Positions 1 through 33,620 of a DNA stretch of 33,620 nt are shown here, piece after piece. Numbering within the stretch: the stretch's first letter is position 1; each line of letters starts with the position of its first letter. The DNA lies in IMG/VR virus record IMGVR_UViG_3300042288_001092, positions 1 through 33,620 of that record; one strand, 5' to 3'. The notes beneath the pieces were generated by a model. The model worked only from the letters and a program-made list of their open reading frames with translations, did no database searches and was not told the origin of the DNA. Source of the stretch: a virus. The position numbers and the translations under genes were made by a program.

Positions 1-467
1 TGAATCTGATAGGCTTTGATCCAACACTGATCACGCCATGCAAAATAGGCAGCGTGTTCTGCGGCCCATTGTGGCACATTTGAGCCTTTATAGGTGTCGA
101 TGGTCAGCAGACTATCATATTCCCGCTGTTTAGCCACCTGGTCAAAATGGGCCGTGATGGCATCTGTTGTGATTGCCAGCATGCCCGCCGGGGTCATCAC
201 CCATTGGCAGCTTTGTTCATCCAGCGTGTAATATTCGGCAGGCTCAGGCCGGGGAGCGATGAAAGCGTCTCGTGTCTGATCGTATGTAAAACCTACCGAT
301 GCAAAATTCTTCCGGATGCTTCCGGTATAGCTTGTCTGCAAGCACTTTTGATTGCGAACTTTGGTATAATACGCTGCCCAATCGGCAACTCCATCTTGAC
401 CGGGATCTTTCCCCGAAAAGACTTCTGTGACAACATTCTGAGGCGTTAAAAGTGCGTAGTGTGCCAT
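1..467 (-). CDS. Phage tail fibre/virion protein, C-terminus cut by window edge
   Basis: An open frame runs from ATG at 467 to the left edge without a stop (at least 155 codons). The start overlaps the stop of the upstream gene (TAATG), so translation is probably coupled. The N-terminus (MAHYALLTPQNVVTEVF...) and the middle (SYTGSIRKNFASVGFTYD, then DAFIAPRPEP) resemble a widespread small virion protein of T4-like cyanophages and other marine phages. The later part (ITAHFDQVAKQREYD... then WAAEHAAYFAWRDQCW) resembles a helical domain seen in phage tail proteins. It follows three fibre-like genes, so a role in adhesion or the tail tip is inferred. Exact function is unknown. Confidence 0.75.
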   Translation of the reverse strand, partial: MAHYALLTPQNVVTEVFSGKDPGQDGVADWAAYYTKVRNQKCLQTSYTGSIRKNFASVGFTYDQTRDAFIAPRPEPAEYYTLDEQSCQWVMTPAGMLAITTDAITAHFDQVAKQREYDSLLTIDTYKGSNVPQWAAEHAAYFAWRDQCWIKAYQI

Positions 468-1471
468 TAGCTGAATGAGATGTTGCCAGTGCCGCCGGTG
501 AAGGAAATGACCTTATTCGCCCCGTTGGTTGCGTTGCTGTAAGTCAACCCGGCACCAACCGTGATATTTGTCGTATTGGCAAAGCTGATAATGACAATCC
601 CGCTGCCGCCATTGCCGCCTGAGCCGCTTGACGATCCACCACCACCGCCGCCGCCGCCCGTGTTTACCGTGCCGTTTGATCCACTGCCAGAAACCGTGCC
701 ATTTCCACCGCCGCCCGTGCCGCCAATTCCGCCCGTTCCTGAACGGACAGAACCGCCGCCACCGCCCGCGTATGTTGTGGGCGTGCCGGTAATGTTTGAG
801 CTGGTGCCATTGCCACCGTTGCCGCCCGTGCTGGTCGTGCCATTGCCACCGACTGCCGCTGAACCACCACCACCACCGCCGCCATATTGAGACCCGCCAA
901 AGGCGGAGCCGCCCGAATAGCCTTGACCGCTTGTTCCGTTGCCCGGCGTGCCGCTGGCAGTTCCTGCTGAATTGATTGCAGCACCACCACCTGAGCCGCC
1001 AGCACTGCCACTATTTAAGGTGTTATCGCGGACGCCACCGCCACCGCCACCAAAGGCTGTGAGGCTGCCAAGCGTAGAGTTTGAGCCGTTCGACCCTCTG
1101 GCATTTGACGCTGAACCGGACGCACCGCCGCCGCCACCACCAACAGTAAGAGTGTAATTTGAAGACAGGCTAAAATTAGCTGTGCCTGTGAGCAGGCCGC
1201 CAGCACCACCACCGCCACCGTCAGGGAAACCCGCAGAGTTGCCCCCACCACCCCCACCGCCACCGGCGACGATAAGATAAGTAATTGAAACCTGTGGATA
1301 ATTGATCGTGCCATTCCAGCTGATGATATAGCCAAGATCGCTTGTTTTGCTGTAGATGATCCCATCTTTGGTATTGATCGCAATCTCGCCGTTTGTCAGA
1401 TTGCCAGCAACCGGGGCCGCTCCGGCAGTGCTGTTGTTTTTCAGCACGATTGTGCCGTTAAACGTGGGCAT
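467..1471 (-). CDS. Glycine-rich tail fibre / adhesin-like protein
   Basis: 334 residues. The first ~65 resemble the N-terminus of many phage fibre proteins (NLTNGEIAINTKDGIIY, close to the common GELAIN...DG..Y pattern). Residues ~68-300 are dominated by runs of 5-8 glycines separated by Ser/Thr/Asn-rich strands, like the glycine-rich domain of phage receptor-binding adhesins such as T2 gp38. The C-terminus is a short non-glycine segment. By eye about 19 N-x-S/T sequons are present. The start at 1471 overlaps the stop of the preceding gene (TAATG). Likely a host-recognition protein; this is inferred from composition and place. Confidence 0.75.
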   Translation of the reverse strand: MPTFNGTIVLKNNSTAGAAPVAGNLTNGEIAINTKDGIIYSKTSDLGYIISWNGTINYPQVSITYLIVAGGGGGGGGNSAGFPDGGGGGAGGLLTGTANFSLSSNYTLTVGGGGGGASGSASNARGSNGSNSTLGSLTAFGGGGGGVRDNTLNSGSAGGSGGGAAINSAGTASGTPGNGTSGQGYSGGSAFGGSQYGGGGGGGSAAVGGNGTTSTGGNGGNGTSSNITGTPTTYAGGGGGSVRSGTGGIGGTGGGGNGTVSGSGSNGTVNTGGGGGGGGSSSGSGGNGGSGIVIISFANTTNITVGAGLTYSNATNGANKVISFTGGTGNISFS

Positions 1472-2001
1472 CAGTATGACCCCCCGTTCAAGGTATCACC
1501 ATTAGTAAAACCAGCAGCCGGGATACTTGCCGACAGTGTGCCGTTGGATATAGTCAAGTTTGATCCTACTTTGATCGCTCCGAGCGTTGTATTCGTGGCT
1601 GTCGGGATTGTTCCGCCGATGTTTGCGTAGGTGAAATTGGCGGAAGGCAGATAGGCGGTCAGATTGGCGGGCGTTACATAGCGTCCATCGCCCCGGCCCT
1701 GTGTCAGAATTGAATCACTTTCCCAGACTGTGACATTTGAAAGAGTTGCGTTATTGGCAATGATTGCCAGGCTGCCTTTATCCAGCACGCATTCAGAATA
1801 GAGCGTGCCGTTGTCGTTACTGCTGTAAAGCCCGACCTTCTTCCCGATTTCATAAGCCTCAAGTGCGCCGTTTGCACCGGTGGGAAAGCACGCAACGAAG
1901 TATTCCAGCCCGCCATAACAGTGAATGCCGTTGCCGGTGAAATTTGCGTCGCTGGTCGCGTCAAAGATCAGACCTTTGTGTTTTAATGCGGAAAATGGCA
2001 T
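1471..2001 (-). CDS. Tail fibre-like protein
   Basis: 176 residues. The C-terminal third contains the phage fibre motif TLGAIKVGSNLTISNGTLSA, a form of the TLGGIKVG.NL.I..G.LS repeat found in many tail fibres, and DGRYVTPANL resembles the D.RY.. segment of fibre trimerisation regions. The N-terminal ~90 residues are not recognised. It sits in an overlapping chain of fibre-like genes and shares the TLG.I.VG.NLTI motif with its upstream neighbour. Probably part of the adhesion device. Confidence 0.7.
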   Translation of the reverse strand: MPFSALKHKGLIFDATSDANFTGNGIHCYGGLEYFVACFPTGANGALEAYEIGKKVGLYSSNDNGTLYSECVLDKGSLAIIANNATLSNVTVWESDSILTQGRGDGRYVTPANLTAYLPSANFTYANIGGTIPTATNTTLGAIKVGSNLTISNGTLSASIPAAGFTNGDTLNGGSY

Positions 2002-2819
2002 TAATTACGCCTCGTTATCGGCTCGTAACGCTGGTCGCAGGTTGATCGTGTCATTAATTCATTTGGCCCAGGTGGCGAATTGTTTACCCCAAATGTCACG
2101 CCAAAGAAAAGGATGCCGGTGACACCAACCTCCATAAATGAGAAGGTTGTCTGATCTTCGTAGTACAAAGTTGAACCGCTGGCCGCCGCTCCAAATATTG
2201 CTTGACTTACCAGCGTTCCGTTTGCATGTTTGTTTGTAGAAATAAGCTGCGCAGAAACAGGGCTCAGGTCGATCTCAGATTGACTTAGCCCTCTAGCTAC
2301 TGTCGTATCGAACGCACGAGATAAAAAGACGCTGCCAGCGGCTGGATAGCCGTAAGTCATGCCGATTGCGAATTGATATTCAGTGGTAGCAAGATTGTTT
2401 GTTTTACTGATGCCATAGATTGTGCGTTTATTAAGTGTTCCATTGCCACTTGCAAGCTGATAAACCTGCCCTGCTATCGTCGCGTTGCCGCTAACGATGT
2501 TGGCATTCAGCGGAAAATACAGCGAATTGCCGACCGACGAAACATCATTCGCCGTTAGCGTGACATTCCCCGTTCGATTATTGAACGTACTGACGCCGCC
2601 CGCTTGTGCCGACAACAGCCCATTGGCGTTGATCGTCAGGTTATCGCCAACGATGATGCCGCCAAGTGTGTTTGCGGTGGCAGGTGGCAGAACATAACTA
2701 TTGCCGGTCGTCTGTACGACAACCGTATTATTCGGCTGTTGTCGCACCAGCACCTGATTGCTTGATGCCTGAATCGTCAGGCTGGTGCTGTTCGCTTGTC
2801 TAACGATGATATCAGCCAT
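2001..2819 (-). CDS. Tail fibre-like protein
   Basis: 272 residues. It carries two well-known phage fibre motifs: TLGGIIVGDNLTINANGLLS near residues 52-71, and GVSTFNNRTGNVTLTANDV near 74-92, a form of the G..SFNGRTG.VTLT..DV motif. The C-terminus ends in a CDQRYEPITRRN segment resembling the D.RY.. close of fibre proteins. The N-terminus is Gln/Asn/Thr-rich beta-like sequence. It overlaps both neighbours, so the fibre genes form one coupled unit downstream of portal. Confidence 0.75.
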   Translation of the reverse strand: MADIIVRQANSTSLTIQASSNQVLVRQQPNNTVVVQTTGNSYVLPPATANTLGGIIVGDNLTINANGLLSAQAGGVSTFNNRTGNVTLTANDVSSVGNSLYFPLNANIVSGNATIAGQVYQLASGNGTLNKRTIYGISKTNNLATTEYQFAIGMTYGYPAAGSVFLSRAFDTTVARGLSQSEIDLSPVSAQLISTNKHANGTLVSQAIFGAAASGSTLYYEDQTTFSFMEVGVTGILFFGVTFGVNNSPPGPNELMTRSTCDQRYEPITRRN

Positions 2820-3169
2820 TAGCGCGTGACTTCCGGGGTGACTGTGAGCGTGCCATATAGCAGCCGATCAACCGTGGTGTCAGGCTTGACCAGTTCAAGA
2901 TCGTAAACATAACTGCCCGCTGTCAGATTAGCCGTTTGGGCGGCTGTCTGCTGCAAGGTAAAAGTCCCATTGGCGGCTGATGTGATCGTGATATTTCCGT
3001 TGGTGGTTGACAGGTCAAGTGTCGTATTAGCAGTGTATGCCGATCTGGCCTGCATACGGATTGTGTAGCCGGATAGGCTGATATTAGTGCCGTTAGCAGT
3101 TTGATATTGGATGGACTGCGACCAGGTGGCCCCTTGCTCGATTGTCAGATTGCAATTACCGGCAGGCAT
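2819..3169 (-). CDS. Small Ig-like/BppU N-terminal-type tail protein
   Basis: 116 residues. The order of elements (LTIEQGATWSQSI, then LSGYTIRMQAR, then GTFTLQQTAAQTANLTAG.YVYDLEL and a closing GTLTVTPEV) matches a common phage beta-sandwich family. That family includes the BppU-type N-terminal domain and many single-domain tail-associated proteins. Its stop overlaps the start of the next fibre gene and its start overlaps the stop of portal. It probably anchors or caps the fibre module; the family is recognised but the precise role is not. Confidence 0.7.
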   Translation of the reverse strand: MPAGNCNLTIEQGATWSQSIQYQTANGTNISLSGYTIRMQARSAYTANTTLDLSTTNGNITITSAANGTFTLQQTAAQTANLTAGSYVYDLELVKPDTTVDRLLYGTLTVTPEVTR

Positions 3170-4467
3170 TATTCAGCCTCACCTTCTGCAACATCTTCTG
3201 CCGCTTCGGCTGGCGTGTCTTCTGACTCGATTTCGGCATAGCCCATAATCTGCCGAGCCTCATTGAGCGACAACAGGCCGGATTGATACAAGGCCACGGC
3301 TCGATCTGACAAGGCTTTTGTGTCTGCTGCCAACTCTTCGATCTGGCTGGTGTCAAACCTGACTGTGAGCATGCTATCAGGCTGGGCAATTGCACCGTCA
3401 TAGCCGGTGGGAAGCGTTCGCACCAGCCTTGTAAGCTGCATTGCCAGCAGTTCCAAGAATGGAATAATCGCATCTCGCCAGCTTGCTCGGTTGGCTTCAA
3501 TCAGGTTGCTATATGTCTTACCGGTGTCGGGTTGTTTCAGTGACATTGGCGACCAGCCCAAGACACCACAGACACGAGCCACCGCGATTTCGGTCATCTC
3601 CTGAACTGATAAATCTTTCGGGCTGAATCCCGGCGTTTTGATGTCAAGCTCGCCGCCCTTGAAAATCAATGGCCTGCCGACGCCCTTACCAGACACCGCC
3701 CGCTTGATGTCAGACTGAAGTACCGCGATATTGTCAGATGTCATCATCTGCGCCCCCGTGCCGGTCAGACTGACCAGCCATGAAGGGACACCAGATCGGC
3801 TCAGGATGGTTGTTTCATAGATCGCCGTGAGCTTGATCAGTGCCAACTCTGCCCGCACTGCTTCCAGCGGTGAACGCCCCCTTGCGGCTGTTGTCGATGA
3901 CTTGCCGACCCGGAAGTGCAGCATTCGCTCGCGAGGTGTCGTGAACTGGAAGCCCCGCCCACCATCGAAGCCGACAAAGGGATATTCGATGATTTCGCCG
4001 ATGGCCTGCCCGTATGTCGGCACTTGCAGCCAACTGTAAGGGATGGGCTGAAGCTCGCGAATCGTGCCGCCCGTCTGGGTGTCTCTGTCAGAGATGGCGG
4101 GAACGTAGGCGTTGCCATCTTCCAGCAACTGCTGATAAATAAATTCAACCAGCGTGCTTTCAGTCTCACCTGGTGCGGGTTCTTTCCAGATTTGCAGCAG
4201 CGGATGATCTACCGGCTCAAATCCGCCTTCTTCATCAAAGTAGCCGACCTGCAATATGGCCTTGCAGACGTTCCGCCGCATGGCCTCAATCGCGGCCCTG
4301 ATGACAGGGTTATCGCAATAAGGCCGGGCAAGATTGGCGTAATCATCACTTAGAGCGTTAATGACATCAACTGACCATGCCGACACGTCGATCTCGGTGG
4401 TGTCAGCAGTAACGCCCGTGCGAAGTGCTTTCGAGCGGAACCAGTTGAGTGGGTTGTAGTCAGGCAT
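3169..4467 (-). CDS. Phage portal protein (HK97 family)
   Basis: 432 residues, the usual length for HK97-type portals. Recognisable features are the N-terminal NPLNWFR, a segment of the L.EFIYQQLLEDGNAYVPA type, the central helix region (SPLEAVRAELALIKLTAIYE), and the late conserved segment (KTYSNLIEANRASWRDAIIPFLELL) before a wing/clip C-terminus. The last ~25 residues are acidic. The portal forms the dodecameric DNA channel at one capsid vertex. It lies directly downstream of terminase and a methyltransferase, as in a packaging module, but about 28 kb by circular distance from the other head genes in this layout. Confidence 0.9.
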   Translation of the reverse strand: MPDYNPLNWFRSKALRTGVTADTTEIDVSAWSVDVINALSDDYANLARPYCDNPVIRAAIEAMRRNVCKAILQVGYFDEEGGFEPVDHPLLQIWKEPAPGETESTLVEFIYQQLLEDGNAYVPAISDRDTQTGGTIRELQPIPYSWLQVPTYGQAIGEIIEYPFVGFDGGRGFQFTTPRERMLHFRVGKSSTTAARGRSPLEAVRAELALIKLTAIYETTILSRSGVPSWLVSLTGTGAQMMTSDNIAVLQSDIKRAVSGKGVGRPLIFKGGELDIKTPGFSPKDLSVQEMTEIAVARVCGVLGWSPMSLKQPDTGKTYSNLIEANRASWRDAIIPFLELLAMQLTRLVRTLPTGYDGAIAQPDSMLTVRFDTSQIEELAADTKALSDRAVALYQSGLLSLNEARQIMGYAEIESEDTPAEAAEDVAEGEAE

Positions 4468-5677
4468 TTGTAAATAGCGGTGCTTTATTTAATTCGTTTT
4501 CGATACGTTTTTGGGCGATTTCGGCGTATTCAGCGTTCAATTCAATGCCGATGAATTTAAACCCTTCACGCAATGCCGCTACGCCTGTGGAACCGCTGCC
4601 CATAAACGGGTCAAGTATGGTGCCGCTTGGCGGTGTAATCAGTCGGCAGAGATAGGCCATTAAATCGATAGGTTTAACGGTCGGGTGGTGGTTCGTTCGT
4701 GGCCCTGATTCAGCTGTTGGTGGCCGCTCGCCATTTGCTACCCGATAATCTTGATCAGTCCATTTATTGCCATTAACACGATGGATTGATTCCATCCCTT
4801 CCAGCCCCGCTTCCCGCTCTGCCTTGCTTGCTTTCGGGCAGTAAAAGAAACGGGCGGCGGAGCCGGATAAATCTGTCACCTCATCGCTGCCATCGTGGAT
4901 AAGATTGGCGGGCCAGCGGCCTAGCGTGTGCGGTTCACTGTTTTTTACCGCCACACCGTTAGCAATCTTTTGGGCGATCCACGGCCTTGAATCCCCGTGC
5001 GCTCTATTGCCGCTTGTGTGGCCGTAACGAGGCCCAAATCCGGCAGCTTCATAATCAGGCCCCGCCTCAACCCTGCACCCATCCACATTCAACCCCCCCG
5101 TGCCATGCTCCAGCACGTTCTCGGCGACGGTGCCGATCAGCGGCTTGCGGGCCATTGTGATTGGTTCAAGGGCTGGCTTGAGGGCAGTGCCCCACCCTTT
5201 CCATTGCTGAGCGGCGTCGGTTGCGGGGGCGGTGATCGGATCTCCGTCTTTATTTGTGTTGAGCCCAATACACGCGATATTGCCCGCACACCGGCCTTTG
5301 TTGTCTTTCATGCCCACTACCTCCCGCTCCGCGCCCGCCGCCTTATCAATCGCCTTCGATACATCCAGCGACTTTGGAAACCCACTCCCATATACCCATG
5401 CGATCATATCTCTGATTTCAAAGCCTGAATCTTCGATTCGGCAGGCCATTCGATGCTGCGTCCGTGTGCCTGCAAATGCCAAAAGATGCCCGCCCGGCTT
5501 TAATACCCGCAAACACTCTTGCCAAATGTCAGTTGACGGGACATGGTAGTCCCACTTCTTACCCATGAACGCCAGCCCATACGGCGGATCTGTCACAATC
5601 GCGTCGATTGATTCAGCGTCCAGCTTTTTTATTACTTCCAGACAATCGCCAGTATGCAGGCTGTAGGGTTGCGTCAT
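4460..5677 (-). CDS. DNA methyltransferase (class beta, N6-adenine or N4-cytosine)
   Basis: 405 residues from ATG at 5677. The catalytic motif DPPYG is near residues 30-34 and the AdoMet-binding motif LDPFMGSGSTG lies close to the C-terminus, followed by FKFIGIELNAEYAEIAQ. This order (catalytic motif first, FxGxG last) is that of beta-class amino-methyltransferases. The long middle part would hold the target-recognition region. Start chosen at 5677 because its ATG overlaps the terminase stop (ATGA); an in-frame ATG at 5686 is the alternative. The stop overlaps the portal start by 8 bases. It probably protects phage DNA from host restriction; specificity cannot be read from sequence. Confidence 0.92.
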   Translation of the reverse strand: MTQPYSLHTGDCLEVIKKLDAESIDAIVTDPPYGLAFMGKKWDYHVPSTDIWQECLRVLKPGGHLLAFAGTRTQHRMACRIEDSGFEIRDMIAWVYGSGFPKSLDVSKAIDKAAGAEREVVGMKDNKGRCAGNIACIGLNTNKDGDPITAPATDAAQQWKGWGTALKPALEPITMARKPLIGTVAENVLEHGTGGLNVDGCRVEAGPDYEAAGFGPRYGHTSGNRAHGDSRPWIAQKIANGVAVKNSEPHTLGRWPANLIHDGSDEVTDLSGSAARFFYCPKASKAEREAGLEGMESIHRVNGNKWTDQDYRVANGERPPTAESGPRTNHHPTVKPIDLMAYLCRLITPPSGTILDPFMGSGSTGVAALREGFKFIGIELNAEYAEIAQKRIENELNKAPLFTNA

Positions 5678-7020
5678 GAAAACCACTGAAAAGAGCCGTT
5701 TCTGCTAAGGTAGTTGAATGCGTCGGCTGCTGCATCCACCTGGTCATCATGCTGACCAGTCGGGAAGCTGCAAAGCTCATCGATGAAAGCCCTATTCCAA
5801 TCGCCTCGCTCAAGCTCTACAAGGCCAGCTTCACAGGCTGCCGCAAACGGCATGGCCCGCACCTCTTTTGAGCCTGTTGGGCGGGCGGATACAGTCGCGA
5901 ACCCTGCCAAGTTGATTTTGTCCTGCTCCACTTGATCAACTCCCGCGGCACCGGGATCTTGAGCAAGGTGGACGATTGTCTGAAGCCCGTCTATCTCGGC
6001 TGTCTGTCGCTGGATGGTTCGCCGTTGGGCTGGTGACCACTGACCTCTAACCACGTGGGTGATTCGGTATTTATCACCGATTCGCTGCATTCTGACGCCT
6101 GCGGTGTAGTCACCCGCCCCCGGCGTCGCTGCTGTATCGTAAGCGCGGCAAGCCAGCCCTGAGCTATTGCCCCCGTCACTAATAGGCAGCCAATCGTGAC
6201 GGAAGAAGCCACCAGATCGAGGGCTAGGACGTTGTTGATAGAGGGCTGAGAATGCATAACTACCAATAGCCTTCTTAATTCTGTCAAAGTCTGCGACGTT
6301 GTAACGGTCTGGCCAGAGTGCCGCCCCCGGCTCTCTGCCAAGTGCATCACCTTCTTCGGCAATGGCTGGCAAGCTCACCACGTCCCACCGTTCGCCGCCG
6401 TTATTTGCTTCTTCCAGTAGTTGGCCCGCTAAATCGAGCGAATGCCAGCGGGTCATGATCAGCACGATAGCCGCGCCGGGGTGTAACCGCGTGTAGAGAT
6501 CGTTTTGATACCAGTCCAGCACTCTCGCCCGGTAAGTTGGTGATTCAGCCTCTTGGCGGCTTTTGACGGGGTCATCGATAACCACAAGGTCGGCACCGTA
6601 GCCTGTGACCCCTGAGCCGACCCCGACCGCATACAACCCGCCGCCGTGAACTGACGACCACTGATTCTGCTTATTGCTGTCGTTCGCGAACTGAAAACCG
6701 AACCGACTGACGAGCCGCCTTGTTTGTCGGCTGAATGTACAGGCGAGGCTGTGATTATAAGCCCCGACGATGACCCGCATGGTTTGATTGCGGAGTAGCC
6801 TGTAAGCCGGGTAGTGAATCGTTGATTGTTCGCTTTTGCCGTGCCGTGGTGGCAGGAAAAGCATTAGCCGTGTGATTTCGCCGTTAGTTACTCGGTCAAG
6901 CCGATTTCGGCAGAGTTTAAGGTGATTCGGATGCCACTGATGATTCGGACTGACACGCTCTAAAAACTGCCATAAACCAGCCTTAATCAAGCTGTTCCGG
7001 GGCTGGCTCAGGGTCATCAT
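5674..7020 (-). CDS. terL: Terminase large subunit
   Basis: 448 residues, normal for the family. The ATPase part has Walker A near residues 56-64 (LPPRHGKSE) and Walker B near 144-150 (DLVVIDD). The RNase H-like nuclease part starts near RAYDTAATPG (Asp ~295), with further acidic positions in LAQDPGAAGVDQ and HDDQVDAAADAF near the C-terminus. It cuts concatemeric DNA and drives it into the prohead through the portal. The start overlaps the small-subunit-like gene by 38 bases; ATG at 7020 or 7017 are both possible. The conserved helix just before Walker A supports an N-terminus at about this length. Confidence 0.95.
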   Translation of the reverse strand: MMTLSQPRNSLIKAGLWQFLERVSPNHQWHPNHLKLCRNRLDRVTNGEITRLMLFLPPRHGKSEQSTIHYPAYRLLRNQTMRVIVGAYNHSLACTFSRQTRRLVSRFGFQFANDSNKQNQWSSVHGGGLYAVGVGSGVTGYGADLVVIDDPVKSRQEAESPTYRARVLDWYQNDLYTRLHPGAAIVLIMTRWHSLDLAGQLLEEANNGGERWDVVSLPAIAEEGDALGREPGAALWPDRYNVADFDRIKKAIGSYAFSALYQQRPSPRSGGFFRHDWLPISDGGNSSGLACRAYDTAATPGAGDYTAGVRMQRIGDKYRITHVVRGQWSPAQRRTIQRQTAEIDGLQTIVHLAQDPGAAGVDQVEQDKINLAGFATVSARPTGSKEVRAMPFAAACEAGLVELERGDWNRAFIDELCSFPTGQHDDQVDAAADAFNYLSRNGSFQWFS

Positions 7021-7291
7021 CGTAATTGTTTAACGTGTCGCCTGATTGATCGCTTGCGGCAACCTTGCCGTTCAGTCTGTCGTAGATGGCCTGCCAATAA
7101 CGAAAATCACCACCCAAGGCTTGTTTCAATCCAACTTCAACCAGCTTGTGGAGTAAATCTGGCGAATTAACCAGAACCCTATCAAGGGCCTCATTCATAT
7201 CCGGTCGTTTGGGCCTGCCTTTTGGGTTGCCGCTTTCGCCTGGCTTCCAAGGTGGTCGAAGTCCTGACCTGTCAGGATTAAGGTTTGCCAT
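6983..7291 (-). CDS. DUF5681-type protein, probable small terminase component
   Basis: 102 residues from ATG at 7291. The segment WKPGESGNPKGRPK is the hallmark of DUF5681, a basic N-terminal domain often encoded just upstream of large terminases. The rest is helical, with an acidic C-terminus (YDDDPEPAPEQ). A TTG at 7318 would extend it by nine residues (YRKKHRTE); ATG is preferred, although no clear Shine-Dalgarno is seen at either. Position and family suggest DNA recognition for packaging. This is an inference, since not all DUF5681 proteins are shown to be terminase subunits. Confidence 0.75.
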   Translation of the reverse strand: MANLNPDRSGLRPPWKPGESGNPKGRPKRPDMNEALDRVLVNSPDLLHKLVEVGLKQALGGDFRYWQAIYDRLNGKVAASDQSGDTLNNYDDDPEPAPEQLD

Positions 7292-7342
7292 TTCAGTACG
7301 GTGCTTTTTTCGGTACAATCATCGGTGAAACTACCGATATTG

Positions 7343-7768
7343 TCACCAGTCCACCCGCCCCCGTAGATTGACCATCGATTCAATCGCACCGCGGCCCGGC
7401 TGGGCACCCTTGTTTCGTCGCTTATTGCCGGTCAGCCGCTGCATCTCGGCATTGCGCTTGATGCGTGCCTCGCTAATGACCTTTTGCAGTGCATACTGGC
7501 GTTCCTCCCACCTGGCAGCAGCTTGCAGCACTGCATCAAATTTCTTGTCGGCCCTGAGACATTTGAGGCAGATGGCAGGCTTGATCTTCTCAAGGCTCCT
7601 GCCACTGTCGCAGACTCCGCACGGCGCTTTCTGGCTTGACTCTTGCCAACCGTCAGGTGGCACTAAGCCGACCAGTTCAACCGTCTGCCCGCCCAGGTAC
7701 ACTCGCACCTGCGCTTCGGCCCGTCGGTTAATTTGATCTTCAGATAATTCTTCTGACAACGAATCCAT
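7343..7768 (-). CDS. Hypothetical zinc-ribbon-like protein
   Basis: 141 residues, not recognised as a named family. Two CxxC pairs about 15 residues apart (CGVCDSGRS..., then ICLKC) around residues 50-72 would form a zinc ribbon. The C-terminal half is basic and helical (RIKRNAEMQR..., KRRNKGAQPGRG), suited to nucleic-acid binding. It lies immediately upstream of the small terminase-like gene, so a role in packaging or late control is possible but unproven. Confidence 0.6.
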   Translation of the reverse strand: MDSLSEELSEDQINRRAEAQVRVYLGGQTVELVGLVPPDGWQESSQKAPCGVCDSGRSLEKIKPAICLKCLRADKKFDAVLQAAARWEERQYALQKVISEARIKRNAEMQRLTGNKRRNKGAQPGRGAIESMVNLRGRVDW

Positions 7769-7824
7769 TAAATATTGACACTAAACGCTAAAAAAAATTA
7801 CCGCAATCGCAAATAAAAAAAGTT

Positions 7825-8022
7825 TTATTTGTTTGGGAAATCAACGATTTTCGGCTCGTTAATTTCGCCCCATTTATGGAACCTCTGAAGCGGTGTTATC
7901 TCTTCTTCGTAAATCTCGGAGATCCTGAAATTGCCATCATCTTTACAGATAGCCGACACAACCCGCGTAACGAGTTTATCGGGGTGTCGGTACTGGAAGT
8001 TGATGAATTTCTTGGTCGGCAT
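7825..8022 (-). CDS. Hypothetical protein
   Basis: 65 residues from ATG at 8022 (MPTKKFINFQYRHPDK...). Longer in-frame extension upstream is possible but would overlap the resolvase gene. No motif recognised; the protein is charged, with an EEE stretch mid-way and no membrane segment. It directly follows the RusA-like resolvase, with the end of that gene eight bases upstream. Confidence 0.5.
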   Translation of the reverse strand: MPTKKFINFQYRHPDKLVTRVVSAICKDDGNFRISEIYEEEITPLQRFHKWGEINEPKIVDFPNK

Positions 8023-8029
8023 GGTGCTA

Positions 8030-8482
8030 TTATAGCACAACTTCGAGCGTGATTTCGACGCCTGGTGCCTCATTTGTATTGCACCAATGTTTCTGGCAGA
8101 ATCGTTCTGTCACCTGACAATCATCCTTATAGACAATACCGGTCAGTGCATCTTCGGTGCATCTGATCAGCTTTGTCAGGTCAGGTTTCTGCGTGTGATA
8201 TTTCGGGGCAGTCTCTTTGATCTTGGCCGCGTTCCTGCCGCTCCCAAAATGGCACTTCGGGCGGGGGAAATAGAAATCGATGGTCATAGCCACCGCTTCG
8301 GTTGTCAGCTTGGCCCCGGCGTCAATCATGGCCTGTTGAGCATGTAGCGACACAATCGACTGCCAGCTTGTTTTACGCTTGGCGGTATCCATCACGATGA
8401 TTCGGCCCGTTTTTGGGTGGGCAAAGGCTTTCTTTGAGCCGGATGGTGACGCGATGCCTGGGACAAAGAATGTTAGTTTCAT
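8030..8482 (-). CDS. rusA: RusA-like Holliday junction resolvase
   Basis: 150 residues from ATG at 8482, preceded by a strong Shine-Dalgarno (GGGGGAG). The RusA signature is clear: an N-terminal FFVPGIASPSGSKK strand, a YFPRPKCHFGSG segment, and the catalytic stretch KPDLTKLIRCTEDALTG followed by YKDDCQV. It holds acidic residues expected to bind Mg2+. RusA cleaves four-way junctions made during phage recombination and replication, which can clear branched DNA before packaging. Its position just before the terminase block fits that role. Confidence 0.9.
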   Translation of the reverse strand: MKLTFFVPGIASPSGSKKAFAHPKTGRIIVMDTAKRKTSWQSIVSLHAQQAMIDAGAKLTTEAVAMTIDFYFPRPKCHFGSGRNAAKIKETAPKYHTQKPDLTKLIRCTEDALTGIVYKDDCQVTERFCQKHWCNTNEAPGVEITLEVVL

Positions 8483-8484
8483 TT

Positions 8485-8595
8485 TTATCTCCCCCTTTTC
8501 ATCGCTTGCATGTACATCACCACCAATGCCGCCATCATGCCCGACAAGGTAAAACACGCCACAGCGGCGAAGATTGATAATAAGGTTTCAGGCAT
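8485..8595 (-). CDS. Small single-span membrane protein (36 aa)
   Basis: A short frame starts at ATG 8595, with GAGGA about 12 bases upstream, and stops just before the resolvase start codon. The product begins MPETLLSIFAAVACF, continues as one hydrophobic helix through a Met/Ala/Val-rich segment, and ends in a basic tail (MKRGR). One membrane span with positive C-terminus is plausible for a small phage membrane protein, for example a holin-like peptide. No endolysin is nearby, so function is open. Its tail also encodes the Shine-Dalgarno of the downstream gene. Confidence 0.55.
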   Translation of the reverse strand: MPETLLSIFAAVACFTLSGMMAALVVMYMQAMKRGR

Positions 8596-8613
8596 CTTTT
8601 TGAATCCTCACTA

Positions 8614-8850
8614 TTAAATGTCGAGTGAAACAATAATTGTTTTTGGCCCAAATTGCTTGGAGCGTTCGGAAAACCTGTTAAGTCTTTCTGTTGCCTTGTT
8701 AATATGCTCTAAAACATATTTGTCTTCTAGTTTTACAGGCACTCTAAATGGTGACATTGTGTCAGCTTCTCTGCATTTTTGGACAAAATCCAAGTCATAA
8801 AACCTGACTGGAATCCCAAAAAGCAACTCATCTTGCGTTGGCTTGCTCAT
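8614..8850 (-). CDS. Hypothetical protein
   Basis: 78 residues (MSKPTQDELLFGIPVRFYD...). No named family recognised. The C-terminal half is helical and charged (INKATERLNRFSERSKQF) and ends in a short beta-like segment. Its start overlaps the stop of the DUF3310 gene upstream (ATGA-type coupling), placing it in the early operon. Confidence 0.55.
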   Translation of the reverse strand: MSKPTQDELLFGIPVRFYDLDFVQKCREADTMSPFRVPVKLEDKYVLEHINKATERLNRFSERSKQFGPKTIIVSLDI

Positions 8851-9053
8851 TTTGCCCTTTCTAATCGTTGTATCTCTCTATCTACATACCAACGTGCTTT
8901 TTTCAGATCCTCGATCACATCGCCCTTTTCACCCGCCCGCCAAAGGTATTTGATAGCGTTGCCACGGCAGTAATTGAAGTGTTCAGTGATTTGAATGCAC
9001 TCTATGCCGGAAGGGTGATTGTTGTAGTGGTCAGGGTTGATAGGGTCCCTCAT
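8847..9053 (-). CDS. DUF3310 family phage protein
   Basis: 68 residues, the full length of the family. The pattern NPDHYNNHPSGIECIQI, then GNAIKYLWRAGEKGD and DLKKARWYVDREI, is that of DUF3310 (SaV-like) proteins common in phages of many hosts. Their biochemical role is unsettled, though some are annotated as nucleotide-related. It overlaps both neighbours by four bases, showing translational coupling within the early operon. Confidence 0.85.
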   Translation of the reverse strand: MRDPINPDHYNNHPSGIECIQITEHFNYCRGNAIKYLWRAGEKGDVIEDLKKARWYVDREIQRLERAK

Positions 9054-9295
9054 TCGGTCTGCCCTTCATGCTCAACGACAATGCGATGCCAACGACTGTC
9101 AGGCATAAACACGAAGAAATGATCTAATCCTATTTCTACAGCGAATTCAGCGGCCTCCTGCGGCCTGTTGAACAGTTTGCTTCTGCGTTCACCGTCAACC
9201 ATGTATTCAACAGCGCAGTCACCAATGCGGGCAAAGCCGCCGAATCTGGCGTTGAATGTGACTAGATGCGGGCCGTTTGCGTTGTGGTCACTCAT
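9050..9295 (-). CDS. Hypothetical protein
   Basis: 81 residues from ATG at 9295, chosen because it overlaps the upstream stop as ATGA. The sequence alternates short beta-like stretches (HLVTFNARFGGFARIGD, AVEYMVDGERRSKLF) with an acidic helix. No cysteines, no membrane segment and no recognised motif. Part of the coupled chain of small early genes. Confidence 0.55.
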   Translation of the reverse strand: MSDHNANGPHLVTFNARFGGFARIGDCAVEYMVDGERRSKLFNRPQEAAEFAVEIGLDHFFVFMPDSRWHRIVVEHEGQTE

Positions 9296-9582
9296 TCTGC
9301 TTGCCCCTTCCACTGTTCGTATTCCCAGCCATCGACTAATGGCTCTCTTTTGTCAGGAATCAAATCTCTGAGTCTTGTCATAGGGTGAGATGCCAGTTTG
9401 CCTGTTTTATTGTTGCGTACCGCCCACACTGGCGGGCTGACAATCCCGGCCTCAATGAGTGCATTGGCAAGCGTCGCAAGCTGTGCGTTGTCTGGCATAA
9501 ACAACCAATCAGACTGGCTTCGCAGGTAGTCTTCAATGTGTGTGACATGCTCTTTGGTAACATCTTCAGGTTTGATCGGCAT
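9292..9582 (-). CDS. Hypothetical protein
   Basis: 96 residues (MPIKPEDVTKEHVTHIEDYL...). The N-terminal half looks helical (LATLANALIEAGIV); the second half has a VWAVRNNKTGKLASHP strand-turn-strand and a final EPLVDGWEYEQW. The phrase WAVRN..TG.L resembles that in several small phage proteins of unknown role. Coupled to the next gene by an ATGA overlap. Confidence 0.55.
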   Translation of the reverse strand: MPIKPEDVTKEHVTHIEDYLRSQSDWLFMPDNAQLATLANALIEAGIVSPPVWAVRNNKTGKLASHPMTRLRDLIPDKREPLVDGWEYEQWKGQAE

Positions 9583-9597
9583 TATTAACCCCTTTGG

Positions 9598-9960
9598 TCA
9601 CGAAATCAATTCACTACCAGACAACGGTACGAGTTCACAACTGCAAAATTTCGGCTGTTGGTTGCACCCTGAGCAGATAAGATCTTCCAGCCTATCCTTC
9701 AACCGCTCCACCTCATCCACCAGTGCCAGCACCACGGCAGGATTAGCGGCGGCGATGAACTCGGCATCTTGAATTAGCTTTGGAGAATAATTGCCCTTAA
9801 TTGTAAAGCCGCCGCAGTCCTCTCCCGGACGATTGCCAAATTCAATAACGGGCCAATTTTTTTGGTCGTCGTGTAATTTCCAATCGTATTCAATGGTTGC
9901 CGCCTCTGCCTTTTGTCGCAGATCATTCAACAAGGGGGGCGTGATTTCAATTTGGCTCAT
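9598..9960 (-). CDS. Ead/Ea22-like small phage protein
   Basis: 120 residues. The segment DAEFIAAANPAVVLALVDEVERL followed by a coiled helix is a recurring C-terminal motif of small early phage proteins related to Ead/Ea22-like families. After it come two cysteine pairs (CSGC, then CSC) that might bind a metal. N-terminal residues (LLNDLRQKAEAAT) are also typical of this group. Function unknown. It overlaps the start of the neighbouring gene by four bases. Confidence 0.6.
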   Translation of the reverse strand: MSQIEITPPLLNDLRQKAEAATIEYDWKLHDDQKNWPVIEFGNRPGEDCGGFTIKGNYSPKLIQDAEFIAAANPAVVLALVDEVERLKDRLEDLICSGCNQQPKFCSCELVPLSGSELIS

Positions 9961-10217
9961 TGCTCCACCCCCAACTTCTCTTCAGCCCATGCCTGAGCAT
10001 GTTCAAGCATTTTGAACTTTGCAGCAGCAGACCAGAGCTTTGTATCAAGATCCATTTCACCGTCATCTGACATTTCCCAGCCTACGCACACAATAAACGG
10101 ATATTGGGCAGTTTCCACCTGCTGAATCTTGGCCCACTGGTCGCCGTACAACGCCAGCCAGATCCTGCCGTTAGAAGTCCATGTTAGATCTCTTCTCTGC
10201 TCAATCTGCTCTTTCAT
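9957..10217 (-). CDS. Hypothetical protein
   Basis: 86 residues from ATG at 10217, chosen because a G-rich Shine-Dalgarno (GGGGGG) lies ~8 bases upstream and the previous gene ends at 10220. Tryptophan-rich (LTWTSNGRIWLALYGDQWAK) with a C-terminal helix (FKMLEHAQAWAEEKLG). No family recognised. Confidence 0.55.
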   Translation of the reverse strand: MKEQIEQRRDLTWTSNGRIWLALYGDQWAKIQQVETAQYPFIVCVGWEMSDDGEMDLDTKLWSAAAKFKMLEHAQAWAEEKLGVEQ

Positions 10218-10219
10218 TA

Positions 10220-10582
10220 TTATTCCCCCCACACTGGCACAACTTTTTTGTTGATGCTATCGCCGACAGCTTCCAGAGCATCTTGTTTTGTGAAAAACAT
10301 ACGATATTTCGTGCTGCCCATGATCCCCCTCGCTCTTGCCTCATAATCAGGCTCTCCTGCGGCAATCACCGCCCAAAGTGGCTTGCGTTCTCCTGCGGCG
10401 TCAAGCTCTTGCTGGAGCTTGTCCACGATCTCGCCTGACGTGTCATAAAGATGATTGCCAAGACATTTCAAAGCCTCGTGAATTGTCATTTCATCAGATA
10501 TGCCCTGCCACTTGGTAGCAAGAGAAAAAAGCATGTCATGATCAGCTTTTATGTCTTGGTATTGCTTCAAAAGCTCTTTCAC
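10220..10582 (-). CDS. Hypothetical protein
   Basis: 120 residues. Helical N-terminal half (ELLKQYQDIKADHDMLFSLA). The C-terminal half contains LWAVIAAGEPDYEARARGI and RMFFTKQDALEAVGD, a pattern reminiscent of small phage proteins that pair a beta strand with an amphipathic helix. No catalytic motif is visible. It is coupled to its upstream neighbour by a four-base overlap. Confidence 0.55.
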   Translation of the reverse strand: MKELLKQYQDIKADHDMLFSLATKWQGISDEMTIHEALKCLGNHLYDTSGEIVDKLQQELDAAGERKPLWAVIAAGEPDYEARARGIMGSTKYRMFFTKQDALEAVGDSINKKVVPVWGE

Positions 10583-10983
10583 TTTCCCCTCTTTTTCTGC
10601 TCAAGCTCTCGCCTTCTGTTCCGCCGTTTCATGGCACACGACAAACATCGGGTGCTGCCTTTCGCCACAAAACACTTGCAGTCAAGGCACTTGCCTTTTT
10701 CGGCACGCTCCCGGCAGATCTGACAAGTGCCCGTTTTGTTGTAATTTGAGATCGGTAAGCCGCAGACGCTGCACCCGTACAGGCATTGCGTACTTCTCGT
10801 GATCACGACCAGCTTTTCTTCAACCGTCTCATAGCGGCCCGCTAAGGCGTCTTCAAAGTATTTTCTTGCTGAATCCTCTGAGACGTTTAACTCGCTGATC
10901 ACCTCGGCAAATGCCCGGCGAATTGTATTTCGTCTGACTGCCGAGATGTCACGCTCATAAGGCTGCCAAGCCGCATCAGCCAT
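10579..10983 (-). CDS. Cysteine-rich zinc-binding protein
   Basis: 134 residues from ATG at 10983 with a GAGG-type Shine-Dalgarno upstream. The N-terminal ~65 residues are helical; the C-terminal half holds four CxxC pairs (CSVC, CQIC, CLDC, CLSC) followed by a strongly basic tail (KRRNRRRELEQKKRGK). This looks like paired zinc ribbons on a nucleic-acid-binding tail. No named family recognised. One of three Cys-rich small proteins in this operon. Confidence 0.6.
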   Translation of the reverse strand: MADAAWQPYERDISAVRRNTIRRAFAEVISELNVSEDSARKYFEDALAGRYETVEEKLVVITRSTQCLYGCSVCGLPISNYNKTGTCQICRERAEKGKCLDCKCFVAKGSTRCLSCAMKRRNRRRELEQKKRGK

Positions 10984-11179
10984 GCGTTTTAGCCTCAGTC
11001 TTAGTACCAAAAGGCGGAGACATTAACCGTTTTTTGCATTCGCCGCACAAATTAGGCAGCTTATCAATCGGTTGATTAACTCCATTAAGCCGCTTTGGTT
11101 TTTCGTACACCCTCTCACAATTTGCACATGTCGCATAAGGACAGTTGCATTTAAAAATATCCCAAAACTCACTCATCAT
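10976..11179 (-). CDS. Small cysteine-rich protein
   Basis: 67 residues, start at 11179 overlapping the upstream stop as ATGA. Cysteines in CNCPYATCANC and LCGEC suggest a zinc-binding fold; basic residues lie between them (VYEKPKRL) and near the C-terminus. Not recognised further. Its end overlaps the start of the next Cys-rich gene by eight bases. Confidence 0.55.
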   Translation of the reverse strand: MMSEFWDIFKCNCPYATCANCERVYEKPKRLNGVNQPIDKLPNLCGECKKRLMSPPFGTKTEAKTHG

Positions 11180-11373
11180 CGCACCTCAATCGTGATGCCT
11201 GCCCGTTTCGCGTCGGCTTTAGCCATCTGACCTAATTCAATCGACTTCGCCACGGCAAACGACTGTTCGGTTGTCAGCCGGTTCCCCGGCTTATCTGACA
11301 AGTCATTAATGATCCTGACCAGTCGATCATTGGCGTGGATAAGCTCAATGTGCAAAGATTCATTGATCAACAT
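11176..11373 (-). CDS. Hypothetical protein
   Basis: 65 residues from ATG at 11373. This start is preferred over one ~114 bases upstream because it overlaps the previous stop as TGATG and has a strong Shine-Dalgarno (GGGAGGG) just before it. The product is helical (LHIELIHANDRLVRIINDL, then a C-terminal helix). No family recognised. Confidence 0.55.
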   Translation of the reverse strand: MLINESLHIELIHANDRLVRIINDLSDKPGNRLTTEQSFAVAKSIELGQMAKADAKRAGITIEVR

Positions 11374-11630
11374 CAGATTGCCCTCCCTGATTCCAATATT
11401 AAAGCCACAGGAAACACCCATCCGCGGGTCGTGATTGACTTGTCTCTGTTGATCAGAAAATTGTTTGCTCTGCCGATCTTCTGGCATTCAATCAGCTTGG
11501 CGGCTTTCAACTCCTCAATCACACGTCTAACGGTTGTCGATGTCTTATCGATCCTGACCGCCAATTCTTCAATCGTCGCTGTTGAATCGCGATTAATCTC
11601 GCAGAGCACTTGCACGTAAAGACTAATCAC
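11373..11630 (-). CDS. Winged-helix DNA-binding protein
   Basis: 85 residues. The first ~55 have the pattern of a winged helix-turn-helix: a leading helix (ISLYVQVLCEINRD), a helix-turn-helix with TIEELAVRIDKTSTTVRRVI, and ELKAAKLIECQKIG as the start of the wing. No effector domain follows. Probably a small transcriptional regulator in the early operon, downstream of the CsrA homologue; target unknown. Confidence 0.7.
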   Translation of the reverse strand: MISLYVQVLCEINRDSTATIEELAVRIDKTSTTVRRVIEELKAAKLIECQKIGRANNFLINRDKSITTRGWVFPVALILESGRAI

Positions 11631-11860
11631 GCTTCCACCCCTTTCGGGTGAATGCTTTTGGCTTCTTTGATCAGATAGATGCGGTCGAAGTCGGCAGGTT
11701 TGATCGTGAAATAAGCGTTGTTGCGGAAAAGCACGTCGATGGCGGCGATGTCAAACGCTTTGCCTTTGGCGTCACGTTTATATTCAATTTTCACAACCGT
11801 GCCGACCATGATTGATTCTTTGGCCCGAATTGTGTCGCCCACCTGATAACGATTGATCAT
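11627..11860 (-). CDS. Hypothetical small beta protein
   Basis: 77 residues (MINRYQVGDTIRAKESIMVG...). The pattern of short strands (VGDTIRAKESIMVGTVVKIEY, then IDVLFRNNAYFTIKP) suggests a small beta-barrel, as in the KOW/SH3-like folds, but no family is certain. Its start overlaps the csrA stop (ATGA), so the two are translated together. Confidence 0.5.
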   Translation of the reverse strand: MINRYQVGDTIRAKESIMVGTVVKIEYKRDAKGKAFDIAAIDVLFRNNAYFTIKPADFDRIYLIKEAKSIHPKGVEA

Positions 11861-12057
11861 GACACGCCATCCTTTTTTGCACTGTTGAGCTTCTTTTCCC
11901 TGATTTCTGGCCGATTGATCTGTACGTTCTTTGAGGCACTGAAGGCCAGTTTGACCTTGTCGCCACGAATCTCGGCGACGATGACTTCGATTGTTTCGTC
12001 ACCCGCATCGATGACAACTGTTTGAAGTTTGCCCCTTGTCAATACCAAGACACCCAT
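11857..12057 (-). CDS. csrA: CsrA/RsmA-family RNA-binding protein, phage-encoded
   Basis: 66 residues from ATG at 12057, with a perfect GGAGG Shine-Dalgarno. The family pattern is clear: LVLTR at residues 4-8, then ETIEVIVAEIRGDKVKLAF and SASKNVQINRPEI at residues 40-52. Arg49 corresponds to the RNA-contacting Arg44 of E. coli CsrA. CsrA proteins are dimers that bind GGA in hairpin loops and leaders and alter translation or mRNA stability. Its own Shine-Dalgarno reads ATGGAGG, which fits an autoregulatory site. The leader holds a hairpin and, further up, a 23-unit GGYNN array. It may act on host or phage mRNAs; neither is shown. Confidence 0.85.
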   Translation of the reverse strand: MGVLVLTRGKLQTVVIDAGDETIEVIVAEIRGDKVKLAFSASKNVQINRPEIREKKLNSAKKDGVS

Positions 12058-12079
12058 CGTTGCAACCTCCATGATGATT

Positions 12080-12098
12080 GACGGCCAGGCTGACCGTC
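12080..12098 (-). promoter_or_regulatory. Hairpin in csrA leader
   Basis: An inverted repeat (GACGG at 12080-12084 and CCGTC at 12094-12098), extendable to eight pairs with one mismatch, lies about a dozen bases before the csrA Shine-Dalgarno. A hairpin next to a GGA-containing ribosome-binding site is the usual setting for CsrA-type control. Its role here is inferred. Confidence 0.4.
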
Positions 12099-12192
12099 CG
12101 TGAGTTCCATGCCTGCCGCCTGAAAGTTCAGCCTGATAACATCTCAGGCATCCTTCCACCGCCCCGGCGTCGGACTGTGACGACCGAGGAAA

Positions 12193-12227
12193 CCACCGCC
12201 AGCCATCATTTCAGACTGGCAGGAGTG
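12193..12227 (-). repeat. Conserved-loop hairpin, copy 1 of 4 (35-bp exact repeat)
   Basis: This 35-bp stretch is identical to 13805-13839. It forms a five-pair stem (12198-12202 with 12216-12220) closing a 13-base loop that reads TCTGAAATGATGG on the minus strand. The same loop pattern (TCTGAAA...GG) recurs in two other hairpins with different stems. It ends the 23-unit pentamer array upstream of csrA. Confidence 0.75.
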
Positions 12228-12339
12228 CCTTGCCTTACCTTACCGCACCGGGCCGCACCCGACCTGACCGTGGCCGGACGCACCATGCCATGCCTATCCT
12301 TACCTCACCGTGCCAGACCACGCCATGACTCGCCAAGCC
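12225..12339 (-). repeat. GGYNN pentamer array (23 units) upstream of csrA
   Basis: On the minus strand the sequence can be cut into 23 consecutive 5-base units, nearly all GGC.. or GGT.. (for example GGCAT, GGTGC, GGTAA, GGCAA). Exceptions are few (GTCAT, GTCCG, GCCAC, GGATA). The phase never slips across 115 bases. It fills most of the 290-base gap 12058-12347 between a hypothetical gene and csrA. No open frame is supported here, and a 5-base period is not a coding signal. Confidence 0.8.
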
Positions 12340-12347
12340 TTGATTTA

Positions 12348-12845
12348 TCATCCACCGGGACGCCTAAAGAAAGCGGGTGGCTTCATTACTGGCGGCGGTG
12401 CAACTCTTTCTGACTGAGTTGGCCGCGTCGCCTTGTTTACATCACGGAGCGACCGTTGCAGAGAATCAAGCGACACACTGATCTTGCGTGACTCAATCTC
12501 ATGCCGCCGCTTGTCAATCTCGCCAAGCTCTGAAACGTCAACACGCTCCACATGCTTTTTGCTTCGGCGAATCTTTTTTACACCTGTGCGGAATCGTTTG
12601 GCTTGAAACTCAACCGATTCAGCGTCTGACAGAATATAAACCGAACCGTTGGCAACTCGCAGGCTCCAATGTTTGCCATTCTTCCAGAGAACTTTCTCGA
12701 GCAGGCCAGCCACTTTCAAGGCGGCAAAATTGATTGAATCTTGATCGGTTTCAATGATTCCAGCAAGTTTCACGACATCGCTTGGCGGTATGCAATCGCC
12801 TTTAGAAAGCCCATCAATAAAATCTTGCTCAAAATAGATTTTCAT
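12348..12845 (-). CDS. Hypothetical protein
   Basis: 165 residues. The N-terminal ~75 residues include a helix-turn-helix-like stretch (IPPSDVVKLAGIIETDQ..., then NFAALKVAGLLEKVLW) and a Trp-rich strand. The C-terminal half is basic and helical (RFRTGVKKIRRSKKH) and ends in a Pro-rich tail (APPPVMKPPAFFRRPGG). Start at 12845 overlaps the upstream stop as ATGA. No family recognised; nucleic-acid binding is possible. Confidence 0.55.
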   Translation of the reverse strand: MKIYFEQDFIDGLSKGDCIPPSDVVKLAGIIETDQDSINFAALKVAGLLEKVLWKNGKHWSLRVANGSVYILSDAESVEFQAKRFRTGVKKIRRSKKHVERVDVSELGEIDKRRHEIESRKISVSLDSLQRSLRDVNKATRPTQSERVAPPPVMKPPAFFRRPGG

Positions 12846-13435
12846 GAAAGCACCTCAAAGCTCGACACTTCAAATAATCCGAAACGCGGACGGTAATCAC
12901 AGAGCCCGATTGACCTGCCTGCAATCTGGCAGATTTGAGCAAATACGCTGGCGTCAAGGTCGTAAAGGTCAGCTTGAAATTCAGCCGCCCAAATGTCAAA
13001 ACGTGGTCTATAGCGAATGACTCGCGATGTTTGAACACGCACACCACGGGCATCAATGTATTTGCCGCCAGTTTTCCAAAAGTCCTCAACTGTTGCTTTG
13101 GGCCCTGCTGGGTGATCGTGAACCAGTAGCGTGTCGTCAGTGACGATAATGCCAGATTGTGCGGTTTTCTTTAGTTTCAGCTTCTTTGCCGCTTCAATGA
13201 AACAACCTTGCAGGCAATCGGCTGTAATAACAGGCCGAAATTCTGAATCATGATAGAAGCCGTTTCGCCAGTCAAGCTCTGCCAGCCGTTCATGGTCTGA
13301 ATCGACCTTTGACCGCTTGGAGCTGATCGCCTTTGATGCTTTTGCCTCCTTACTCAACGGGTTTGCTGCCCGTGCCGAGTGCATCAATAACGGCCTCACC
13401 CCTGAAATCTTGACTCTTACAGATATGTCTGACAT
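12842..13435 (-). CDS. Conserved phage protein of unknown function
   Basis: 197 residues, preceded by an AAGGA Shine-Dalgarno. It begins VRVKISGVRPLLMHS and continues with KAISSKRSKVDSDHE, GFYHDSEFRPVITADCLQGC and a C-terminal IAGRSIGLCDYRPRFGLFEV. I recognise this arrangement from a widespread phage protein family, usually unannotated, found in early operons of actinobacterial and other phages. The strand-rich, Gly-containing layout recalls single-RRM RNA-binding folds, but that is only an impression. It follows the large non-coding pentamer locus. Confidence 0.65.
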   Translation of the reverse strand: MSDISVRVKISGVRPLLMHSARAANPLSKEAKASKAISSKRSKVDSDHERLAELDWRNGFYHDSEFRPVITADCLQGCFIEAAKKLKLKKTAQSGIIVTDDTLLVHDHPAGPKATVEDFWKTGGKYIDARGVRVQTSRVIRYRPRFDIWAAEFQADLYDLDASVFAQICQIAGRSIGLCDYRPRFGLFEVSSFEVLS

Positions 13436-13516
13436 TCACTCAATCCTTATTGTCGGCTTCCCATGCTTAGAGATCGCCGAGTTCTGAAAATGCCCGGCAG
13501 CAACATTTGCCACCGG

Positions 13517-13591
13517 AGCCCTTGCCTAGCCCGACCTTACCCAGCCACACCGGGCCTTGCCCGACCGGAACATGCCCAGCCCAACCGGACA
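13517..13591 (-). repeat. GGYNN pentamer array (15 units)
   Basis: Fifteen in-phase 5-base units on the minus strand, mostly GGC.. or GGT.., with two imperfect ones (GTTCC, TGTCC). It follows the third hairpin of the locus and ends about 80 bases before the start of the next gene, leaving a short leader. Part of the 741-base gene-free stretch 13436-14176. Confidence 0.75.
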
Positions 13592-13593
13592 AT

Positions 13594-13626
13594 CCACCGC
13601 TGACCGTAATTTCAGATCAACGGTGG
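13594..13626 (-). repeat. Conserved-loop hairpin, copy 2 of 4
   Basis: Stem of six pairs (13594-13599 with 13621-13626), one mismatch, then three more pairs, closing a 13-base loop that reads TCTGAAATTACGG on the minus strand. The stem sequence is unrelated to the other copies, while the loop is nearly the same. It separates two pentamer arrays. Confidence 0.7.
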
Positions 13627-13700
13627 CACCTTGCCTCGCCGAACCTTGCCATACACTGCCATACACTGCTATGCCATACACTGCCTGACCTCGCCTAACC
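13626..13700 (-). repeat. GGYNN pentamer array (15 units)
   Basis: Fifteen in-phase 5-base units between two hairpins on the minus strand. Several units deviate (TGTAT three times, AGCAG once), and a 10-base subunit (GGCAG TGTAT) repeats, showing local duplication by whole units. The phase stays constant. Confidence 0.75.
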
Positions 13701-13708
13701 GGGGTAAT

Positions 13709-13742
13709 CCGCTTGCAGCCAATCGTTTCAGACTGCAAGCGG
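13709..13742 (-). repeat. Conserved-loop hairpin, copy 3 of 4 (10-bp perfect stem)
   Basis: A perfect ten-pair stem (13709-13718 with 13733-13742) with a 14-base loop reading TCTGAAACGATTGG on the minus strand. This is the strongest of the four hairpins. Pentamer arrays abut it on both sides. The loop, not the stem, is what it shares with the others. Confidence 0.8.
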
Positions 13743-13801
13743 CACCATGCCGAGCCTAACCAGACCGTGCCACGCCGGGCCATGACCTGCCCCGCCTTGG
13801 C
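13742..13801 (-). repeat. GGYNN pentamer array (12 units)
   Basis: Twelve in-phase units on the minus strand: ten start GGC or GGT, the others are GTCAT and GCCAA. It begins right after hairpin copy 4 and ends at hairpin copy 3. Confidence 0.8.
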
Positions 13802-13804
13802 AAT

Positions 13805-13839
13805 CCACCGCCAGCCATCATTTCAGACTGGCAGGAGTG
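13805..13839 (-). repeat. Conserved-loop hairpin, copy 4 of 4 (35-bp exact repeat)
   Basis: Identical over 35 bases to 12193-12227. Stem 13810-13814 with 13828-13832, loop TCTGAAATGATGG on the minus strand. It opens the array locus in transcription order. The exact match over 35 bases, with diverged flanks, suggests recent duplication or conservation of this unit. Confidence 0.75.
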
Positions 13840-13940
13840 AAAACCCGCCCAAGCAACGCACCTGGGCGAGTCGCAGAAGTTTCCCGCCGTTTTGGACCAG
13901 CGGCCAGCCAGAACGAAAATCGATTAACTTTCTGACTGAT

Positions 13941-13987
13941 TGTCACGGGCAGGAGTCGAACCTGCCGGGCCTTCCGCTTGCGGCGGA
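13941..13987 (-). other. tRNA 3'-end-like fragment
   Basis: On the minus strand a canonical T arm (stem GCAGG/CCTGC, loop TTCGACT at 13949-13965) is followed by a seven-base acceptor-like strand (CCGTGAC) and A at 13941. It is preceded by a long variable-arm-like hairpin (TCCGC/GCGGA, 13973-13987). A partner acceptor strand GCCACGG lies 89 bases away at 14023-14029 and pairs at six of seven positions. However, the sequence between does not form a proper anticodon arm and lacks GG in the D loop. It is either a degenerate class II tRNA or the 3' remnant of one, perhaps an old attachment site. Confidence 0.4.
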
Positions 13988-14072
13988 CACATGCCCAATC
14001 CCATCGCGATATAAACCGCCATCCGTGGCGTTTGATGCTTCCCTGCTTGATTGCCCGTTTGCATGACCCACA

Positions 14073-14126
14073 GGGGCCGCGTGCCCCCGTTTCGCTCGAC
14101 CGTGGTGGCGGTAGGAGACTGCCGCC
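14073..14126. other. Two perfect hairpins in the gene-free stretch
   Basis: Stem GGGGC/GCCCC with a five-base loop at 14073-14087, and an eight-pair stem at 14107-14126 closing the tetraloop GAGA on the plus strand (TCTC on the minus strand). They lie upstream, in transcription order, of the tRNA-like fragment and arrays, adding to the impression of a structured RNA locus in 13436-14176. No gene is supported in this stretch. Confidence 0.4.
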
Positions 14127-14176
14127 AGATCATGCTGCCGCTATGTCACCAGCTTCCCGGCGGCACGGGCAACCGT

Positions 14177-14371
14177 TTACGATTCGACCGTCTCATCCAC
14201 TACCGATTCCCGCAGCTTGCGAAGGCTGCGGATTGCATCAAGGGCATATCGCCGGATGTCGGCCTCATCCTCAGCAGTGCTTGGTTCGGCTTCATCTTCA
14301 AGATGTCGCTCTGCCAATGTGGCAAAGCGGCTGCATTCCTCAATGGCTGTTTCAATATCACGTTGTCGCAT
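14177..14371 (-). CDS. Hypothetical small acidic protein
   Basis: 64 residues with a GAGGA Shine-Dalgarno at good spacing before ATG at 14371. Predicted largely helical (DIETAIEECSRFATLAERHLEDEAE..., then ADIRRYALDAIRSLRKLRESVV). Similar short helical proteins are common in phage early operons. No function can be assigned. Confidence 0.55.
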   Translation of the reverse strand: MRQRDIETAIEECSRFATLAERHLEDEAEPSTAEDEADIRRYALDAIRSLRKLRESVVDETVES

Positions 14372-14382
14372 GCGGTGAGTCC

Positions 14383-15000
14383 TCAGAATGGTGCATCTTC
14401 AGCCGTTGGGTCGATCTTATGGCCAGCGGGGGCCGCTGCCCGGTATTCCTTGACCGTGGTTGACTGCCCTGTCAGTTCGTGGCACTGTGCAGCCTGTTTG
14501 ATGATCCACTCAGGTACACCGTCACGGGGTGGGTCGTCATACGACCAGGCAAAGATGTCGCAGTTTGGGTCAAATGGCGCCATGCCTCTCGGCAGTCGGC
14601 CAAGGCTGGCGACATTTGCATAGGTTTTGTCGCCTTTAGCCGTGTGTGTGATTGTGACCATGACCCGCAAGTTCAGCAGCGTTTCAGGGTCAAGCGTTCC
14701 ACCTTCCGGCGGCCAGCCGCTGCCCAGAACGGGCTTAAACAGTTTCGTCAGGCCAGCTTTCTCGCCCAGGCTAAAGCCGACTGTGGTTGTGATCGAGAAA
14801 AACTTGTCTGATTGCTCGCCTAATGGCTCATCCAGAATGAATCTGATGGCCAGCTTCTGCGATGGTTTGTAACTTGGGTTCAACGGCGTTTGAGTGCCGA
14901 GAAAGAAAAGATTCTGAACGATACCTTGATAGGTGCCTTCTGGCACCGGGGTATAGTCGCCAGATCCGGCTGGATTGCTCTTTAACATCGGAATAGGCAT
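14383..15000 (-). CDS. Putative phage ssDNA-binding / DUF669-like protein
   Basis: 205 residues from ATG at 15000 with an AAAGG Shine-Dalgarno. The layout (GDYTPVPEGTYQGIVQNL, then SYKPSQKLAIRFIL, then TTVGFSLGEKAGLTKLFKPVLG, and a following VTITHTAKGDKTYANVASL) matches phage DUF669-like proteins. Several of these bind single-stranded DNA in replication modules. The C-terminal tail is acidic (DPTAEDAPF), as is usual for ssDNA-binding proteins. It lies downstream of the PrimPol-helicase. The family assignment is moderately sure; the biochemical role is inferred. Confidence 0.65.
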   Translation of the reverse strand: MPIPMLKSNPAGSGDYTPVPEGTYQGIVQNLFFLGTQTPLNPSYKPSQKLAIRFILDEPLGEQSDKFFSITTTVGFSLGEKAGLTKLFKPVLGSGWPPEGGTLDPETLLNLRVMVTITHTAKGDKTYANVASLGRLPRGMAPFDPNCDIFAWSYDDPPRDGVPEWIIKQAAQCHELTGQSTTVKEYRAAAPAGHKIDPTAEDAPF

Positions 15001-15083
15001 GTTTATTGACCTTTCTGGTCGGATTGCCTGACAAGAGAAATTGCCACCGGGCAACGTGCCCGGCAGCATCAACAAGGAGCAAC

Positions 15084-15308
15084 TTACGAAGTTGCAAGGG
15101 CTGCCCTGTCCAGATCAACGGACGGGACAAATAAGAGTTGCCTGCGTTCTGCCATCAATCGGGCATGTTCTGCCCTGCTGCCGTTAAGCAGCTTTTCACA
15201 GGCATAAATCATGATCCCGGCATTGATGCAATCTTGAGCAAATTTTTGCTTGACGCGAATTGAATCAAGCTCTTCGCTAATCTGGTCCCATCGTTCGGCG
15301 GCACTCAT
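15084..15308 (-). CDS. Hypothetical protein
   Basis: 74 residues, start at 15308 overlapping the upstream stop. Mostly helical with alternating charge (AERWDQISEELDSIRVKQKFAQD, then AEHARLMAERRQLL). Nothing recognised. Its stop is ~80 bases before the ssDNA-binding-like gene. Confidence 0.5.
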   Translation of the reverse strand: MSAAERWDQISEELDSIRVKQKFAQDCINAGIMIYACEKLLNGSRAEHARLMAERRQLLFVPSVDLDRAALATS

Positions 15309-15646
15309 CGTGTCACCTCTTCCATCACTGACACTGCCTCAAGCATCCGCACGATTGCCTTGCAGATTTCGCCATATTGATAATCTCGCTGGTCGATGTT
15401 TCTGGTCATCACTTGCAAGGCGTTGATTGACGTTTGCAGGCCCTTAATGGCCCCTGCGATCACTTCAGCTTGTTGCTTCATATCTGCCTCATGCTGATCA
15501 TCCAGTGATGATTCAACGTCCTGCTGTGCCTCCTGAATCGCGAAGCGATAGCCTGCCTGCCATTCAGCGGCAAGGGCGTCTGTAAGCTGGTCGGGTCGCC
15601 AGCCAAGCTGTTGCAATGATTGAACTGATGACGGGGCTGCTGACAT
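15305..15646 (-). CDS. Hypothetical helical protein
   Basis: 113 residues, first gene of the left-arm early operon, with a CAGGAG Shine-Dalgarno. Helical throughout: AAEWQAGYRFAIQEAQQDVE, then AGAIKGLQTSINALQVMT and a C-terminal helix. No motif recognised. A sigma70-like promoter with an embedded palindrome lies 63-91 bases upstream of its start. Confidence 0.55.
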   Translation of the reverse strand: MSAAPSSVQSLQQLGWRPDQLTDALAAEWQAGYRFAIQEAQQDVESSLDDQHEADMKQQAEVIAGAIKGLQTSINALQVMTRNIDQRDYQYGEICKAIVRMLEAVSVMEEVTR

Positions 15647-15708
15647 TGCTGATTGCTCCTGAGTGGTAGTGGTGAATGATGAACTGGTTAATCAGTTCTT
15701 ACATAATC

Positions 15709-15737
15709 AAGATAACTAGATATCTAGCTAACGTCAA
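15709..15737 (-). promoter_or_regulatory. Promoter of the early operon with embedded operator
   Basis: On the minus strand, -35 TTGACG (15732-15737) and -10 TATCTT (15709-15714) are spaced by exactly 17 bases. The spacer contains the perfect 12-bp palindrome CTAGATATCTAG (15716-15727). A bound repressor would block RNA polymerase. The same -10 and palindrome recur at the regulator/PrimPol promoter. The region overlaps the 3' end of the HNH gene. Confidence 0.65.
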
Positions 15738-16596
15738 GATATTTTTTTTCGATATAGCCAGAATTTTCAAAAAATATGTTTTGGTTAAATCTGCATGTTT
15801 CTTTAACCATATTCTCAATCCATTTTTTATGGGCTTGATGAAACTCCTCAAAATATTCGAGAGTTTCCACAACATCATCAATGCTTGCTGATTCGTATTG
15901 AGTTAAATGAAAAAGGACTGAAACAACGATATTTTTCATCTTATCGTAATCATCTACGTGACTTTGAAGCCCTCCCGATTCATGTTTAACGACTTCGTGG
16001 CATTGCCTGCAAATTGAAACTAAATCAAATAAAGGCTCATTAAATAAATTTGTGTAAGTCTTATGATGTACTTCTGTCGCTTTGTTTTTATAGCATGCCT
16101 GGCATTTATAATTGTCTCTTTTTAATACGGCTTCCCTTTTTTCCTTCCATGCTGGCGTTTGTAAGTAGCTGTAGTAAACCTCCTTTTTAATTCCTTTTGA
16201 AAGGACTGGATTGTAGATTTTCAAATCACGAATAGTGCTGTCGTATTTATTTCTTTGATTGCTAAGATGATTCATGCATTTTGAGTAGAACTCATTTTTT
16301 TGTTCTTCCGTAACTTGCATAAAATCAGGCTTTTTTTCAAAATAATGATAATAGATTTTCTTCATTGGATTTGTCGGAATGCCAGTGATCTCAATACTTG
16401 GATTTGCATAACATTTATCACAATGAATTGAAAAATAAGCCCTTCCATCTTTTACTCGTTTTATAAATTTATATGTTCCATTGCATTTGTAAAAAACTTG
16501 CTTGGTTACATAATGTTCAAGTTGACGATTGCATTTTGGGGTGTTTTCTGAAAATCTTACTAGTACATCCAATGAGACTTGAGTGACTGCGCTCAT
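15724..16596 (-). CDS. HNH endonuclease-like protein
   Basis: 290 residues with an AAAGGAG Shine-Dalgarno. The HNH core lies near residues 144-205: YLQTPAWKEKREAVLKRD, the pair CQAC at 165-168, VHHK at 176-179 and CRQCH at 196-200. So the zinc pairs and catalytic histidine are intact. The N-terminal half has another Cys pair (CDKC) and is unrecognised. The gene is visibly richer in A and T than its neighbours and has its own promoter. That fits a late-acquired free-standing homing endonuclease or a moron; a packaging-type HNH is less likely far from terminase. Confidence 0.8.
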   Translation of the reverse strand: MSAVTQVSLDVLVRFSENTPKCNRQLEHYVTKQVFYKCNGTYKFIKRVKDGRAYFSIHCDKCYANPSIEITGIPTNPMKKIYYHYFEKKPDFMQVTEEQKNEFYSKCMNHLSNQRNKYDSTIRDLKIYNPVLSKGIKKEVYYSYLQTPAWKEKREAVLKRDNYKCQACYKNKATEVHHKTYTNLFNEPLFDLVSICRQCHEVVKHESGGLQSHVDDYDKMKNIVVSVLFHLTQYESASIDDVVETLEYFEEFHQAHKKWIENMVKETCRFNQNIFFENSGYIEKKYLDVS

Positions 16597-16620
16597 ATAT
16601 GCTCCTTTTTCTGTCAGAAT

Positions 16621-16649
16621 ATTGTATCTAGCTATCTAAATATCATCAA
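16621..16649 (-). promoter_or_regulatory. Promoter of the HNH gene with operator-like spacer
   Basis: On the minus strand, -35 TTGATG (16644-16649) and -10 TACAAT (16621-16626) are 17 bases apart. The spacer reads ATATTTAGATAGCTAGA, a diverged copy of the TAGATATCTAG palindrome seen in two other promoters. The HNH start codon is ~25 bases downstream of the -10. Confidence 0.5.
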
Positions 16650-16650
16650 T

Positions 16651-16931
16651 GGATAGGGTCAAAAAATATCATCCTATCCAGATAATTTTATCCTATCCAT
16701 TGTAAACCACTACAGCATAATACTTTGATAGGATGGATAGGATGGATAGGATGTTTTTCGGGTCTTACACACATACACATGCGTGACGCGTGCGTGTGCA
16801 TACGCGTGGGGTTTTTTATCCTATCCATGGTATCCATCCTATACATAAATTTATAAGTTATTAATTAATAGTAACTTACAGATGGATAGGATAAAAAAAT
16901 ATCCTATCCAAATGGATAGGATGGATAGGAT
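16651..16931. repeat. 9-bp iteron array, probable replication origin
   Basis: Nine exact copies of GGATAGGAT or its complement: 16671, 16690, 16735, 16744, 16818, 16884, 16901, 16914 and 16923 (start positions), plus partial copies, in both orientations. Two pairs are in direct tandem (16735/16744 and 16914/16923). Between them are AT-rich stretches and a central purine/pyrimidine-alternating segment with ACGCGT palindromes (16768-16809). The array fills the 371-base gap 16597-16967, next to the PrimPol-helicase gene. Iterons beside a replicase gene usually mark an origin; that this is one here is inferred. Confidence 0.75.
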
Positions 16932-16967
16932 GATATATACGGGAATCTAAATTATGATGTTAAATTC

Positions 16968-19517
16968 TTAAAATGGTGGTTTCACTGGCCAGTCTTTGGG
17001 GTAGAGTTCTTTAGGCTGATCATCTTCCTTCTTTGGTGGATCAACCTTTTCCAGCCGCCAAAGGGTCTTGGAACCGTGTGTGACAGTCCCGACAAGCCGA
17101 TAAACGCCATCGTCGCCCATTTGGACGGTATGGCCATTACGAGAGCGTAGGGCAACGCCAATTGCTGTAGATAGATTTCTGGAGCCTGCAAACAGGCCGG
17201 CCAGCTTGGCTGCGTGCCCAGGCACTGGATGAGTCGCCAAAGCTGCTGCCAGATCGATCGATCTAAATTCTTTGCGTGGTTCACCGTCTAAGTATTCTTT
17301 CAGTCCTGTAAGCAGATCGTCGGTCATTTCTGCCTTGCTGTCCATCTTTCTCAGTGTCGCCTGAGTTTTCATCACGTCAATTCCTTCGCTCTTGTCGCTG
17401 GCCATCTTGGTTGCCCTGTAAATAGCGTTTCTAACGATCCTGCTCCATTCGGTGAATCCCTCATCATCTGCCAGCTTTTCATCAGGCTCCGGGCATCCCT
17501 GATTAATGTGCCATGCCAGAATGACCATGCAGGCAGCCGCAACATCAGCCGCCTTTTCTTTCATTATGTCGCCATAGCTCTTTTCATAGTTTTTCGTTTC
17601 TCGTGTTTTCAGCTTTATCAATAAGCACCTGCGAACCATATCATCAGATACGGCTACGTTGTTGCCGTTGGCCAGAATCATGAATCCTGAATCTCTGGAC
17701 TCGACCACGTTGTTTTTACCGAAGACCCGGTCTTGAATCCGGCCCGCTGTGATAATCCCGTCCAGAACTGGGTCGCCGAATGTTGTCCCATCTTTCAGGT
17801 TATCGTAATAGATGTAGTTTCTAGCGGTGCCGGCTGCTGAAAACAGGTCTGTCAGAAGTTGCTGACCTGATCTTAAATAGCTTGGCACCGGCCTTGATTC
17901 GCCTGTCCCGCATCTGATTACCTGCTCTGAAATCTGTGTCTTTCCTGACCCCCGATTCTCAGAGACAATCAACAGCGATGGCCTGATTTTCATCATGCGT
18001 CTGGCCTGTAGCGTCATAATGCCAGCCGCAGCAGTCCAGATTGAATTGAGTTTTTCAGCATCATCAAATGAGAATATTGAGAAACAATCTTCAATGATTC
18101 TTACCGCTTCTTTAACCTGATAATCAGTAATTTCAGAACTTGGTGAAATAACTTCAATTTCACTGTTTGAAATCTTTAGCACGCCTGAACTGTTGTCATA
18201 TCCTTCTTTGCTGACAAGTTTGCCGTTCGGTGAAAAATACGGAAATGTCGCAACATCGTTTAACTGCCTGATGCCTTCTTTTTCAGGGTCTTGAATGATC
18301 GCTTCCAAGACAACGCGAGCCGGATTGCAACCAACTTCAATCCATTCCGGGCTTCTTTTATCGCCTATATTTTTGAGTCGATAGAACCACACAAGCCCGG
18401 TCAGGATCGAAGCCAGTCGGCTTGTTTCAATGTCAACTATTCGCCATGGATAGGTTTCGCCTGGTGTCGCCACCACCTCAATAAGTCGCCCGTTTCGCTT
18501 GTAGATCGCCGGATGTTTCACAAGTTCATCAAGACACTTATTGGCGATGTCCTCAACTTCCCCCTCAACCATCATGATTTTGCATCGTCGATCATCAGTC
18601 AGGTTTTTCGGTGGCTCCGGCCCGCCGTTGTCCCTGATGATTTTCACCAGAGAACCAAACTGAATCATCTTGCCGGTTTTTCGCTTGAACGTCCTTACCT
18701 TCTGATAACATTCATTGGTAATGTGTTTCTCGTGACGATTCGACCATTTCTCCCATAGTTCCGTGCCGGGGTCGCCGAATCTTGCATTTAACGCCATGCC
18801 GACTGAAAGCCACTGAGAATAATCGTCAAGTTGGCTATCCAGAAAGCCATCGTCCATGCACTTTTCTATCCATTCAAAATCGGCATCCGTTTCTTCATTC
18901 TCATCTCTGATCGTTTCCTTTGTTTCTTCTTTGCCGTACAGCTTCAATAATTCATCAAGCCCCCGCTGGCCTTCTGGTATCTCATCTACGGCACCTTTCA
19001 CCATGTTTCCAGTCGTGGCAAAATATCGACCGCTGGCGTAAATTTCGATTCCAACATGATTCTTAGTTTCTTTGACTGCTCTTGGTATCTTGCCTTTAAC
19101 TAACAAATGAACGCCATTGCCGGATGGTGAATATTCAACATGGCAGGGTGGGAACATCTGAATGATTTCTTTGGCCCATTGTGCGATTTCGCCATCATTT
19201 ATACATCCATCCAGATCGATAAAAACCAATCCGCCGGCGTCTATCGCATTGCCCAGGCTGAAACCAATCCCATCAACCTTTCCAGCCTGATAAAGCCCGA
19301 ACGCATCACCTAGCGACATTCGAGCATCATCAGATTGATGGTCAATATCCCTGCCGTTTTTGGGATTCGTAGGCTTCTTTGTCCACTTCTTACCATTCCA
19401 TTCCAGCCGCCATACTACCCACTTCTTACTGGCTTTTAACTCTGTGGGCATACCTTCTACGTCCACCTCCAAAAGTTTTGGCTTTTGGGGTGCTATCAAA
19501 CTTTTATTGTCTGTCAC
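16968..19517 (-). CDS. PrimPol-helicase (NrS-1 polymerase-like replicase)
   Basis: 849 residues, GTG start at 19517. The N-terminal archaeo-eukaryotic-primase-type domain shows WVVWRLEWNGKKWTKKP, the metal-binding DLD at 101-103, SGNGVH at 132-137 and EIYASGRYFATTG at 158-170. These match the phage NrS-1 polymerase/primase group. The C-terminal ATPase has Walker A GSGKT (523-527), Walker B near NYIYYDNL (567-574), and a sensor/arginine region (MILANGNN...DDMVRRCLLIK). One protein could thus prime, extend and unwind at the phage origin. It is co-transcribed with an upstream ribbon-helix-helix gene and followed by iterons. Confidence 0.85.
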   Translation of the reverse strand: MTDNKSLIAPQKPKLLEVDVEGMPTELKASKKWVVWRLEWNGKKWTKKPTNPKNGRDIDHQSDDARMSLGDAFGLYQAGKVDGIGFSLGNAIDAGGLVFIDLDGCINDGEIAQWAKEIIQMFPPCHVEYSPSGNGVHLLVKGKIPRAVKETKNHVGIEIYASGRYFATTGNMVKGAVDEIPEGQRGLDELLKLYGKEETKETIRDENEETDADFEWIEKCMDDGFLDSQLDDYSQWLSVGMALNARFGDPGTELWEKWSNRHEKHITNECYQKVRTFKRKTGKMIQFGSLVKIIRDNGGPEPPKNLTDDRRCKIMMVEGEVEDIANKCLDELVKHPAIYKRNGRLIEVVATPGETYPWRIVDIETSRLASILTGLVWFYRLKNIGDKRSPEWIEVGCNPARVVLEAIIQDPEKEGIRQLNDVATFPYFSPNGKLVSKEGYDNSSGVLKISNSEIEVISPSSEITDYQVKEAVRIIEDCFSIFSFDDAEKLNSIWTAAAGIMTLQARRMMKIRPSLLIVSENRGSGKTQISEQVIRCGTGESRPVPSYLRSGQQLLTDLFSAAGTARNYIYYDNLKDGTTFGDPVLDGIITAGRIQDRVFGKNNVVESRDSGFMILANGNNVAVSDDMVRRCLLIKLKTRETKNYEKSYGDIMKEKAADVAAACMVILAWHINQGCPEPDEKLADDEGFTEWSRIVRNAIYRATKMASDKSEGIDVMKTQATLRKMDSKAEMTDDLLTGLKEYLDGEPRKEFRSIDLAAALATHPVPGHAAKLAGLFAGSRNLSTAIGVALRSRNGHTVQMGDDGVYRLVGTVTHGSKTLWRLEKVDPPKKEDDQPKELYPKDWPVKPPF

Positions 19518-19522
19518 CTGCC

Positions 19523-19705
19523 TTACCCTTTCTTAATCTGTTGCTTTTCCTGAACCTCACGAATGAAGGTATTTATCTGGCTCGACATACTTGTTTTTTC
19601 CCTGTATGCCGTTTCTCTGATCCATTCGTAAAGGTCACTATTAAGATTCAACATGAATCTATGCACTGGTTTACGACTTGAAACAGATTGCAAATCAGGC
19701 TTCAC
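19523..19705 (-). CDS. Ribbon-helix-helix (Arc-type) regulator
   Basis: 60 residues, GTG start at 19705 with GGAGG seven bases upstream. Residues ~14-55 fit Arc/CopG: a short strand (HRFMLNLNS) with DLYEWIRETAYREKTSMSSQINTFIREV as the two helices. RHH dimers insert a beta-ribbon into the major groove of palindromic sites, such as TAGA half-sites for P22 Arc and AGACGTCT for MetJ. A palindrome AGATATCT overlaps this gene's own promoter and recurs at other promoters. It may therefore be the regulator of early transcription and replication; this is inferred. Confidence 0.7.
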   Translation of the reverse strand: MKPDLQSVSSRKPVHRFMLNLNSDLYEWIRETAYREKTSMSSQINTFIREVQEKQQIKKG

Positions 19706-19739
19706 GTTTTGCCTCCATGTATTTAGTTAGTCCAATTAC

Positions 19740-19768
19740 AAGATATCTAGCTAGCAAAATAAAGTCAA
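19740..19768 (-). promoter_or_regulatory. Promoter of the RHH-PrimPol operon with operator at -10
   Basis: On the minus strand, -35 TTGACT (19763-19768) and -10 TATCTT (19740-19745), spacing 17 bases. The palindrome AGATATCT (19741-19748) overlaps the -10 and is followed by CTAGCTAGC-like sequence. This is a near copy of the early-operon promoter at 15709-15737, pointing to shared control, probably by the adjacent RHH protein. Confidence 0.65.
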
Positions 19769-19813
19769 CTAACGATTGACTTTTCTTATTTATTGCGAAA
19801 AATTATAGATGCT

Positions 19814-19824
19814 TAGATATCTAG
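19814..19824. promoter_or_regulatory. Operator-like palindrome before the plus-strand gene
   Basis: TAGATATCTAG, containing a perfect 10-bp palindrome, lies 23 bases upstream of the plus-strand start at 19847. With the site at 19741 it frames the divergent control region. A TTGACT at 19776 may be a -35 for rightward transcription, but no -10 at good spacing is clear. Confidence 0.55.
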
Positions 19825-19846
19825 AAACCCTTTTGGAGTTCAATCA

Positions 19847-20110
19847 GTGAAGCAGCAAAAAACCAAACTTGCGAAACCGGCGTCCGACAGGGCGATTGCG
19901 TTTCGCGCTCCAGCCACCATCCATGGTGCGTTGAAGCAGATTACAGGCAAGCTGGAGATGGACGACTACCAGCTTGATGGTCGTGTGCCATACGAGCGTG
20001 ATATTCTCGTCTGGCTGGTCGGTGAACTTTACATGGAAGGCCCGGAGAAATGGGCTGACCGTCTATCAAAAGCGGCAGGCCGATTCAAACAACTGGCCAG
20101 CCAAAACTAA
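19847..20110 (+). CDS. Hypothetical protein next to integrase
   Basis: 87 residues, GTG start with GGAG ~10 bases upstream. Residues ~15-40 (RAIAFRAPATIHGALKQIT) resemble the start of an RHH or other small DNA-binding fold, and the rest is helical (ERDILVWLVGELYMEG..., ADRLSKAAGRFKQL). It is one of only two plus-strand genes and lies between the early control region and attP. A role in excision or lysogeny control is possible but not shown. Confidence 0.6.
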   Translation: MKQQKTKLAKPASDRAIAFRAPATIHGALKQITGKLEMDDYQLDGRVPYERDILVWLVGELYMEGPEKWADRLSKAAGRFKQLASQN

Positions 20111-20159
20111 CCCTGAAAAACGGTAAACTTTTGTGCTAAACCCCGGACTCCAGCCTACG

Positions 20160-20208
20160 AACTTGACTCTTAATCAGCGGGTCGCAAGTTCGAGCCTTGC
20201 AGGGGGCA
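20160..20208 (+). other. attP core: 3' half of a tRNA-Lys(CTT) gene
   Basis: The sequence holds an anticodon loop CTCTTAA (20167-20173, anticodon CTT at 20169-20171) with its stem, a five-base variable loop and a perfect T arm (GCAAG/CTTGC around TTCGAGC, 20184-20200). An acceptor 3' strand AGGGGGC and A73 at 20208 complete it. No D arm or 5' acceptor strand precedes it. Phages that integrate into tRNA genes carry exactly such a 3' piece to restore the gene. It sits 115 bases before the integrase start. Phage genes on both sides indicate attP, not attL or attR. Confidence 0.8.
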
Positions 20209-20322
20209 TTTTTTTAAGCCTTTACAAAATAATGTGTTATGTTTGTTTTGTTTCCGCCAGCATACCCACCTTACCTCGGTTGAATCATGGTAATCTACCA
20301 AAAATCATATTTTGGCCAGCCG

Positions 20323-21480
20323 ATGCCTCGGCCTCGTAACCTGTTTCCAACATATACTTTACATAAGAAATCTGGCCTCGCCAGATGCACATGGCAGGGC
20401 GATACAGTCTATTTAGGCAAGTTCAATTCGCCGGAATCGATCGCTGCTTATAATCAAGTGCTTTCACTATTTAACCTTACAGGAAAAATCCGACAGGAAA
20501 ATAAATGTGTCAGTGTAGCGGAACTAATTACGCAATTCCTTGCGTACTTAAAAGTTACAAACGAAGTGAAGCCGCGTGAAATCAAGAATATGGCCTTTGC
20601 CCTTCGATGGGTCGAATCGTTGTTTGGTAGTTTACCCGCAAATGAATTTAAGGCGTCACAGCTGGTGATGGTACGTGAAAAGATGATTGAGAACGACTTG
20701 AGCAGGTCAACCATCGTTAAGTATCAACGATTTATTGTCAGGTGCTGGCGGTGGGGTGTCCGCTCTGATCTGGTGCCTGGTGCGGTAGTCGATTCGTTGC
20801 GGGCGTTGGAGACACTCAAGAAACGACGATCAGCAGCACGCGAGCCGGAGAAGGTCAAGCCGGTGACGTGGGAAGCGGTGGAAGCGATCAAAGAACATGT
20901 GGCCAGCCGAATCTGGGCAATGATCTTGCTTCAATGGTACACCGGCATGAGGCCGGGCGAAGTCATTCAGATCAGGCCTGTGGACATCGATCGAACCGGT
21001 GCAATCTGGTTTTACCGGCCACCACAACATAAGACAGACTGGCGGGATAAAGAACGGGTGGTCGGCATTGGCCAGCAGGGGCAGGCGGTTTTAACGCCAT
21101 GGCTTGATCGGTCGGCCGACATGCCCTGTTTTAGTCCGGCCGAAGATCGTGAGGAGCGTTTTGCGGCTATGCGATCTTCGCGAAAGACAAAAGTTCAGCC
21201 CTCGCAGGTGAACCGCAAAAAAAGTCGGCCGACACGAACGCCGGGTGATATTTACGAGGTGTCCAGCTATCAACGGGCGATCAAACGAGCCTGCGAAAAG
21301 ATCGGCATAGAGCCATGGGCACCGAACCAACTTCGGCACACGTTCGCGACTCGTGCGCGAAAAGAGTTCGGCCTTGATGCCGCCCAGGTGGCACTTGGCC
21401 ACGAGCATGCTGATGTAACTCAGGTTTATGCTGAAAAAGATATTGGACTGATTCGAGACGTTGCGGAGCGGTTGGGATAA
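20323..21480 (+). CDS. int: Tyrosine recombinase / phage integrase
   Basis: 385 residues from ATG at 20323; an ATG at 20287 would add 12 residues. The shorter start is preferred because homologues as I know them begin PRPRK/N. A small N-terminal domain (PTYTLHKKSGLARCTWQGD..YLGKF) precedes a core-binding helix bundle and the catalytic domain. Catalytic features are Arg in TGMRPGEV, Arg in NQLRHTFATR (Asn where most have His), His in LGHEHADVTQ, and Tyr in QVYAEKD. The pattern is typical of planctomycete integrases. It catalyses recombination between the adjacent attP and the host tRNA-Lys gene. Confidence 0.93.
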   Translation: MPRPRNLFPTYTLHKKSGLARCTWQGDTVYLGKFNSPESIAAYNQVLSLFNLTGKIRQENKCVSVAELITQFLAYLKVTNEVKPREIKNMAFALRWVESLFGSLPANEFKASQLVMVREKMIENDLSRSTIVKYQRFIVRCWRWGVRSDLVPGAVVDSLRALETLKKRRSAAREPEKVKPVTWEAVEAIKEHVASRIWAMILLQWYTGMRPGEVIQIRPVDIDRTGAIWFYRPPQHKTDWRDKERVVGIGQQGQAVLTPWLDRSADMPCFSPAEDREERFAAMRSSRKTKVQPSQVNRKKSRPTRTPGDIYEVSSYQRAIKRACEKIGIEPWAPNQLRHTFATRARKEFGLDAAQVALGHEHADVTQVYAEKDIGLIRDVAERLG

Positions 21481-21481
21481 T

Positions 21482-21510
21482 AAAAAAGCCCCGGCGGGTT
21501 AGGCCGGGGC
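21482..21510 (-). terminator. Rho-independent terminator
   Basis: Stem GCCCCGGC (21488-21495) with GCCGGGGC (21503-21510), loop of seven bases, followed on the minus strand by six T (21482-21487). It ends the accessory gene to the right, and as a hairpin may also stop integrase transcription from the left. Confidence 0.8.
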
Positions 21511-21522
21511 GGTGTGGTGGGT

Positions 21523-21801
21523 TTAGATGGTTGTTGCCTTGTAAAGCACCTTAAAATCTGTAGTCGGCAAATCATTTTCCAAGATATTTAATTCATCTAT
21601 CATGTTGCTGGTGTAGTTTCCACTTTGAATTGACTTGTTAAGAAAATACGCTCTGTTGATCATCTTCTTTAATTGATCAATTGTTTTACCGCTTTTTAGC
21701 CAAAAATATTTTGTCATCTTTGCTTGATCCTGAATATTTAACAGACAGGTTTTGCTTTTCTCGATCAGCATATCAAGTTCATTTTGCATTGTTGCTGTCA
21801 T
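21523..21801 (-). CDS. Hypothetical accessory protein
   Basis: 92 residues from ATG at 21801, preceded by GGAG. Helical and charged (MQNELDMLIEKSKTCLLNI, then KTIDQLKKMINRAYFLNKSI). No family recognised. It has its own sigma70-like promoter (21856-21884) and its own terminator, so it is an independent cassette. Three cassettes in this block share the same leader (CAGCAAG..GGAGA). Placement next to the integrase is where phages often carry morons active in the lysogen. Confidence 0.6.
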   Translation of the reverse strand: MTATMQNELDMLIEKSKTCLLNIQDQAKMTKYFWLKSGKTIDQLKKMINRAYFLNKSIQSGNYTSNMIDELNILENDLPTTDFKVLYKATTI

Positions 21802-21855
21802 CTGTCTATCTCCTGCTTGCTGAGTTGTTTTGTTTGTCACTGCCTTACACTATTT

Positions 21856-21884
21856 AATATATCGACTACTGGATACGAAGTCAA
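21856..21884 (-). promoter_or_regulatory. Strong promoter of accessory gene (copy A)
   Basis: On the minus strand, -35 TTGACT (21879-21884) and -10 TATATT (21856-21861), spacing 17. An A/T-tract-rich UP-like element lies upstream. Positions 21874-21916 are identical over 43 bases to 22949-22991, the promoter of another accessory gene. Confidence 0.75.
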
Positions 21885-21925
21885 TAATAAAAATAGAAAA
21901 AAGTAAAAATATTTTTACAGCACCA

Positions 21926-21963
21926 ATAAAAAGGCCCCGAACCGGTTTGTAACGATTCGAGGC
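21926..21963 (-). terminator. Rho-independent terminator
   Basis: Stem of eight pairs (21934-21941 with 21956-21963, one G-T pair), followed on the minus strand by CTTTTTATTGG. It ends the CopG-like gene and insulates the downstream promoter. Confidence 0.75.
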
Positions 21964-21980
21964 ATTGGCTGACAGACAGT

Positions 21981-22232
21981 TCACTCCTCTGCCCTATCAA
22001 TCAATCGCCTGACCACCTCGCCCCGCGTCACACGCCAATTTTGAGCAATCGTCGCCAGCTTGGCCGACGTGGCCTGCGATAACGCGACGCTGATCTGCGC
22101 CCGCTCGCCCAGGCTGGCAACCCGCTTTTCCCGGGCGCGTGGTTTGGGCTTGCGGCCCGGTCTTTGAGTGCCGGGTTTATTGCGGGTGCCGGCTGGCCGG
22201 CCTCGTTTGGGTTTGTCTGATTCGTCTGACAT
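21981..22232 (-). CDS. CopG/RHH-type DNA-binding protein with basic N-terminus
   Basis: 83 residues from ATG at 22232; an ATG at 22289 is possible, and neither has a clear Shine-Dalgarno. The N-terminal ~35 residues are very basic with an AT-hook-like KRGRPAG and a second GRKPKPR. The C-terminus (AQISVALSQATSAKLATIAQ, then VTRGEVVRRLIDRAEE) fits a ribbon-helix-helix. Probably a small transcription regulator. It has its own terminator and follows another accessory gene. Confidence 0.65.
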   Translation of the reverse strand: MSDESDKPKRGRPAGTRNKPGTQRPGRKPKPRAREKRVASLGERAQISVALSQATSAKLATIAQNWRVTRGEVVRRLIDRAEE

Positions 22233-22330
22233 TCTGGTTGTCTGGCCAGCGTTACACTGGCCCCAAAAAAGGATAAGGTGAGACTCCATCCGGTCATTGT
22301 CGCGGCCTCCTGCCGTGGTGGTGGTGGGTG

Positions 22331-22621
22331 TTAGTCTTTAATTGCTCTGGCGTCGCCAAAATCGACGACAATAATGTTTTTTCGCTCCTGCCCTTTCACT
22401 GCCTGACAACCATCGATTGTTATGAATCTATAGCCGCCGATTTCAGTCTTTCCCTCGTAAAGCTCGCCAAGTTCCCGCCAGTTTTTTCTGGCTGTAAGAA
22501 TTTGATCAATGGTGTCGTTTGTCCAAGACAGATCAAATTCGCACGCGTCGGTTATCCTGAACTCATCGGCAAAGATTTCATCGATTTCGGCGTCTGTCAG
22601 CTTAACTTGATTGCGTGGCAT
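22331..22621 (-). CDS. Hypothetical accessory protein
   Basis: 96 residues from ATG at 22621, with AGAGGAG upstream. Acidic (LTDAEIDEIFADEFRITDACEFD), with a central helix and a beta-like C-terminus (GGYRFITIDGCQAVKGQ, then NIIVVDFGDAR). No family recognised. Its leader matches those of two neighbouring accessory genes, and its 3' end carries the same C-rich tail. Confidence 0.6.
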   Translation of the reverse strand: MPRNQVKLTDAEIDEIFADEFRITDACEFDLSWTNDTIDQILTARKNWRELGELYEGKTEIGGYRFITIDGCQAVKGQERKNIIVVDFGDARAIKD

Positions 22622-22652
22622 CTGTCTTTCTCTCCTCTTGCTGGTAGTGATT

Positions 22653-22673
22653 GCCCCGGCGGTGAACCGGGGC
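22653..22673 (-). terminator. Terminator-like hairpin
   Basis: Stem GCCCCGG (22653-22659) with CCGGGGC (22667-22673) just after the stop of the gene at 22690, inside a C-rich stretch. No T-run follows, so termination may be weak or Rho-dependent. The same C-rich plus hairpin layout follows three other genes of this block. Confidence 0.5.
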
Positions 22674-22689
22674 GGGGTGGTGGGGTTAG

Positions 22690-22881
22690 TTAGCAGCCTT
22701 CCGATGGAAATTCGATTGCGTCCATCACTCGGCAAAATTCATCGTTTTCTTGCTTATCGGTGGCATTTGGAAGATTGCGGCGAAGGTAGCTGCCCATTTC
22801 AATAATGCCTTGATTTTGGGCAATGTCGCAAGCCCTAGCAAACTGCTTGTCTGTCAATTTGGTTTTGATTGTCTTTGTCAT
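22690..22881 (-). CDS. Hypothetical accessory protein
   Basis: 63 residues from ATG at 22881 (MTKTIKTKLTDKQFARACD...), preceded by an AAGGGG Shine-Dalgarno. Helical with a LTDKQFARACDIAQNQGI segment that hints at a helix-turn-helix, and SYLRRNLP after it. Own promoter at 22931-22959. A longer frame upstream would run into that promoter, so the short start is chosen. Confidence 0.6.
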   Translation of the reverse strand: MTKTIKTKLTDKQFARACDIAQNQGIIEMGSYLRRNLPNATDKQENDEFCRVMDAIEFPSEGC

Positions 22882-22930
22882 CTCTCTACCCCTTGCTGAG
22901 TTGTTTGTTTCTCTCTGCCCTACGTTATTA

Positions 22931-22959
22931 TTTATATCGGGTTCATAGTACGAAGTCAA
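22931..22959 (-). promoter_or_regulatory. Strong promoter of accessory gene (copy B)
   Basis: On the minus strand, -35 TTGACT (22954-22959) and -10 TATAAA (22931-22936), spacing 17. Identical to the copy at 21856-21884 in the -35, the first spacer bases and the A/T-rich upstream tract. Confidence 0.75.
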
Positions 22960-23010
22960 TAATAAAAATAGAAAAAAGTAAAAATATTTTTGTCAGTGCT
23001 GATCAAACAA

Positions 23011-23034
23011 AAAAAACCCGCCGACGAGGGCGGG
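23011..23034 (-). terminator. Rho-independent terminator of the tail operon
   Basis: Stem CCCGCC (23017-23022) with GGCGGG (23029-23034), followed on the minus strand by a long T-run. It closes the structural operon ~30 bases after the last tail gene. Confidence 0.85.
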
Positions 23035-23066
23035 CGGGGAGCGGTGGCGGGTGGGTGGTGAGAGGG

Positions 23067-24536
23067 TTAGGTGCGCGTCACATCCGTTTGAAGAGTGAAC
23101 GTCTGTTGATAGGCTGTGCAGTTGCCATCGTCATAGCCGAAGTTGACCGTAATCTGATGAATGCTGCCCAGATTACCGGTTGAATTGGCGGACCATGTTT
23201 TGATGAGCGTGCAGTTGGCCGATTTGGTCATGTCGGCTGTTCTGGTTGCGTTTGGCACTGTGCCATTTGTCACATTAGACGCGACTTTGACAGTGCCGCC
23301 GCCATTGTGCGGGAATGAATACTTCAAATCAGTGTTTACGCCAGAAGCATTCACGCGGGTTGAATTGGCAAAATAATAAGGGGCGGCCGCGCTGGTCTCG
23401 GTGCGGCTTTCAAGCCAGACGCGAATTTTAGTTGATCCGCATGTGTTTGAAGTGATGTCAAATTCATGCGTCGCGTTGCCAGTCACTCGACCATGCGTGA
23501 TTGTGTAGCCGCTGCAACTCTTGGTGGGTGTATTGACGCCCACTGAAAGGCTTTGCAGTTGCGCCGCGATAGTGTCTGACCAGTCGTTATAAGCAGTCTG
23601 GACGCCAGCAGGCCAGCCGGTATTTGCAGGGGCATAAGTGACATTGAAATTGACTGTCACATCAGAAGGCCATGCAAGGTCATCTGTCGGATAGGTAAGC
23701 GCGGGCGTGAACGGGATTGCGAGGCTGATGTTACTGCCGCTTGTGGTCACGCTTGTATTTGCGTTGGTGTCGGCTGTGACCTGTTGCGAATAACCATTAA
23801 CGCATGAGTTCGCGTTGGTGTAGCTGCCGAATACGCTGCCATCGTAATAGACGCAATCCACGCCAATCTTGCCGGGGAATGTGACGTTGGCACTATACCA
23901 GACATTAATCGGACTGTTGGCCGTTCCGTTGTTTTCAAATGTTGCAAGGTTCGACCTGGTGCCGTTGTTGTACTCGTAATAGAAAGTGATGTTGTTGTAT
24001 GTGGAGTTCTGCGACTGAATAAAATCACCTGACGGGCAAGTGCCATTGCCAGTCATTTCAGATGTACGACCCCACCATTTTTGAAATGAATAGGTCGGAG
24101 AAAACAGACTTGCATTGGCGGTGCCTGTGAATCGATAGTTGAGCGTTCCGGCGGTCTCTCTGCTGCGCCTCAAAAAAAAAAGCCACTCGCCTGACTCTGG
24201 CGAGCGTTCCGCACGGTAAACATAATTGTCTGACGTGCTTAAATTTGAGTTGTTTAATTCTATCGCATAGTCGCCGCTGGTTGTGCCGTTATTGGTAGTG
24301 TTTGACCATGTGCCATTGGTATTGCGATAAACTTCCGTCCACGCGTATTTAATCGGATTGGTGCCGGTCTTGCTTGTCAGACGGATGTAAATGTTGCTGT
24401 AGCCATCTACCCGAACAACGTCGCCATCGGCATCGTATGACGTTGCGGCATCGCCTGCCACTGTAAGCCGACGGCCTGATAAGGCATCGTTCAGCTTTTC
24501 AGCGGTGAGGATTTCGCCGCGAACAAATTTTTTCAT
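23067..24536 (-). CDS. Virion/tail structural protein, sequon-rich
   Basis: 489 residues, last gene of the tail operon. The N-terminus (MKKFVRGEILTAEKLNDAL) is a common start of phage tail or minor virion proteins. The rest is beta-rich, low in charge, with ten or more cysteines and about 25 N-x-S/T sequons by my count. A run of ten T in the coding strand (24172-24181) encodes part of WLFFLRR and could allow slippage. Likely exposed on the tail; not recognised further. Confidence 0.65.
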   Translation of the reverse strand: MKKFVRGEILTAEKLNDALSGRRLTVAGDAATSYDADGDVVRVDGYSNIYIRLTSKTGTNPIKYAWTEVYRNTNGTWSNTTNNGTTSGDYAIELNNSNLSTSDNYVYRAERSPESGEWLFFLRRSRETAGTLNYRFTGTANASLFSPTYSFQKWWGRTSEMTGNGTCPSGDFIQSQNSTYNNITFYYEYNNGTRSNLATFENNGTANSPINVWYSANVTFPGKIGVDCVYYDGSVFGSYTNANSCVNGYSQQVTADTNANTSVTTSGSNISLAIPFTPALTYPTDDLAWPSDVTVNFNVTYAPANTGWPAGVQTAYNDWSDTIAAQLQSLSVGVNTPTKSCSGYTITHGRVTGNATHEFDITSNTCGSTKIRVWLESRTETSAAAPYYFANSTRVNASGVNTDLKYSFPHNGGGTVKVASNVTNGTVPNATRTADMTKSANCTLIKTWSANSTGNLGSIHQITVNFGYDDGNCTAYQQTFTLQTDVTRT

Positions 24537-24544
24537 GCGTCACC

Positions 24545-24997
24545 TCATGAGACAAACATTGTTAATACAAGGATATTGCCGTTCGTGCCGTTGGCAATTA
24601 CTGTTGTGGCATTGGAGACGGTCAGGCCAGTTGCATTTGCAGAACCGAACGCCATGAACGTACCGGGCGGGAGCGTCAGGCCATTTAAGCCAAGGGCGGT
24701 TGATGTGACCGTGATGTTGCCGTTGGTGTCGGCATTGTAGAGCCGATAGCCTTTTAGCTCGGTGAAATTCCATGCGGCCCCCTGAGTGGTTGTCAGGTTG
24801 CCAAATGTGATGGTGGTGGAATTGGCGGAGATCGTGATATTCGGGTCAACGATGGCCGTACATTGGTTCGCGCCGGTGCCATTCGCGAAGTTGATCACAT
24901 CCAGCTTATTGATGCGGGTTTCCAGCGATGAGGAGCCGACGACCTTAATGTCAACGGCAGCCGTTCCGGCCTTGATTGATCCGCTTTGAATTGCCAT
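24545..24997 (-). CDS. Small virion protein, sequon-rich
   Basis: 150 residues. Beta-strand pattern throughout with a Pro-Gly turn (LTLPPGTFMAFGSAN). Nine N-x-S/T sequons among about 17 Asn. It lies between two tail genes with very short spacers. The composition and place indicate a tail-tip or decorating protein. No family recognised. Confidence 0.6.
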   Translation of the reverse strand: MAIQSGSIKAGTAAVDIKVVGSSSLETRINKLDVINFANGTGANQCTAIVDPNITISANSTTITFGNLTTTQGAAWNFTELKGYRLYNADTNGNITVTSTALGLNGLTLPPGTFMAFGSANATGLTVSNATTVIANGTNGNILVLTMFVS

Positions 24998-25006
24998 TGT
25001 TTAGCC

Positions 25007-25909
25007 TCAGAATGAAGTTGGCCGCCAGCGTTGGGAAGGCAGGATGACAGAAGCCGGATTGATGTCGCCAGTGCTATAAACAGTCAATCCGTTTTGTTTA
25101 ACGTATCGATAAAGTTCGCCATTTGACCCCATCGCTACATTCCAGCCGATTTTCTGCCACTTGTAATTGAGCGTGACATCCAGAATTACAATGCCATTTG
25201 ACAATGATCGTTGCGTTGAAGATACGCCATCAAGTAGCACGCTTTCCGGTTCACAGTTGCCCCACATGGTCGATTCGTTGACCCTGCCGACCTTATCCGC
25301 AAAGTTTCCAGCGTCGATATAAAGGCAGTTATGCAGCGTGATATTCAAATTAAATGCAGGCTTGCGGATATATTCCCCGCCGGATAATGAAGGGTCTTTG
25401 ACGGTTGATGGAACCGTTTGCGCCGCCCCCGTTGCGGTTGCTGTTGCCCATTTCAAAGCACCGCCTGGAATACGAATCATCTGTGGCGAATACTGAATTG
25501 TGAATGAACTCATTTCAACCGGGCTTGTCTGGTCGAATTGCAGGGCCGGAATCGTGTCCGAGCCGCTGACATCCATACCGCCGACCTGCTGACTCTGCGA
25601 ATTGAACGTCACATCAATGTGAGCTTTTTCAAAGTATTCGCCGGGCGCACTTCCAGTCGTACCATCACCAGCACCGCCAGATTTCACGCCTATCGGGTTG
25701 ATGGTGGCTTCCGTGGCTTTGAGATTAGGAGATGCCGGAAAAGCCCACGGCGACCCATCTATGGCCCCCAAAACGTCATTGACAAACGTGAACGCATTTG
25801 CCCAATCGACTTTGTACCTAACTTGAGCCGACAGGCCATTGGCACGGCTGCCGCTGTAGCGTGGCGGGCTGGTGTAACTGACCTTGTAAGCAACAGAAGG
25901 GGCACCCAT
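25007..25909 (-). CDS. Tail protein, probable distal tail/tail tip component
   Basis: 300 residues directly downstream of the tape measure gene, where siphoviruses encode distal tail and tip proteins. Beta-rich with an N-terminal VAYKVSYTSPPRYSG and a C-terminal VILDVTLNYKWQKIGWN. No motif allows a firm family. Start at 25909 overlaps the tape measure stop. Confidence 0.6.
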   Translation of the reverse strand: MGAPSVAYKVSYTSPPRYSGSRANGLSAQVRYKVDWANAFTFVNDVLGAIDGSPWAFPASPNLKATEATINPIGVKSGGAGDGTTGSAPGEYFEKAHIDVTFNSQSQQVGGMDVSGSDTIPALQFDQTSPVEMSSFTIQYSPQMIRIPGGALKWATATATGAAQTVPSTVKDPSLSGGEYIRKPAFNLNITLHNCLYIDAGNFADKVGRVNESTMWGNCEPESVLLDGVSSTQRSLSNGIVILDVTLNYKWQKIGWNVAMGSNGELYRYVKQNGLTVYSTGDINPASVILPSQRWRPTSF

Positions 25910-27219
25910 TAATTCAATTCCTTAATCTGCTGCATGATTTCTCGCAGATCTTCCGTCTGCTTTTCGATAGCCTTGACGGTCGGATCTTCGCTGGTTCCAG
26001 CCATGAAATTACGCTGGAATACGTCAGACGCGCCGATGATTTCGGTTCGCTGGCGTTGCAACATGCTTTCATCAATGTTGTTTTGAATCTTGGATGCTTG
26101 TGCCTGTAATCTCTGGCGTTCCAATTCGTCTTTGACCATCTGATCTATTTCTTGACCGATGGTTTGATTCTTCTCTCTTGCAAGTTTTATATTTTTATCC
26201 GCCGCTTCAACAATGCCCTTGTAAATATCATCAATATCACGCTCGAGCTGCTGCTTTGCCTGTTCGTCAATAGTTTTTAGTTCAGCAGCAGATCCGGTAA
26301 CACGCTCGAAATCGGCTGCTAGCACTTTGACCTGTTCAGCCTGCAATCCAAGCAGTTTGATTGCTTCATTTGATCCGGCTATGTCGCCTTCTTTGAAAGC
26401 ACCGAAAAGGCCCATGTCAGGAGAAAGAAAATCAAGCCGTTTCTGGAGTGCCTGTCCACCGCCAAATTTATCTATAGCCGCTTGAAAGATTTGTTGGTTT
26501 AATTGCTGCTGATCTTTCTGGTTTGTTGTCAGATCAAACTCAGATAAACCACTGGCAACAACTCTCCTTTGTGCCTGCTCTGACATGAAGCCCATGCGTG
26601 CGGCATCTTGAGCCAGATTTCCTAAAGCTCTTCTCTGCCTTGCGAGCTCTGCTGCACTTGTCCCAACATCCTGCACGGCACCTGCTGCACCCATACCGGG
26701 GCCGCCGCCAGCGAAAACAACCTGGCTGCTGATCGATTGCATTTCTTTCAATTTGTCTGCTGCGGCTTCATATGCTGCTTTGGTGGCTTTGGCAGCTTCG
26801 GACATCCCTAGAAAAGTGCCGCCAGCCCCCGAATTATTAATATCTTTTAATGTTTGAGATAATTCTTTCACAGGATCGGTTTGAGCGGCAAGTTCTGCCA
26901 GCTTGGGTACGATTGACGCTATTGCAATACCTGCCAGCGTTGCAGCACCTGCCAAGCCTGCGGAACCGCCAAAGCCGGTAACGATGCCTTCAATGTTATT
27001 AATCACGCCACGGAAACCATATTGCAGATCGTCAACGGCTCGCGACAGATTCAGAAGGCCCTGCGGATTACCCCCAGATTTTGCCCCCGCCTGATTAACA
27101 CTATTGCTGATTTGCTGACCAGCTTTTTGAGCTTGCACCATTGCCGACGCAAGGCCAGCGCGAAGCTGATCATCAGAGATGCCAAGTTCGACAGAGAGAT
27201 TGCCGACAACTGTACTCAT
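25909..27219 (-). CDS. Tail tape measure protein
   Basis: 436 residues. Long helical segments, an N-terminal QAQKAGQQISNSVNQAG, a Gly/Ala-rich hydrophobic patch at about residues 80-105 (GFGGSAGLAGAATLAGIAI), and coiled helices towards the C-terminus are as expected. It follows the tail chaperone frameshift pair, whose -1 frame stop overlaps its ATG (ATGA). At roughly 1.5 angstrom per residue the tail would be about 65 nm, short for a siphovirus. Confidence 0.85.
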   Translation of the reverse strand: MSTVVGNLSVELGISDDQLRAGLASAMVQAQKAGQQISNSVNQAGAKSGGNPQGLLNLSRAVDDLQYGFRGVINNIEGIVTGFGGSAGLAGAATLAGIAIASIVPKLAELAAQTDPVKELSQTLKDINNSGAGGTFLGMSEAAKATKAAYEAAADKLKEMQSISSQVVFAGGGPGMGAAGAVQDVGTSAAELARQRRALGNLAQDAARMGFMSEQAQRRVVASGLSEFDLTTNQKDQQQLNQQIFQAAIDKFGGGQALQKRLDFLSPDMGLFGAFKEGDIAGSNEAIKLLGLQAEQVKVLAADFERVTGSAAELKTIDEQAKQQLERDIDDIYKGIVEAADKNIKLAREKNQTIGQEIDQMVKDELERQRLQAQASKIQNNIDESMLQRQRTEIIGASDVFQRNFMAGTSEDPTVKAIEKQTEDLREIMQQIKELN

Positions 27220-27820
27220 GTTCGGTCTGGCATTTCGTTGTTTTTAGCGTGATGTGACATCAAATCAAATGCCGTGATCACAGGCATTGAAACGGCTTGC
27301 TGGTAGCCGGTGTGCAGTTCAGCCATCAGCCATGCGATGATTCGGCCCCAGGTGATCCGGTCGCCACCCCCGGCATCGGCAGCGGGTCGCCTGCGGCTGG
27401 TGCTTTTGGGTCGTTTAACCCTAATGCAATCCGGTGAACGGTCATAAAATCGCCGTGATTGGCTTTGGCAGCGATTTCACGAGCCTCGGTCGATGATATA
27501 TGGCTGTTGTAAGCGGTGATCATGGCGACCAGAAACGCCATGCCGAATTTTGCCGATGTCAAGAATTGCGAGTTGGCCAGAGCGTTTAATGCATCAGGCG
27601 GCCAAAAGTGAAGCTGTTGCAATTTCTCTTGAATTAATCGCTCACGCATTTCAGCATCGATATGCTGAAGCGTCTTACTGTTTTCCAGTGCCTCAAATGG
27701 CGTTGGCAGAGTCTGTAAGTAGTCTTCAAGCTCAACTGCCGCCCCTAGCGTCAATCGACCAAAGCGGAGCGTCTGGCCAGCGATTTCAACGGTTTCAATC
27801 GGTGTCGTTAATTTGCTCAT
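27216..27820 (-). CDS. Tail assembly chaperone, -1 frameshift product (gpGT-like)
   Basis: Beyond the frame-0 stop at 27326, the -1 frame continues: after a GGGGG run (27367-27371) it reads GDRITWGRIIAWLMAELHTG and continues to a TGA at 27216 that overlaps the tape measure ATG. Lambda-like phages make a short chaperone (G) and a longer frameshifted one (GT) just before the tape measure. The frame-0 Gly codon GGG can re-pair in the -1 frame. The open -1 frame, its Trp-rich helix and the exact junction support this; shift efficiency cannot be read. Confidence 0.65.
27326..27820 (-). CDS. Tail assembly chaperone (gpG-like)
   Basis: 164 residues. Starts with a beta segment (VEIAGQTLRFGRLTLGAAVELEDYL) and continues with helices (AFLVAMITAYNSHISSTEAREI); the C-terminus is Pro/Gly-rich. 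Size, place between tail tube and tape measure, and the overlapping -1 frame identify it as the shorter member of the tail chaperone pair. These proteins hold the tape measure during tail assembly and are not in the virion. Confidence 0.75.
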   Translation of the reverse strand: MSKLTTPIETVEIAGQTLRFGRLTLGAAVELEDYLQTLPTPFEALENSKTLQHIDAEMRERLIQEKLQQLHFWPPDALNALANSQFLTSAKFGMAFLVAMITAYNSHISSTEAREIAAKANHGDFMTVHRIALGLNDPKAPAAGDPLPMPGVATGSPGAESSHG

Positions 27821-27843
27821 GAATTGCCCCTCATGAAATGAAA

Positions 27844-28182
27844 TTAAGAACCGTTGCCGCGAAATGTGATTGTGATCGGAATCGCGCCTTTAATGTCGGC
27901 ATTGCCATATTGAACGGATTCAACAATGGCCGGAAATGTTGGTGCGCCGCTGCCAGTCCATGTAAGATTCCCGGTTGCCCCGATAGTGGTCGGTGCCGAT
28001 CCTGTAGAATACAGCGTTGCGGTGGCCTGACGGTCTCGCAGGGCACGGATACGCTGAACGTATTCGCTGCCGGTGTCAGATACATCCGCCAGTTCTGCCG
28101 AGTCGGTCAGTGACACCGACGACACGGCGATATTAGCCCCGGCAAATGAGAGTGTGGTATTGTAAAAGACTGCCTTTGGCAT
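27844..28182 (-). CDS. Tail tube protein
   Basis: 112 residues. Beta-rich with SLTDSAELADVSDTGSEYVQRI and a later FPAIVESVQYGNADIKGAIPITITFRGNG, the strand-loop-strand layout of small tail tube proteins. It lies between the tail terminator and the tail chaperone genes, the normal place. Family by context and fold pattern, not by a strict signature. Confidence 0.65.
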   Translation of the reverse strand: MPKAVFYNTTLSFAGANIAVSSVSLTDSAELADVSDTGSEYVQRIRALRDRQATATLYSTGSAPTTIGATGNLTWTGSGAPTFPAIVESVQYGNADIKGAIPITITFRGNGS

Positions 28183-28201
28183 GATTAGCCTCTTTCAGTT
28201 G

Positions 28202-28576
28202 TTAGATAGTCCAGAGAAGCGAAACGGAAATAGAAGCTGACCAGACGGCCATCTGATCGCCGTAATTGAAATCAATTTCAGCCGATTGCACGGTTGAACT
28301 GTAGAACCCGCTGATATTGCCACGTTCAAACAGATTCACAATCGAATCATTCAGCGACAAAATGGCGGTGTCGGTTGTCTCGTAGGCCACGATTGTCGCG
28401 GTGGCTTCCCAATCTTTATTGGTTATATCCTGCTCGCCGGGAGTGACCGGGCCGATACGCAGCACGGCAAACGGGCAGACGGTGTTTTCAGGTGCCAGTT
28501 GATAATACAGCGGCACGGTGGGGATAGCTGCCGCCCATGCGGTTTTAATGGCAGTGATGCGGTTTGACAGTTGCAT
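28202..28576 (-). CDS. Tail terminator / tail completion protein
   Basis: 124 residues. Pattern of N-terminal helix (NRITAIKTAWAAAIPTVPLYY), PFAVLRIGPVTPGEQDI and a strand-rich C-terminus with helix TAILSLNDSIVNLFE. This is typical of siphovirus tail terminators. Gene order (head closure, this gene, tail tube) agrees. Confidence 0.7.
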   Translation of the reverse strand: MQLSNRITAIKTAWAAAIPTVPLYYQLAPENTVCPFAVLRIGPVTPGEQDITNKDWEATATIVAYETTDTAILSLNDSIVNLFERGNISGFYSSTVQSAEIDFNYGDQMAVWSASISVSLLWTI

Positions 28577-28899
28577 TATTTCTGTGAAAGCTCCACGGCC
28601 ATTATTCTTAAATGATGATTGCCGCGAGGCGTGTATTGTGGCATCACGCCGGTTATTTCAAACTGATTACCGTTGAAATTGAATCGGTCGTATGTCGCAG
28701 CCGGGCAGGCTGGATCAGCATAAACCACAACGCCGGTTGATACACCGCCCGTGTTATTAATGACCTGTAATGACTCTGACCGATGTTGTACATATGCCCG
28801 ATAACTATCGCCGGTGGCTGGATAGCTATAGCCAAAGCCTGCAATGTTGCTCGTCACTGCCGACTTCGGCAGGAGTTCAATCCAATGCGGAAACGTCAT
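28576..28899 (-). CDS. Head closure / head-tail joining protein
   Basis: 107 residues. Beta-rich small protein (YRAYVQHRSESLQVIN, then GVVVYADPACPA, then FEITGVMPQYTPRGNHH). The phrase ITGV.P.YTPRG.H and the length fit phage head-tail stoppers. It lies among the connector genes and overlaps the gp10-like gene upstream. Confidence 0.65.
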   Translation of the reverse strand: MTFPHWIELLPKSAVTSNIAGFGYSYPATGDSYRAYVQHRSESLQVINNTGGVSTGVVVYADPACPAATYDRFNFNGNQFEITGVMPQYTPRGNHHLRIMAVELSQK

Positions 28900-29516
28900 T
28901 TCGCGGCCTTCTGAACGGCAAGAGCGAATTGAAATAGAATGGCCTGTTGATTCTGCTCAAATGCTGGCCGCATGTATGGGCGGGCGGGAAGCCGGATCAT
29001 TGCTTTGCCGCCAAGCTCTTGAATCCGGGCATAGATCAGATTTTGAGCCGGGCCGACCTTGGCTTTTAATCCACCCTCTAAAAATTGTGACGTAACGGAC
29101 GATTGCAGTCTGCCAGTCTGCTTGTTTGGCGGCGTGCCTGGTTGCGAGGATTGCACCCAGCGGAATAGCGGATTTGCGTACCAATAAACGCGGTCAAGCC
29201 TGCCGACCTTGCTTGACATCATTGTTCCGCCAAAAACCAGCGTCTTATTACCTTTTTTGTTCGATACTTCTTTAAGGTTGAATATGTCGCGAGTGCCTGC
29301 CTTGAATCGATTCATGGCGGCCATTGATCCAGTCCGCGAACCGATCTGATTAATACCTGATTTTGCGGTCATGCTCTTGCCGCTATTGGCAAGCATCTTT
29401 TTTGCAGATCGCTCGACCAGCAGGGCAGATTTGCCCACAGCCCTGACAAGTTCACGATGCAGTCGAACGGAGTATTCACCGCCCGACCAGTTGAGCGTGA
29501 AAGAGGCTTTAATCAT
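28896..29516 (-). CDS. HK97 gp10-like head-tail/tail component
   Basis: 206 residues. The family pattern is seen in PGTPPNKQTGRLQSSV, then IYARIQELGGKAMIRLPARPYMRPAFEQ. This is the GTPP..TG.L..S...RPF/Y..PA layout of HK97 gp10 and minor capsid/tail joining proteins. The basic N-terminal half (RSAKKMLANSGKSMTAKSG) is longer than usual. It overlaps both neighbours by four bases. Confidence 0.75.
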   Translation of the reverse strand: MIKASFTLNWSGGEYSVRLHRELVRAVGKSALLVERSAKKMLANSGKSMTAKSGINQIGSRTGSMAAMNRFKAGTRDIFNLKEVSNKKGNKTLVFGGTMMSSKVGRLDRVYWYANPLFRWVQSSQPGTPPNKQTGRLQSSVTSQFLEGGLKAKVGPAQNLIYARIQELGGKAMIRLPARPYMRPAFEQNQQAILFQFALAVQKAAK

Positions 29517-29848
29517 CCTACTGCCACAATCTTATAAGGTGCCCACAACATCTGAATTGCAACCGGAATTGAACCAGCTTCAGGCGTGGCATAACTGGCG
29601 TCGTAGTCGCCGATCTTTTCTTTGATGATCGTGCCGCCTGCCGGGTTTGATGTCGCCATCCATTCGGCACACATCGCGATGCCAGCTTTCACGCTGTCCG
29701 TTAGTTCGGCACCTGTAAAAGTCCGCCCTGTAAACTGGTCGAGCATAGTTGATGCGGCAGTTAATAGCACGGTGGCACGCATGGCCGATACACTGCCAAG
29801 CGTTTCAGCAAATAGGGCCGCTTCGTTTTGTGTTATATATGCAGGCAT
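29513..29848 (-). CDS. Head-tail connector (gp6-like)
   Basis: 111 residues. Helical N-terminus (ITQNEAALFAETLGSVSAMRATVLLTAASTMLD) followed by FTGRTFTGAELTD, and a small C-terminal beta part. That is the usual layout of gp6/gp15-type connectors that bind the portal. First gene after the terminator-like hairpin downstream of the capsid gene. Confidence 0.7.
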   Translation of the reverse strand: MPAYITQNEAALFAETLGSVSAMRATVLLTAASTMLDQFTGRTFTGAELTDSVKAGIAMCAEWMATSNPAGGTIIKEKIGDYDASYATPEAGSIPVAIQMLWAPYKIVAVG

Positions 29849-29889
29849 TGTGCAGTAGTCTTATTTCAGGTGAATAAGTAAAGTAAGGT

Positions 29890-29928
29890 AAAAACCGCCC
29901 CCGGCTGCCGAAGCATCTGACAACCGGG
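29890..29928 (-). terminator. Terminator after the capsid gene
   Basis: Eight-pair stem (29900-29907 with 29921-29928, one G-T pair), 13-base loop, then on the minus strand GGGCGG and TTTTT (29890-29894). It lies between capsid and connector genes, so it may hold back tail gene transcripts relative to capsid, which is needed in many copies. Confidence 0.65.
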
Positions 29929-29954
29929 AACGGCGAGGGGCACGCCCTCAAAAC

Positions 29955-31379
29955 TTACACAAGTTCCTGAATAATCTGGAAGGCCCGTGTGTCTCTCACA
30001 GCACCGCCAAAGCGGTATTTCACCGCAATACGGACACGGTTCGCATAGGCCAATGAAACCTCATCAATCGCGACGGTGAAGCCCTGCCGCAAGAGCAGGA
30101 TGTACTCGTTAAAATCACCTAAGACAATCGACTTCGGTGTCGATGCACCCGATGCAGGCACGAAGCCGTTGAAATAGATCGGCTGCCCCATCAATGCCGG
30201 GGTGATACCCTGAGTGTAACCAGAGTCAGCAGAGCCTAAGAACAGGCTTCTGTTGGTGCTGTCATTCAGGGCAACCAGCTTGCCATGAGTCGCACGACGC
30301 ATCACCCATGAAAGGTTGGTCGCGTACTGATCGGCCAAAGCGTAGAAGCCGTCGATCACCTTAGAAGCGACCAGCGTGTTATTGCTGCCGGTCTTGGTGA
30401 TGCCAACTGAACTGTTGGAGATAACACCTTCGGCCTCGGTCGATGCGGTCACGCCGTTAATGACCTGGTTGTCAACCACAGCAGCAAAAGCCTTTGAGGC
30501 CTCTGTCTGGATGTAGTTACTGATGCCAGCGACATCGGCGAAGAAATCAGCCGAAACATCGGTGAACATCGTGCCGGTGTTAACCGGAATCGTCAACTGA
30601 GTGAACGGGCCGGTATCAATCTTCGACAGCGTGGTATTGACCGTCTCACCCATGAACGGGCGGAATGTCGTACCATACTGCGGCGCGGTGGTGATGTTGT
30701 TGGTGTTGCTATCGCGTGGGAACGTCACCTGATTGACATTTGTATTGATCACGCGGCAGATGCGTGTCATTACAGGGGCAACAGTTCGCCCGACAACCAC
30801 GTCAAAGCGGAAATCAGGCGTAACGGTGTTCGTGCCGTTGGTGGTGGTGCCGAGTGTCATATCCTTACTGAAGGGCATATAAAACTCGTTTGAGGGCAAA
30901 CCGAAGTCGCCGCCCTTGCCGTACACTTCCAGCATATTCCGCAGGCTTGAACTCTTGACCAGTTCAATGCGACCGCGTGCCTGAATCAGTGCCTTGAAAG
31001 CCTGATGATATTCAGGGCTGGCAAGTGCCGACTTATCAGACGGATCAGCAAGCCCGCCATTATCCAGCACGCGGCCATCGTATGAGACGCGGGCCGGTTG
31101 ATACTGGACGTTTGACCCGTAAACGGTCGGTTCGGGCCTGTTCGGCTGACGTGCCATCTTTTCGATCATCTGATTGGCACGCTCAAGCGATGCGGCCAAC
31201 TGATATTCACTATCGCAGCGTTCAAGCTGGTCCATCAGGCTCGACAAGTCGGCAGACTTCTCTGCCCGAACTTCGTCAGGGGCTGAAACCAGTTCATCAC
31301 GCAGGCCCTGAACCTGCGCAGCCAAGCGAAGACGGTCTTCAGCAATCGCCGAAGCCGTGCGCGTTTCTGTCAAAGCCAT
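29955..31379 (-). CDS. Major capsid protein (HK97 fold)
   Basis: 474 residues with an AAGGAGG Shine-Dalgarno. The N-terminal ~105 residues are helical and charged (LAAQVQGLRDELVSAPDEVRAEK...), the delta/scaffold domain normally removed by the protease. The body shows HK97 features: VAPVMTRICRVIN, FTQLTIPVNTGTMFTDVSADFFAD, ISNYIQTEASKAFAAVVDN..VINGV, LSWVMRRATHGKLVALNDS, and the C-terminal VRIAVKYRFGGAVRDTRAF. About eight N-x-S/T sequons are present. Main shell subunit. Confidence 0.93.
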   Translation of the reverse strand: MALTETRTASAIAEDRLRLAAQVQGLRDELVSAPDEVRAEKSADLSSLMDQLERCDSEYQLAASLERANQMIEKMARQPNRPEPTVYGSNVQYQPARVSYDGRVLDNGGLADPSDKSALASPEYHQAFKALIQARGRIELVKSSSLRNMLEVYGKGGDFGLPSNEFYMPFSKDMTLGTTTNGTNTVTPDFRFDVVVGRTVAPVMTRICRVINTNVNQVTFPRDSNTNNITTAPQYGTTFRPFMGETVNTTLSKIDTGPFTQLTIPVNTGTMFTDVSADFFADVAGISNYIQTEASKAFAAVVDNQVINGVTASTEAEGVISNSSVGITKTGSNNTLVASKVIDGFYALADQYATNLSWVMRRATHGKLVALNDSTNRSLFLGSADSGYTQGITPALMGQPIYFNGFVPASGASTPKSIVLGDFNEYILLLRQGFTVAIDEVSLAYANRVRIAVKYRFGGAVRDTRAFQIIQELV

Positions 31380-31391
31380 GTTATGGCCTCC

Positions 31392-32075
31392 TTACTTATT
31401 TCGCCGGTTTGGCGATTGAAAATCAGAAATGACACGATCAGCAAGCTCGCATCGCTTGACTAAAGCGGTGAAATCGAGCAACTGACCGGCCACTTGCACG
31501 AAGCCAGTGGGTGGTAATGCCGGTGTATCACAGTCGTCATGAGACTTGACTGCAATCACTTCCGCGCCGGGGTTGGCGGGGATCGGCACGATGGAGACTT
31601 CCAAGACCTCTGCCACCTCGGAAATCAGGTTTGCACCTGACTTTGCAAGTTGCTTCTGGGCTTCGCTTGGCTTGAAATCGTACTTTTGCCAGAGTTCGCG
31701 GATGGCTGAATCTGGGATGCGTGTCGGACGTTTGGCGTAAAAACTAATCGACATCTTTCGCAATGCCTTCTCTTTTAATAACTGTCTGACTTCCTGACCG
31801 GATTTCGTGGCAGATAATGCGACGTCAACCATCAGGCCGCTTCGATCTTCGTGAGCGTCAATCAATGTTCCAATTACGGCAGATGTCTTGTTTTCGTGGT
31901 CGGCAAGCACCATGCCGCCATCGTCCATAAATGTTTGGATGGCACCTGAGAAGGCACCGGGCAGAATGATGTCGCCCTGCCGGTCAATGTTGAGAAAGCG
32001 GGCGGCATAGCCCTTGAACGAGCCTGCACCGCCGCCATTGACAGTCGTTTCGACTGCCTTCACGAGTTTTTCCAT
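31392..32075 (-). CDS. Prohead protease (HK97 family, S78-type)
   Basis: 227 residues. GYAARFLNIDRQGDIILPGAF is the conserved first strand region. The catalytic His is in VLADHENK (~60) and the catalytic Ser in LRKMSISFYA (~109), with conserved Asp/Glu positions between. It cleaves the capsid delta domain during maturation. It lies directly upstream of the capsid gene, as usual. The C-terminal ~60 residues are extra and may act as scaffold. Confidence 0.9.
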   Translation of the reverse strand: MEKLVKAVETTVNGGGAGSFKGYAARFLNIDRQGDIILPGAFSGAIQTFMDDGGMVLADHENKTSAVIGTLIDAHEDRSGLMVDVALSATKSGQEVRQLLKEKALRKMSISFYAKRPTRIPDSAIRELWQKYDFKPSEAQKQLAKSGANLISEVAEVLEVSIVPIPANPGAEVIAVKSHDDCDTPALPPTGFVQVAGQLLDFTALVKRCELADRVISDFQSPNRRNK

Positions 32076-32088
32076 TTGTCAGGCCCTG

Positions 32089-33351
32089 TTATTCAGTCAA
32101 AATAAAGGCGTTGATTGATTTAGCGTTGCCGATGGCGACTGACTCATAACCGCCTTCAATGGCGTTAGCAAAGTCAGCATCACTTGGCAGGATGTAGCCG
32201 TTATCAGCAGGCTTGACGGGCCGTGGCCATTCCTTTGGCACTTCATCATCGAAGACGACAACGGTTGTACAGCGGCAACCGGGATGAAATGGCGGGAATT
32301 TCAGATTTTTATAGGTTTCATTTTTGCCGTTTTGGCCGAATGTGCCATCTTTGGGAATCACGGGGCATTGGCGTTTGATCGCATGGCAGAGTGGGCAGGC
32401 GTCGGACGATAGAACCAACTCATAACCGGCGACAAAATCCAGGCCCCTTGTGGCCTCATATCGGCCTTGGTTGTAGGCTCGTGCTGATTCAGTGACAGCG
32501 ATGCGACGGGCACGCCAGCGAGAGTTTTCATCCACCCAGCGAGATACCCGGTCAACCGTATCGCCAAGCGTTTCGCCGGTTCTGATCGATTCGGCAATAT
32601 CCTCACGAATCCCGTCAAGTGTCGTATTGAGATCGAAAATAAACTGGTTTGTCGTTTCTTGGCAGAGTTTCAGGGCTGCCGTTCGTGCCGCATCAATGAC
32701 ATGCGGAGCTTTGACCAGCCAATCATCCGCGTCCTGCTGGTCAAGCTCTACCAGTGCCGCCCGGCCTGATTCATCGATGTATGACGTGATGGTCGGAATG
32801 AAACGGTTGCCCATCTCAATTGCGCCGGCGAACGGGTCGAGCGGATTGAACTCTTTGGCCTTTGGTGGCTCAATAAACCGCCGCCATGTTTCTATCTGCT
32901 GTTTGCCGATTGCCAAGAGAATCGAACGGGCCGCCCGATAGAGCGGTTCCCCGTCCGGCATTGCGTCCAGCAGTTGTTTCGGTGTCTGGCGTGCTTTGAC
33001 TGATTCACCACGGGCACGCTTAATCGTTTTAGCCTTAGCGTCTGCCCATGTTTTGCCAGCATCGCCGCCCCATGCCGCCCATGCCACTCTGCCGGGTGAC
33101 GGATAGCCCGCTTCGCCAGGTCGAAAGCCGGTGGCCCGCTTGTCAACCTCATGGCGTGCGAACCATGCCGACATGGTAATGACCACATCTGGCGACAGTT
33201 CGCCTGCTGACAGGATCTGGTCGGCCCGTCGCCGTGCGGTGTCGGTTCCACCACGGCGACCGTCGGCCTTCCATTTTCGGTATCGTTCAGCCTCAACCTT
33301 CATGCCCTCAGTGGGTGTCAGGTCGATTGTTTTGCCGTTTACGTTTGCCAA
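32089..33351 (-). CDS. Head morphogenesis protein (Mu F/SPP1 gp7-like) with extra N-terminal domain
   Basis: 420 residues. Residues ~20-115 form a domain (RGGTDTARRRADQILSAGE, SAWFARHEVDK, RPGEAGYPSPGRVAWAAWGG) seen fused to other phage head proteins. The C-terminal ~150 residues are Mu F-like: AVTESARAYNQGRYEA, the Cys pair CPLCHA, and FPPFHPGCRCTTVV. Such proteins are minor head components that help assembly or DNA ejection. A Mu F-like gene usually follows portal; here portal lies in another block. Confidence 0.85.
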   Translation of the reverse strand: MANVNGKTIDLTPTEGMKVEAERYRKWKADGRRGGTDTARRRADQILSAGELSPDVVITMSAWFARHEVDKRATGFRPGEAGYPSPGRVAWAAWGGDAGKTWADAKAKTIKRARGESVKARQTPKQLLDAMPDGEPLYRAARSILLAIGKQQIETWRRFIEPPKAKEFNPLDPFAGAIEMGNRFIPTITSYIDESGRAALVELDQQDADDWLVKAPHVIDAARTAALKLCQETTNQFIFDLNTTLDGIREDIAESIRTGETLGDTVDRVSRWVDENSRWRARRIAVTESARAYNQGRYEATRGLDFVAGYELVLSSDACPLCHAIKRQCPVIPKDGTFGQNGKNETYKNLKFPPFHPGCRCTTVVVFDDEVPKEWPRPVKPADNGYILPSDADFANAIEGGYESVAIGNAKSINAFILTE

Positions 33352-33620
33352 CTAATTTTTGATCGATTCAATTTGCCTGACAACATCGTCAATCGTGGTC
33401 ACTTTTGCGAGCCGCTGAATCAATCCGTCGGCCCCTTGAAAGATCAGACAAGGCGTGCCGACTGCATCGACCATCGGCTTTAAATGCAGCTTATCAAGGG
33501 CCGCATCGTCGGCATTGATAAAGCTGACCTTCTGGCCACGGCTGGTGGCTGCGGCCATGATCTTTTCGTCACCGATCCAGTCAATGGAGCGTGAGCCATA
33601 AACCAGCGTCAGCCAAGCCG
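33352..33620 (-). CDS. Thioredoxin-like protein, N-terminus cut by window edge
   Basis: Open on the minus strand from the right edge to a stop at 33352. The visible 89 residues (AWLTLVYGSRSIDWIG..., VSFINADDAALDKL, VDAVGTPCLIFQGADGLIQRL) follow the thioredoxin fold: strand, helix, strand, then a cis-Pro loop (GTP) and strand. No CxxC is present in the visible part; the active-site position seems to be GSRSIDW. It may thus be redox-inactive. An internal ATG at 33558 exists, but the fold clearly extends upstream of it. Confidence 0.6.
   Translation of the reverse strand, partial: AWLTLVYGSRSIDWIGDEKIMAAATSRGQKVSFINADDAALDKLHLKPMVDAVGTPCLIFQGADGLIQRLAKVTTIDDVVRQIESIKN

Follow-up and report, generated by a model that had tools for sequence, protein, structure and literature searches.

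Hairpins with drifting stems and a near-constant loop between the guide arrays of a phage VIPR locus

The closest described systems are those named VIPR, which phages carry and which bind DNA under the guidance of RNA, as set out in a preprint of 2026 (PMC13142463). According to its main text, each guide RNA (vrRNA) is about 100 nt in length and consists of 9-16 YNNGG repeats followed by an invariable structured 3' tail, and the NN pairs specify, with a one-base skip, the double-stranded DNA that is read; the system acts against rival phages. The systems of phage SUSP1 and of a Pseudomonas fulva prophage are assigned there to type II, a single sentence mentions arrays interspersed with hammerhead ribozymes, and VIPR as a whole has been proposed to be related to CRISPR in an ancestor-like way. 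The main text is silent on how the guide RNAs are cut from their precursors, and the word "hairpin" does not occur in it; the supplement may draw separators of the kind considered below. A search of the literature on VIPR and on phage pentanucleotide repeats found this preprint as the sole paper on VIPR.

The VIPR locus and its guide arrays

The window considered in this study is the whole stretch of 33,620 bases, a virus record from IMG/VR. It carries head, portal, terminase, primase, integrase and RusA genes and is therefore taken to come from a tailed phage. The locus occupies its minus strand, where, between 13839 and 12189, runs of GGYNN pentamers alternate with four hairpins in the order hairpin 1, array A, hairpin 2, array B, hairpin 3, array C, a GGG-hairpin, vipr, a vap-like gene, array D, hairpin 4.

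By sequence match and modelled fold, the gene between the array runs (12842-13435, minus strand) encodes a Vipr protein, a Cas7/Csm3-like RAMP protein of 197 aa. Compared by sequence with solved structures, the product has one match, the Vipr of SUSP1 (E 1.7e-25), and it also matches PHROG 4652, a family of unknown function. Its predicted structure (mean pLDDT 95.7) has CRISPR Csm3/Cas7 as the nearest solved folds, with Z up to 11.8. The vap-like gene (12348-12845, minus strand) overlaps the end of vipr by 4 bases. An iterated profile ties it to the vipr-adjacent gene in about 30 loci, while pairwise BLAST against L135 and L136 gives nothing and no solved relative was found.

GGY/NN arrays beside vipr, a feature of VIPR, are present. 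Array A (13743-13801) has 11 GGYNN-like units, array B (13627-13705) 15, array C (13522-13590) about 13, and array D (12226-12339) 23 in register, exceeding the published range and perhaps representing two fused guides; all four lie on the minus strand. An array-pattern scan of viral contigs matched at least 120 stretches, and among the 120 matches listed, 90 encode a Vipr relative, on the array strand in 88 of the 90. Given the preprint and this association, the arrays and the protein are to be regarded as already known, unlike the hairpins.

The initial annotation had proposed that the hairpins mark units of the arrays, and hairpins indeed stand at the array borders of the window, of the related phages L010 and L131 and of the distant phage L153. 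Together an array and its hairpin measure about 95-116 nt, as calculated from the coordinates, a size comparable to the published vrRNAs of about 100 nt. In arrays A and B the first guide unit stands in pentamer register after the stem (GG-ATT-RYC-NN-GGY); array C has one base less. Only array C is followed by a separate tail-like element, GGG and a weak hairpin (13492-13521, minus strand; fold z-score -1.3) that resembles array tails elsewhere in VIPR, such as those of Pseudomonas phage LESphi2 and of LittleE; arrays A, B and D run directly into hairpins. Array D is preceded only by a weak, different hairpin (z-score -0.5) that lacks the motif. In L010 an extra hairpin stands in the middle of array D, which suggests that two guides have fused in array D of the window and that hairpin 4 is a remnant.

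Hairpins are 88-100% identical among the window, L010 and L131, which have identical Vipr proteins, whereas array B shows an identity of 57-62% among the same three and array C of L010 one of 57-58%. By this comparison of sequences, guides B and C have been exchanged between fixed hairpins. No vrRNA target was found in the loci compared here, and of two exact-pattern scans of viral contigs for targets, one gave 5 matches that do not extend and the other 0. The Vipr protein is also 100% identical in L129, a near-copy of the window, and much of the DNA surrounding vipr differs by about 6-18% among these phages.

Several other elements adjoin the locus. On the minus strand, a strong hairpin followed by TTTT (13842-13872; z-score -4.0) ends directly before hairpin 1, and L131 and L010 have about 370 extra bases at its position. 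Directly upstream of the VIPR locus (13941-13975, minus strand) is a T-arm-like GGCAGGTTCGACTCCTGCC followed by CGTGAC, with no recognised tRNA gene; it might be the remains of a tRNA, an attachment site or some tRNA-like element. Directly downstream is a gene for a CsrA-like regulator (11857-12159, minus strand; PF02599, E 1.9e-11). Further away, GATAGGATG/ATCCTATCC recurs in direct and inverted orientation at 16727-16960, between the HNH and primase genes; the copies are possibly replication-origin repeats.

Structure and conservation of the hairpins

All four hairpins described in the initial annotation, with varying stems and a near-constant loop, are present on the minus strand, and a covariance model picks out these four and no others in the window, scoring them at 46-55 bits against 14.4 bits for the next match. 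Hairpin 1 (13805-13837), which precedes array A, has 11 of 12 pairs and the loop UGAAAUGAU; hairpin 2 (13709-13742) and hairpin 3 (13594-13626) each have 12 of 12, with the loops UGAAACGAUU and UGAAAUUAC; and hairpin 4 (12193-12225), which follows array D and has no array behind it, has 11 of 12 and again the loop UGAAAUGAU. The count starts at the U-C/G-G pairs closing the loop and proceeds outward, and it replaces the stems of 5, 9, 10 and 5 pairs given at first. Likewise, the loop originally described as 13-14 bases, TCTGAAA...GG, is conserved as claimed but is shorter than was thought, for its TC and GG pair with each other and leave 9-10 bases beginning UGAAA. The near-identity of copies 1 and 4 holds, over 38 bases with one mismatch (35 identical bases by direct reading). 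The linker after the hairpin is GG-ATTG or GG-GTTG.

To gauge chance, the window was compared with 20 first-order Markov shuffles of itself. Twelve-pair hairpins of this shape (G-U allowed) are common on their own, at 69 window positions against a mean of 35 in the shuffles. Hairpins that also have the UC-U..AA..GG loop number 4 in the window, against 1 in total across all 20 shuffles. The RNA folding z-scores of hairpins 1-4 are -3.2, -4.4, -4.1 and -1.8, the last of which makes hairpin 4 weak when taken alone.

For the covariation analysis, nineteen hairpins were available from the window, L010, L131 and L153, and 15 distinct ones were aligned (alignment A1), near-copies being left out (hairpins 2 and 3 of L010, hairpins 2 and 4 of L131). 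Of the 180 cells of this alignment, 98.9% are paired, and double changes occur at 7 of the 12 pairs. The covariation score is 0.672, as compared to 0.328 in shuffles, none of which reached it in 500, and 0.173 or less in slid controls, and the covariation thus exceeds what chance gives. The cells comprise 141 Watson-Crick pairs, 37 G-U pairs, no A-C pair and 2 others, a bias that points to RNA of the array strand. When five of six held-out hairpins were added (alignment A3; the sixth, with a 6-base loop, was left out), the resulting 20 hairpins showed double changes at 10 of the 12 pairs. Alignment A7 joins 17 of those 20 to 10 of 19 listed SUSP1-type hairpins and shows double changes at all 12, the ten additions having all been chosen by pairing; one L136 hairpin before vipr, with no array and a deviant loop, was left out of it. 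Loop base 1 is U and loop base 5 is A in 27 of the 27 rows of A7, and across the collected hairpins the closing pair is C-G or U-G and the loop 8-10 bases.

Since the hairpins had first been noticed as hairpins, the pairing test was repeated without a pairing filter, taking all places close to an array that match the loop pattern and have GG after them. All 20 places selected by loop and position pair at 9 or more of the 10 outer pairs, as compared to 0.13% of random positions. The hairpins are structured RNA and not chance. The earlier claim of selection on RNA structure is accordingly borne out, both by covariation and by this unfiltered pairing. No homologue was seen that keeps the stem and has lost the loop; the loop of the SUSP1-type hairpins follows the same plan, UC-UU..A..-GG, and is not identical.

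Distribution among VIPR loci

Scans for the loop matched 12, 24 and 6 viral stretches and 11 genome stretches. The true homologues among them are L010, L129, L131 and L153; of the other matches, those read individually are due to chance, and the remainder, from the 24-stretch viral scan and the genome scan, were judged by script and by the model only. In L153 the model finds six copies and more in a second array cluster, where six can be read, for a total of at least 12. Its Vipr is 22% identical to that of the window. Within L153:1160-2000 each leader hairpin is joined to what follows by a linker, GGGTTG or one like it; mostly a second short hairpin, often GNRA-capped, comes next, and then the array.

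In the SUSP1-type loci of Ounavirinae (L136 and L187-L190), a hairpin of the form stem-UC-UU..A..-GG-stem stands directly before 20 of 21 arrays, and the one exception, an L190 array, shows that stem with the loop lengthened. Here the loop-only rule lends no support, with 7 of 31 places showing 9 or more of the 10 outer pairs, because it takes the wrong GG and low-complexity matches. Since the rows were picked by pairing and the rule failed, the membership of these hairpins rests on position and plan. Judged by sequence, one hairpin plan is common to three VIPR groups, the phage group of the window, L153 and the SUSP1-type phages, a recurrence that is new here.

The three groups do not form one lineage of Vipr. 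In a tree of 96 Vipr sequences (L129, L131 and sequences shorter than 140 aa left out), the window falls within a branch of 25 rows (support 99/97) that includes LESphi2 and the SUSP1-type L136 (compare the type II assignment of SUSP1 and the P. fulva prophage), and L153 lies in another branch. The motif is absent from the close VIPR relatives L105, L003, L045 and L015 and from L018 and L089, kin of L153, and is therefore not required by VIPR in general. The nearest relatives of the window and of L153 use other separators, and a wider model (R2), run on 62 chosen sources without L153, gave clear matches only in the window and L136, with L092 at E 0.017. The hairpin thus occurs in more than one Vipr branch and yet not throughout VIPR. 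A link to planctomycetes, whose genomes the initial annotation proposed to search, found no support: among 392 Planctomycetota genomes, 4 had one weak match each, none beside a GGYNN array.

Separators of quite another kind occur in the VIPR arrays of LittleE (a Mycobacterium phage), MakoManhole (a Gordonia phage) and viral contigs. These are tRNA-like minihelices, made up of an acceptor-like stem and a T-arm with GGTTCGANTCC, at L138:4636-5005, L137:2884-3240, L034 near 6900-7200 (minus strand) and L005 near 3804. ARAGORN and Rfam do not call them. Their presence between arrays suggests processing of vrRNA by RNase P.

Proposed role of the hairpins and comparison with known systems

The reading I favour, and consider moderately probable, is that the hairpins serve as leaders or separators within the array of guide RNAs, setting the point at which each vrRNA is cut or capped. 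The minus strand would be transcribed as one unit in which hairpins and guide arrays alternate, starting with a hairpin. The part of the hairpin that is recognised would be the constant closing pairs and loop, the stem being free to drift as long as pairing is kept. A nuclease (Vipr, its partner Vap or a host RNase) would then cut at or beside the hairpin, freeing single vrRNAs of about 100 nt to be loaded on Vipr. In the phage of the window, the same hairpin may also remain as the end structure of the preceding vrRNA. Counting against the leader reading are hairpin 4, which introduces no array, array D, which has no motif before it, the close VIPR relatives and the kin of L153 that do without the motif, and the SUSP1-type hairpins, which rest on rows chosen by pairing.

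The conservation of the loop fits recognition by a protein or an RNA. Its reader may be Vap, some host nuclease or Vipr itself; self-processing of the precursor is known from type III-E gRAMP proteins. The patchy spread of the hairpin speaks for a factor outside Vipr. A broader proposal, to which I would give somewhat less than an even chance, is that a repeat-like RNA element defined by its loop and common to at least three VIPR groups, not to one branch of Vipr, constitutes a maturation module that can be swapped: one factor would read it in all these groups, and in other phages tRNA-like minihelices, ribozymes or other separators would take its place.

The chief rival is that the hairpin forms a stable end of the mature vrRNA, or a handle on it for proteins, to which Vipr or Vap would bind when a filament is started or ended. 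This would accord with the structured 3' tail described in the preprint's main text (PMC13142463) and with the way arrays A, B and D of the window run straight into a hairpin with no other tail. However, no array precedes hairpin 1, and in L153 and the SUSP1-type loci the array ends in a separate tail-like piece, after which come the hairpin and then the next array. This order, together with the register of the first guide unit and the exchange of guides, favours a leader or separator, and I regard the end handle as unlikely, if the most serious of the alternatives.

It is quite improbable that the hairpin mimics a tRNA acceptor/T-arm minihelix cut by host RNase P or RNase Z. The 12-pair helix and the U1 and A5 of the loop recall a T-loop, a resemblance to be taken as a lead only, and the arrays of L138, L137 and L034 are separated by T-arm minihelices. 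A tRNA-like RNase P substrate is nevertheless contradicted by the closing pair (C-G or U-G, not G-C), by the loop (8-10 bases, not 7) and by the lack of a following CCA.

Two further readings deserve still less credence. A self-cleaving ribozyme would have a precedent in the ribozyme-separated arrays mentioned in the preprint (PMC13142463), but the hairpins lack the hammerhead core CUGANGA...GAAA, match no Rfam ribozyme even at relaxed thresholds, and, as single stems with loops of 8-10 bases, are small for one. More broadly, Rfam gave nothing at gathering thresholds and nothing meaningful at relaxed thresholds in the window, none at E up to 1 in L153 and L136, and one unrelated sRNA only in 16 array loci; a hammerhead-core pattern was met near arrays in 3 loci, none convincing. 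Nor is there much to recommend attC-like DNA recombination sites exchanging guide cassettes: arrays B and C are swapped between fixed hairpins and copies 1 and 4 are direct repeats flanking the whole locus, but the 37 G-U cells without an A-C point to RNA of one strand, and ordinary homologous recombination also explains the exchange.

Other identities were dropped outright. CsrA binding was set aside because GGA at the foot of the stem is absent in hairpin 4, in hairpin 1 of L010 and in most L153 hairpins. Simple terminators were rejected because no T run follows the four hairpins and a terminator scan did not report any of the four.

With a conserved leader hairpin that has its counterpart in the characterised SUSP1-type phages, the question of how vrRNAs are cut gains a sequence that can be mutated, and the distribution of the hairpin suggests that the separators of the guides and the Vipr protein change independently.

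To the extent that the systems of SUSP1 and the P. fulva prophage are described in the main text of the preprint (PMC13142463), the locus resembles them in its Vipr, its adjoining GGY/NN arrays, its vap-like gene and its location in a phage; it differs in that hairpins with drifting stems separate the arrays and in the 23 units of array D, rather than 9-16. With the arrays interspersed with hammerheads (PMC13142463) it shares a structured RNA separator between guide arrays. The hairpins of the window, unlike those separators, have neither a hammerhead core nor an Rfam match. In the SUSP1-type loci L136 and L187-L190, hairpins of the same plan precede the arrays. CRISPR with Cas6-type hairpins offers a parallel in the order hairpin-guide-hairpin, in guides swapped between constant elements and in a protein of RAMP fold. 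CRISPR repeats, however, are constant in sequence and their spacers contiguous; in the window the stems vary around a constant loop and the guides between the hairpins are arrays of pentamers read with gaps, which is not the plan of a CRISPR array.

Follow-up and report, generated by a model that had tools for sequence, protein, structure and literature searches.

GGYNN arrays of a temperate phage assigned to a probable VIPR locus that has a distinct tail family and an apparent array fusion

The GGYNN arrays examined in this study, together with the genes beside them, very probably (about 95%) form a VIPR locus of a temperate phage, and they thus belong to a class that has already been named. 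VIPR was described in a 2026 preprint (PMC13142463; bioRxiv 2026.04.26.720920 v2). Vipr is a small phage RAMP protein of ~20 kD that has an RRM-type fold with a glycine-rich loop and a thumb, and its guide RNAs (vrRNAs) consist of 9–16 GGY/NN repeats with hypervariable NN, followed by a structured 3' tail (PMC13142463). The NN pairs read double-stranded DNA with one base skipped, and competing phages and prophages are silenced (PMC13142463). VIPR loci occur mostly in phages or prophages, usually have vipr and a vap gene as their minimal content, and fall into seven types (PMC13142463). The preliminary description of our locus had placed it in no known class; it fits the vrRNA class of that work (PMC13142463). 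As a member of VIPR, the locus has a tail family of its own and an unusual array that looks fused.

VIPR is a major recent discovery, providing RNA-guided DNA recognition with a gapped code, and it has been proposed to be older than CRISPR. Our locus adds to it modestly, mainly through the comparison with a sibling phage. It also serves as an independent check, in which the repeat alone leads to the same protein family in uncultivated viruses.

The window, which is the whole 33.6-kb viral record analysed here, contains all parts of the locus on its minus strand, and the proposed layout is T1-[guide A]-T2-[guide B]-T3-[guide C]-hairpin-vipr-vap-[guide D]-T4. The RNA is most likely read from the minus strand, with the GGY core kept through contacts with protein subunits, and the earlier proposal that the repeated core is a protein-contact site on a minus-strand RNA is most likely right. 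Processed at the hairpins, or bounded by them, the array transcripts would yield vrRNAs, each with a guide tract of GGYNN units and a hairpin as its 3' tail. Vipr subunits would be arranged in a row on the tract, one per GGY, leaving the NN pairs to base-pair with double-stranded DNA in the pattern NNxNNxNN, which skips one base. Once bound, the complex would silence a gene of a competitor, be it a phage, a satellite, or a prophage. For this locus, we infer expression, RNP formation, DNA recognition, and silencing from the published system (PMC13142463).

Arrays, hairpins, and genes of the locus

The identity at lag 5 (positions 13501–13840) was 0.382, compared with 0.277 ± 0.024 in dinucleotide-preserving shuffles (z 4.5), and none of the 2000 shuffles reached the observed value. 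Identities at lags 10, 15, and 20 in the region of arrays A–C were also elevated (~0.42), and the longest perfect GGYNN runs had 9 and 8 units, whereas no run in 1000 shuffles exceeded 5. An excess at lag 5 over shuffles had been set beforehand as the test of the repeat, and its presence, together with perfect runs beyond those of the shuffles, bears out the unbroken 5-base phase first noticed on the minus strand. It was also fair to say that nearly every unit starts with GGC or GGT, though exceptions such as GTC, TGT, AGC, and GTT occur among the cores of arrays A, B, and C. The NN pairs of array A are, in order, AA GG AG AT CC GT AC CT TA TC AT GC. The last two bases of the units do vary while GGY holds, but they are not "free" as had been written, since it is by these NN pairs that a VIPR system specifies its DNA target.

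The features of the locus are listed in Table 1. The first count of 12, 15, and 15 units agrees with our parsing for arrays A and C, but array B has 16. The three arrays described initially are all present, and a fourth one with the same hairpin after it (array D) had been missed. Array D exceeds the published range of 9–16 units, whereas arrays A, B, and C (12, 16, and ~15 units) lie within it. An Rfam search of the locus gave no match. An open reading frame over the arrays (13526–13783) was rejected as coding and considered a by-product of the repeat; arrays elsewhere likewise give spurious peptides of the ARxGxARxG type.

Table 1 Features of the putative VIPR locus, in the order of the minus strand.
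Feature	Coordinates	Strand	Remarks
Strong hairpin followed by GGGUUUU	13840..13872	-	fold -21.0 kcal/mol, z -4.3; just upstream of the arrays
Hairpin T1, tail family	13805..13836	-	upstream of array A; R1 56.7 bits; loop UCUGAAA
Putative vrRNA guide array A	13742..13801	-	12 units, parsed by hand
Hairpin T2, putative 3' tail of vrRNA A	13709..13742	-	-24.6 kcal/mol, z -4.65; covariation; R1 65.6 bits
Putative vrRNA guide array B	13626..13705	-	16 units, parsed by hand
Hairpin T3, putative 3' tail of vrRNA B	13594..13626	-	fold; covariation; R1 68.2 bits
Putative vrRNA guide array C	13518..13590	-	~15 units, counting an imperfect first unit
Last hairpin, putative tail of array C	13492..13518	-	GGCAAGGGCU-CCGGUGGCAA AUG UUGCUGCCGG; -18.1 kcal/mol, z -1.95
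vipr	12842..13435	-	197-aa RAMP protein; between arrays C and D
Putative vap	12348..12845	-	165 aa; start overlaps the vipr stop by 4 bases
Putative vrRNA guide array D	12225..12344	-	24 units in a single phase, then tail hairpin T4
Hairpin T4, putative 3' tail of vrRNA D	12193..12224	-	fold; R1 62.0 bits

A 12-bp stem and an invariant UCUGAAA loop are common to four hairpins: the one before array A and those after A, B, and D. The hairpins between the arrays had been reported correctly, as judged from fold z values of -4.65 and -3.75 for two of them and from covariation across copies, but their common loop had been overlooked. Nine copies of the tail from the window and the sibling phage (L021) were compared; with paralogues included among them, so that the counts do not represent independent events, 98.1% of the stem cells were paired and 7 of the 12 pairs had changed on both sides. 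The covariation was not equalled in any of 500 shuffles, and slid structures paired at most 54.5%. A covariance model of the tail (R1) found nothing convincing beyond the window and L021, and other VIPR phages evidently use other tails. Because the UCUGAAA tail flanks arrays on both sides and was unseen outside the sibling, vrRNA processing here could differ from that in Escherichia phage SUSP1. The hairpin that follows array C differs from the T1–T4 family and is retained in L021. The strong hairpin just upstream of the arrays is a possible terminator of upstream transcription; a consensus terminator scan did not flag it.

The protein encoded between arrays C and D matched the SUSP1 Vipr chain (PDB 36pp_D) with an E-value of 1.7e-25 as a single sequence and 1.5e-51 as a profile of 38 homologues, the comparison being made against this chain, not the SUSP1 genome record. 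The SUSP1 gene ALH47003, which had been guessed to encode Vipr, does not. The protein of the window falls in phrog_4652, and a C-terminal motif, AGxxxGxGDxRPxFGRF, is conserved across the Vipr family. Its predicted structure (AlphaFold2, pLDDT 95.3) had Cmr/Csm RAMPs of the Csm3/Cas7 type as the top fold matches in the PDB, with Z up to 11.9, a value reached by the match to Csm3 over 158 residues at ~12% sequence identity. On the combined sequence and model comparisons, the gene is a vipr, and its product a putative vrRNA-binding effector. No other cas genes or CRISPR array were found near the locus.

The next gene has homologues beside vipr at six other array loci, and this recurrence and its overlap with vipr make it a likely vap. 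The putative Vap had no match in Pfam, NCBIfam, PADLOC, or PHROG. Its structural model had a pLDDT of 80, with the N-terminal part predicted as helix-helix-helix-hairpin, and a fold search against the PDB with an E cut-off of 0.001 found nothing. Winged-helix regulators (1ku9, E 0.69) showed a weak resemblance, which is not regarded as evidence. Directly downstream of array D lies a CsrA homologue (11857–12159, minus strand; PF02599, E 1.9e-11), whose position beside a guide array may be a coincidence or may reflect a regulator of the locus.

Elsewhere in the window are genes for terminase, portal, capsid, prohead protease, integrase, an AEP-type primase, and RusA, a gene content from which the record is taken to be all, or much, of a temperate tailed phage. 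A gene at 14383–15075 (minus strand) weakly resembles an NGO0469-type phage replication initiation protein (E 1.6e-19; 70.1 bits, with a cut-off of 75). The source had been taken for a planctomycete phage, which is not upheld by the terminase: its identity was 36–39% in 2 of 392 genomes of the planctomycete phylum (E ≤ 1e-60), lower than the 44–45% in 2 of 289 genomes of a class taken as Alphaproteobacteria and the 44.7% with an Acetobacter phage. The terminase searches in the three genome groups gave no close match.

Guide turnover in a sibling phage and the search for targets

The Vipr proteins of L021 and the window are 100% identical, and their DNA is 93% identical over 12281–13842. The L021 arrays at the positions of B and C are unrelated to arrays B and C of the window. 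Array A and its L021 counterpart A' differ in 5 of 26 NN bases and in 1 of 26 GG bases. After vap, L021 has two arrays, D and E, with a hairpin between them. In the window, array D shares its first 12 NN pairs with L021 array D; its second half, located where L021 has array E, runs on in phase and ends in tail T4. Judging from this alignment, array D of the window looks like two neighbouring guides fused in phase, with the intervening hairpin lost. The simplest reading, for which we infer the direction of change, would be a loss of the hairpin via recombination between units.

We tentatively suggest, at less than even odds, that the two phages have caught guide turnover in progress, with an identical Vipr, arrays B and C replaced, array A drifted mainly at NN, and array D fused. 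If this were general, VIPR phages would renew their guides by recombination of repeat units, without adaptation machinery. If true, fused guides of more than 16 units could function, for example by reading two targets. The sibling phages are a natural pair for asking how guides change without adaptation genes.

Competing phages and prophages would be the expected targets, by analogy with the published system (PMC13142463). Seven one-skip patterns of 8–9 units, representing guides A, B, C, D1, and D2 and the L021 guides B' and E, were scanned against IMG/VR, where each matched 0 to 27 stretches and none was above chance. Among the one-skip matches of D1, 49 of 202 flank bases agreed, compared with 50.5 expected. 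For guide A, the matches formed a G(R/S)IPV(T/I)(L/V)Y set attributable to chance, and their flanks agreed at the chance level. Four matches of B' with a flank p of 0.01 were set aside: 17 matches had been tested, and the four look like copies of one gene. Local searches that tolerated mismatches exceeded their shuffles once in ~40 tests. Within the window itself, guide A scored 17/22, where the highest of 100 shuffles scored 16; as one of ~40 tests, this is not claimed as a target. An all-against-all comparison of guides over the array phages showed no excess at any skip length.

The null result of these searches would fit a decayed VIPR locus, in which the guides are relics without a current target, and so would the imperfect cores and internal 10-base repeats of array B and the hairpin lost from array D. 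However, Vipr is intact, its protein sequence fully conserved between the siblings despite the 93% nucleotide identity; the NN bases changed more than the GG bases; and even array D, despite its apparent fusion, keeps its phase. The IMG/VR scans required exact matches, and such scans miss targets with mismatches as well as unsampled competitors. Decay is considered improbable.

GGYNN arrays and Vipr across viruses

A scan of IMG/VR for eight perfect units recovered at least 120 stretches. Most array stretches among the matches listed carry multiple arrays, which lie on a single strand and have diverse NN, and the repeat number per array ranges from 8 to more than 30 across loci. In the examples inspected, the arrays are intergenic and often end just before a ribosome-binding site; what divides them into segments is either a four-base slip of phase (GGCAGGC) or the presence of spacers and hairpins. 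Using an iterated profile, we detected Vipr in 89 of 117 GGYNN-array loci among the IMG/VR matches listed and in none of 81 other viral loci, which had been fetched for unrelated patterns. The median distance from array to vipr was 26 bp, and 325 arrays were oriented with vipr and 9 against it (array loci among the matches listed). Over 390 arrays, the entropies of the G, G, and Y positions were 0.22, 0.28, and 0.92 bits, values partly set by selection because the loci were chosen by eight perfect units, while those of the two N positions were 1.92 and 2.00 bits. The NN entropy and the association with Vipr are not produced by the eight-unit selection. Since the link between arrays and Vipr was reached from the DNA repeat alone, it supports the published class independently (PMC13142463).

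Conservation in relatives, as anticipated in the preliminary description, holds for the array class, which occurs in more than 100 viral stretches; the hairpin sequence was found only in the sibling phage. A DNA search of the phage collection gave no near relatives of the window. At 28 array loci (e.g., L019, L068, and L072), Vipr was undetected within the sequenced stretch; some of these stretches are truncated, and others may involve a diverged Vipr or guides in trans. Huge GGYNN tracts of 233, 130, and 136 units were observed in L077, L029, and L126, respectively, each being one viral stretch. In L126, there are ~10 separate arrays, and at the end of most of them stands GGTAGGGTAGGG, or a sequence very similar to it, together with a run rich in T. 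The scan had few false positives; among them, L044 (1119–1157) is a plain microsatellite that matched on both strands with a single NN type. In bacterial genomes, Vipr was found at 4 of 120 pattern loci, and the other matches were mostly GC-rich chance occurrences or microsatellites. The bacterial loci L191, L228, L169, and L216 combine a GGYNN-type match with a Vipr homologue (E 1e-23 to 1e-45) and are probably prophages or chromosomal VIPR.

As explanations of the repeat, the preliminary description had offered binding by a TRAP ring, an RNA that sequesters a protein, a DNA array spaced at half-turns, and Rho loading. None of these is supported, and the partner encoded next door is a Cas7-like RAMP. 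TRAP sites comprise ~11–12 units at 5-nt spacing, and the TRAP 11-mer reads (G/U)AG; CsrA reads GGA, and the CsrB/CsrC RNAs carry repeated GGA, typically as ANGGA in hairpin loops. Many array segments have ~11–12 units at the spacing of TRAP sites, the repeats alternate with hairpins, and the csrA homologue is a neighbour, so a protein-sequestering or attenuating RNA of the TRAP-ring or CsrA type had to be weighed. It is very unlikely, however: the repeated triplet is GGY, with 45 GGY, 3 GGA, and no ANGGA in the A–C region, and the hairpin loop is UCUGAAA. In addition, the repeat number is not fixed at 11 across loci, and the gene that accompanies the arrays across phages is vipr. A DNA-level array (half-turn protein array, iteron, partition site, or Rho-loading region) would suit a five-base phase of half a helical turn and a C-rich plus strand, but we give it almost no credence, as 325 of 334 arrays among the matches listed are co-oriented with vipr, an arrangement unnecessary for a DNA site. 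Further, the covariation of the hairpins is that of an RNA, 4-nt phase slips or spacers mark off the array segments, and the partner is a RAMP, an RNA-binding fold.

Comparison with known systems

The VIPR locus of the window resembles that of SUSP1 in having a homologous Vipr and GGY/NN vrRNAs with a structured 3' tail, and in being phage-borne. In both, several vrRNAs flank a two-gene operon on both sides, with three guides before and one after the operon in the window, and one before and three after in SUSP1. The window differs from SUSP1 in its tail with the UCUGAAA loop, in having one array of 24 units, in a putative Vap without detected similarity to a named protein, and in being a fragment of a temperate phage.

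At a VIPR-like locus of Pseudomonas phage LESphi2 (OQ594955), the Vipr, P21_9, is 36% identical to that of the window over the full length. LESphi2 likewise has a small overlapping gene downstream (P21_8); its GGYNN arrays immediately precede vipr and share the strand of that gene, and the LESphi2 vrRNAs enter their tails through GGC-NA-GGGCUG, as does array C of the window. However, P21_8 is not detectably related to the putative Vap, and the tail sequences differ. In LESphi2, a phage of a P. aeruginosa epidemic strain, the arrays, P21_9, and P21_8 occupy 2087–3567, a region annotated as hypothetical only.

Compared to the RAMP backbone of class 1 CRISPR systems (Csm3/Cas7), the likeness lies in the fold and in a protein filament on a guide RNA. 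The spacers of class 1 crRNAs are contiguous, whereas VIPR uses the gapped GGY/NN code.
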